Part shown: piece after piece, positions 1 to 64,000 of the stretch | Position numbering within the stretch: position 1 is the first letter of the stretch | How the letters are laid out: each line of letters begins with the position of its first letter | Source: Daphnia carinata | Lineage: Eukaryota; Arthropoda; Branchiopoda; Diplostraca; Daphniidae | Assembly: GCF_022539665.2 (NCBI RefSeq) | Contig: NC_081338.1 | Location: 6,002,446 to 6,066,445 of the forward strand | DNA: 64,000 nucleotides | Direction: 5' to 3' | The notes under the pieces: model-generated | The model's database searches: none | Seen by the model: the letters and a program-made list of their open reading frames with translations, nothing else | Told to the model about the DNA's origin: nothing | Program-made: the position numbers and the translations under genes

Positions 1-1140
1 AGACCCATCAATGAATTACCTATTTTATTTTTATTTTGTCTTACCCATAATTTTTTACCCATTGAATAATTTGTTCACATATCGGATTCTATGCTGCTTT
101 TGGGTTCACTTCTGTACCTCTTTCCCCAAGTTGACCTCATTACGTTTTCCTATCCATGCGTTGAGGCTCACTTGATTATAATTTTTGTTCTTTAAATTTT
201 GTGTCCAATTTCAATTCTGAGCGACGCCCAAATAATTTTGAAGAAATACGCGTTTTGGTGTGGTTGGTTAAGTATTCCACGATTGGTACGGATTTGTGTG
301 TTACTGATGTTGGTGGACCTATTGCACGAGAGCCGCAACATGAATTTATCTTTCCCAACAATACATAACTTAGCATTGAATACCTGAAAGACAACCAGTC
401 ACCTCCTTGTTTTAATTTAGTTTTTGCATAGTATCTTCCTGTGCGAGAGAAAACTAAAAAGTTTTTGTCTTAAATTGAATTCGCCGCCCATTTTGAAATA
501 TATGGCAACGTTGCTTGAGTTTTGTGAACCGCCATCAGTCGCCATTTGCTAGTTCGTTGTCGTGTGTGAAACATGTGGTGTGCGTCTGACGGGCGAAATA
601 TTAGACACATCAGGCAGCAATGGTAAAGTAATACTTGAGTGAATGTTTCGCCAAGAAAACATTGTTAACCAAAGACATTGATTCTAATTCTAACAAAAAC
701 ATTGTTCCACAAGAAACTTTAATTTGAGAATACCTAACGATATTTGAAACTCCTTTTTAAATTACAAAATGAATGGCACATTATTAAGAAGAAACTATAA
801 GAAGTAATTCTTTTCATGTTGAGTCATTGTTTGTTTCTTTCTAAATTTTAAGGAATATCACAAGTTGTGAACAAGACGTGGTGCCTTGGCCCTCGTTCTC
901 ATCTCCATGCCAGATGGCCATTAAGAAGGATCATAAATGTGTGGCAAAATCATTCTTCCATGTTCCACTATTGTATTATTCTTTGCCATTATTTTCGTCT
1001 CATACCATGAACGCAAGAAGAATTTATTTGCTTGCTGTCATGGACGGTAACTCATGTCCTTAAAAGTAAGCACAACAGGCACATTGAGATAATGGTTATT
1101 GCTACCTTCTTGCTTTTTAAAAAAGGCATCAAGCCTAACT
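1..1140. other. Left flank of the palindrome, no gene called
   Basis: This AT-rich stretch has only short open frames, none with recognisable protein features. An ATG at 572 opens a short frame running to a GT at 623, which could be a 5-prime exon, but I found no convincing partner exon before the inverted repeat starts. If a gene lies here, the inverted duplication may have cut it off. I see nothing else to annotate. Confidence 0.5.
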
Positions 1141-1162
1141 GCTCAACCATGCAGTTAGGCTT
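1131..1162. repeat. Short hairpin at the outer breakpoint of the left arm
   Basis: AAGCCTAACTG (1131-1141) is followed ten bases later by its exact reverse complement CAGTTAGGCTT (1152-1162). The left arm starts at 1141, inside this hairpin. The right arm has the matching half only once (9367-9377), with unrelated sequence beyond 9388. The extra inverted copy therefore lies exactly at the junction, as expected of templated insertion during aberrant repair. The mechanism is an inference. Confidence 0.7.
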
Positions 1163-2639
1163 TGTACTTTTTTAAAAATTAGAATTAATGAAATAAAACA
1201 AAGCTTGTCATTTCAATCATTTCAGGATTGTGGAGACAAACATTGTGGTTCCAGCGGTTTCCTTATATAGGCGAGTCGTTTAATAATGCTTGGTGTTTCA
1301 ACTATTTTTTAAAATTATTTTTAATTAAAATTTTTTCATTCACGACATTTGCAGGTTCTTAGCAGTGAGAAACGATTGTTGCTGATGTTGAGTTTTGTAA
1401 CGGTGGACCCCACAGTTTATGACAGAAACAAGTAGGACAGAAAATTCCATCTTCATCACTAACAAAAGAAAAAGGGAGGTTTGCATTTTAAGGTTAGGTT
1501 AGAAACAAAACAACAATAAAACCATTTGCTGATACATTGTTATCACAAATAGGAGCAGTACATATTGGCAGCCATGTAGCTTTGTATTTGCTTTGAAGAA
1601 TTTCTTTCCTTCTCTGGTGATTGGTTGGTAATGTTGCCCATTCTATTGTTAACTTTTTTCTCTAGGTTAATGCTATAAAACATTTATTTTAGGACTTTGA
1701 ATACCTCCTATCCTTATGGCCATGGAACACTTGACATTGACTCCATTTACACTTGCAGAAACAAAAACGAACATATTTGCAACAAGTATTTTTTGTGACC
1801 ACAAAACAAAAAATTATGAGTTTTTTTTAAGTATCTATATTTTGAAGACATCTAGCGGAGGAATTGCTTGTTACTGAGTACCTACTGAACTGTCAATTTG
1901 TTCGTTGTCAGGGGGCTATATCGAGTTTGGTTGCCATAATAATGGTTGCCTCGCGAATTGGAAATGCTTTGCCGAATCCCAGGATATCGCCAAGTGTGCC
2001 ACATTGTCATAATCGTTTTTCTTCTTAGGATGGTTACCAATGAGCAGTTGAATACTAAAAGGTAAAGGCACAAGTTCTTGGTGAAAACTTGTTGTGCAGC
2101 ATACCACACCATTAATAGCTTATTGAAAAGTTCTGTTTACTTTCTGCTTTGTTTCCAGGTTTTGTTTGATATGCTGTATTTAAAGAACTGATGTTGGCAA
2201 CAGCTTGATGGGAAAAAGTAATTTCCAATGTGGTAGGAGATTTATCTAGAATTGCATTAACATTCTAGTTAAACACGAGAATTTTTCTAGGGCACAGGAA
2301 AACTTGGATTTATTTGGTGATAGAGTCGGATGGTTTTCCTGAAGTTGCAGTTTGAAATAACCTTTCAAAGCCTAAACTCATCTTCGTAGAAAGGGACTTG
2401 TAAGTAAACACGAAGCATTTTCTGCTCTTTTGCTAACTATATCTAACCTACATAATTTTCTGTTCAATAGTTAATGTATTTTTTGTTTTTTTTTAATAAA
2501 GGTGAAAAGTAACGCTGGCTCTAAATGTTTTTGGTTTGGGGCAAGACGTTGAATAAATTGTGATGATTGGATGGACAACATGGAATTCCTACACTTTATT
2601 TATTTTCCCCAAACTGGTATTTAAAATTCAAAAATTGAA

Positions 2640-2995
2640 GTGCATATCTGGGCTCCCTTCCTTTCCGTAGCCCCGTTTCCCCTTGACTCGTAATAAGCCC
2701 GTAGGGGGTCATGCCCCTACTGTACGGTATATTTAAAAATAACATATACCGAGGTTTGGAGGGCTCTGGCCGGAAAGGGGACGTGGGGGTCCGCTTAGTC
2801 CGATGATGTGTTCACGGAGGGCGACGTGGCTACCCACAAATCCGAACTAAAGGTTAATCGCTCCTGTAAAAATGTTCCAAATCTTCAGCTCTTCTTCCGG
2901 CTTCTCTTAGCCAATCACCGGGTAATCTCCCCGGTTGGTCAACAAGGCAGTGTCTCCCCCTGCCTGGGTTGACGGCAACTTTTGAAAGGGCTATT
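2640..2995. repeat. Hairpin-rich element, left copy
   Basis: Four clear stem-loops are visible: GTAGGGG/CCCCTAC (2701-2720), CGGTATAT/ATATACCG (2725-2751), ACCGGG/CCCGGT with a 7-base loop (2917-2935), and a two-part stem GTCAAC plus GGCAG closed by CTGCC plus GTTGAC (2938-2973). The stretch is more GC-rich than its surroundings. I do not recognise a known RNA family (not U1-U6, SRP, U3 or 7SK as I remember them). It could be a structured RNA gene or a fold-back repeat. Coding strand unknown. Confidence 0.5.
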
Positions 2996-3146
2996 GTGCC
3001 TTTTTAAAGTTGCAAAAATAATTCTAATATGCAGAGAATTATCAATAAAAATCTTTTTTAAACAAATTTTTTGAAAATCTCTTATTTTTTGTTGACTTGG
3101 TGTTTGCATGTTGTCACACGTCTTCTAGTGATCCACATTGTGTTCA

Positions 3147-3216
3147 CCATTCTGGGATTCGAACCTCGTACACTTCACATCACAGTTGAACGCTCTACCA
3201 CTGAGCTACCATCATC
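3147..3216 (-). pseudogene. tRNA-like segment, left arm, minus strand
   Basis: On the minus strand an A-box (TAGCTCAGTGGTAGAGC) and a B-box (GGTTCGAATCC) lie at tRNA spacing, with a His-type GTG at the anticodon-loop position. The acceptor stem does not pair and the T-stem has mismatches, so this is probably a decayed tRNA or the head of a SINE and not a working tRNA gene. Confidence 0.6.
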
Positions 3217-3303
3217 TCTACAAACAATAATTCACATTGGAAAGCGTATCTACTTATGAAGTACAAACAAATATATTAATGAAGAAATTGTTTAGTAGTT
3301 AAC

Positions 3304-3373
3304 GTTGTAGTTGGCTAAATGGTAAAGCATTCGACTGATATGCTAAAGGTCAAGGGTTCGATTCCCAATCCAG
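3304..3373 (+). pseudogene. tRNA-like segment, left arm, plus strand
   Basis: An A-box-like TGGCTAAATGGTA and a B-box GGTTCGATTCC are at tRNA spacing. The anticodon stem and acceptor stem pair poorly. It lies about 90 bp from the other tRNA-like segment in the opposite orientation, and both occur again in the right arm. Most likely a tRNA-derived repeat. Confidence 0.55.
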
Positions 3374-3517
3374 TTCATGTATATACTCGTAAATAAAAAC
3401 AAAATTCATGTGAAAGTGAAAAATTTTTATTGTCCCTCCATCCTCCCACAAATCCTCCACTAATATTTACATCTTATAAGACAATACAATACAAAACATA
3501 CATACATAAATAATTAA

Positions 3518-3821
3518 CAGGTTGGCTGCCACGCCACTATTTCTACAGTCGCTACGTCGCTATCGTAGGGATAGCGACCAAGGGGGCCGGGTGGGCCGGG
3601 CTGACACGATGATGAGACCTTTACGGGAATGCACACCCCAGGTCTCATCAAGCGCATCGATCAAGGGAATCCCTTTGGTGCATTGCCTAAAGGCCTTTCG
3701 GCCAATCTTGGGCAGTGGCGCTGCTCCACCCCATGGCAGATAGACCATGGAGCAGAACAGCGCGGCCCGTCCCTGTCAAGCTAAAAAAAAAAGGGGATCA
3801 AGGGGCGTGGCAGCCAACATG
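3518..3821. mobile_element. 304-bp element with terminal inverted repeats in TTAA, left copy
   Basis: The ends are inverted copies of one another: CAGGTTGGCTGCCACGCC at the left and GGCGTGGCAGCCAACATG at the right, with one mismatch. TTAA stands on both sides (3514-3517 and 3822-3825), consistent with a target-site duplication. There is no transposase frame, so it is non-autonomous. TTAA targets suggest a piggyBac- or Kolobok-type mobiliser, which is an inference. It is present at the same place in both palindrome arms, so it inserted before the inverted duplication. Confidence 0.75.
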
Positions 3822-3875
3822 TTAATTACCTTAACTAAACAATTACACGTTATAAAATACAATGATACCACAAAG

Positions 3876-4282
3876 ATGAGGATGAGGCGATGACGATGCG
3901 ATGACGAGGCGATGACGGCACGACGGGCGAGGCGATGACGAGGCGATGACGGCACGACGGGCGAGGCGAAGACGGGGCGATGGGGGGAAGCGAAGACGGG
4001 GCGATGGGGGGAGGCGAAGACGGGGCGACGGACGCGGCGATGATAGCGCGGCAGGGAAGACGTGAAGAAGGACAAGGCGAAGACGGGGGGACGGGCGAGA
4101 CAAAGACGGGGCGACCACGTGGTGAAGCCGGGGGCGACGGGCGAAGCGAAAACGTGACGACCACGATGCGAAGACGGCGCAACCACGGTGCGATGACGGA
4201 GTGATGGGCGAGGTGAAGACGGGCGAGGTGAAGACGGGCGAAGTGAAGACGGGAGACCGGGCAAGGCGACGGGCAAAGTCAA
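3876..4282. repeat. GC-rich degenerate minisatellite, left copy
   Basis: Tandem, imperfect units built from GGCGATGACG, GGCGAAGACGG and GGCGAGGTGAAGACGG run for about 400 bp. They are purine-rich on the plus strand. The period keeps several frames open on both strands, which explains the Arg/Pro/Ser-rich open frames here; these are not genes. The right copy is about 12 bp longer, consistent with slippage since duplication. Confidence 0.85.
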
Positions 4283-5105
4283 AACTTACAATTTTGAAAC
4301 TGGAAATAGAAAAAAAATAGTTTTCTTCACACATTTTTTTCCTTTATTACTATTTCACGATTGACTCAAAACTTTAGAGAAGTTCATCGAAAACAGCCAA
4401 CACTTACGCAACTTGAAATATAAAAACAAAACAAGTAAAATCTTCGAGATACGAATTGCTCATGTTTTATGTCAAAAGCCAGGTTTTTCTAAAACCCAAA
4501 CCCAAAGTTAGGAAGATAAGAACAATCAGTGTTCGATCTCAGGCGTGAGACTGGGAATGGAAATTTCAAAAATCTAGAATCTCTACTGAATAGCAGACTG
4601 TTTCTATAAAATCGTATACATGGCAAGGTTTTCAATAGGCATTATTACTTTTAAAACTTACAAGTTTGACCAAAGATCTGTCGGTGGTGTTTTCCAGTAT
4701 TAAATTCACTGAAGTAGTGTGTTCAAACACAATAGGACTCTTCGGTATTCTGGAGGTGTGCGTCTTAGGTTGATGTTGCATTGCCTCTCCATTAATAGGC
4801 TTTGCTTGCCTGTGTAATCTTCCTATTCAAATGTATAAAGGAATTAAGCAATATTGACATGGAATTACCCTTTATTGGAAACTGTACTATAAGCCAGAAG
4901 TACGTAACGTAACGTACGAAAGGCCGTTTGACTTGTGCTTACCGACATTTCTAGGAAAGTGGTAGAAAAGCTATAAAAACAGCAACATCAGATCCGCAAG
5001 TAAACTTTGCTCTTCTCTAATCTCATCCGTAACTCCATTTCACTTGCTTTTTAAAATAAACAATTCACTCTATAGTTTACTATTTGTTTGGGTAATAGCA
5101 AAATA

Positions 5106-5124
5106 AGTCCGACTTAGTCGGGCT
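5106..5124. repeat. Hairpin at the inner edge of the left arm
   Basis: AGTCCGACTTAGTCGGGCT is a near-perfect palindrome with a nine-base stem, one G-T wobble and a one-base loop. It begins exactly where the left arm ends. A related hairpin, GCCCGACT-CA-AGTCGGGC, lies at 47389-47406. Confidence 0.7.
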
Positions 5125-5413
5125 GCGAAAATGATACGAATGACTGTAATAGCGGAAAAGTGCCCTAAAACATATCCCCAACATTTTTACGTCAAATTGT
5201 ATGTTAGCACCAAGTACTAGTATTTAACAGTATTAAAGCGTCGAATAAAAAATCAGTAGCAACTTTGTATCAGGAATTTCTACTGCAGACGGTCCCCCAA
5301 ACACTATAGCCACCTATTGGTACGATATTCAATTTTCTACATTGGGTTACAGTGATCGTCAGAGGCTAGAGTAAGGTCTGCAGCATTTTCAAGCAATTCC
5401 AAGGATGGTCAAT
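5107..5413. other. Unique spacer of the palindrome
   Basis: These 307 bases are not repeated between the arms and hold no open frame of note. They have no visible features besides the edge hairpin. The length is enough to let a read-through transcript fold the arms into a long hairpin. Confidence 0.8.
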
Positions 5414-6234
5414 TTATTTTGCTATTACCCAAACAAATAGTAAACTATAGTGAGTTGTTTATTTAAAAAGCAAGTGAAATGGAGTTACGGATGAGATTAG
5501 AGAAGAGCAAAGTTTACTTTCGGATCTGATGTTGCTGTTTTTATAGCTTTTCTACCACTTTCCTAGAAATGTCGGTAAGCACAAGTCAAACGGCCTTTCG
5601 TACGTTACGTTACGTACTTCTGGCTTATAGTACAGTTTCCAATAAAGGGTAATTCCATGTCAATATTGCTTAATTCCTTTATACATTTGAATAGGAAGAT
5701 TACACAGGCAAGCAAAGCCTATTAATGGAGAGGCAATGCAACATCAACCTAAGACGCACACCTCCAGAATACCGAAGAGTCCTATTGTGTTTGAACACAC
5801 TACTTCAGTGAATTTAATACTGGAAAACACCACCGACAGATCTTTGGTCAAACTTGTAAGTTTTAAAAGTAATAATGCCTATTGAAAACCTTGCCATGTA
5901 TACGATTTTATAGAAACAGTCTGCTATTCAGTAGAGATTCTAGATTTTTGAAATTTCCATTCCCAGTCTCACGCCTGAGATCGAACACTGATTGTTCTTA
6001 TCTTCCTAACTTTGGGTTTGGGTTTTAGAAAAACCTGGCTTTTGACATAAAACATGAGCAATTCGTATCTCGAAGATTTTACTTGTTTTGTTTTTATATT
6101 TCAAGTTGCGTAAGTGTTGGCTGTTTTCGATGAACTTCTCTAAAGTTTTGAGTCAATCGTGAAATAGTAATAAAGGAAAAAAATGTGTGAAGAAAACTAT
6201 TTTTTTTCTATTTCCAGTTTCAAAATTGTAAGTT

Positions 6235-6655
6235 TTGACTTTGCCCGTCGCCTTGCCCGGTCTCCCGTCTTCACTTCGCCCGTCTTCACCTCGCCCGTCT
6301 TCACCTCGCCCATCACTCCGTCATCGCACCGTGGTTGCGCCGTCTTCGCATCGTGGTCGTCACGTTTTCGCTTCGCCCGTCGCCCCCGGCTTCACCACGT
6401 GGTCGCCCCGTCTTTGTCTCGCCCGTCCCCCCGTCTTCGCCTTGTCCTTCTTCACGTCTTCCCTGCCGCGCTATCATCGCCGCGTCCGTCGCCCCGTCTT
6501 CGCCTCCCCCCATCGCCCCGTCTTCGCTTCCCCCCATCGCCCCGTCTTCGCCTCGCCCGTCGCCCCGTCATCGCCTCGCCCGTCGTGCCGTCATCGCCTC
6601 GCCCGTCGTGCCGTCATCGCCTCGTCATCGCATCGTCATCGCCTCATCCTCATCT
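6235..6655. repeat. GC-rich degenerate minisatellite, right copy
   Basis: Mirror of 3876-4282, with units such as CGTCTTCGCC and CGTCATCGCCTCGCC on the plus strand, about 12 bp longer than the left copy. The frames it keeps open are low-complexity artefacts. Confidence 0.85.
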
Positions 6656-6707
6656 TTGTGGTATCATTGTATTTTATAACGTGTAATTGTTTAGTTAAGG
6701 TAATTAA

Positions 6708-7011
6708 CATGTTGGCTGCCACGCCCCTTGATCCCCTTTTTTTTTTAGCTTGACAGGGACGGGCCGCGCTGTTCTGCTCCATGGTCTATCTGCCATGGGG
6801 TGGAGCAGCGCCACTGCCCAAGATTGGCCGAAAGGCCTTTAGGCAATGCACCAAAGGGATTCCCTTGATCGATGCGCTTGATGAGACCTGGGGTGTGCAT
6901 TCCCGTAAAGGTCTCATCATCGTGTCAGCCCGGCCCACCCGGCCCCCTTGGTCGCTATCCCTACGATAGCGACGTAGCGACTGTAGAAATAGTGGCGTGG
7001 CAGCCAACCTG
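6708..7011. mobile_element. 304-bp element with terminal inverted repeats in TTAA, right copy
   Basis: Exact mirror of 3518-3821, with TTAA at 6704-6707 and 7012-7015. The same length in both arms shows no visible indel since the inverted duplication. Confidence 0.75.
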
Positions 7012-7155
7012 TTAATTATTTATGTATGTATGTTTTGTATTGTATTGTCTTATAAGATGTAAATATTAGTGGAGGATTTGTGGGAGGATGGAGGGACAAT
7101 AAAAATTTTTCACTTTCACATGAATTTTGTTTTTATTTACGAGTATATACATGAA

Positions 7156-7225
7156 CTGGATTGGGAATCGAACCCTTGACCTTTAGCATATCAGTCGAAT
7201 GCTTTACCATTTAGCCAACTACAAC
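7156..7225 (-). pseudogene. tRNA-like segment, right arm, minus strand
   Basis: Mirror copy of 3304-3373 with the same A-box-like and B-box-like stretches and the same poor stems. Probably tRNA-derived repeat material. Confidence 0.55.
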
Positions 7226-7312
7226 GTTAACTACTAAACAATTTCTTCATTAATATATTTGTTTGTACTTCATAAGTAGATACGCTTTCCAATGTGAATT
7301 ATTGTTTGTAGA

Positions 7313-7382
7313 GATGATGGTAGCTCAGTGGTAGAGCGTTCAACTGTGATGTGAAGTGTACGAGGTTCGAATCCCAGAATGG
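7313..7382 (+). pseudogene. tRNA-like segment, right arm, plus strand
   Basis: Mirror copy of 3147-3216: A-box TAGCTCAGTGGTAGAGC, B-box GGTTCGAATCC and GTG in the anticodon loop. The acceptor ends do not pair, so a functional tRNA-His is unlikely. Confidence 0.6.
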
Positions 7383-7533
7383 TGAACACAATGTGGATCA
7401 CTAGAAGACGTGTGACAACATGCAAACACCAAGTCAACAAAAAATAAGAGATTTTCAAAAAATTTGTTTAAAAAAGATTTTTATTGACAATTCTCTGCAT
7501 ATTAGAATTATTTTTGCAACTTTAAAAAGGCAC

Positions 7534-7889
7534 AATAGCCCTTTCAAAAGTTGCCGTCAACCCAGGCAGGGGGAGACACTGCCTTGTTGACCAACCGGGG
7601 AGATTACCCGGTGATTGGCTAAGAGAAGCCGGAAGAAGAGCTGAAGATTTGGAACATTTTTACAGGAGCGATTAACCTTTAGTTCGGATTTGTGGGTAGC
7701 CACGTCGCCCTCCGTGAACACATCATCGGACTAAGCGGACCCCCACGTCCCCTTTCCGGCCAGAGCCCTCCAAACCTCGGTATATGTTATTTTTAAATAT
7801 ACCGTACAGTAGGGGCATGACCCCCTACGGGCTTATTACGAGTCAAGGGGAAACGGGGCTACGGAAAGGAAGGGAGCCCAGATATGCAC
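7534..7889. repeat. Hairpin-rich element, right copy
   Basis: Mirror of 2640-2995. All four stem-loops are kept intact in this copy. Confidence 0.5.
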
Positions 7890-9497
7890 TTCAATTTTTG
7901 AATTTTAAATACCAGTTTGGGGAAAATAAATAAAGTGTAGGAATTCCATGTTGTCCATCCAATCATCACAATTTATTCAACGTCTTGCCCCAAACCAAAA
8001 ACATTTAGAGCCAGCGTTACTTTTCACCTTTATTAAAAAAAAACAAAAAATACATTAACTATTGAACAGAAAATTATGTAGGTTAGATATAGTTAGCAAA
8101 AGAGCAGAAAATGCTTCGTGTTTACTTACAAGTCCCTTTCTACGAAGATGAGTTTAGGCTTTGAAAGGTTATTTCAAACTGCAACTTCAGGAAAACCATC
8201 CGACTCTATCACCAAATAAATCCAAGTTTTCCTGTGCCCTAGAAAAATTCTCGTGTTTAACTAGAATGTTAATGCAATTCTAGATAAATCTCCTACCACA
8301 TTGGAAATTACTTTTTCCCATCAAGCTGGTGCCAACATCAGTTCTTTAAATACAGCATATCAAACAAAACCTGGAAACAAAGCAGAAAGTAAACAGAACT
8401 TTTCAATAAGCTATTAATGGTGTGGTATGCTGCACAACAAGTTTTCACCAAGAACTTGTGCCTTTACCTTTTAGTATTCAACTGCTCATTGGTAACCATC
8501 CTAAGAAGAAAAACGATTATGACAATGTGGCACACTTGGCGATATCCTGGGATTCGGCAAAGCATTTCCAATTCGCGAGGCAACCATTATTATGGCAACC
8601 AAACTCGATATAGCCCCCTGACAACGAACAAATTGACAGTTCAGTAGGTACTCAGTAACAAGCAATTCCTCCGCTAGATGTCTTCAAAATATAGATACTT
8701 AAAAAAAACTCATAATTTTTTGTTTTGTGGTCACAAAAAATACTTGTTGCAAATATGTTCGTTTTTGTTTCTGCAAGTGTAAATGGAGTCAATGTCAAGT
8801 GTTCCATGGCCATAAGGATAGGAGGTATTCAAAGTCCTAAAATAAATGTTTTATAGCATTAACCTAGAGAAAAAAGTTAACAATAGAATGGGCAACATTA
8901 CCAACCAATCACCAGAGAAGGAAAGAAATTCTTCAAAGCAAATACAAAGCTACATGGCTGCCAATATGTACTGCTCCTATTTGTGATAACAATGTATCAG
9001 CAAATGGTTTTATTGTTGTTTTGTTTCTAACCTAATCTTAAAATGCAAACCTCCCTTTTTCTTTTGTTAGTGATGAAGATGGAATTTTCTGTCCTACTTG
9101 TTTCTGTCATAAACTGTGGGGTCCACCGTTACAAAACTCAACATCAGCAACAATCGTTTCTCACTGCTCAGAACCTGCAAATGTCGTGAATGAAAAAATT
9201 TTAATTAAAAATAATTTTAAAAAATAGTTGAAACACCAAGCATTATTAAACGACTCGCCTATATAAGGAAACCGCTGGAACCACAATGTTTGTCTCCACA
9301 ATCCTGAAATGATTGAAATGACAAGCTTTGTTTTATTTCATTAATTCTAATTTTTAAAAAAGTACAAAGCCTAACTGCATGGTTGAGCACTTCTGAAATT
9401 GAATTTTCTTAATGTAAATGAATGTTTCTATATTTCTGTAAAACCTAACAAAATAAATTACAAATTTAGGTATAAGTAAAAACTTCTTGAAGTGCAC

Positions 9498-12400
9498 ATG
9501 GCTTTGGAAGCAACGAAGTTTGTGAGAGATCAGTTAACATTTTCCAATTTAGCAAGCATGGACTGCCACGAGAGGATAAGGTTAGTTTACTCTTCGAGTT
9601 TCCGAAAATTGTTTCTCAGCTCAATAGAACCTGACAACGCGAGTTGTATTATTTGAACTGTAAAAAAGTTTTCATTTCAACTGACGTACCCTCTAAACAC
9701 ACAATGAGAGTTGACTCATATAAATGTTTTCCAAAGAACAGTCTAATTAATTGCCGCGACATTAGTCGTTAACCGCTCTACCTTTTTTTCTTTTAAATGG
9801 AGCTATAACAAGCAAAATTTAGTTTCTCAACCACGTGCTACTCACTTAGCGGCCAGCAAAGACAGACAGACAGACAGACTTACTACTTCTTTCTTTCTAT
9901 CGTGTTGTAGCTAAACAGCAAGCCAAAAAATTCTAGAAAACCTGCCAACTTAACTTAACAGGCCTCTTACCATGGTGTAGAAGGATGGTGAAACAACTCT
10001 TCGTTATAACGGCCTATCTCGGCTGAAGCCTGTTTGGGGTCTAGGTTATATATTGTCAGAGACGCCTAGTGGCTGATATTGAAGTAAAAGGTAAAGGCTG
10101 CACCTACTTGAAAAATCCCATTATACCTTATCCCATTACCTGTTACATATCAAAATTAACTTCTAACCTTTGTGTAGTTATATTATCGTATTTTTATGTT
10201 TAGTTCGTATAAAATGTGGAAGAAGTGGAAAAAAATCTTGTTTGTACTTGTTGTTTGTACACGCGCCGCGCGTGGTCAGTTTACGTTAGGAAAGGAGAAA
10301 AAGAAAGATTTATACTGGGTTCGAACTCGAGACTCCCGTACTATAATCGAGTGTTCTATCCATTAGACCACTGAATTTATAATTACTCTCCTACCACGAT
10401 ACTAGTATATCTCCTCAGTACTTCTAAGTACTGTAGTTCCGATGGTGGCGTCGGCTATATCTAACCTCAGTTAGGCCACACCCACCTCCTCTGAAACAGG
10501 CTTCATTCGAGATAGGCCTTAGAATGGAGAGTTGTTTCACCATCCTTCTACACCATGCTCTTACTCTCTTAGTTGCCATACTTGCCAAGTGATCACAATT
10601 GAGTAGTAACCAAAAAATCCAATTTGACAACGTTGCTTCAGCTATCTGCACCGCCTATATTTTCAAACGATCTGGCCAAAAAGAGCAACACCAACCGTTG
10701 ATCTTTTTTTTCTTAGTCAATAGGTAAAACGTTATTTTACTCTCGAGATTTTGTGAACGGTACCAGGTTTTTTAACGATCTACTATATTGTAGGTCAATA
10801 TACTCATTGCTTAAAATGGACCATCCTATCAAAAGTCTTCAGAAGACCAATATATTGGAAACACTTCCTGACACTTATTCTTGTCGTATGAGTGCTGCAG
10901 AAATAGTAGAGGACCTTAAAAGATGCTTTAATCCAGAGAATGACTTTATTAAAGGTCAGGAGCTACAGCAAATTATAGTTTACTATGCTGAACAAGCAGT
11001 TGAACCTGTCGGATGGCAAGCTCTGTGGATGTCTGATTCCAAGACCAGTTCATCTTTGAAAGCAAAATTTAAGAGTCCCATGTTAGTTGAGGTTTGCTTG
11101 AACATCAGTGTGCCTGTTGTTTCACTAATTACCCCATGTGTCATTTTTTAGGTAAACAATGTGGACTATCAGTCTTTGGAAGCCTTAGTTGAAATTGTGA
11201 ATGAAATGAACGAAGAGAAAAGCACAGAAACAGTCCTACTAACTGAGCTCCACCCCTTAAAACATCAAGAAAATGATGCCATCACTATTGAAGTGACTCA
11301 TAATGCCATTCAAAGGATAAGGTTTTTCTACAATCACCTTCTGCTTCCTTGGGATTGTGATGTTCAGGAAGACTGGTTTCAGTTTCATCTTCCTGTACGA
11401 GTTGGCATGTAACTCATCCTACATAATAATATTATCAAGTGGTTTGAAGTAAGGTCATTCAATTTGCCCATGCAGGTTCTGTGAATTGAGATCAGGCTTG
11501 CTGAATCAGGAAACAGTGGTACGATACCATTACCTTCTTTCAGAAGCAAATGAAATAGAGAAGAAATTGCAGGAAATGGCCCTTAAAGTTGAATTGTGTG
11601 ATGAGGAAATGGAGGATGAAGTGGTTGGAAGTATCACTGAGCTGAATTCAAAACTAGAACAGATACAGCAGGATGTTGAGATTATTTTGAACCCTTCTAC
11701 CAGGTTTCATTTATACATTTTTCCTATAAAACAAAAAGTGAAAATTATACCTTGTCATAGAATGCTTCTCTTTGGCTCAAAAGTGACTCGGGTGAAACAA
11801 AACAAAGACCCAGAAGTTTTGTTGGTAGTTCAGGATCAAACATGTATAAGCCTTCACCAAACTCTGAACCGTCTGGAGTCAGAATTTAGCCCACAATTGA
11901 ACATCAGGTATGATATATATGATTAATTTGTTTAATTGTTTAACCCGCCATTTCATATCTTTATTTTAAGATGCTATCCATCCTTACAAACGGCATTGGA
12001 TGACTGCCGAGTCGACGATGTTATCGTAATCTCCAAAGGAATTCATAATCTGTATAATGTAAATTCATTTCGTCACGGTGGTACTTTAATTGGTAATAGA
12101 ATCATAAAAAGATGCGTTTTTAAGTACCTTAATCACTCTTAATAACTCACATTCCGATTATTATTATTATTTTCTTCTAAGGCATTGGCGCAAAAGAAGA
12201 TATCGTTGTCCATCCTGGTTCAAATATAGAAGTGGGTCTAACTTTTGATGACGGAAATGTTGTTTTAAAGAACTTCACGTTATTAGTCAACAATAAACAG
12301 TCTGGAATTGCCGTAAAGGTAAAAGCTTTCATCAAACAAAAAGTATCGTGGACTAATGGAACTTTTGGCTTACAGGGAAACGTGTCAATGGAAAATTGTA

Positions 12401-12948
12401 CCTTGAGAGGTTCGAGCTTGTTTGACGAAACGAAAAATGGTGAAAACGATGTCGGTTCCTGGAAGGGCTTTTACGTTGCGCCACAAGGAAGACTGGTACT
12501 TAAACAAACTCGCATCGTTAGCTTCGATGTTGGCCTACGTGTGCGAGCCACGGGCCAAGTTTTTCTTTCTTCTTCGGAAGTCGAATCATGCAATATTGGA
12601 ATATTGGTAAGTCTGCATTTTAAGCCTGATGAAACCTGTATCGCTAAATAGTCTTGAAAACCAATTCTTGATTTCAGGCAGAGCAAGGAACGCGTATCCA
12701 GATAAGCAACTGCGAATTCAAACATTGCAAAGAGTATGCTATCGGTGTCGAAATGGATTCTGATTCCATCGGAGAAACTCTTGTTGGCGGATTAGAACTG
12801 TTACAGATGTAAGGGTTTTAGTTAAGACAAAAGAAAAATTAAAGGATTCAATTTACCGTTTTCTTCGTCCCTTAGGATTCCAGAAGCTTTCCATGTTAAC
12901 GATTGTCGCCTTACCGAGAATGAGGTTAACGTCAAGTTGGAGTACTGA
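9498..12948 (+). CDS. nesd: SHCBP1/nessun dorma-like cytokinesis protein
   Basis: Exons: 9498-9580, 10794-11091, 11152-11408, 11476-11703, 11761-11907, 11971-12092, 12182-12318, 12376-12606, 12678-12808, 12876-12948, giving 568 residues. The N-terminal half is helical with a coiled-coil stretch (about residues 215-290). The C-terminal half has repeated beta-helix turns, such as VSMENCTLRG and GRLVLKQTRI, typical of the SHCBP1 family. In flies the relative nessun dorma binds centralspindlin and acts at the cytokinetic ring; in mammals SHCBP1 binds Shc adaptors. The start at 9498 is chosen because exon 1 joins exon 2 in frame through an AG-G codon. Introns 4 and 7 are both 57 nt and free of stops in frame, so retention would be tolerated. 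Intron 1 carries a transposon. Human SHCBP1 is longer (672 residues). Confidence 0.85.
9971..10557. mobile_element. Non-autonomous inverted-repeat transposon in intron 1 of nesd
   Basis: The ends match in inverted orientation: CATGGTGTAGAAGGATGGTG at 9971, with its reverse complement ending at 10557. The similarity continues inward for about 75 bp with mismatches. The direct repeat CTCTTAC flanks both ends (9964-9970 and 10558-10564), a clean 7-bp target-site duplication. There is no transposase frame. The terminal CATG start resembles P-superfamily ends, but those usually make 8-bp duplications, so the family is uncertain. The element also contains a tRNA-like segment on the minus strand. 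Confidence 0.85.
10311..10377 (-). pseudogene. tRNA-like segment inside the intron 1 transposon
   Basis: On the minus strand, A-box-like TGGTCTAATGGATAG and B-box-like AGTTCGAACCC stand at tRNA spacing. Stem pairing is incomplete. It may be a captured tRNA fragment or internal RNA polymerase III promoter. Confidence 0.45.
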
Positions 12949-13042
12949 TTGCTTCTCTCGCCAACGCTTTATTCCGCAATGTTTTACGCATGTTATATTC
13001 CAGGATTACAGTGAGCTAAATTAATACATTTATGTGCAATTT

Positions 13043-15314
13043 TCAGTCAAACCAGCAACGTTGTAATTGCCGATAATGTTCAGTGGAAATTTTTATGTTG
13101 CCAGAGCGTTCCTTGCTTATTCCTAAAAACTTGCCCTGCTTTTTCAAAAACTCTTTACGAATCTCCTCTACAGCAGCATCGAGTGCCGGGGCCGTGTCTT
13201 CTTGTAGTACTACGATATCTTCACTTACAATTTCTGCATTCGATAACATGGCAACCGCAAAGTTCAGGTTATTCATTGCTGGAAATTTCTGTTCTACAAC
13301 TTGAGCACCAACAGTTGCTTGGGCGAATGAGCAATCATCTGGCAAAGCAGATTTGAAGTGACGAATGAACCATTGCAGTTTTCTTTCTGACTGGGCGCGA
13401 ACCTTAATCTTCACACTATTGGCATTGTTCTCTAGCATGAGGATACAAACATGCCCATACACTCCGAGATTGTAGAAGCATTGCATAGATGTCCAATAAT
13501 CCATGCTCAGCTGCTGAGTTACTTTTCTGAAACTCCGGAACGCGGATGAGACGATTGTTGATACCACTGCGTCCTCTTCCGCCGTTAAAAGTGATAACAT
13601 CCCAAAAATATTTCTCCGGAGGGACATCGGGTCTGTAACTTGGAAAAGCGAATTGAGTTTTTTGTTTTTTTTTTTTCAAAAGAAAATAGTTTAACCTCAT
13701 TACCTACTGTTGTCGGACAGAAATTCATATTCTTACTTCCTAGATCACTAAAATGCAATCGAACATTACCCAAACTTGACTGAAAAATTTGAGCGGGGCC
13801 GCTAGATAATTTACACGTCAACAATAGACTGCCCATTTCCTCCTCAATATCCACGAATCTTGGGATTGACGTCGTGACTATTTAGAGAGCTGGTTAATGT
13901 AGGAACAAAATATAGCACCAAGTAACAAAATAAAAATACCGATAACGATCAGGCAGGCATTGTGATCCAGTCTTCCATTGAATGATTTAGACGTTTCCAA
14001 AAGTTCTTGCATGGAGAACACAGTCGATGGACTTGGCACATTCCTCGCAATTTTGCCCGTGTAATAATAATCAACACGATAGTCTGTGCTTTCGTTCAGT
14101 AGTACGAAATAGCACGCGATGTCAGACAATGTCCTGAATTAAGTAATAACTTATTAATAGAAGTTTTGATTTTTTGGCGACCCAAGGCAACCTGGACTAC
14201 GTACTTTCCACTTATGTTGGTAAATGCACTACCTATAACCCACGAATTCGTCATGCAATCTAGAAACTGCCACAATCCAGATGTTTCTACAGGATTGATA
14301 AAGTCTTTTACTTGAGCAACTTCAGTTCCAGGTGTTATGGAATCTCCTTTTTCTAACGTTGTCGTGTATGACGGCTATAAAATAATAAAGTTTAATTGCA
14401 CACAACTAAATGTATGTACAAAAATATGAAGAATACCTACAGGTTGCAAATTGTTTGCCTTAGCTGTAACAATGTCATTCAGAGCTGTCAAGGCACGAAT
14501 GGCCAGGGATTTTCTGAATGAAATTTGCTTTTCCAGGAGGAGGAGGTTTTCATTTGCTTTTTTTGCTTGAGCTTCCAAAGCTTGGGCAACACTGTTTAGA
14601 GCCGATTCACCTTCCAACAAAGGGGGATCATCTTTGAATTTAACCTCCCAATCAGATTCATGAGTTACAATGATTTTCTCCTGTTGGAGTTCATTGTGAT
14701 TCAGATGGAGAACCACTTGAGGGTACCCCAGCAACTTTTCATCTTTGACTTCAACTCGTTTTGCATCAGGCCATGCTTTGATGACCTTAAGATGATATAT
14801 TAAAAAATATATATAAATATGAAATTAATACAGACTAGACAGTGCTTAACTTACAGATAAAGTCTGGAGGTCAATAATAACACAACCTTTGGTACAGGAA
14901 ATGGCAATGAGAAATTCCTTAGTAACACCGAACTGAAAGCTGTGGTAAAGCAAAATTTCAGAACAGTCTCTGAAGGGAAGCTGGCAACATTTTAGAAGTT
15001 TTTGTTGAAAAAATATCAGAATGTTTCCCTGAGACGTGGCTGCAACCACCATACAAGCCAAACTTTTATTTTTATCTGGAAAAATAGAAATTCAATATTT
15101 TAAAACAGAAAAACTCAATTGCTCGTTACCTAATTTCAGTCTTGCTTTCAAGGCTGCAGTCACTTGAGAAAAGCAAACTTCTGGGATATCAGACTGATAT
15201 GGATCAAGATCCGTTCGGAAGTTTCCCGGCATTGTGGGTTTTTGACAGGCACCGTTGTCAAGCTGGAACAAATGTCCGTAACGATTCGTGGATGTCAACA
15301 ACTGTTTTTGTCGT
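13043..15314 (-). CDS. FANCB: FANCB-like Fanconi anaemia core-complex protein (5-prime end unresolved)
   Basis: Exons in transcript order: 15314-15130, 15075-14855, 14785-14441, 14374-14205, 14133-13940, 13877-13704, 13632-13043. All junctions keep frame and about 625 residues are visible. The motif CQLPF followed by an acidic/hydrophobic stretch matches the beta-propeller part of FANCB, and the C-terminal part (NLGVYGHVCILML, then an alternating helical tail) has the same order as human FANCB. FANCB works with FANCL and FAAP100 in the ubiquitin-ligase module for interstrand crosslink repair. Human FANCB has 859 residues, so the N-terminal propeller is short here. The first exon is not certain: a possible one starts at about 15495 with donor GTACTT near 15471. 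FAAP100 is the main alternative identity. The gene faces nesd tail to tail, with 94 bp between stop codons. Confidence 0.6.
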
Positions 15315-15576
15315 CTGCAATGGGGGAATACATTTTACATAATACACAGACGACGTCAAATGGCAAACGATAGGCTCACTGTTAGGTTAAGCGTAGTACA
15401 TATCATATGGAAACCGAGTTCGTTGGTGTTATCGATTAAGGACGGCGCCTGAACGTTGATAACACGACAAGTACAAACTTCCATGTCCCATGCGCATTAC
15501 GGTCACTTCCTTTGCGCTTGTGCGCCAGTTTGCTTCGGTTGCTGTAGTAGGAAATTTAACAATTTATCGAAACGCC

Positions 15577-17272
15577 ATGGAATTACCTCATTGTCACGAA
15601 GGAAAAAAACATGTACCGGTTCCAACTGGTAAAAAATTGATCTATAAATTTATTTTGACACAAATTAAATGGTTTTTCATTAAAAGGGAAGTATGTTGTT
15701 GGCTGCACTGATTTAATGATTGGACCTAGTCAAGAAGATGGTTGCTTCCTCCGAATTTACTACCCTAGTCAACTAAAAGATACCCATGTAAATGAGAAAA
15801 TATACCTATTGCCTAACCTTCCAGGGTTATTTGTAATGTTCAAAATTTTCCACAGGAAAATTCCACCCGTTGGGCAAGCTGGCTCCCACACGAAAAGTAC
15901 ATAGAAGGCTACACGACAGTCCTAGGCATCATGCCTTTTTTTGGCAAGAAGTTAATATCATGGGCCTTTGGTAGTAAAATAGTGTGTATAGTACAAGATC
16001 TAGTCAATTAATTTTTATGTTTTTGAACCAGGAAATTCATACATCCCTGTGGTGGTTGATGCGGAGCCCTGTACAGAACAAAAATTTCCTGTGATTGTCT
16101 TTTCTCATGGTCTTACTGCCTGTCGAACAGCCTATTCCTTTTTCTGCTCAGATATTTCTTCCCATGGGTTTATAGTGGTAGCAACTGAACATAGGTTATT
16201 TTTTAAAGATGTACGATAGCATTCCGCTTTCAACGAGTTCACCATTCTTTTATTTTTATAGGGACGGATCCGCGTGCATGACCTACAGCCTTGAAAAAGA
16301 ACCAAACGCTAAAGGAGGTCTAGTCGAAAAATGGATTCCCTACAAGCCGATGCAATTCGAAAAAGATGATATGCCCTTACGACAAGAGCAATTGCAAATT
16401 CGTACCCGAGAATGCAGTCAAGCTCTCGATTTGCTTTACAAACTGGACGAAGGAGTCGAACTGGAACACGTTTTGTACTCATCAATGAATCTCGGAGCAT
16501 TCAAGGTTTTTATCACACACAAATTTCAAAGGTTATCACTAACAGGAAAGATTGGAAAAAATAAACAAACAGGATGTAATGGATCTGAGTACACCGATGA
16601 TTGCCGGGCATTCATTCGGTTCCGCCACTCTTTTACGCACATTAGCCGTCGATAAACGCTTCAAGTAGGTTGCGCTTATGTTGCCGAAAATAATGACCTC
16701 TAAATGTTAACGATTTCACAGAATTGGATTGGCAATGGACGCCTGGATGTGGCCGCTCAAAGACCAGCCGGAATTGGCTCAAGAAATCGAACAACCGCTT
16801 TTGTTTATCAACATGGAAGCCTTTCAGACTGCCCCAAATTTAAAAGCCATGAAACGCTTTACTGTGGATGCGGATCACACTGAACGTCGTGTAGTTACTT
16901 TGAAGTATGCCTCTTTCGTAAATTGACGCACTCGGCGTACCCGCATTCACAATATTTTTTGTTTAATTTTTACTTTAGAGGAAGCGTCCACAAGAACCAA
17001 GTTGATCTACCATTTTTATTACCTTTGTACCTGAGACGTCTAACAGGATCTCATTCGGCCATTGATCCCGTATTGGCCATGGAATTGAATAACCGCATCA
17101 CAATGCTCTACCTACGCAAACATTTGGGTACGTTCTTTTTTCATTTGCATCTGCCAAAAAAACAAAACAAGAAACATGTAAACGGTTCTTTACGACAGGC
17201 CATCCAGTGGATGAGGAACATTCGAAGCTGGTGGAGAAACATAGCGAATGGTTCTACGAAGGAATTCCCTAG
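15577..17272 (+). CDS. PAFAH2: PAF acetylhydrolase 2-like phospholipase, tandem copy 1
   Basis: Nine exons: 15577-15628, 15687-15787, 15856-15970, 16032-16194, 16262-16505, 16573-16664, 16722-16904, 16979-17127, 17199-17272; 390 residues, close to human PAFAH2 (392). The alpha/beta-hydrolase nucleophile motif GHSFG places Ser239, with Asp262 in AMDAWMWPL and His321 in GSVHKN, the same order and spacing as the family triad. It hydrolyses the sn-2 acetyl or oxidised short acyl chain of phospholipids such as platelet-activating factor. There is no signal peptide, so the intracellular form is likely; the N-terminal Met-Gly of mammalian PAFAH2 is absent. It is divergently placed to the FANCB-like gene, 262 bp apart. 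A possible AATAAA signal lies at 17880. Confidence 0.95.
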
Positions 17273-18575
17273 TCAAATCAGCCAAACGAAAGCCGTTGTG
17301 ATGACAAAAAGATCCGACGCAGTCACACTTTCGTTACTTAGAATAGATGAAATTCTTTCTTTTTGCAATAATGAAATGGCTTACGCAACTCTATATCTCA
17401 GTCTTGTTTCTTCTTGGTTTTTTTGTGCGTTATTCTTCCCCGTTTTTCTCATCGGCAGCATTTCCCTCGAATTTATGAAAGAGGCAGCTGTAGCTTCGAC
17501 GACTATTCTCTCTCGGGGATAGGCGCATGTACAAGGAAAATAACGTTCCACCACATGATTATTTTTTGAGAAAACAGGAAGCCCAATGCGTGAAACCCCG
17601 TCTGCCGTAAATTAGATCCTACCTGCACCTGCTCGATTACTTACATCTTAGTACCACGGTGCAATGCGAAGCATGCAGCGAAAAAAACAATCATAATGAT
17701 TGACTTAACGACCAACGTTGTATGACGAAAAACAATTTTCTTAAATCTGTTTTCCTTTAAAGCAAGGAAACGCGACGGGTTATTTTAAGAATACGCAAGT
17801 TTTTTTTCCATAATTAGACGACATTGAATTCTTTGCTAACTACGCCCTAAACCAGTTTTCGCCATTCGACATGTGAACAAATAAAATACCCAAAACGATT
17901 TCCAATCAATTGGCAACACAGTCTCACATTGTATAAACAATATTCACCTGCACTGACAGGTCGCTATCGTTTTCCCCCCCTTTCATTATCGTTTTCGAGA
18001 GGTTGTCTACAAGGTGAACGAGGTTTAGTTGCTGGGGCGGGACTCGTTTCGCAAAAACTTTCCCCGTGGCTTTTAATTTGAACGTCCTCACCATTCCACA
18101 AGCGACTTTGGTTTAGTGCAGCTCAGGCCTTCAGACTTCAACGTTAAAAAAAAAAATACATCTCCAGACTTCAAACTCGCTTCAAAAACCTGCACGATTA
18201 ATCAACGAGATCTCACAACAAAGTAAGACAAATCAGTTCTACAAAAAAAAAATATGTGTTCCAATAACTGGTGAAATCGCCAGTGACTATCGTATCTCCC
18301 ATTTTATTGGGTCACACAAGAACTCAGCAGACGACTGAAAGTCGGCACACCTTTTTCCTCTTAACATTTTACCTGCGGGGCTTTCAGTACGGATGAGCAA
18401 GAGAAAGTCGTTTTTAAAGAGCGCGTCATTTCGCTTTGAGTTGCATTCGGCGAATACACGTCGATGCGAGATCACTGAATAAAGGATGCGACTGTAACAA
18501 GTTTGACGTGCAAATCTGACTACGTTAACTAGTGTTTGTTGTGTAACAGGAAAAGGCGATTAAGAGGCTACCGTT
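17273..18575. other. Intergenic region between PAFAH2 copies 1 and 2
   Basis: AT-rich with short homopolymers. It should hold the 3-prime UTR of copy 1 and the promoter and 5-prime UTR of copy 2. I see no gene or repeat. Confidence 0.6.
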
Positions 18576-20251
18576 ATGGCATTACCGCATTGTTACAATG
18601 GCAAAACGCATCTACCAATCCCTTCGGGTAATTGAAAAATCGTTTCTTGAGAATTTGAAAAAAATTAAAAATTATTATTTTGGGTGTTACAGGGAAATAC
18701 GTCGTCGGTTGCACTGATATGATGACTGGGGGGGACACGGAGAATGGCTCGTTCTGTCGCATTTTCTACCCTACGAAATTAGAAGATCCTTACGTAGGTG
18801 ACGTCACTCATTGCTTTAACAAGTCGCTTTTATTTCGCCATTTTTTAAGGAATACTCTTCCCGCTGGGCAAAATACCTTCCCCACGAAATGTACGTCGAG
18901 GGTTTCACTAAGGCCGGTGGATTCCGAATTTATTTCCTGGGCAAAAGACTCATTTCATGGGCGTTCGGTACTCCAGAAGCCAAAATTTGTTTCTTTCCCC
19001 TTTCTATTTTAATGGAATCAAATGAATTTATAAACAGGAAATTCGTACATTCCGGTAGTGGAAGATGCTGATCCATCGGATGAACGAAATTTCCCCGTGA
19101 TAATATTTTCTCACGGTCTGAAAGCTTGCCGAACGACCTACTCTATTTTCTGTTCTGACATGGCTTCCCATGGGTTCATCGTGGCAGCCATTGAACACAG
19201 GTGCGATTCGTAAAAGAATTAAATAAAATGATTAAGAAAATGCGTTTTATCCACGTGAAGTTTGGCCAATTGAACAGAGACGGGTCTGCGTGCCTCAGTT
19301 ATAATTTGGAACGTGAAGGGAACAATAAATCGCTGGTCGAGAAATGGATCGCGTACAAGTCGACGTCTTTCGAAGGCGAGGAACTCGCCTTCCGGCAACA
19401 ACAATTGCAAATTCGTACCCGCGAATGCAGTCAAACTCTTGATTTACTTTTCAAATTGAACGAAGGCGCCCAAATTGAACACACCCTTCAACCGACGATA
19501 GATTTCGCCATGTTTAAGGTAACCCATAAAACGTTAAACAAGAAGAGATAAACAAATGTTTTCAATCGATAGGGCATCATGGATGTGAGTTCGCCTATTA
19601 TCGCGGGTCATTCTTTTGGTTCGGCGACTCTACTACGCACGTTAGGCGCCGACAAACGCTTCAAGTAGGTGTTCAGATTGGCCATTTGGGCGTGAACATT
19701 AAATGAATTATGAAATCGCAGAGTTGGTCTTGCCATGGACGCGTGGCTGTGGCCACTCAAAGACGAAATCGAATTGGCTCAAAATATAGCCCAACCCGTT
19801 TTGTTTATCAATTCGGAAGGTTTTCAAACTGTTCCCAATCTGAACACGATGAAACTTTTCATTGTCGACGCCGATCACACAGAGCGTCGCGTCGTGACTT
19901 TAAAGTAAGTATCGATCGCCTCTCGAGAGAAAAAAATTGATTTTCTTTTTTCTTTTCTCGCGCATCAGGGGTAGCGTTCACTACAGCCAAAATGACGTGC
20001 CTTGCTTATTACCGTGGTACATTCGCCGTTTTACATATCACTCGGCCATCGATCCCTTGGTGGCCATCGAACTCAACAACCGAATTAGCCTCCTCTACTT
20101 GCGCAAGCATTTGGGTACGTTTTTACGCCTATGAATGTCACCAACTCACGCACTCACTAACCCGTGATATCGAACAGGCCATCCAGTGGACAAAGAGCTT
20201 TCGAAATTGGTGGAACTGCACGCGGATTTGGTCGACGAAGGAATTCCCTAG
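18576..20251 (+). CDS. PAFAH2: PAF acetylhydrolase 2-like phospholipase, tandem copy 2
   Basis: Nine exons: 18576-18627, 18693-18793, 18850-18967, 19038-19200, 19278-19518, 19573-19664, 19722-19904, 19969-20114, 20178-20251; 389 residues. Every intron lies at the same codon and phase as in copy 1. The triad is intact: Ser239 in GHSFG, Asp262 in AMDAWLWPL, His321 in GSVHYS. The segment around residues 42-50 (TGGDTENGS) and the KSTSFEGEELAF stretch differ most from its siblings, while the C-terminus ends in the shared EGIP. AATAAA follows at 20483. This is a real gene and not a relic, since no frame is broken. Confidence 0.95.
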
Positions 20252-21439
20252 TCAAATCACAAGTGAAAGCTGTCGCTAAAAATTTACGCGAGCGGCTCAT
20301 TTCTTATTCACAAAAAATGCAAATTGTTTTTGTTTCTTGATAATAATGGAAAATGGCTAAGACAATAATGCATTCCCCCCCCCCATTTTTTGTGCCCGTC
20401 TCATCCGATGTTATAATCGTCTTTCACAGTGCCATTTGAGAGGCCTAATCACATGTAAGCTGCTTTCAGCCGTGGGAGAACAAATAAACTCGTTGAATTT
20501 GAATTTCTAATTGGCGTATGCAAACTCATTTTTGTGATTAAAATTATACCCGGGCCTGACGCAATTCAAAGAAATACTAAAAGAGTAAGAGTATTTTGGG
20601 CTTACCATAAATGAAAAATCCAACCGCAGGTGGCCGATTGGAGAATCCACGACGTTTCCGCGAAACACGTAGGCAATTCTATTTTTATTCAAAATGTTAA
20701 AAACTGCTTTTTTAAAGTTGATTTACTTTAGAACTAACCTTTCCTTTCTGTTACAATCATCTGATTGTAAAAGTTTCACCAAATATTACAGGTGTTTCAC
20801 TTTGGCTTTCCTGTCGTTTAAAATATCACGTATAAAACAACCAGCAGACCAATGAAACATTCGTTACCTGATATCCAAACTGTTGACTAAATAAATTTGG
20901 CTTCGTGTCCTTCACGGTAGCAGTACCAACAATAAAAACGGCAGACTAGGCCAAGAGAATGTTGGAATTGCCTACTGTAAAAAAAAAATAGATGTGAAAT
21001 CATAAACTTTCGTTTGATTATTTATTCCCAAACTGAGAGTACCTCTGACGACTTAGTCCAACCGCAACTGGGCACCGCGCATCTCGTGAAACAAACATCG
21101 GAGACCCTGGAATATTAATACATAAACTGAAAGGTGAGTGTTTGGTGAATAAATATCGAAATTCAATCTGTTTTTAAATCAAAGTGCTTAATCAATTTAA
21201 TTTCACATCAAACAAATGAGTGCATGAAGTCGGACGTAATGAAAGAATTTGACTCGTCCTACTCTTTGGCTTTAAACGTATTAAACACCTAAAACGAACA
21301 CGAGATATACTCGGCAGTTTATAGTGAAATTCAATTATATCCTAGACTGCGACGTTGGATATTCCGCACAAGCTTTACAATATCGCATTCTTTCGTATCA
21401 TTTCGTTGTTATTTCTCCCTAGAAAAACAATTTGTAACT
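20252..21439. other. Intergenic region between PAFAH2 copies 2 and 3
   Basis: No open frame with protein character. It includes the AATAAA of copy 2 and the upstream region of copy 3. Nothing else is visible. Confidence 0.6.
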
Positions 21440-23095
21440 ATGGAAGTGCCCTATTCTTATAACGGCAAGACGCACACGCCGATTCCTTCAGGTAAAATCA
21501 AAATGAGTTTGTTTTCAATAAAGAGAAAATCAAAACATTTGAACTTATTAAAGGGAAATTTGTGGTTGGCTGTACCGATGTGGTAGAAGACGGTTGTTTA
21601 CTGCGCCTCTTTTATCCTACTAACCTCCAAAATATCTATGTAGGATAGCACATAAAGAAATCACGAAAAATCGCGCTTTTTTTTTATAAATATGAATTAT
21701 AAAAAGGAAAACTCTGCCCGATGGGCAAATTGGATACCCCATCGCAAGTACGTAGAGGGTTACGCAATCGTTCGCAGATTGATCCCACGGCTTGGCAAAA
21801 TACTCATATCATGGGCATTCGGTAGCAAATATTATTTGCCATTTTAAAACAGGAAAATAAATCTGATGAATTGATCCAGGAAAGCCTTACATCCCTGTAG
21901 TGATGGACGCAGAGCCATGTACTAAACAGCAATTTCCCGTCATTGTTTTTTCACACGGTCTGACTGCATGTCGAACGACCTATTCCACTTTCTGTTCAGA
22001 TGTTTCTTCCCATGGATTTATAGTGGCAGCCATCGAACACAGGTGGGTTTTTTTATTTCTAAAAATAATAACAATCCCACCGCTAACAATTTCCATGTTC
22101 TATTCGTATAGAGATGGATCTGCTTGTATGAGTTACAGCATCGATAAAGAAGCAAATAAAGGTCCTCTCATGAAATGGATTCCCTACAAGCCAATGCAAT
22201 TTGAAAAGGATGATATGCCATTACGCCAACAACAATTACAAATTCGCATCGGAGAATGCAGTCAGACCCTCGATTTGCTTTTCAAACTCAACGAGGGAAC
22301 TGAACACACACCGCAATCTTCAGTGAATCTCGGAGCATTCAAGGTTTTTAACCAAACAAAAAACAAAGCAATGAGCATAAAACAATTGACGTCATTTTAA
22401 CGTGAACAGAGCGTGATGGATTTGAGCTCGCCAGTCATTGCGGGACATTCTTTCGGTTCGACTACGCTGCTCAGAACATTGGCCACCGACAAGCGCTACA
22501 AGTAGCATCGCTTTAATTGGCTCACTAATTATCGCGTCAATGTTTTTCATTTTGACCGCAGAATTGGATTGGCCATGGATGCGTGGATGTGGCCGCTAAA
22601 AGACGAACTAGAACTAACTCGAAACATTCAACAGCCCGTTTTGTTTGTCAACTCGGAAACGTTTCAAACTTCGGCCAACCTCGAGATCATGAAACGTTTC
22701 GTAGCGGATTACGCGGAACGTAGTGTCCTTACTCTGAGGTGCGTATCGATCCACTTCCGTTGTACAAACTTGGTCTTTCAAAAAGAAAAATGTCTTTAAC
22801 AGAGGAAGCATTCACGATAATCAGAATGACGTGCCCTATTTATTGCCTTGGTACATCCGTCGTTTTACTTATCATTCCGCCGTCCATCCCTTGCTGGCCA
22901 TACAGTTGAACAATTGCATTTCATTGGGTTACCTTCGTCAATCTTTGGGTACGTTTTCTTTAAAATCCAATCCAACGCCCACTGAATGTCCATCATAAAA
23001 TGAGCGTTTTACTATTTTAAGGACATCCGCTGGATGACGAACATCCAAAGCTGTTGGAGCATTACGCACAATGGATTTACCATGGAATTCCCTAG
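21440..23095 (+). CDS. PAFAH2: PAF acetylhydrolase 2-like phospholipase, tandem copy 3
   Basis: Nine exons: 21440-21491, 21554-21639, 21707-21821, 21880-22042, 22112-22343, 22410-22501, 22562-22738, 22803-22948, 23022-23095; 378 residues. Intron positions and phases match copies 1 and 2. Triad: Ser230 in GHSFG, Asp253 in AMDAWMWPL, His310 in GSIHDN. It is shorter than its siblings because exons 2, 5 and 7 are trimmed, and it ends HGIP. Sequence identity in exons 4-5 (SHGLTACRT, KWIPYKPMQFEKDD) is closest to copy 1, so copies 1 and 3 may be closest relatives or have exchanged sequence. All three lie head to tail on one strand. Confidence 0.95.
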
Positions 23096-25863
23096 TGCAA
23101 TCATTCGCTAATGAGAGGATCACACATCTTTTTTTCTCGCATAAAGCTCTTAAAATATCCGTATTTTCACAAAATGTTTTGTTTCATCCTACCGTCAACA
23201 AACAGCTGCCATTCGACTCAAATAGTTTCGAACCGATCCGAGCGCATCTGGAAGGATCCCCCCGCCCCGTTATCGACCTAGGATGTGTACTGTCATAGCT
23301 CTGCTCCCGAGAAGAAGAGTGACACAAAACAACATGCCTCGTATATGTGTGTACAACTCGTAATCAGTTGCTCACGCAGAGCTTTATGATGGCGAGTTGT
23401 CTTCATGTACAATCAAGTCTCTCAGAGTACGAGGCTACAAAGCGTATTATTACAAAGCACATAGACTCTCTCTATCTCTCTTTTTGACTCTGTAGACATA
23501 GTGTGTTGCGTAATTAGACACGAAATGCGTTGGCCAAAAAGCGCCAAGCCAATCGCATGTTCTTTAGACTGATGGAAACAATTTCCGTCTTTGATTGATT
23601 CGCTAAAAAAATACATCAAAAGACTTGGAATAACGTGAGTCAATGCATATGATGACACACAACGTACTGGGCCTGCTTACTATTTTCTGAGACATTGTCT
23701 ATTGTTCGCAGCTTTCCATCCGATGAAGACGGACAACGAACGTTACGTTTCCCAAATGATTTATTGAATTCCTTTGCCCCAGTTGGCCACGAAGATTCAA
23801 TCACATTTCGTTTAAGCCTGTTTAACGCCATTTCAATTGTAAAACAAAAACTCTTTCATCAAATAAAAATAAAAGGAGGGGGGATTTTGGCTTTTAAAAA
23901 AGCCGTGCACGACTGACTCGAGCCGATTATTATGTGCTGATTAGGCGGGAATTAGTAAACTTGTTACATGGCCATTTATAAGACTCAGTTAAGCCTAAAC
24001 ATAAAAATAAGAAAAGAATGAATCGCCGAACGACTGGTCTTCGGACACAATAGGAGAAGCCAATTGCCATTGATTCGCCATTCATCAACATAAATCAGTT
24101 GATCATAGAATCAAATTCACCAAAATCAAATAGGAAATCGATGAATCTTGACGACAAAACGCACCGTTGTGTTCTTTTCTTAGATTTTGACAGATGTAAC
24201 CCGATGGATGTTTTCATCCCTCTGCAAACATGCCAAACAATCGATACAAAATAATAGCGAGCCTCTGTTAAATAAGCGAGTGCCTCAGCGTTACGATAGC
24301 AACCTATTGGAACGGAAGTAGGCAGTGAACGCATAGATCCGCTTACTGTCACGTGGTTTAAACAGTTTCTTTCTGAGCAGGACGGAAGTAAGTTCCAACG
24401 ACTTGATCGCACAGTTAGTCCGTGTCTCATCACACGGCCAGTAGCGGCTACTTGGCAGCTCAATTAAAGAGTTATACGCAAGCGGGCGATTCCCTTCTTT
24501 TGCGCGTGTGCTCCGCAATGCATCCGGCCGTGAAAAAAAGCTAATTCTCCAAGTTCTACCGGCCTTTCTTTTGTTTTTTCTAACTTAAGAATATGATCCC
24601 CAATTTTTTTTTTTTAAAGGTAAAAAGGATGAACAGCCTCTGTTGATATAAAAACTCATAAAAATATAACGAAGATCGTGGCGGGTTAACTGCTTTCGCT
24701 TCTATGCGGATGCCCTTCATCTCGGCCGTTCGTAGCAACAAATCGGTACAGTCCGGAAATTTGATGCTGATGAATTTCTATGACCGTATAACCTCCTTCG
24801 GCCCTTATCTTCCTTAAGTACAGCTGGTCACATATAAAAAACACAAACAAAAAAAAAAAACGAAAACGGACTATCAAAAAAGCCACACGACTGGGAAAAA
24901 AAAAGTAAAAGCCAAATTGTTTGGACAGGTTGCCAATAAAATGAGAAAAAAAAAGAGTCTCGCACGTCTGCATTGATTGCGACTATCTGCAGGGTACGTT
25001 GTCCGGCACGCCAGCGCTTGACGGTGGCCCGGACAGATTGACATGATTAGATTTCCTGATTCAAGGTTAACGCTTCTTTTAGTCATTGCATAAAACCAAC
25101 AAGGAGGACCCAACAAAAGGAAATCATTGCCAAAACAGAAGGCATACAAATCAGTCCAACTATATGTAATAAGAAATCAATAGCCTCTTCTCCGCCCATT
25201 TGTGCCGCTCTTTTATTCGTACCAGCGAGGTGCTTCATCGCAATCCTTCGTTGCTTATCGTCGTCTGACAATCTATCAACCGGAAATGAGCTCTCCCATC
25301 AAGCGGCCTTAACTTTTTCTCCGCGTCAACTGCACCAGACATTTGCAAGTGCGACCTTCATTTCTCAGTCGGCGATAAAAAAATTGTTTTATTTAAGTTT
25401 TATTAAAGTTTTTCAAAGCCTGTCAGAAAGAAGAGACGTGATCGGATGCAATCTCGCAAATGTTAGTCATGAGACGTTTGCAAATATCTCAAATACGCAC
25501 AGAATGTCGACTTGTTTTTTGGGGGGGACGAAAAATGACAAAATAGTTATCAACTTGACACTATTGTGTCATTTGTGTTGGTGGACGTCATCGTCGGCTG
25601 TTGTTGTTCCACTCTAAGCCGGATTCTGTCTCTCTGGTTATAACGGTAAGAGAAAAAAAAAAGGGATGATCTTGCCGCTCTGCGCACGCGGCAAAATCAT
25701 ATTAAACTGAGGGGGGAGGATGTGTCTAAAGGACGAGAGCGGAAAAAAAAGAGTTCTCTCCGCCTTCGATTGCGGAACGTGTCCAGTCGTCCGCCAGCTT
25801 CAATCGGATTCTCACCCATCGCTGTTCCATCGACTAGTATTTTTTTAAAGAAAGCGGAGAGAT

Positions 25864-25894
<31 letters not shown>

Positions 25895-26526
25895 GAATAT
25901 CAAGTGGCAAGTGAATCTCGTCAATCTAAACCGCTGGATGGATTTCGCATATTCGGACCGGGGGTAAATAGAAAAAGAAAAATTGTTAAAAGATTTCATC
26001 TTTTAAATCGGGAGGACAAGGAGAAAAAAAGAGTCTCCGACCATGTTTTTGTTGTGTTATCTTCACGGCCTGTTTGTGCCCGAACGTGAAACAATCGGAT
26101 TATTCAAATTTTTTCCCTTTCAAATGTTGGTATACACCCCGACAAAAAAAAAAAGAGGCCTGACGAATATTGCAAATTAAAAATAATAAATCAACGTGAA
26201 AATTTCATGCGAAGGAAAAGTTCTTGCGCAAACGTGTTATTCTTTTAAATTGTACGATGCCCTTCATTTCACTGACCCACCCCCCGCTTTAAAAAGTCAA
26301 TAAAAGGCATTTCTTAATGAGGGCTGAACTCAATTTTCCAGAAACTGTTTTAGACGTTTTCCTTGACGTGAAATTTTAACGGAGAGAAATATTGGCCAAT
26401 GCCAGGTGGCTGTTGCCGCGTGAATAATTGGATGTCTAACCAATCGCATAATGGTTTTCAGGTTTTCGATATAAAAAAAAAGGGAGGTCGCTTGTCTTTA
26501 CTCGCTGCCCGCTAAATCGATCGCCC
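23096..26526. other. Sparse 3.4-kb region upstream of the GPCR
   Basis: Only short low-quality open frames are present. It contains a run of 28 A (25867-25894) and many short A or T tracts. It probably holds the 3-prime UTR of PAFAH2 copy 3 and the distal promoter of the GPCR gene. I can support no gene here. Confidence 0.55.
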
Positions 26527-26929
26527 ATGAAGTCATCGTGGATCAACGAGTCGCTACTTCTTGTTGCACCTGCGACAGTGGCAACAACAGAAGGTAAACA
26601 TCAACATTGATTTCAAATACGACGCTATTCTATTCGCCAAAAGAATCACCAAGTTTCAATACGATGTCTTTGGAATTTTTTTTTTTTTTTGCGATTTTTC
26701 AGCACAAAGAAAAAGGCAATCGATCATGTCGAATAGAATGGCTGACATTCGCCAAGTAATGAAATGACCTTAAAATCAATATACATCACAATATAATAGA
26801 CTATAATAGATTGTCCGAATCATTTCGACGGTTCACTGAGATCCAGTTTCGGTCATATGATGCACGACAGTTGATACGGAACAACTCCATCCGGAGAAAC
26901 GTACCGTTTCCTTTACACCGATGATTGGC

Positions 26930-26960
<31 letters not shown>

Positions 26961-29900
26961 AACAAATTTTCGTCAATAAAAGCTAGAATTTCATTCAATT
27001 ATTATGACATTTTTCGTACAACTGGACGTCCAATTGCGATAAATGTCAAACATTTCAATAGCAAAATTTTGTTTTCCTTTAGGCGAAAGCAGTAAACAAG
27101 ATGTGACCAACAAAAGTCTAAACGACAAAGATTTGAATAATGTGACGGACGCTATTAGCGGCGACGTCCAACTGGCGGCACGTGTGGCGATGGGCATTGG
27201 TCTCTACATGTTGGCGATGGTGACTTGCGTCGGAAACGGTATGGTCATCCACGCGATCCGCACAGAGAAACGTCTCAGAAAAGTACGTGCAATCAATTTT
27301 TCAAATTCGTTTTTCGCTTTGCGTGATTGCCGGATATTTGTCGCCGGGATGGAGGGCTCTTAATTATTAATTATACCACTTCTCCATCATCTGCGTAATT
27401 CTCCTCCCCCGCTCCAAACATTTGGTAACATGGCTTTCCACGCAACCTGATGTTTAATTATAAAACAAGAGCCAAAATGGATGAGATTTCACATTTCAAG
27501 ATTTTTCTCACTTCTATTTTTAAATTTAAAAAATCGTTGCTGCTGTTGTGACGCTCCGAACAAGCAGACACCCACTCACCCAAAGAAAAACCAACAGGAG
27601 TTTAATGGAAACAGATCGAAATAATAACTGAAATCTTTGTTCTCTTAAACTCTGGAATAATATAGTCAAAGAGAGAGAGAGAGCAGATCGATAAAAAACA
27701 CAAAAGAAGCACATAACGATTCAAAATGCAAACAATGTCGTAAATGGGAGCTTCGCTTATTCAATAATTTTCAAACGATAAGCTTTTAGGGGGGGAAAAA
27801 GGGCAAAGCTCCGAACCAATCAAAATGTCTTAAACAACTCGCTTCCTAACCAAAAAATCAGTCAACCTTTTCATCCCCCATTTCCTTCCAATAATTTCTT
27901 CTCAATAAAAACAAAAGGTATCCAACTTGTTCATCATGAGTTTGGCCGTTGCTGATTTGGTTGTCGGAGTGTTCGTCATGCCCATCAGTGCCATCTACGT
28001 CCTAACAGGTAATTATAGCCTTCATCTAAGCTGACGTAAGCTAACACAAAATCTTTCGGGTACAAAAAGAAACGTAAATCTCGAGATGGAAACCATAACA
28101 AATGTTTCAGTCGGTATAACGAACTAAATAAAGATCTTGCATTTCCAATCCCGAACGAAAAAAGAAAGACAATCCATACTTAAACTACCCGAAAGATTAC
28201 AGCAACCATTCATCGCAATACAAAGGGGGAAAAAAGCCATTTCTTCTCACGATAGCAAGGCCAAAGGATAAACAGCAGTAGCCTATTTGTCAGTTAATTG
28301 AATTTCCGCCTTTTTTTTCCCAGTTCAATAACCAAACCTGTCTAGCCCCTATCTCTAGAAAAGCAGCGATGAATTTTCTGCTAAACAAATTCTTCCCAAG
28401 TTTTCTTCTAAAAAACACCTAAAAGAACAAAATTCTTTTAAAATCTGACACTGACAGATCGGTGGTACTTTGGCGCCTGGATGTGCGATGCTTGGCTGTC
28501 AATCGACTATTGCGCCAGCACGGCATCCATCTTTAACCTGTTTGTGCTCAGTCTGGATCGTTACTGGTCAATTACATCGCCGCTAAAATACCTCAGAAGG
28601 CGGACAAAGAAACGCGCCTTTCTCATGATTGCCGCCGCATGGACACTCAGCCTACTATGGATTTTGCCCGTCACTGGATGGTCCAGCATGACGGACGGAA
28701 TCAAGCTCAACTCATCGCCAGATTCTTGCGACACGGAATTCGCTGATAACATCACCTTCAAAGTGAGTTCAACACATTTTTTCTTGTTTTTTTTTTTTCA
28801 AAGGATTTTATGAAGGGGAAAAAAATGTGCTCTAATTGCCGTCATCATCGCTACAAGAAAAAAAAACGAATCAATTTTCTAGAATATGCTCGTTAATTTC
28901 GCGTGACGAGGACATGAAGAACAAAATAGGACGGCTGTGTGTGACAATCGAATCAAGAAATGTGACAAGGCTACGCTTTTGCTCCCTTTGAATCACGTTC
29001 CGTCAATATCGAGACAATGGATTTGTCTTGCGGGTTAAGCGGACGAGCGCCCGGCACAGCACGATTTGACAAAAATCAACTATCAACGGGACACGTTAAG
29101 TGGATTCAATCGATCAGTTAAAGACGCCTTTGGCGACGTCAAACACTTTTACACAGCGTTTGGTTGAAAGAGGTTGAGCGTTTTGGCACTCCAGGACGAA
29201 ATAGCTTGCCGCATGGTTAAACATCCCCCCCCTCCCCTCTCCCATTGAAAACCCATCGGATTCCAATTGACCACGTCGTTTTGACTTCCCAGCCAGTGTA
29301 TGAAATGTACACAATTGACTCGAGAAGATTAGTCTACCCATTTCCCTTGAGCAGCTGTTGCTCAAAATACTCAATCAAACATGTTTTCTTACTAAACGGG
29401 CTGAAACTTAAGAACCATTTTACCATTGCACTCATCACAGATAGTGTAAACTTTATGTCACATATCATTTAACATTCATCCAATTTTCCCACCACTGAAA
29501 AGCAATATGGCCAATCGGGGCATTATTGCTTATCAGTTTTTTTAGTAGGCCATAAAAGAAAGAAGGAAATGATGGTCAGTGAATTGATCCTACCTAGTAG
29601 ATGATGATAGGGCCACTTGTTCCAGTTGTTGGAGTACACTTGACGTTTTCATGACAGGAATATTGAAGATGACTTCTCCACGGAAATGGAAGGAGGTTCT
29701 GTAAAAATAAGCTGTACTTTTCAGCTCTTTGGTATTCTTCATGAATTTGATGGAAGCTGTTGAAGAAAGCTGGGTTATTATTGATGTTGGCAATGAGCCA
29801 ATGGGGTGTGCCTCTTCAGTTTATGCATGTCTACCAAGCATTTCACAAAGCTTGGCTTAAAGTTTTCCAAACACACATTGTCTTTCTCCACTTCAGTTCA

Positions 29901-31975
29901 CTGGAGTATAAATCAAAACGTATTTTTATATTCCTTGATCAACAGATTCACATTCCATAAAGTAGTAGTTATTACCTTTGCATTGCAGAACCTTGTCTTG
30001 AGAAATAGTTTGAGCAAAACGTTTTCACAATTAGAGTAGAACACAGGGAATAGCTCTAATCAGCCATTTGAAATTGGAGGGAAAACGTGACGAGGCAGAG
30101 TTGAAACGTTCATCTTAGACGGCACAGAACATGTGTCCTAGACATTTCATTAACAACGTTGCCTTTGCAATAAACTTTAGGATGTTCAAGAATATTATAA
30201 ATAATAATGAAAAAGTAAAGGAAATTTACCTGTAAAATCCCAAACACGTATCTGCTTAAATATTTATCAAAAATGCATTAATTATTTTACATTAAGAAGA
30301 ACATAAGTCAACTCGGTGTTGCCATGTCACTTTTTCCATTCTACTCGAAAAATATGTACGTAAATTATAATGAATGTTTGCGTCAATCCGCTTTCTCATA
30401 AAAAGAAAGCAACTCACATTCTTTTAAGTGTGTAAAACACTAGAAACTTACGACAAAAAAAAAAAGACATATTCAGCGTCCGACAAACTTGCAGGACAAA
30501 AATCCGTGCAGACGAACATGAGATAGCTCTCAGAGGCACTTTCGTTTCTTTTTTACTTCCGCCTCATAACTTTATATCCTTTTTCTTCTCCCACTACGTA
30601 GCTACTTTTTTTTTTCTCCTCTTCCTCTTTAGAAGACTTTACCTTTTTTCCGTTTAAGGCTTTCATGAGTCGTGACGCGTTCCCTTCTTACAGCCCACGA
30701 GGTATGGCGGAAAAAAACTTACCAAACATACGAATGAAAAACTCAGCCAAGCGATGACATTCGTAATGGAAACCCATCTACTTTCTGTTGATCTCAGACA
30801 GCTTCTAAAATCACCTAATAAATGCGACCCTGGTTCGTAAAGAGCAGAAAAATAAAAACATTTTTTTTCGCTTTTCAATTTAAAGAGATGACGTCAATCT
30901 AAAAGGCGTCTGAAGTGGATGTTGAAAACGTCGTATCCGTCTTATGTGGGTGTCAAGTGTCGTAAATCAATTAGTAATCGATACCATTCAACAGGTGACG
31001 GCTGCTGTAGCCAATTTCTATGTGCCAACGCTATCGATGCTGTACATTTATGGGCGAATCTTCCGCACCATCCGCCAACGGAGTCGTAACGATTTGGGTG
31101 AAGTGACAGTTTCAACGGCTCGCAGACGGCCTCATCAAGCCCCTGCAATCGTTTCGGACCACGGCGACTCGACAAGCCTCCAGGCTATGGAGACGGAAGA
31201 CGATGTCGTCGAGGATCAGTCCAATATGAGAGTGTTGGAGCGGGGCATTTCTACAATGGCCCGAAGCTGGAACCACGTAAGCGGGAAATTCAAATGGTAC
31301 AGTCACAGGACTTCGCCTGGAGCGCTACAAGCAGCTGGTTCGTCTCGCAAGCTCCGCGCAGACCGTTCAATCTTAGATTTTTACGAAAGCTTGACATTAA
31401 TGGAACTGCACGGAAGTGATGGGGGATTGGACAGTGCGATGCAGAGTACAACACATTACATCGACGTGCAAGTCAAGGTTGAGTATGTGGACGACGTCAT
31501 AGATGGTCGATCAAGTAGACATCGATTAGACAGCGAAAAAGTTAGCAACAGACGACAGCAACAACAAGTTTGCAGACAGTCTACAAAGTCCAACAACCAT
31601 CAGGGCGGAATGGCAACTCCAGCCATTCCATCTGTGCTGATTTCGCAGAAAGAAAGAAAAGCTGCTCGACAACTGGGCGTCATTGTGTGCGCTTTCATGG
31701 TTTGCTGGCTGCCTTACTTTATAGTGTTCCTCGTCGTGGCCGTTTGCCCGGACTGCATCGGCGACACGCTATTCAAAATCACTCTCTGGCTAGGCTACAT
31801 CAATTCGACCCTCAATCCGGTCCTTTATCCGCTCTGCAACGCCAATTTCCGACGAGCGTTTGCAAAAATGTTGAACAGGACTTGCACATGCTGCCGCAAT
31901 TCGGCCTTCCAGCGAAGTCAAACCTATCCGCTGTCCGGCCCACCTCTTCCGCAGAGTCAGCAATCGCGATTCTGA
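26527..31975 (+). CDS. Histamine H1-like aminergic G protein-coupled receptor
   Basis: Exons: 26527-26593, 27083-27282, 27918-28008, 28458-28762, 30995-31975; 547 residues. Seven transmembrane segments are visible. Key aminergic features are present: Asp in SIDYCASTAS (position 3.32), DRYWS at the end of TM3, CWLPYF in TM6 and NPVLYPL in TM7. The runs ASTASIF, ERKAARQLG and TLWLGYINSTLNP resemble vertebrate histamine H1 receptor closely, more than the muscarinic receptors I remember. The third intracellular loop is long (about residues 250-440) and rich in charged and Gln residues, as in Gq-type H1 and muscarinic receptors. N-glycosylation sites NES, NKS and NVT precede TM1. The ligand is not proven; an invertebrate muscarinic-type receptor is the main alternative. 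Exon 1 joins exon 2 through a G-GC codon. Confidence 0.88.
26931..26956. repeat. Poly(A) run in GPCR intron 1
   Basis: A run of 26 A. There is no adjacent retroposed gene or target-site duplication that I can see, so I call a simple homopolymer. Confidence 0.8.
28763..30994. other. Large intron 4 of the GPCR gene
   Basis: This 2.2-kb intron is by far the longest in the gene and separates the TM4-ECL2 exon from the TM5-TM7 exon. I see no alternative coding exon and no nested gene. Confidence 0.6.
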
Positions 31976-32043
31976 TGATTTGTTCTGCGCAAACTATGTC
32001 AAAATTTTCAAAAGAATGTCTATTTACCTAAAAAAAATTGACT

Positions 32044-33728
32044 TTACGAAGCATGCGCAAGCAAGAGAACATTCTCAGGAGAAATGTCCGGCTCGACGTA
32101 GTACAAAAGCTTGGCCTGAAGTGGCCACGAAGACAGAAATTCAACTCGGCCACGGTCAATGATTTGTTTGCACTGGCGTCCGATATTTTCCCGGCGTTCG
32201 ATATCCAAACCCATGGCTGCGTATCTTCCGGGTAAAATGCTGGTTTTGGCCTCATTCTCTCCAATAGGATCGCTGTGTTCTTTGGCCTGGCGTGATCCGC
32301 ATACTGCCCAGCTCGTCATGGCTCTCATGATAGCAAAATCCGTCTGGCTCAGATTTAATTCCTTTGAATATTAAAATTTAGACAGTCAGCAAAAGACAAT
32401 ATATTGATCCATAAAGAACGATTACCTTAAAGAAAGCTTTCCCGACGTAATGTCGCCAGGTGCACTGATGATGGCAGCAAAGAGCTATGCAAACTCCTTG
32501 TACCAATCCATTTGGATTATTGGCTCTATGGAGGCAATTTAACGCTAAATCTAAAAAAAACCATGAAGTCAATTGGCTATTCTTGTTTGCAAACCAAACA
32601 CCAAGCGTTAACTTACCTGTCGCTGCTCCACACAAATGTTTGCCGATTCCGACAAGCCTTTTTGTGTCGTTGCGGACGAGCGGCACCTGTCCCAAATCCA
32701 CATCAGCAATGTCGGCTCGTACTCGGTGGATGGAAGCATGGCTTTCCCCGTCCACCTTGTAGCGGTTGTCGTGTTTATGCCTGGGTGACGACTTGTCGAT
32801 CATCAGCAAAGCGTCCGTTTCCAGGTTAACCGCCTGACCTACCGCGTAACTCAACTGTCCTGAACGTACAAAAGTAATGAAATTGTGGAAACGAGAAGTC
32901 CTGTAAATACTGTAATACCTCTGCCTGAGCCGAATTCGACATATGTGCTCCTCGTTTCCCCAGACGTCAAAACACCAAGTTTGGCCATATTGTAAAGAAT
33001 GGAAGAACTCTGGAATACGTGACGCCAACTTCCTCGACTCTCCGTCAGCGAAGCAAGTGTGGGTTCTAGCACTGGATGACGCCCAACAGACACTGGCAGG
33101 TCTCCCACAAATTCTAAGAGCATCAATGGATGTGTAAGTGTTTTATACTTGTTGAAGAAACCAGTATTAATAGGTAGTAGTTTTTTTAATTTTGACACCC
33201 ACCTGAATGGATCTTGGAAATCCGGGCAATGATGGCTAGTAGTTCCTCATCTGACAGAGTTCCAAGATTGACTTTGATCTCCTCATTGTTGTCAACGACA
33301 TTTATGTTTTCCTTTATATATTCTGGCAGTGGTTTGGGTTTCGAGTTGCACTTCTCCATGTGCTTCGTCAATTGTGATACAAAACATGAACTGAAAACAT
33401 GATATGTTTGGGTATTATTCCTTTCCATAAAATCAAGATTTCAGCGACTACCCATAACATGCCCATTAATGTACAACAAACCATTTCTCCATACAAAAAT
33501 GTTAAAATTGTGAAATTTAGTTCCTTTTAATTACTGATTTGGATCGTAGGGACAGGGCGTTCGTGCATATTTAGCAGCGGAAGTAGGGCAGACTTGGTTT
33601 GCAGCATCCAAGGACGCATGTTCCCCGCAGAACTTTCGTCCCGGCTTAACCGACATGCGGCAATATCTTTTCTTTGTCTGTAAGAAGTACGCGCACGTCA
33701 TTGCTGTTGTATTGTTGGACAAAGCCAT
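32044..33728 (-). CDS. TRMT13: tRNA 2-prime-O-methyltransferase TRMT13/Trm13
   Basis: Exons in transcript order: 33728-33535, 33390-33203, 33113-32919, 32859-32617, 32550-32426, 32361-32044; 420 residues (human 481). The N-terminus has the CCCH-type finger CAYF...RYCRM...KFCGEH and then a CHHC finger, CPYDPNH...HMEKC. The methyltransferase core follows with VEFGSGRG (SAM loop), VGIGKHLCGAATDLAL and the signature CIALCCHHQCTWRHYVGK. The enzyme 2-prime-O-methylates position 4 in the acceptor stem of certain tRNAs. The acceptor for exon 3 is chosen as CTCTTAG at 33114, because the nearer AG at 33143 gives a stop. The gene is tail to tail with the GPCR, 68 bp between stop codons. Confidence 0.95.
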
Positions 33729-35776
33729 TCAATTAGCGATCAGAATGTCGAGGACAATGTCAATTCAAAAAAAATGCCAACCACATGGAACGTGAACAGC
33801 ATATGCCAAACAACAAAGCAGACGATATTTTAAAGAAAACAGGGCTCTGCTGTCAGATGAGTAAAAAAAGAACTTTGCGCAATTGTCGTTTAGAAAGCAA
33901 ATATTTTTGGTAAAATAAAAATAGTACAGCAAATTTTTGGGTTCAAAGAAAACCCCCCCAAAAATATCGGTTTCTCTTAAGAGATTTATGGCGCATACGA
34001 CTTTTAATGCTCGTAACCTACCGCATTCATTTCAACAAAGAGCACCAGAGACAAATTGGTCTCATACCAAGATGATTGTCGGACATGTTATAAGCTTTAT
34101 CGCAAAACGTATAGGTATTTATATGGAGGTCTTGTAATATTTCACCAAATAGTGGGCGTGACTCGCAGTACTCTTATTCACCAAGGCCAATAGCAGATTA
34201 CGGCGAACTTCGTTGTTGGTCTTAAAGACTAACTTCTTTGAAAACTTCAGCTACGACGTGACGGTTTTTTACAGATCAAATGAAACCCAACTTGTTTGGA
34301 TTGCAGTTAGAAGTTTTTGAAAATTCGGCAGGATTACTCGCTGGGATTTAGACGCCTTCCGGAAATTCATCCCATCATGATGATGAATTTTCCTGTTCGT
34401 GGTATTATAGCGGTTGTCCCATTCCTCTCTAAGCGGTATTTACATTGCTACGGCTTCAAAATAATGCGACGATAGCTGGTGGAATTAGACAAGGCGGAAA
34501 TAGAACGTTAGTTCTTTCATGGCTATGTAACTGGATTGTTCACTAATGAATCCATCAGGGAAATAACACGTTAATAAACCTAGAAATCATTTGAAAATCA
34601 ACTGATTTTAGTTCCAAAAGCAGATGGTCGAAACATTGGTCCAGTTGATAGACTGAAATAAATCCTTTGCGCAGAGTTGTAGAGGATTGCTACCGTTTAC
34701 AGGGGCCATATATTCTCCTACGGAATGCCTCGTCGTCTGGGATATCTGAAATCACATAACTATTCTGAATAAATGGAAGTCGAGTAGCCCAGTTGAGTTC
34801 CTAATAAAAAAAGAAATCGACAAAAAAAGATACTAGAAGTTCCCAGTCATTACCAGGATTCGTCATCAAATTCGAGACATGGATTTTTGTAGCTCCATAT
34901 TTTCCCCTTCGTTGAAGCGTGAAACTTTTGTACGTTTCGGAAAATGTAGCACATACACAAACAAAGTTTACATGAATGCCTAGCAGGATATATGGTACAG
35001 TAAGTTAAAATGTACTTGAAAAAAGAAATTTGGATGAGCGTCCTTACCGATCGATATTAAGTCTTTTATGTCAAGCCCAGCAGCCACAAAAGAGTCGGTT
35101 GAGTGTAGGCTAGTCATGAGCATTGATGCACACTATACAGCTCCACGTTCTGTCACGGTTGGCGAACGTGAATTGATAGGCCCCTCTAGATGGGTTTCCT
35201 GCATCGCTCCTTTTGCAAATCCGAATACAAATTTTTCTCATCAATTCTCCAGCAGGAATGTCGTCAGTGGCGAACACAAAGCCGCGAGGCGCAGTTACCG
35301 GCTGTAACTGATATAAAATCGATCACAACGACATGGTGAAACTGGCCAATGTGTGCTTCTTATTGCCTATCATTATTCGGGGAAAAAAACAAAACAAAAA
35401 CATGCTATATAAATAAAATTGTTGTTTTGTGATTTCTAAAAAATAAAATAATAAAATGATGGGATATAAAAATGGGAGAGGTTGGGTTGCTGAAGGGCAA
35501 GCAGAATATGAATGTTCTCATAGAAGCCAGCACCATATAGTAATCCTTTTAAAGCTAAAAACAAAAAAAAGCACACGAATGGGTCGACAAATACACGACT
35601 GTAGAGCCATACTAACAAGATTAGTTAGAAAAATAACTTGGAAACAATTCGCAATGAGGAAGTATTGGTACGAGTATGTAGACTACAAGGGCCTCAGTAG
35701 CCCGGCACGCCAGCTGGCCGCTCGGACAACCCAAAGAATACCTGGCCGAGTCTGACGCGGTCCATTAACCGCAATC
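33729..35776. other. Intergenic region between TRMT13 and trp
   Basis: Two head-to-head genes share about 2 kb. Short open frames show no family features. The trp promoter and 5-prime UTR should lie near its right edge. No repeat is recognised. Confidence 0.55.
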
Positions 35777-41196
<5,420 letters not shown>

Positions 41197-41599
41197 GCTG
41201 ATTAAATCAAGTCGAATTTTGTAGGTAGATCGGGCCATAATTTAATACTTACGGAGTCTGCCCTTCTTCTTTGCTCTGCCTTATCAGCATCCATCCTGTA
41301 GTTTTCTCCATAAACGACATGTTTATTGCCCGCAAAACACTCTTAATATACATGCAATGACAAGCTCCGAATATTTTTGTTGTTTTTTACTTACACAAAA
41401 GTCGTATATGTGATTAGGGAGTCGTTTAACATTTAGGCGAAGAGATCTTAAAGTTGTCGCTTTGACAACCACATCCACTCGGAAGAAACGTACAAGCATA
41501 AGACTTTATAGCAGACAATTCTGGATGATGAATAATAAACGATATCCAACAGTGAGCAGTCATAATTGTGTGCCGATTTCCATGAGGTATCGTTTCTTG
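41197..41599. other. Gap between trp and CHIC, tail to tail
   Basis: This 403-bp stretch should contain both 3-prime UTRs. No open frame or repeat is notable. Confidence 0.6.
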
Positions 41600-42390
<791 letters not shown>

Positions 42391-42772
42391 TATAAACCTT
42401 TATTCGACTCTAGTTCATTCAATACATTTTAGATCCATGAATCTACATCACAAAAATGCACATTCATCATCATGCTCGATTTAACAGCTGATTCCACCAT
42501 TCAGAACACTTGTACTTTAGCCAGGAAGTCAACAGTTTCATGAATTAGAGAGCTCACGATGTCACGAACTGACTACAATGAAACCGGAGTTGCAGCAACC
42601 TCCGCTCGTGGCGCTGCAGTACTCATTGCAAATTCGCGCTAGAATCGCAGTTCGCTCTTTCCTTACTTTTTGGTGAGCAATTTCCTAGCAGACGCTTGTC
42701 ATTTGCATCTCTTTTTCAGACATTAGCTGACTTGTTCCCGTTACCCAGTTTATTGCAGAACGAGGTAATAAA
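42391..42772. promoter_or_regulatory. Shared upstream region of CHIC (minus) and MIF (plus)
   Basis: Two conserved genes start head to head 382 bp apart, so both promoters must lie here. I see no clear TATA box. The claim rests on layout only. Confidence 0.5.
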
Positions 42773-43203
42773 ATGCCCCATTTGAAGATCACTACAAATG
42801 TTTCAAAAAGCTCAATTCCAAGTAATTTTTTGAAAGAGACTTCCTCGTTAATTTCTAAAATGCTTGGCAAGCCGGAAAGTGTAAGTAACTAACGGTGACA
42901 AAATTTAAAGTTATGGAGTAGAGCAGATAATTGCTGTTTTTATTGCTGTAGTATTGTGTCGTGACAGTTGTTCCCGACCAAATGATGATGTGGGGAGGAG
43001 AAGAAGGTCCATGTGCAATTGCCCATCTCATGAGTATTGGAAAACTTGGACTACAGGAAAACAAAAATTACTCTAAACTGCTGGGTGACCACATTGAGAA
43101 GCATTTAGGTGTAGCTCCTAATCACATGTACATTGAATATCAAGATATCAAAACAGCTGACCTCGGATATGATAATACTACTTTCCATGATATCCTTGGC
43201 TGA
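42773..43203 (+). CDS. MIF: Macrophage migration inhibitory factor (MIF)-family tautomerase
   Basis: Two exons, 42773-42880 and 42952-43203; 119 residues (human MIF 115). It starts MPHLKITTNV, so the catalytic Pro is exposed once Met is removed. Lys33 (Lys32 of the mature protein) is present in GKPES, then VVPDQMMMWGG, GPCAI and the C-terminal strand ADLGYDN. The family catalyses keto-enol tautomerisation and acts as a secreted cytokine without signal peptide, often in innate immunity. The single intron is phase 0, directly after the KPES codons, and the same intron recurs in both MIF-like parts of the next gene. It is the only full, ordinary MIF copy in the cluster. Confidence 0.95.
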
Positions 43204-43703
43204 AATCAATAATTGATCCCTGTCATGTCTGTCTAAAAATATATACATCATATGTGCAGTTCCATTTTTTCTATAGTTTTTTCTGTTTTTTTTTAAATGA
43301 CAATTAAGCTGGTTGAATACAGAAACAATAACAATTCCGTTTGCTGATTAACGAAATGGGTAAGGTGTAGGAAAATTTTAAGCGGGCAATATTAGCAGAC
43401 GAAACTCGGTGTCAATATTGTTGTTGGGTTACTGTCGATTTTGTGGTTCATCTTCTAGTTTACCGGCGAAAACTTCTTACAATAATAGAAATTTTTCAAA
43501 ACACACGATTCTAGGCTTGTTTGTACATAGAACTTCTGGTAATAAATAGAAGCAAGTACAAACCAACAAGTGCAGTGTACCTGACCATTTACATTTACGA
43601 TGTACGCGGTAAACCCTGTTAACCTCATGTCCTCACAAACTTTTTGTTGGCTATAATTCACTTTCCATTTGTCTCTGCAAAAATTTATTTTCAGTGGAAA
43701 GTT
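43204..43703. other. Gap between MIF and the BED-MIF gene
   Basis: 500 bp with no recognised gene. It ends in a good splice acceptor, TTATTTTCAG, at 43694, so either a 5-prime UTR exon or an exon of the upstream MIF gene must splice to the first BED exon. Confidence 0.6.
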
Positions 43704-45049
43704 ATGGCTGAGCATAGTGAAAATGATGATAGCCTCTCTAAAGAGGCTATCAATGAACCTCCAAGAAAAAAAGGAAGGAAAAGCAGGGAAAAAGTGTCAT
43801 GGGTCTGGCAGTATTTTATACAAGAAGGAAATGTTGCTGTGTGTCAGTTTTGCGAAGCTTCTTTATCAATAGCCAGCACTACTACTTTAAAGTACCATCT
43901 AAATCATCTACACAAGGATTTGATAGTTGAAGGAGAACCAAATGTAAATGAATCAAAACCTAAGATACAGGTTACATCAATTCCAAGGTAACATAGGTGG
44001 ATCCCTTGTCTATGAACTTCTCTAAATAACTATGTTTGTAATTTTTTTTACCAGTCAATCACCCCTAAAGAATAATGAAAATGTGACAGCGAACCCAACT
44101 TTTCAAAAAAACTTTTTTAAAGAGACTTCAGCTTTTATATCTAAGATGCTGGGAAAACCCTCAAACGTGAGTTACAACCTAAAGTGTTTTTTTTTTTTAC
44201 AGCTTGCAAGTAAATAATGTTATGTTGACTTTGATTTAGATCCGTATCGTGCACGTAATAGAAGACGAAGAGACTATTAACATTGAGAATCGACGTAAAG
44301 ATAGCCCCAAAAAAGAATTTGTTGGCGCAGTACCGCCAAGAAATAAAGCAAAGAAGCACAGAGAAAAGGTATCATGGGTGTGGCAGTATTTTCGAAAAGA
44401 GGAATCCATGGCCATTTGCCAATTTTGTCAAGCCTCTTTATCATCGGCCAGTACGACTACACTTAGCTACCACCTGAATCACCTTCACAAGGATTCCATA
44501 ACACATGCAACGGTGACTACAGAATCAAGTCGTTCTCAACCAGAAATCGTGCAGCCTGAAACAGAAATATTACTGGTCCCAGAAATCTCTAGGTTATTTA
44601 AATATTACCATTTTAAAAAATGCGTCGAGTTACTCCAACTTGGTTAAATAACAGTATGCCACATCTAAAAATTACCACGAATGTTACGAAGAATGGTATT
44701 CCAGATGATTTTCTGAGCGAAACCTCGGTGCTAGTTTCCAGAATGCTGGACAAACCCGAAAACGTGAGTAGCTATGTAAATATGTTTCTTTCGTAGAAGG
44801 AAAATAACTACATAATACTTAACGTTTTTACTACAGACCTCCATAGTGACGGTTGTTCCAGACCGGATTATGATGTGGGGAGGAGAAAATGGACCTTGTG
44901 CTATTATCCGCCTAAGAGGAGTAGGAAAGCTTGGGGAGGATGACAACACCAACTTAAGGATCCAATTAGGTGAACACCTTGAAAAACACTTGGGTATACC
45001 TCCCAGTCGAATGTTAATCCACAATGATACAAGAACTGCTTATTTCTGA
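43704..45049 (+). CDS. BED zinc finger - MIF fusion protein with two BED/MIF units
   Basis: Five exons: 43704-43987, 44055-44166, 44240-44592, 44655-44763, 44837-45049; 356 residues, all junctions in frame. Residues 28-71 form a BED finger (WVWQYF, Cys47-x2-Cys50, His65-x4-His70). Residues 104-142 are a partial MIF: NVTANPTFQKNFFKETSAF, then ISKMLGKPSN, a phase-0 intron and IRIVHVIEDE. Residues 170-216 form a second BED finger (Cys192, Cys195, His210, His215). Residues 251-356 form a nearly complete MIF, MPHLKITTNV through VVPDRIMMWGG to TAYF. Both MIF parts keep the intron position of the neighbouring MIF gene. BED fingers bind DNA and are typical of hAT transposases and ZBED proteins. The catalytic Pro is internal here and the C-terminus is about 10 residues short, so tautomerase activity is doubtful for the full product. 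The alternative is two adjacent genes misjoined, but the second BED exon carries the MIF strand itself. Confidence 0.85.
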
Positions 45050-45256
45050 ATATTTTCAACTCATTGCACAAGTAATTAAACTACTCCATTTACTTTGTTA
45101 TAAATTTTACTTTGCGTCTAATGCGAATTCAGTTACGAAATCTCAAAATTTCCGCTACGCAATATAAAACACCAACTAAGCTACACCACAACCAGCTACG
45201 CCAGCATTACATTCAAATGTGCTTACTTCACAAGAAAACGTGAAAACTTCAAAAGT

Positions 45257-46898
45257 TTAATCGGCAACACTTTCAAATATTTTGGCAATTTCTAAAGCCG
45301 TTTGGTTCAACCCAACGCTTTGCAGATTTGCAATCATAGAAACTACAATACCTCGAATAGGTTTATCTCCCGGCGTGTCATCAGTACGTGGCAGGACGAG
45401 CAAAACGGAACTAGCTCCAATGGCGCCGCCAGTATGTGAAATGTAGAATTGCCTCGATTTGCAGAAGGGGTAGTTGTTGTGCGACGATATAACGCCCCAA
45501 CCCATTCCATATTGGCCATCTCTATCCCACGCTAAAGATGTATTGGATACTGGTGACCATAGCATTTGGACGGTATCGCGATTTAGGAAGCCGTTGGAAT
45601 TTTGATATGAATAGAGCATGGCATTTCCGAATTTGACCAAATCATCGCTCGTAGATAGAAATCCGCCTCCCGCCCACTTGTATGAATTGTCAACATTTGT
45701 TGCGTTTTCCAATCGCCCTTTCTCGTTCCTAACGTAATATCTATTTGTAGAAAAGTGTGCGGTTATATATAGAAACGGGGTTTATAACTGAAGAGAGTTC
45801 ATTACTTTGCACGGTTGTAGATAATCGGTTTATTCTCGTCCAAATATGTGTTTCTTAACCCCATTTCATGAAAGAATACTTTCATGTATGAAGGGAAAGA
45901 CTTCTTCACGACACTTTCGACCACGGCACTCACTAGGGTCCACCCATGCGTTGTGTACAGAAACTTTACACCTTTACAGTAATTATTACCAGAATATTAT
46001 TAGAATAACAATAAAAGAAGTATTATTACCTGGTTTACTAAAAAGATCGTCATCTTTGAAAAGGGCTAGAGATTTTGATACACTCTCAAAATGGCTGTTG
46101 AGAAGGTACTCTTGATTTTCAAATTCATTATTGTTTTTTGTTTGGGTGTTGGAAATTTTTTCGTTCTGGGGATTTAGATCAACGGTAGTGGACGATACAT
46201 TACTGGGGGCAGGTACTTTTTCATAATGGCGAATACCAGAGAGATGACTGACTAAATGTCTCAATGTAATCTCTGCCTATGAAATAGAGAAAATCATGTA
46301 AGTATAGCAAGCTAAGCAGAGATACTTTAACATTTGACACCTTTTCACCATCAACAAATTTCTCTGGGAAATCAGCTACATATTCTTGAACTGGTTTATC
46401 AAGGGAGAGGCCTCCTTCCTGCCATAATCTAAACAAAGCACAGTTAAAGATATGTCTGGGTAGATGAATATTATCTTACTTGGCAACTACAGCCATGGTC
46501 ATTGACTTGCTAATGCTAGCAATTCGCATTACAGTATTTGTCTGGCAGAGAATATGGTTCTCGACATCAGCATACCCAAATCCTATTGCAAAACAAATTA
46601 CATGATCAATTATAAATGTTTGAGGTAGTACAATATTCACATTCACTGAACCTTTCTGGTAAACTGGAAGTCCATCAACACTCACACTAATAACTAGTCC
46701 AGGAGTTCCAGATTCATTCTTCACCTGCTCACACAACTTATCAGTAGCTTGAATAGCTTTGCTCCATGTAATCTTTTTTGGTTTGGTCGGGCTCTCAATT
46801 TCAATTTGTTTGCTGCTATCTAAGTATATTGTAGTTCCACATGCTGAGGCGGCCAAGGTAGCAGTAACCAATGAAACTTTCAAAATCCGCCTCGCCAT
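45257..46898 (-). CDS. LACTB: Serine beta-lactamase-like protein LACTB
   Basis: Exons in transcript order: 46898-46652, 46582-46480, 46428-46341, 46276-46030, 45971-45806, 45740-45257; 444 residues (human 547). The N-terminus MARRILKVSL plus a hydrophobic stretch fits a mitochondrial import and membrane segment. The penicillin-binding-protein fold motifs are present: SISK with nucleophile Ser105, YTTHGW in place of Y-x-N, and HTGGAIG near the end. LACTB forms filaments in the mitochondrial intermembrane space and affects lipid metabolism. A low-complexity Asn/Glu-rich insert (46080-46180) interrupts the fold, as in other animal LACTB proteins. Stop is 208 bp from that of the BED-MIF gene, tail to tail. 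Confidence 0.95.
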
Positions 46899-47959
46899 TT
46901 TCGTTCTCTTAAGACATTAAATGAATCTATTCAATCCAGGTGTACAAAAGAATAATCAATGTAGCTATTTAAACTTTGGTATCGTATAGCTGTTGTCAAG
47001 GGGAATGATTAACAAAGACAACAATGACGTCTCAAATCTTTCAAAAAATTGTAAACATCCTAAAACGTCATCTACCAAAGTAAAGTGTAACTATGGCAAT
47101 CCCTTATTAGTTTGTTTTAGAGCATTAACTACGAATCTAACCGTTAGATGACCACAAAGGAATAAAGAGAAACACTATTTTTTTTGGGAGGGGGCACTAT
47201 GGTACGATGGCATCTGCGCTGTAGCGTACTAACGCGCTAGCGTTGCATCAAATACTCGGTGTATTTCAAAAACGATTAACTTAATGAGAAAATTAGTAAT
47301 TTTCCCGCAATCAGCATTAATTTTGAGTATATCCTGTGATATACAACCAATTTTGATAAGTGCCGGTTTTTGCAGAAAATTTTTTTAAGCCCGACTCAAG
47401 TCGGGCATTATGCTAGCGCCAGTACGCTACAGCGTTAGCGCGATGCAGCGGAAAAATTCTGGAAGTGTATGAAGAGAATTAATTAGAAATTTGACCGGAA
47501 GATGGCGATAGCAGTAAAACAGAAAAAAAAAAACGATTTTTTTTCTGGTAAAACGGGTTGCCAGGTATACTGCTTGCGCCGATAATTATGCTCAAAAACA
47601 AAACTTCCTTTTCTATTGCCAAATCAACCTCTCCAGAATCCGCATTCCAAAATAAAGCAATATTACAAATTAAATCGCTGTCTTTTTATTTACGTACTAT
47701 ATACCAACGACGAGTAAATATATGTTTTTGGGAGTTGCGCATAATTCAAATTCAAAAATCCGACGAAATAAACTTCGATGTGTGTTATCACCAGCAACAC
47801 TTCACCACTGTTGTATCAAATACTTGGCATCAGCTAACCCATTAACTTTACCACCTTGCGAAGCTAGGTACTAAAAAATTCTAAAAACCGATGATTCTTA
47901 AGCATATCAAAAACAACTTAATACACAACCAACTAACGTTTAAAACAGATCGTTTGGCG
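46899..47959. other. Gap between TBCEL and LACTB with an inverted-repeat element
   Basis: Two minus-strand genes are separated by 1.06 kb. It holds the LACTB promoter and the inverted-repeat element at 47214-47440. The 95-codon open frame at 47558-47845 has no family feature. Confidence 0.6.
47214..47440. mobile_element. Possible MITE with GC-rich inverted ends
   Basis: GCGCTGTAGCGTACTAAC (47216-47233) and the reverse complement of AGTACGCTACAGCG (47421-47434) pair, extended by GCGCTAGC on the inner side at both ends. Between them are a perfect palindrome GAAAATTA-G-TAATTTTC and a hairpin GCCCGACT-CA-AGTCGGGC (47389-47406). I could not define a target-site duplication, so the ends are approximate. 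Confidence 0.5.
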
Positions 47960-49828
47960 TTATCCTAGTTTTTCATCGATCAAAATTTCGTCACCGTCTT
48001 TTACGTTGTAACTGTACAATCGTTTTGCAGAAAAGCGCATGAGCATCGGTTGTTGGTGATCACTATGCCATAACCGGAGTTTCGACGCGGGAAGGCCTAG
48101 TTCAAAGCTAAATTTTTCTGAAAGATTTCAATTTAAATTAAGTTTTTGAAGGAAAATGCCTTTCTTAAATTGTCATACCTCTCAACTCTTTCATAGTCAT
48201 GTACAAAGATAGACTCTTTTCATTCCAGGACTGCTCTCCATATCTGACCCAGACATTTGCTATTTTCGGCGGAGCTAATTTCACTTTCGCAAACGGGGCT
48301 ACATGTCCATGCATGTCCAGCAACTCTTGATACCTTAACGAGTAACGAAGCTTAGTTTTCAAACATTAGTACGCGCATCAGTTTTTAGAAAATTTCAGCA
48401 ACCTCTTGGGTTTCACTTCGGAATCGTGAAATCGACGCAGAAAGTTTCGTTCGGCTTCCTCACGCTCCTTCGCGCTAATATCGCCGCCACCGTTCAAGCG
48501 GCGTAAATTAGGTAAGCGCGCTATTGTCATTTCACGACGCTCGTGTTCCGTCATTCTCTAGATAAGCGAAAATGATGACGATACTTTGTTGACACGCAAA
48601 TTGTCCATAAACTAAAAACCGTATTTTCAAAACTGAGAAAAAACTAACCTGAAAAAGGGGGCAAGACTGCATGCGCAGTTCAGCCAATGATGGCCAATTG
48701 CGAATGTGGTCAATTTCTTCCCAGCAATCGAACATACTGTTATTCAAACTGATAGAGCGTAGGCAGGGGAACAAGACGAAATCAGTGGATTCTTTTCCTA
48801 TTGGATCCGTGCAATCAAGGTCTAGGAACGGGGCACAACACGTACTGGTCTTCCCGTCTCCAGAACAAAAAGATGTGGATAATGACCCCGTACTACTGCT
48901 TAATGATGCCAAAGAACTTCCGGACATTTTTTTGCCCTAGCGTAGATTAAAATACATTAGGATTTGCTAATTTTAATAATCGAATGTTTAGTTAATCAAA
49001 GATCTCATTCGGGATTACAGATCGCACATTTTTATCGGTAATGTTGTTCTTAATGCCTTACTTGTGCTTCTCGAGCTGCAAGAGATGTCCATCGTAAGGT
49101 CCATAGAGGGCAGTCACACAAAACCAGAGAAGTCAGTGACGGAAATTTTGTTGAAATCCAACGTAAGTGATCCCGATTTTCGACTCGATTCCCATCAAAG
49201 TGTAAAGTTTTAATTTTGGGAAATATTTCATTTGTTTCATTTTCTTTCTTTTGATCAGAAATTTCAATCTGGTTAAAGCTTAGATGTAGCTCTTCCAAAC
49301 TTGAATAGAATTCAAATTAAAGCCAATAGTTTTTGTTAGCTAATTAAAACATCATACTTTGGTATGAGACTGAGATATGGAACAAGTACATTCCACTGAA
49401 TCCCAACACGATTTAACACCAGTTTCTTCAGTGAAGGATGTAATATCTGAGGTGTATTTACATTTGCACTTCCTAACATATTATAGCTTAAGTTGAGAAA
49501 GCTTAGCTTAGGAAGGCATCTGATCAGCTTATTTATCTATCAAAAACGGAAAAAATTATCAGTGAATAACTTGAAATTCTTCTACAATTACCTCAGTCCA
49601 CTTAGAAATCTGGTTATGAGCAAGATCTAGCTCATTTACGTCATGGAGGATTGAGCACAAGGACTGTTCATCCCCCACAGAATCAATTTCACAATGATCA
49701 AGAATAAGGGTACTGGGTAGCCTTTTTCTTGGTGACGATTTTCGCACAAACAAAATAAAGCCCGATCCCGAAGTGTCTTCATCGTCATCCGAGTATTTTT
49801 CATTAACTGCTTGCGTAATTGAACGCAT
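47960..49828 (-). CDS. TBCEL: Tubulin-specific chaperone cofactor E-like protein
   Basis: Exons in transcript order: 49828-49592, 49536-49358, 49299-49062, 48936-48649, 48557-48403, 48333-48179, 48117-47960; 469 residues (human 424). It has leucine-rich repeats (VNELDLAHNQISKW, LSFLNLSYN, LEELHLSFNQ, IKTLHFDGN, LRSISLNNS), the cap ARLPNLRRLNG, and a C-terminal ubiquitin-like domain ending VKDGDEILIDE. Like TBCEL, and unlike TBCE, it lacks the N-terminal CAP-Gly domain. TBCEL can destabilise tubulin heterodimers. A Ser-rich insert sits in exon 4 (SSLASLSSSTGSLSTS). Confidence 0.95.
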
Positions 49829-50283
49829 TTTTTTCTCCTAGCAATGATGGCCTGGCTAACCAAAAATGATTCACTAAACAGGATTGCATACAAATTGTGA
49901 TTCTTGTAAATCTGAAAATAACTCTTAAATAACAAAAATCTGTGCCAGGAAAGGCCTAGTTCGGAATTTAATAGGCCAAGGTAGCACTTTTGGCTATAGT
50001 TAGATTGGCTTTGTTATTTGCTGGCACTAGTACTACGATCTTACAACAAAGACAAAAAAAACTAAAACAAGACACCAGCTGACGACAATAATAGTAAACA
50101 GAACCACGATGCAAGATTCGAAATGCCATCTAGCGGTCGTGTTAGAACAGACCAAAAGTCATGGAACTTTACCTTTTATTGTTTTTCTCGTTCATCATAA
50201 CAAAGAAAAAGATCCTTTCTCCGAATTTATAACGCAAACAAGTGCATTACAGGATTTTAAATCAAAGTTCTGATTTCCTCCAA
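49829..50283. other. Gap between SRP72 and TBCEL
   Basis: 455 bp upstream of TBCEL, including a possible splice acceptor just before its start codon. No other feature is seen. Confidence 0.55.
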
Positions 50284-52931
50284 TTAAAATTTTCCACTTC
50301 GTTTCTTTTTCTTTTGTCCTTGTCCTGGTTTGGATCTCTGCGAGGATGCAGCTGGCAAGGTTTTGGTAGTAGGACTGGATGCTGCGGCTGCTGGTTTGGC
50401 AGTCGCTTTCACATTAGACATGTCACTAGAGCGGTTCATTAAACAATTGAATAATTAACAAAACATTTGGGTATCAGCGACAATGACACATTTAACTTAC
50501 AATTTGTTCTCTGCTTCTTGCATAGCAGCAGAGCTACCCTGTGTCCCTTTACCAACATCCGGACGGACGTCACGATATCGGCGGTCTCTTTGTTTCTTTG
50601 GACGATAAGTAGACCTTTCACGGCGGGGTAACCAGCGCTCAGGGTCGGGCGCTACTTTCGGGTCATAGCGCTTGGGAAGCTTCTTTTTCTTAGGTTTCTT
50701 CTTATTCACTTTTTTATCGTTTAGTTTCTTCGATCCCGTAGACCCAGGCGACCTAAAGCAAGAGGAATGGTCAAGGTGGTAAACTCAACAGATTATTTTC
50801 TAAAAAATTACGTAGGTCCCCCAGCAGGCGGTCCTTTACGAGCATTCTTCAATCCGAGAGCCCATGTAGCTGATTCAAGTGCATCGACATCGAGAGCGCT
50901 AACTCCTGCATCTAATTCTAAAGGAGGCAGTTGTTGGCTTCGTTTCTGGGCAACAGCTGGGTCAAACTATTAGGGAAACAATAAGTTCATATAAGCTTAT
51001 CGATGTTCACAAAAACAAACTTTACCTGAGAGTAGAGGAGTACAAGACGGGCTAGGGTAGCTGTATCACTTGGATCGAGTTTCCAAAGTTTTTCCAGGCA
51101 AGCGGCAGCTTTCTCTGGCTCACCACCTTTCAAATGAAAAGCTGCGGCTTGGCGCAAAAGCTTTACTTGATTATCAGCCTGCATCTAAAATTGAATAGTA
51201 AATCAAATTCTTCTCAAGTAAATACTGTTATAAGAAACCTTAGTTTTGTTGAATTTATCTAGAGCTTCATTAACTAACGATATGGCCTTATCACGCTGTC
51301 CGCGAGCACTGTGCAGTGATACCAAGCTTCCCAGAAGTCCCAGACGGAAATGTTGTTTCAGTAGTTGTTCGAGGTGAGCAGTGGCTCTATCAAACTCGCG
51401 TTTTTCCAGCAGCAATTGCAAAGCCGCTAATCCAGCGGTAAGGGCAGAATCAGGTTTCGCCGTAGCTAACGTCGCCAAAGCTTCCTCTAAACGATTGGCT
51501 TTATATTCTAATGCAGCTTGGAGCAACAACACCTCAGTAATTCCATCAGGGTACGTTTTTTTCAGCTCTTCGATTGCCTTTCGACATTGTTCTACCTGTA
51601 TGTTACGAATTACGAGGATAAAAATTGTTAGACAGTTAAATATAGCATAGAATGTAAGAAATTTGTGAAAAATGACAAAAAGACCTGAGCTGTTGCACCT
51701 AAGAAGAGGCATTGGTTCACGGCGAGAGTTTGTTTTTGCCTTGTGGTAAATTTAGCGTCATTTTCTTCAACAGCGGTGCGAGTCATTTTGAGTTTTCTTC
51801 TGGAATCAAAGATGTTTTGCGCACCATTAATTACAGCACTATTATTGGCGGCGATCGCAGAGAGTGCTACATCGCTTGGCTTTTGTTTTAGCACCATTTG
51901 GTAAACTTGCTGCGATTCTGATGTACGTCCTTGAAGTTGAGTTACATAGCCCAACTGTACTCTGAAATTTTAAATAACGCATGAAAGTTTGCATAAAATT
52001 GGCTCATATCGAATTATGACCTACCGTATCAAAGCTAACTCGTCCTCAATTTCTTCTTCAGTTGCTCCATCATCTTCTAATGATTTTCTGCAGAGACTTT
52101 CAGCTTTGCGTAACTGTGCCTCAGCCTCAGCGGTTTTACCTTCACCAATCAAACGGATCGCTTCATTGTACGATAACTCATAACTGTCATCCGTTGACAT
52201 GGGTAGATTAGTTTTCTAAAAATGTGATGAATTTGTGAAATGACTGGATAGCAAAAATGTATTATTTACTTACTGTTCCTTCAAGACTTAGGCAGGCTAC
52301 AACTGCAGATAAGTTTGTTTCACGTTCTGCTTCATAATCATCCTGGGTGTTCTTGATTAATTCTTTATACAACTCAAGACATTCAGCAAACCTAAAATTA
52401 TTATTATTTATTAAGTCATTGTTGTTGATAATGCCCAATTCTTATACCTTTCCATTCGATATAAGACTTGAGCCTTAAGTTCTTTATGTTTAGTTTCAAG
52501 ATTAGCTTCTTTGTTCAGCACAGCAAGTGATTCTTGTGTTCTGTTCAAACGATACAGACAGTATGCTTTCTCAAATGTCATTGTCCTAAAGAAACACAAT
52601 TTTAATGAGTGCCACAGCATAAAAATGAAGAAACTTACTCAGAAAGACTAGGGTTTTTATTAATAACGGCCAATCCATTCTTAAAATCAGACTCTTGAAT
52701 GTAGCACACTACCAGACACTTGTGTGCATTCGCTTCATTCGGCGCCTCGTCCAAGACTAATAAAAATGTTTTGTCTTTAATCAGCTTCTTCAATTACATT
52801 TTTGTTCAAACAAAGTACTTACTTTTCTTAGCAACTTTAATCGCACGGTTATAATCTCCATTATTACCAAATTTATTCAATTCGGCATAGAGAGCTGTCA
52901 GATTAACATCTGTTTTCGCTGAAGCCGCCAT
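50284..52931 (-). CDS. SRP72: Signal recognition particle subunit SRP72
   Basis: Exons in transcript order: 52931-52823, 52756-52639, 52585-52448, 52391-52274, 52215-52025, 51961-51685, 51595-51239, 51184-51026, 50966-50812, 50752-50501, 50425-50284; 671 residues, the same length as human SRP72. Tetratricopeptide-like helical repeats fill the N-terminal 500 residues. The basic C-terminal RNA-binding region contains KKKPKKKKLPKRYDP and the family signature PDPERWLPRRER followed by GKGTQG. SRP72 pairs with SRP68 on 7SL RNA and helps target secretory ribosomes to the ER. It is divergent from R3HCC1L with 340 bp between start codons. Confidence 0.97.
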
Positions 52932-53271
52932 CTTTTATTTACGTGTAATGGATAAAACTTAAGAGATTAGAGATGAACTACCTTGCTAGTATTGGGGTAT
53001 CGCAGTTTTCAGTTAATCATTTAATAAAATATAATCTTTCAAAGAAACACTCAACAAAATCATGATTTAAATATTTAAATTTATTTTTCTTATAAAAATT
53101 GCATATTAATCCTTTTCAGAGTGTTTTCGTTGTTTCTGTTCATGAGCAGGTGGCGTAGCATTCGTAATGTTCCACTTTCTCTTATCTAGTTACGCATCTA
53201 TGTTTATCTTTGTGAGCAACGCACACTTTGTTTTGCTAAGGAAACATGGCGCAGTGAGTTGAAAAAGTGAA
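52932..53271. promoter_or_regulatory. Shared upstream region of SRP72 and R3HCC1L
   Basis: A head-to-head pair separated by 340 bp implies a compact or bidirectional promoter. I recognise no specific motif. Confidence 0.5.
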
Positions 53272-55431
53272 ATGACTTTCGCTTCTTTACCCAAGGCCGC
53301 AATAGATATTCTTCCATGCTCTACTTTCGTTAGCCAACTAGAAGAATCATTTGTAGAACAAGTATACGCTGATATTTGCGCATACGCGCATACCACACCG
53401 TCATCCGGTAAATAAGTCTTGTTGCTCTTGGTACAGCTTGAAATATGGTAATAGATTTTTTTATATTGTATGCATAAATCCTTTATTTCTTATAGGTCAA
53501 GAAGCTGTGTTTATTTTTCCGTCAGTTTCTCCTAGATTGCGGTTTTTAATTCACAAGATTGTTGAGACAAACTTCAGCAACAGTTTGAAGACTTTTTCTG
53601 TTGGAAAAGCTGACCGAAGGACTGTTGTATGTCCTAAAGTAATCTTCAGGATGGATTCTGCTCAAGAAAAGTAGTTGAGTGATGTACATGCAAATTCAAA
53701 ACTAAATGTGGTTTTTGTATCAAATTTAATAGAACACCTGGAAATGACAGTTGTCAACAGCAACAGTCACCAGATAACAAACAGCCAAGAAAGCAGAGAA
53801 TTGTCAATGAAAGAGCCATTTATCGTCCCCCACCAGCTAGAAGTACTGGTGTGCTGCAAGAAACTGCAAAGCAAAATGTTGATCCAGGTGAGGATTATAT
53901 GTTTTTCAAAATATTTCTTGTGGGCTTTTTACAACAACAAAAATTGCTGCAATTTTGTAGCTCCCTTGTCTGCTCAGTCTCCAAACAATAACATGAAAAA
54001 ACCATCTCAAGCAATTTATGTGCCCCCACCACGTAAATCTTCCATGCAGAACCATGGTCTCAGTGATGACATTCAGGAATGTGGAAAGATGAAGGCCAAA
54101 ATTGAGTCAGGGACCAAAGTTATTTCACCCATTAGAAAAAAATCAACACGTGTGGAAATGCGTGAGTTCATTTTCAGACAAGTTGATCCCATTTGGAACA
54201 ATAACTGATTTTTCTGGGTGTGCAGGTCTTGCTGTGGAAGAAGAAACTAATCAAACTCCTATCTTCAAAAAAGAAGAGACCAGTCCAATTCAGGCTCCTC
54301 CGCAAGTCCACCGAAAAATATCACGTGTAAGTTCTGTTCCCTTCATCCAAGTTCCAGAGCAACCAGTAGTGGATGTCGGAGATCTGATGGAGAGCTGCGA
54401 ATTGGCTGAGTTGTCCAATCACGTCCCTCTGGAAAACCTAGCGTCACCTAAAGAGCTGCAAAGAAACGTGAGTTCTGAAGAAGACTCGTGGGATAAACTC
54501 TATAATGAAACTGGTGACCTGCTGAGGCCCGATGCTCTAGACGAGGTAACATTAATTACCTGTTTTCTCAATTAAAGCCATGTAAAAACATTAGGTTTCT
54601 TGATTTTTCAATTGCAGTTATCGCTTGCTGTTGGATCTGTGCGAATTATTCAGCCATCCAATGAAATATACTCGCAAGTAGCTCATGAGAACCATGACGA
54701 AGATCTTAATCACGTAATTGAGCTGTATGATTTCCCTTCAGCATTCAAGACTGAGGATCTGTTTACAGGTAGTTCACTTGGATCAGTCAATGTTTTCTCT
54801 CTTCTTATTAGTATATCGTTAGCTTTGAACATAACTGGGAAACCACCAGACTTTTCCATTAAATGGGTTGATGATACACATGCTTTAGCCATTTATGGCA
54901 GCGCTTACGCAGGTAATTCAATGTAATTTCTAAATTTTTAAACATTCTAACGTACTTACCTTTGATTGGTTGTGGATGAAATTTGTTGACGACATAATGA
55001 AGCCGTCGATGCTTTGGCTGTTCCTCAAAGTGTTATTAAAATGCGGCCCCTTGCCCAAGCGACCAAAGAATCACGAAACTGTGCAAGGCGAATCTCGACA
55101 GCCCTTCAACCGTTTAAGTAAGTTAGGAGGAAAACTTGTTAAAAATTCTACGATTACGAATGATTGTTTAAAAGCAGACCTCGGCCGGTAACATCAGCTA
55201 GCATGGCAAAACGTTTGGTCAGCACTGCGCTGGGAATCAGAAACACCGTCAGCGCCGAGCAAAGAAAAGTTGAACGTCAAATGCTCGCAGATGCTAAAGG
55301 TTGGAAATGGTTGATTTTGTTAGTGAAGTAAATTTTAAATTCGGTTTCTGTTTAAATTTCCAGCCAAAAAACGATTAGCAGCCCAGCAGAAAGAAGCGGC
55401 CTGGGAGGGAACAATGTCAACAACGCCTTGA
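53272..55431 (+). CDS. R3HCC1L: R3H and coiled-coil domain protein (R3HCC1L-like)
   Basis: Exons: 53272-53407, 53496-53670, 53733-53887, 53961-54161, 54226-54545, 54618-54768, 54823-54912, 55003-55117, 55178-55299, 55364-55431; 510 residues. An R3H single-stranded nucleic acid-binding domain lies near the N-terminus (FPSVSPRLRFLIHKIV ... TFSVGKADRRTVVCP). Two short Pro motifs AIYRPPPARS and AIYVPPPRKS follow, then an RRM-like C-terminal domain VIELYDFPSAFKTEDL ... FSIKWVDDTHALAIYGS and a coiled tail ending in KEAAWEG, as in human R3HCC1L. Vertebrate R3HCC1L is linked to the exon junction complex. The acceptor for exon 7 is the second AG (54822), since the first gives a stop. Confidence 0.92.
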
Positions 55432-55575
55432 AATTAAATCGTAGTGTTAAAATGATATATATTTATAATGATAGAAAGTTTTATGAGTGCAGAGATTATC
55501 TTCAAAGGTATTCTGTGTTCATTTTTTTTTCAGAGTGTGATTACAAAATACACAAGTTTTTAAGTACTTATCAAC

Positions 55576-56892
55576 TTAGACGTTTCGTTCCATCACTGTC
55601 CCATCGCTCATACCGAAATAAGCTTTTCTTGCCATTCCGACAAAAAGTCCATTTTCCACGACTCCCGGAATCCTGAAAAATGATACGTAAAGAATTAAAA
55701 TACTTATGAGGCAAAACAGAATTAGCTAGAATTACATGTTCAGAGTAGTTTCCACCTGCTTCCAATCCTTTACACCCTCAAAATTCCAGTCAAGTATAAA
55801 GTTGCCATTGTCTGTGACAACGGGACCCTAATGAAACAAAAACATACTATTTTCAAAATATTACTTTTATAGAGAGACTTCTGTGTTGTTCACACAGAAT
55901 ACCTACAGCTTTAGAACTTCCAGACATCCTGAGATCTGACTTTCCTCCAAGCATTTTCTCAATTTTTTGGTATACAGCACGATAAGCACTAGGAATGACT
56001 TCAATTGGAATGCCTTTACTCCACTGATCTCCTAGATGTGTAGATGCTTTCCTATTAGTTAACTGTAATTAAAAATTTTCTTTTTAACAGTATAAGCTGA
56101 AAATTCATATACCTGTAATCTGCAATGACTACAAATTCTTCTGCACAACTGGCGAGGATTTTTTCCTGGTGAATGGGATTAATATTTAACACTTCAGATG
56201 AAAATGTTCACATGACAATGGTCTCACCTGGGTCAGACAGCCGCCACCTCCCTTGATAAGTGTCAGCATGTGGTCAGATTCATCAGCCCCATCAATTGTG
56301 ACTTTCAACTTCAGAAATAGAACAAGAATTATTTGGGTATGCCGAGGGATAAGCAAATAAAAAGTACTATACATTAGGGTTCATTTCCAAATCTCCCAAC
56401 TTCAAACCATGTTGTATAATCAACTGCTTTGCTTGGAAAGATGATGGGACACAAATTACTTCCAGGCCCTCGTCCTTGACTCTTTGTGCTAGACGTTCAA
56501 CAGCATAGACCACTGTCGATCCACTCCCAATGCCAATGACACCATCCTAAATGGGGAGAAATATGTGTCAAGCCGTTACATGAACACGCGAGGAACGCAT
56601 AACAGGGTCCTCTTTCAAAGGATTTAGAAACTATTTGATTCATTACCACCACGTGATTGTCCACTGCTTTGAAGGCGGCTAGTCTTTTGGCGGTCTCCAC
56701 TGGATCGTTCATCTTCGCGTCAGTCGCTTGGGATAAGCTGTAGCCAAATGCTCTGTTGAAAGCTAACGTAAGACAGCAGCGGTAAGATCGATAGCTGTAA
56801 TGGAATTTTATAGAGGCATTCAACCAAAACATGCCTTTGACGTGTAGTCTGCGTGTTAAGCAGACAACAGCTGTTAGCCCTGAGGCGAGCAA
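55576..56892 (-). CDS. RPIA: Ribose-5-phosphate isomerase A
   Basis: Exons in transcript order: 56892 or 56712 to 56647, 56546-56373, 56308-56228, 56165-56113, 56051-55907, 55827-55736, 55672-55576. The enzyme interconverts ribose-5-phosphate and ribulose-5-phosphate in the pentose phosphate pathway. Active-site motifs are GIGSGSTV (phosphate loop), [33 protein letters not shown] and [14 protein letters not shown]. The start at 56710-56712 gives 235 residues beginning MNDPVETAK, which fits the catalytic core; the frame stays open to an upstream ATG (56892), giving 295 residues with a basic, hydrophobic N-terminus that could be an organelle signal or simply 5-prime UTR. It is tail to tail with R3HCC1L, 144 bp between stops. 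Confidence 0.95.
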
Positions 56893-57871
56893 CTCTGCCA
56901 GTTCTTTTTAAACCTACCGTCCTTTGCTCACAGTTGCAGCTCGCTGGCATAAAGTTTAGCGCCAAGATTATGAAATTCGCTATAAATTATGTGCCAACGC
57001 AGAAGAAGGTCTTTGCTCAACATGCGGAAATAACGACAGTTATTTTCAATGTTGGATTCAAGTGTTTTCTGGCCTTGCAGGAAGTATCGGAGTGAATTAA
57101 TGTGGTTGTCCCTTCTTTGAACTATACGTCCCACATATATGGTTGGTTGAAAACCCACCAAAGTCATTCAGTTAGTAGACCGCCGACCTTCAGGCCAGTC
57201 GTACCCAAACGGCGCTCGCAAGCGTTTCTCCTCCGCTTTCAAAACGTGTTTTTCTTTAACATCCACGGTTTTTTGCGGTACTTGTTGTCGCTTCAAAAAT
57301 CTCCATTTGTGCGTATCGATTGATCTTGAGGTTGAAATAAATCGAGGCCGTGTGTTTGTTTCTAAAAAACAGTGAAGCAAAAAAAAAAAAAAGATCATTA
57401 TTGTTTCAGTCACGAAAAATCGAACAGTTTTTTTTTCTTTCTTCGTCGCTATTATCTCCAATTCGTGACTTGAGGTCCAATCAAGAAAATAACTATACGT
57501 CTATGCACATTTTGATTTGGATAAAACTATAAAAAAAAAAAGCAATATAACAAACGGTCGCCGCGTCTTTTGTGCACGAGCTCCGTGAGTCGTTGAATTT
57601 CTGCGCTGGCGGCTTTTTATCCTTATTGTTATATTCGTACAAGTGCTGTGTGGAAAATCAAAAAGGAACACACATAAGAAGAAGAGAAAAAAAAAAGGAC
57701 GCAAACATTAACCCTTCCTCAGTCCCTTAGTTGCAGCAGGCCGACCAGGACCGAATGTATTAAATTACCTTTTTTTTCTCCGGCACTCGGTTGTCCCACT
57801 TTGTATACATTACAGCACCAGAAGAAGAAAAACATTGGCAACCCACAATTTCCGTCATAATAATAAACACC
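56893..57871. other. Upstream region of RPIA and the Ig-domain gene
   Basis: 979 bp between two divergent genes, with T- and A-rich tracts. No gene is supported. Confidence 0.5.
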
Positions 57872-60856
57872 ATGCATCGGTCAGTCATCTACTTCCTCAT
57901 CTGCTGCGGTAAGAAGAAAGAATTATTCAATTATTATAATTATTTAAAATTCAACCAAATAAGAAATTGCTTTGGGGAAGACCTACCGGTGTAGGTCACA
58001 TTTTTTCAATCGTGGTCGTTGGGAAATGTTGTAGCCAGCAGCTGCTACACGTCAGGGCCTATTTTATTATTCAACACTAGGAATTAAAAAGTTTGAATAA
58101 GCCCCTCTGTGGTAAGGTTAATGGTATACACATACAGGAGAGGGGATAGGTCTATTTTTCTTTCTATAAGTAGAGGCATTTTTGCCTGTAGTAGGGCATA
58201 TAATAGCTAAGAACTGGGTGTGAGAGAAAACTTACGTATGTTCGTATATCGGAAGGATTTCTCGGCTTTCGTGGCTCATAAATCACTTGTTTTTCTTTTT
58301 TTCTTCTTTTTGAATATACATGTCTGCGGGCTTCAAAGTGGCTCGCGAGCTGCCAAGTCGTTTTCTGAGAGGGGGCAGTCGGAGAGCTTTGAGAGGATCA
58401 ATGTTTTGATAGGGAAATTTTCCTTTTTTTTTCTTTCTAGTTCTCCCCTCCTTATACCCATCGTCGCTTATCGTCGGGGAAAAAAAGTGCTGAAATAAAC
58501 CAGTCGGCTATTTATCAACCTCTCATTTTCTGAAGGAGAAAAAAAAAAGAGGGGAAGAAAAAAAAATAAGCTTGTAGGCCGAATGATTACAGTTGAAGAG
58601 AAAAAACCCAGGTAGCTATATAGATTACCGTTGTTCTATCCACATGTCCATCAACGTTGTTGGATAAAAGAAAGTAGATACACGGACTAATGAACAACAT
58701 TATTCCTAGGAGTTTACAAGACCTGAATATAAAAAAAGAAAAGAAATGTTTGTCGATTCAATAAATTGCGATATAAAAAAAAAGGAATTTTACCTTTTCT
58801 TGTTATGGAGTTTGTGTGGATTCCACAGATTGACGGATCACGCACAAAAAGAATAAACGCGTGTTTTTATTACAAACGGGGGGCTGTATAGAATTTCGTT
58901 TTATATCTGATAATAAAAAAAAAGAAAGAAAATTTATGTTTTTTTATGGGACGTGCACCAAAGGTGCATGTCTCATGTCCCACCTGGAAGAATTAAAATG
59001 TAGAGAATTACATGGTCGGTCACCAATTTCATGACATTGAGAGATTTATCTCTACGAATTTAATGACACGAGATTGTATCAACATTTTAATTCAGTATAG
59101 GCCTATTTATATATCAAAGGAAACGACGTGTCAAAACTCTACGGGATAGATTACATCTCCACCAAAATAGTAAAGAAAAAAAAGAGATTTTTACGATCGG
59201 GAAAGCTCTTAGCGGTAAAAAAAACTCTTAACCGGCGAAAAGGAAAGACTAGTATAAAAATAAAATAGAATTTTCTTTAAAACGAATTTTAGACCACAAG
59301 TCGTAAAACGTGATGATGCAGGCCAAAGGTTAGATGTGTTTCCAGAACCTCGTGATGCCAAAGAACTTATACAGCAGCTCAGCTAAAAACATATAGACCT
59401 TCTTTTTTCTTTACCCACGTAAAAAGTTTTCCTACCCCACACATACACACAAAGAACGAATATTTCTCTTCGAAATGGGTGTTCAGATTCCTCATGCATT
59501 ATTCATCAAGACTCGTTTCTTGTGCCTGTGTGTGCTGACTCACCCAACCAGATACATTGCTTATGTGAGAAAGAAAGAAAGGCTACTGATGAGCTGTCAG
59601 GATTGTATCAACAGTTGGGCAGAGGGAAAAAGAAATGATATTTCTTTTTTTCTTCATTTCCCAAATACAACCCTAGAAAATATCGTAACCCCCTAAGCGA
59701 TTTTTATCTCATTTATTACCTTCTTAAGTAGTTAGGGTGTTAATGATGCTGCACGCGAGGGACAACGGAGAAAGACCAGGAAATATATGTCGTGATGGCT
59801 CGTCACAACCATCTTGACAAATCTTTTTTTTTTCGACTATTATTCGAAGCCAACACTCAGCTGTTTTTCCATCTCCCTAAATGGATGGAAACCATTAGCG
59901 TACACTCGATAGTCAAGAAATAAACATAATACTCACTAGGAAAATCCCGCGTGACAAATGACTCATTTCCCGTATTTTGTAACCAGTGTTGGGTAAGAGC
60001 ACGAGCTACGGTGCGAGCGTCGTCGTCGATTCGGTCGGAGGACATCACGTTGCTGTTAGGAAAGTAGTGCCGGAAGGCTCTCAGGTGAGCCTCCAATGTC
60101 GCGTGCCTGTCAATAGTCAACTGTCGCGGATGATGGATCTGATTGAACCATCACCTCTGTCGAATCCGGTCGTCTGGCTAAGGTTCGATATGAAAGGTAA
60201 ATGGATGCAACGTTGTATGTTAGGTGTATACATGACAAATAACATAGTGAATCCTCTCTTCTTTTCACCTTTGCCACGTCAAATGAATTCAATAGATCCG
60301 TCCAACCAGGAGGTTATCTCGCACGGTGACACTTTATTGATCGATACCAATCCCCGACTGCGTCTTGCCTTCCAGGAGGACACACGAACTTCCACACTCA
60401 TCGTAAAAAAAGCCATTTCAATAATAAATGGAATTTAAATAATGACCTTAATATTTAAATATTTTGTTTATATTACCTTGTTTAGATTGACAGGGCCGAA
60501 GTTCAAGATGGAGGCATATTCCAATGCCAAGTTTTTGTTCGAGATGAAGTCGTGCCCAGTTCTCCTATCGAAGTGGTAATAACAAAATATAAATATTCAA
60601 ATTTCTCTTTTCCTTTACGATGCATAAAAATAACAATAATCATCGATACGTAAAAAAAAATAATAATTGGACCCGATGACTCAACCTGAAAAATAACTTT
60701 TTTCTTCTTCTCATTTTCCAGGTGATAATCGAAGCTCGGTCCACAACGTCTGGCACGCCCAGCCAGCAAACCATCACTTCAGCCCATTATTACAGCTGCC
60801 TGCTCCTCCTTTTTATGACGCTCCAGGTGATGCGTTACTCTGTTTTGTTCAGCTAA
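57872..60856 (+). CDS. Small one-Ig-domain protein, probably GPI-anchored
   Basis: Exons: 57872-57908, 59987-60196, 60296-60402, 60486-60575, 60722-60856; 192 residues. A signal peptide MHRSVIYFLICCVLG is split by intron 1. A single V-type Ig domain follows: the first Cys in SLQCRVP, WLRFD, then RLRLAF, the D-x-G-x-F-x-C motif in VQDGGIFQCQV. It most resembles the first Ig domain of lachesin-type cell-adhesion proteins. After a Ser/Thr-rich stem (STTSGTPSQQT) the protein ends in a hydrophobic tail (CLLLLFMTLQVM ... VLFS), as in GPI-anchored proteins. It could instead be a secreted or type I short receptor. No partner is known from the sequence. Confidence 0.78.
57909..59986. other. Intron 1 of the Ig-domain gene
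   Basis: A 2.08-kb intron following the signal-peptide exon, with many A and T tracts. I see no nested gene. Confidence 0.55.
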
Positions 60857-63143
60857 GATCGACCTGGAACAGCGAAAAAAAAAACCATGTATATTATTAT
60901 TACTTTCACGTGTGTGTATGTGTGTGTGTGTATGTTCTTTTCTTTGGGTTTTTAAGTTATGTGTAACACGTTTAATGAGCTTTACATGAATATGGAAATA
61001 ATAGAAAATTTCGGAATGATTAACCACAGAAAAATTCTTTTTAAAAACATAGAAACACGAGAAGACATGTCTCTATTACACATGCAATGTATTTTTATGA
61101 TTATTTGATTCGAAAAAGAAAACTTGCTAGATGGACTCGAACCCTAGTCGGATTTCCACAACTGGAGAGGGGAAAGTTTGTTTATTTGTCTTTTGCGGTC
61201 GGGTTCGCCGAGTCGTTAAAAGTCCACTCGATCTTATTCCGCAGAGATGCCGCACAAAATGGGAAAGGGGAAGTAAAAAAAAAAATCGAGTCTTCCTATA
61301 TTTCCTCTCATAAACTGTTTACCCATTTTACACATATGTTCTCTTTACACACAAAAATGGCTGTGTTAAAAAAAAGGGCCGGACATGCATTCATCAAAGC
61401 CTAAACCTTCGACTTCGAATCTCTAAACTCTCTCTCTGTCAGGGGGTAGGTCACCAGTCGTCATGGATGTTTGGTTCCCTTCCTTTTTCTTGGTGTCCCC
61501 CCCCCCTCTAGCCGCAGTGCAATCATCCGTACAGTTTCCACGAAAATGCACACAACAAAAGAAAGACGGCTAACTTTGCTATAGGCACATCATCGTCAGC
61601 AGGGTGGCCTCAGATAAAAAGGGGGAAAAGCATTAGATCGATCGCCCCCTGCTGCTGGATGTTTGATGTTAGGAGAATGTTACACGAATGTTTAAATCCA
61701 AGGCTACTATTATTTAGATCGGTTTTTTCCTTTCTACGTAGCGAGAGGAAAAACATGGATAACACGAATAAATATATGGATACATGTATGTGTGTAATCT
61801 ATAATCTCTTTCGACGTCTATGGGTTCAACAGCAGGTGGCTGTACGTAGGGGAAATACTATCAGAAACAGATCGACTTTACGACTTCGTCTTTCGTTGTT
61901 GTTGTTACGAACAACGAATTGGGAATGACAGTTGATGGAAAACCTTTTCTTTTCTGCCTTAATATTCTCGGTTCAAGATCTTAATGTGCTCTTACGTGCG
62001 TGTAACGGGGTTGTCCTGATATACATGGACAACTTGTGAACAAGGCAACTCTGAGTGAAGGCTTAGAGGGAGGTAGAATTGTAACATTGATATCTATAAC
62101 TGCTATGCACTGCATAAAAAAGGATTACACGAGTCGTTGAAACAGACTCGTAAGCCTTTCTTGGATTGCATTAATCGTAGTATAGAAACGCATAAGAATA
62201 TGTTCAAATGAATCTAAAGCGCGAATACTTAATTGAATTTAAAAAAAACAGTGAAGAAGTATGTCATACGACCTTTCCTTGGTCTGGAAATTGCCAGGAG
62301 CTTATTTGTCTTCGATCCAGGAAATTGAACTGATGTATTCAAGCACTCTCCTTGGTGCTAAAACCATATCGGGAAATAATGTTAATCTATCTTTAATGGA
62401 ATCAAAAATGGAAATACCGGTTGCAAGGAGCCCACCAACATTGACGCACGTGTTTCACTGATCAGAACTGGAATGTTCTCACAAGGTGGTCTGCACTGTT
62501 GCAAAAAAAACAAAAGAATGACGTGTACAAAAATTGAGAACTTGATCAATAAAAGCAAAAAATGTCAAACGTTTATTGTTTAAAACTTTCGAGAATATTT
62601 TTCAATGATTATATTATTTTTATTTATCAGCTTTTTGTACACTTTGACCATGTGCAACAAAATTGACAACGGTGAAACGTGGAAAACAAAAGAAAACGAC
62701 TACCAAAAAAAGGCGCAAAAGGGCGAATCATAACAGAATATACTAAGTAGATTTAAAGGAAGTTGTTGCTTTTGTTATCACAACGAAAATCAGCCCAATC
62801 CATTTTGTTTTTCTTTCAGAAAATTTGCTGCAATCTTTATTCAATGTCCAGCAGGTTTCGAAATCAAATGTCGAGGCGACAACCCTGTGATGGAGGGAAG
62901 AATTAATGGATGTGGTGAGAAATAAGCAAATATTAGGTAGAGAGGATCTATCGACAATGAAATTGAATCACTTTCTTTTGAGGGGGGTGTAGACACAGGC
63001 ATTACAAGAAACGATCTAATAGAAAGAAGCAACTTGATTACAAGGCACCGGATTCACACATTTACAACAATAGAAAACAAATGGTGTCTGAATGTACGTG
63101 GAAGATTTGGGTGTAGGGGATGAAGACTGGCAGGAGACGCATT
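60857..63143. other. Intergenic region between the Ig-domain gene and Sec15
   Basis: 2.3 kb between tail-to-tail genes. It has a GT/TG microsatellite (60910-60932) and homopolymer tracts. Open frames of up to 105 codons have no family features. Confidence 0.55.
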
Positions 63144-64000
63144 TCAGGCGGAAGATTGGAGCAGCTGCCTCAGTTGACGCAACACCGTTTCCATTAGTTT
63201 CTTCTTGTCTCGTTCGCTTTTCTTCAAAACAGAGAAGACGGTCCGCTTGTCAGCTTCTCGTAATCTATTAAGACAGAGAACATAAAATAAATAAACAAAA
63301 AAGAATGAAGAAGAATGAGTCAAACGACAGTTAATCTTACTTTTCCAAAACGGTTATAGCTCGTTGAGGGGAAACGCGCAGGTACTTGCTGGTCTCTTGG
63401 CCATAGTCGTGAAAATAAGCTGACCAGTCCCAAGACAGCAACAAATCCAGCAGCTGGCGCAGATCCAAAAAGGATGAGAGTAGCGTCCCGTCCTCAAAAC
63501 CCGGCACAGGCTCCGAAGCGGCAAATTCTGTGTAGCAAAACCACATTAAAAAAGAATTTTTTTTTTTTATGGGGATAAGAAAAATAACAACTAAATCAAG
63601 AGAGGATGTAAGTAACAAATGATTTACGTTCGCATTGAATAACGTCAAGGTTGACTTGCTGAAGAGCTCCCATCGAAATTGACTTGACGTCGTCGCTGAG
63701 CAGAAGATCCATCAAAATTTCCGCAATATGACGGCAGGCCGTCAGACAGGCATTTTGGGCAACATGTTCCTGTTTTTTTGTTTCGAAAGGAAATAAGAAA
63801 AACAGTTAGTTAAGGTCATCCGTCATTGCCATCCGCCTTAGGAAAGTGGCGCTGTAAGGGGAAGTTTCTATTAGCTTCCACAAAAAAACAATACTGTGAG
63901 TCTCCTTATTTGGCAACATTCCATTCGTGGACGAGGGTAATTCACATTCAATTCCATCCTCAATTGTTTTCGTGTTAACCTTGAGATTTGTGAAGGCTTG
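63144..64000 (-). CDS. Sec15: Exocyst subunit Sec15/EXOC6, C-terminal part (cut by window edge)
   Basis: Exons in transcript order: possible partial exon 64000-63980, then 63769-63628, 63527-63341, 63264-63144. The reading frame gives MGALQQVNLDVIQCEQF, VPGFEDGTL, DLRQLLDLLLSWDWSAYF, SKYLRVSPQRAITVLEK and a final KKSERDKKKLMETVLRQL, matching the C-terminal helical domain of EXOC6/EXOC6B in order. Sec15 links the exocyst to v-SNARE vesicles through Rab11/Sec4-type GTPases. Only about the last 155 residues lie in the window; the rest continues beyond 64000. The exon ending at 63980 fits by frame only and is less certain. Confidence 0.92.

What the first reader, a model, noticed from the sequence alone, without database searches (positions are those of the whole stretch)
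43704..45049. A gene that alternates BED zinc fingers with MIF domains
The sequence shows one continuous spliced frame of 356 residues: BED, partial MIF, BED, MIF. I know of no described protein in which a BED finger is joined to a MIF tautomerase. BED fingers are known from hAT transposases and domesticated ZBED factors. This could be a transposase-derived DNA-binding module captured by an immune-type cytokine gene, giving a chromatin-targeted MIF. That role is an inference.
Basis: partly seen in the sequence, partly recalled or inferred. Interest (0 to 1): 0.92.

Follow-up and report, generated by a model that had tools for sequence, protein, structure and literature searches.

The report
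Water-flea gene fusing BED fingers to MIF
A water-flea gene beside its ordinary MIF gene joins two transposon-type BED zinc fingers to one and a half copies of the MIF protein, and the same build is found in Daphnia galeata, so it looks like a real, conserved fusion gene that the papers searched here do not describe.

Summary
Five exons (43704-45049; introns 67, 73, 62, 73 nt, all GT-AG) join into a 356-aa frame ordered BED, half-MIF, BED, MIF. Two other records have this order: P0001 (92% identical, contig of 1183 nt, too short for introns of these lengths) and P0002 from Daphnia galeata, filed as 'L-dopachrome isomerase' (65% over 99%). The BED copies differ mostly at silent sites (dN/dS about 0.08, dS near saturation). 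An ordinary MIF gene lies directly upstream, and both MIF parts keep its intron position. I infer a BED-MIF fusion followed by in-frame internal duplication. Of 11 other BED matches listed in this genome, 9 lie within 2.3 kb of a hAT dimerisation match; for this gene the nearest of 46 is 2.2 Mb away. The last MIF part still models as a MIF fold, but Pro-1 is internal, Tyr-95 is replaced and the tail is missing, so tautomerase activity is unlikely. Best reading (inferred): a nuclear DNA-binding protein whose MIF fold serves assembly or partner binding. No paper describing BED-MIF turned up in the searches run.

The parts
43704..43987 (+). Exon 1: start codon, basic stretch, BED finger 1
   Evidence: frame; zf-BED 36.5 bits
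43758..43781 (+). Basic NLS-like stretch PPRKKGRK before BED 1, identical in P0001 and P0002
   Evidence: the NLS reading is by eye
43803..43916 (+). BED finger 1 (Pfam match)
   Evidence: (37.7 bits)
43988..44054 (+). Intron 1, 67 nt, GT-AG
   Evidence: junction continuous in P0001
44055..44166 (+). Exon 2: diverged copy of MIF exon 1; start Met not kept
   Evidence: alignment to the neighbouring MIF
44167..44239 (+). Intron 2, 73 nt, at the same position as the intron of the neighbouring MIF gene
44240..44592 (+). Exon 3: probable short MIF exon-2 remnant, then the second BED-bearing stretch
44240..44266 (+). IRIVHVIED, probable remnant of the start of MIF exon 2 (TSIVTVVPD)
   Evidence: first 9 residues ungapped, 22 of 20000 shuffles as good; free local alignment is weak (178 of 2000 as good)
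44378..44491 (+). BED finger 2 (Pfam match)
   Evidence: (39.6 bits)
44593..44654 (+). Intron 3, 62 nt; exon 4 begins one base before the MIF Met codon
44655..44763 (+). Exon 4: complete MIF exon 1, MPHLKITTN kept
44764..44836 (+). Intron 4, 73 nt, same MIF intron position
44837..45049 (+). Exon 5: MIF exon 2, shortened at the C-terminus (ends ..TAYF stop, as in D. galeata)
42773..43203 (+). Neighbouring ordinary MIF gene, exons 42773-42880 and 42952-43203, 119 aa; likely parent of the MIF parts
   Evidence: MIF 108.9 bits; 89% to a D. pulex protein

Best explanation
A hAT-type BED exon became spliced onto a duplicate of the neighbouring MIF gene, one base before the MIF start codon. A later in-frame internal duplication, running from the BED exon to just inside MIF exon 2, gave BED, half-MIF, BED, MIF. 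The product is most likely a nuclear DNA-binding protein: two BED fingers after basic stretches bind DNA, and the C-terminal MIF fold is kept as an assembly or partner-binding part (perhaps joining the ordinary MIF trimer) rather than as a tautomerase. Shown: architecture, intron positions, the P0001 and D. galeata records, predominance of silent changes between the BED copies, changes at catalytic positions recalled from human MIF. Inferred: order of events, hAT donor, nuclear location, DNA binding, MIF-MIF assembly.
Against: No expression, localisation or binding data. P0001 stops at ..CAIIRLE, 61 positions into the MIF profile: a damaged copy or an assembly error. P0002 lacks 24 residues of BED 2. 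The exon-2 remnant is weak by free local alignment (178 of 2000 shuffles as good). No hAT donor found; best other BED stretch in the genome is 40% identical. MPHLKITTN is unchanged in 3 of 3 fusions, which would also fit selection for a free MIF start. BED 2 alone models poorly (mean pLDDT 44), and so does the BED part of P0002; the only BED match among solved structures is weak (E 0.24). Human MIF's tail contributes to its assembly (recalled), so losing it may weaken trimers.
Confidence: 0.55

Rival explanations
1. Transposon control: the BED fingers still recognise ends of related hAT elements, and the protein acts as a repressor or competitor of their transposase, with MIF giving multimers.
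For: hAT-linked BED frames of the same Pfam family are present in the genome.
Against: Best match to another BED stretch in the genome is only 40% identical; whether any of these elements is active was not tested; no target site known.
Confidence: 0.15
2. A decaying or barely functional fusion, transcribed but without a role.
For: P0001 ends early in the last MIF. The fusion differs more between this species and D. galeata (65-73% identity) than the neighbouring MIF does from D. pulex (89%), though these are different species pairs.
Against: Low dN/dS between BED copies, open frame here, and the same C-terminal stop in D. galeata.
Confidence: 0.15
3. The last MIF part is also made on its own from its own Met-Pro, giving a free MIF-like protein as well as the fusion.
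For: MPHLKITTN identical in 3 of 3 fusions while the first MIF piece has no Met there.
Against: The intron before it is 62 nt, little room for a promoter; Tyr-95 and tail not kept.
Confidence: 0.1
4. Gene-model or assembly artefact: separate BED and MIF genes joined on paper.
For: No transcript was read directly here.
Against: P0001 crosses all four junctions on a contig too short for introns of these lengths, and D. galeata has the same order.
Confidence: 0.03

Closest known systems
MIF / D-dopachrome tautomerase family (PF01187)
   Same: Pfam match 75.3 bits; MIF fold in the model of the D. galeata relative; intron position of the neighbouring MIF
   Different: Pro-1 internal, Tyr-95 and tail not kept, fused to BED; MIFs described are single-domain (PMC7565538, passages)
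hAT transposases with BED fingers
   Same: BED fingers of the Pfam family that is hAT-linked at 9 of 11 other matches in this genome
   Different: No hAT dimerisation match within 2.2 Mb; other transposase parts were not searched for, but the 356 residues hold none that Pfam lists
ZBED and other transposon-derived factors (PMC10027918, passages)
   Same: BED finger kept for host use
   Different: Partner is MIF; the passages describe ZBED genes with transposase and hAT parts, and two truncated Octopus genes without intact ones
Plant BED-NLR immune receptors (PMC7761493, abstract and section list)
   Same: BED finger joined to an immune-type protein; BEDs resembling those of single-BED and transposase-type proteins; NLS reported
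   Different: Unrelated partner, kingdom and architecture; independent origin is my inference
Lingulodinium membrane-anchored MIF (PMC7565538, abstract and passages)
   Same: MIF domain inside a larger protein
   Different: Transmembrane protein of a protist, no zinc finger mentioned in what I saw

Membership tests
MIF / tautomerase family | PF01187 match over the cut-off | tested here: met
   75.3 bits against 22, profile 1-97 of 114
MIF / tautomerase family | Free N-terminal Pro-1 after Met removal (recalled) | tested here: not met
   Met-Pro lies at residues 251-252 of the fusion; an internal start is not excluded
MIF / tautomerase family | Tyr-95 and full C-terminal tail (positions recalled) | tested here: not met
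   Leu at 95; ends ..TAYF
MIF / tautomerase family | Trimer (recalled) | not testable with these tools
   Single chains only were modelled
BED zinc finger | PF02892 match and C-x2-C, H-x4-H ligands | tested here: met
   Two stretches, each over the cut-off; ligands
BED zinc finger | DNA binding | not testable with these tools
   Needs an assay
hAT transposase | hAT dimerisation domain in the same gene | tested here: not met
   Nearest of 46 PF05699 matches is 2.2 Mb away; none in the protein
Host-transposase fusion | Transposon-derived DNA-binding domain joined to a host domain | tested here: inconclusive
   BED is hAT-linked at 9 of 11 other matches, but no donor element was identified; best genome match 40%

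The most novel reading that the evidence does not exclude
A transposon-derived DNA-binding module has turned a MIF cytokine paralogue into a dedicated nuclear regulator in Daphnia, assembling with ordinary MIF so that MIF level or state is read out directly on DNA.
Probability: 0.2. Interest if true: 0.88.

Novelty: new variant of a known kind. Interest (0 to 1): 0.66.

Why it matters
Capture of transposon DNA-binding domains by host genes is known, but a MIF partner was not met in the paper searches run. A nuclease activity is reported for human MIF (PMC6826473, passages, which also says its motif is absent from MIFs of other species); nuclear roles of MIF are recalled. Here a lineage has physically joined a MIF fold to DNA-binding-type fingers. 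Daphnia can be gene-edited and its immunity is studied (recalled), so whether a MIF fold can act at chromatin becomes testable. The public D. galeata record is named only as an isomerase, a name its sequence argues against.

Tried and rejected
Paper searches. MIF with BED: held no paper, one (a diabetes proteomics study, listing only). MIF with Daphnia: 12 papers listed, one opened (PMC4169804, passages; it counts 3 MIF genes in D. pulex, and whether one is this fusion could not be told). Daphnia with BED zinc finger: 1 paper (PMC5702152, passages: BED family expanded in crustaceans). Searches (51 papers, 15 listed; 48, 15 listed; 33, 10 listed; 85, 6 listed; 57, 8 listed) were seen as listings, of which I opened PMC6826473, PMC7565538, PMC10027918, PMC12062965 (passages only) and PMC7761493 (abstract and section list). 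PMC6826473's main text has no 'Daphnia'; it searched for typical single-domain MIFs and notes multidomain ones mainly in fungi and Alveolata. Subscription papers are mostly not held, so absence is only from these searches.

Other. The profile search found no further relatives; fusions outside 0.55-1.75 times the query length would be missed. The bacterial-type promoter scan (11 sites against 8.1, sd 2.2, in shuffles) does not apply to an animal gene. Modelling BED 2 alone gave low confidence, so no fold comparison was made with it; one search tests only the MIF part. PF02892 and PF05699 counts in the genome are lower bounds, as the tool says. A chance open frame and two separate genes were rejected because of the homologues. 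The 24 residues missing from D. galeata BED 2 correspond in the window to 72 nt that begin GT and end AG, so I read that gap as a probable annotation error; untested.

Full report
What is there. The coding frame starts at 43704 and stops at 45049. Five exons of 284, 112, 353, 109 and 213 nt join into 356 residues with no internal stop; the four introns are 67, 73, 62 and 73 nt, all GT..AG. Pfam finds two zf-BED stretches and one MIF domain, the latter covering profile positions 1-97 of 114; DUF7830, zf-C2H2_12 and DUF2511 also just pass their cut-offs on the joined protein. The half-MIF in exon 2 is not called by Pfam but aligns with the neighbouring MIF exon 1 (NFFKETSAFISKMLGKPSN against NFLKETSSLISKMLGKPES).

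It is not a paper construct. Among 5.77 billion proteins, 2 of 782 candidates passed E 0.001, and both carry both Pfam families. P0001 (313 aa, 12 members, source tag lgn) is 92% identical. Its contig is 1183 nt, while 942 coding nt plus introns of the window's lengths would need 1217 (my arithmetic), so it supports all four junctions. That it comes from RNA is my inference. P0002, from Daphnia galeata (UniRef A0A8J2R9U2; lineage), has the same order and the same C-terminal end. A profile search found the same two (2 of 3691 candidates). The neighbouring MIF is 89% identical to a protein labelled Daphnia pulex.

How it arose. An ordinary MIF gene (42773-43203) lies just upstream. The genome search listed four MIF matches: two of that gene, one of this gene, and one on another contig (L003). 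All three copies of MIF exon 1 here end in an intron after the same codon. Exon 3 opens with IRIVHVIED, which resembles the start of MIF exon 2 (TSIVTVVPD): ungapped over nine residues, 22 of 20000 shuffles do as well; with free local alignment 178 of 2000 do, which is weak. After it the exon resembles exon 1 (aligned from DSLSKEAINE / DSPKKEFVGA on). The simplest history is a BED exon spliced to a MIF duplicate, then an in-frame internal duplication from the BED exon to just inside MIF exon 2. D. galeata shares the arrangement, so it should predate that split. This history is inferred.

Constraint. BED 1 and BED 2 (54 codons) have dS 2.18 and dN 0.17; the last MIF and the ordinary MIF (97 codons) are saturated at silent sites with dN 0.27; the half-MIF (19 codons) is saturated too, dN 0.15 to the ordinary MIF and 0.32 to the last MIF. 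These are simple pairwise estimates; the MIF ratios cannot be computed, and a BED dS above 2 is itself near saturation.

Origin of the fingers. Of 13 zf-BED matches listed in the genome, 2 are this gene. Of the other 11, 9 (at 8 places) lie within 2.3 kb of a hAT dimerisation match and 2 do not (13 kb and 2.3 Mb). The nearest of the 46 such matches to this gene is 2.2 Mb away. Both lists are lower bounds. The closest other BED stretch is 40% identical and lies 1.4 kb from a hAT dimerisation match. No donor element was found.

Novelty. The paper searches, most results of which I saw only as listings, found no such fusion. PMC6826473 (passages) notes multidomain MIFs mainly in fungi and Alveolata; PMC7565538 (passages) describes a membrane MIF in a dinoflagellate; PMC7761493 (abstract, section list) describes BED fingers in plant immune receptors; PMC10027918 (passages) describes ZBED genes across animals. 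The sequence is in public databases; I found no description of its architecture.

Noticed in passing
42773-43203: Ordinary two-exon MIF gene directly upstream on the same strand; Tyr kept at the position that matches human Tyr-95 (recalled numbering).
   Followed up: yes
45257-46916, - strand: Open frames that look by eye like exons of a beta-lactamase-like serine hydrolase (LACTB-like), convergent with the fusion gene; not searched.
   Followed up: no
L003, from 1326: Another, diverged MIF or D-DT-like gene on contig C7, apparently with introns.
   Followed up: partly
L013 and L014 (G000:C4:2135538-2136150): A hAT-linked locus with two BED fingers about 370 bases apart, so BED doubling also occurs in a transposon-like gene here.
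   Followed up: partly
P0002 (Daphnia galeata A0A8J2R9U2): Public record named L-dopachrome isomerase; 24 residues of its BED 2 are missing where the window has a 72-nt in-frame GT..AG stretch, probably a false intron.
   Followed up: partly
P0001: Ends ..CAIIRLE inside the last MIF; may be a damaged copy or an assembly error.
   Followed up: no
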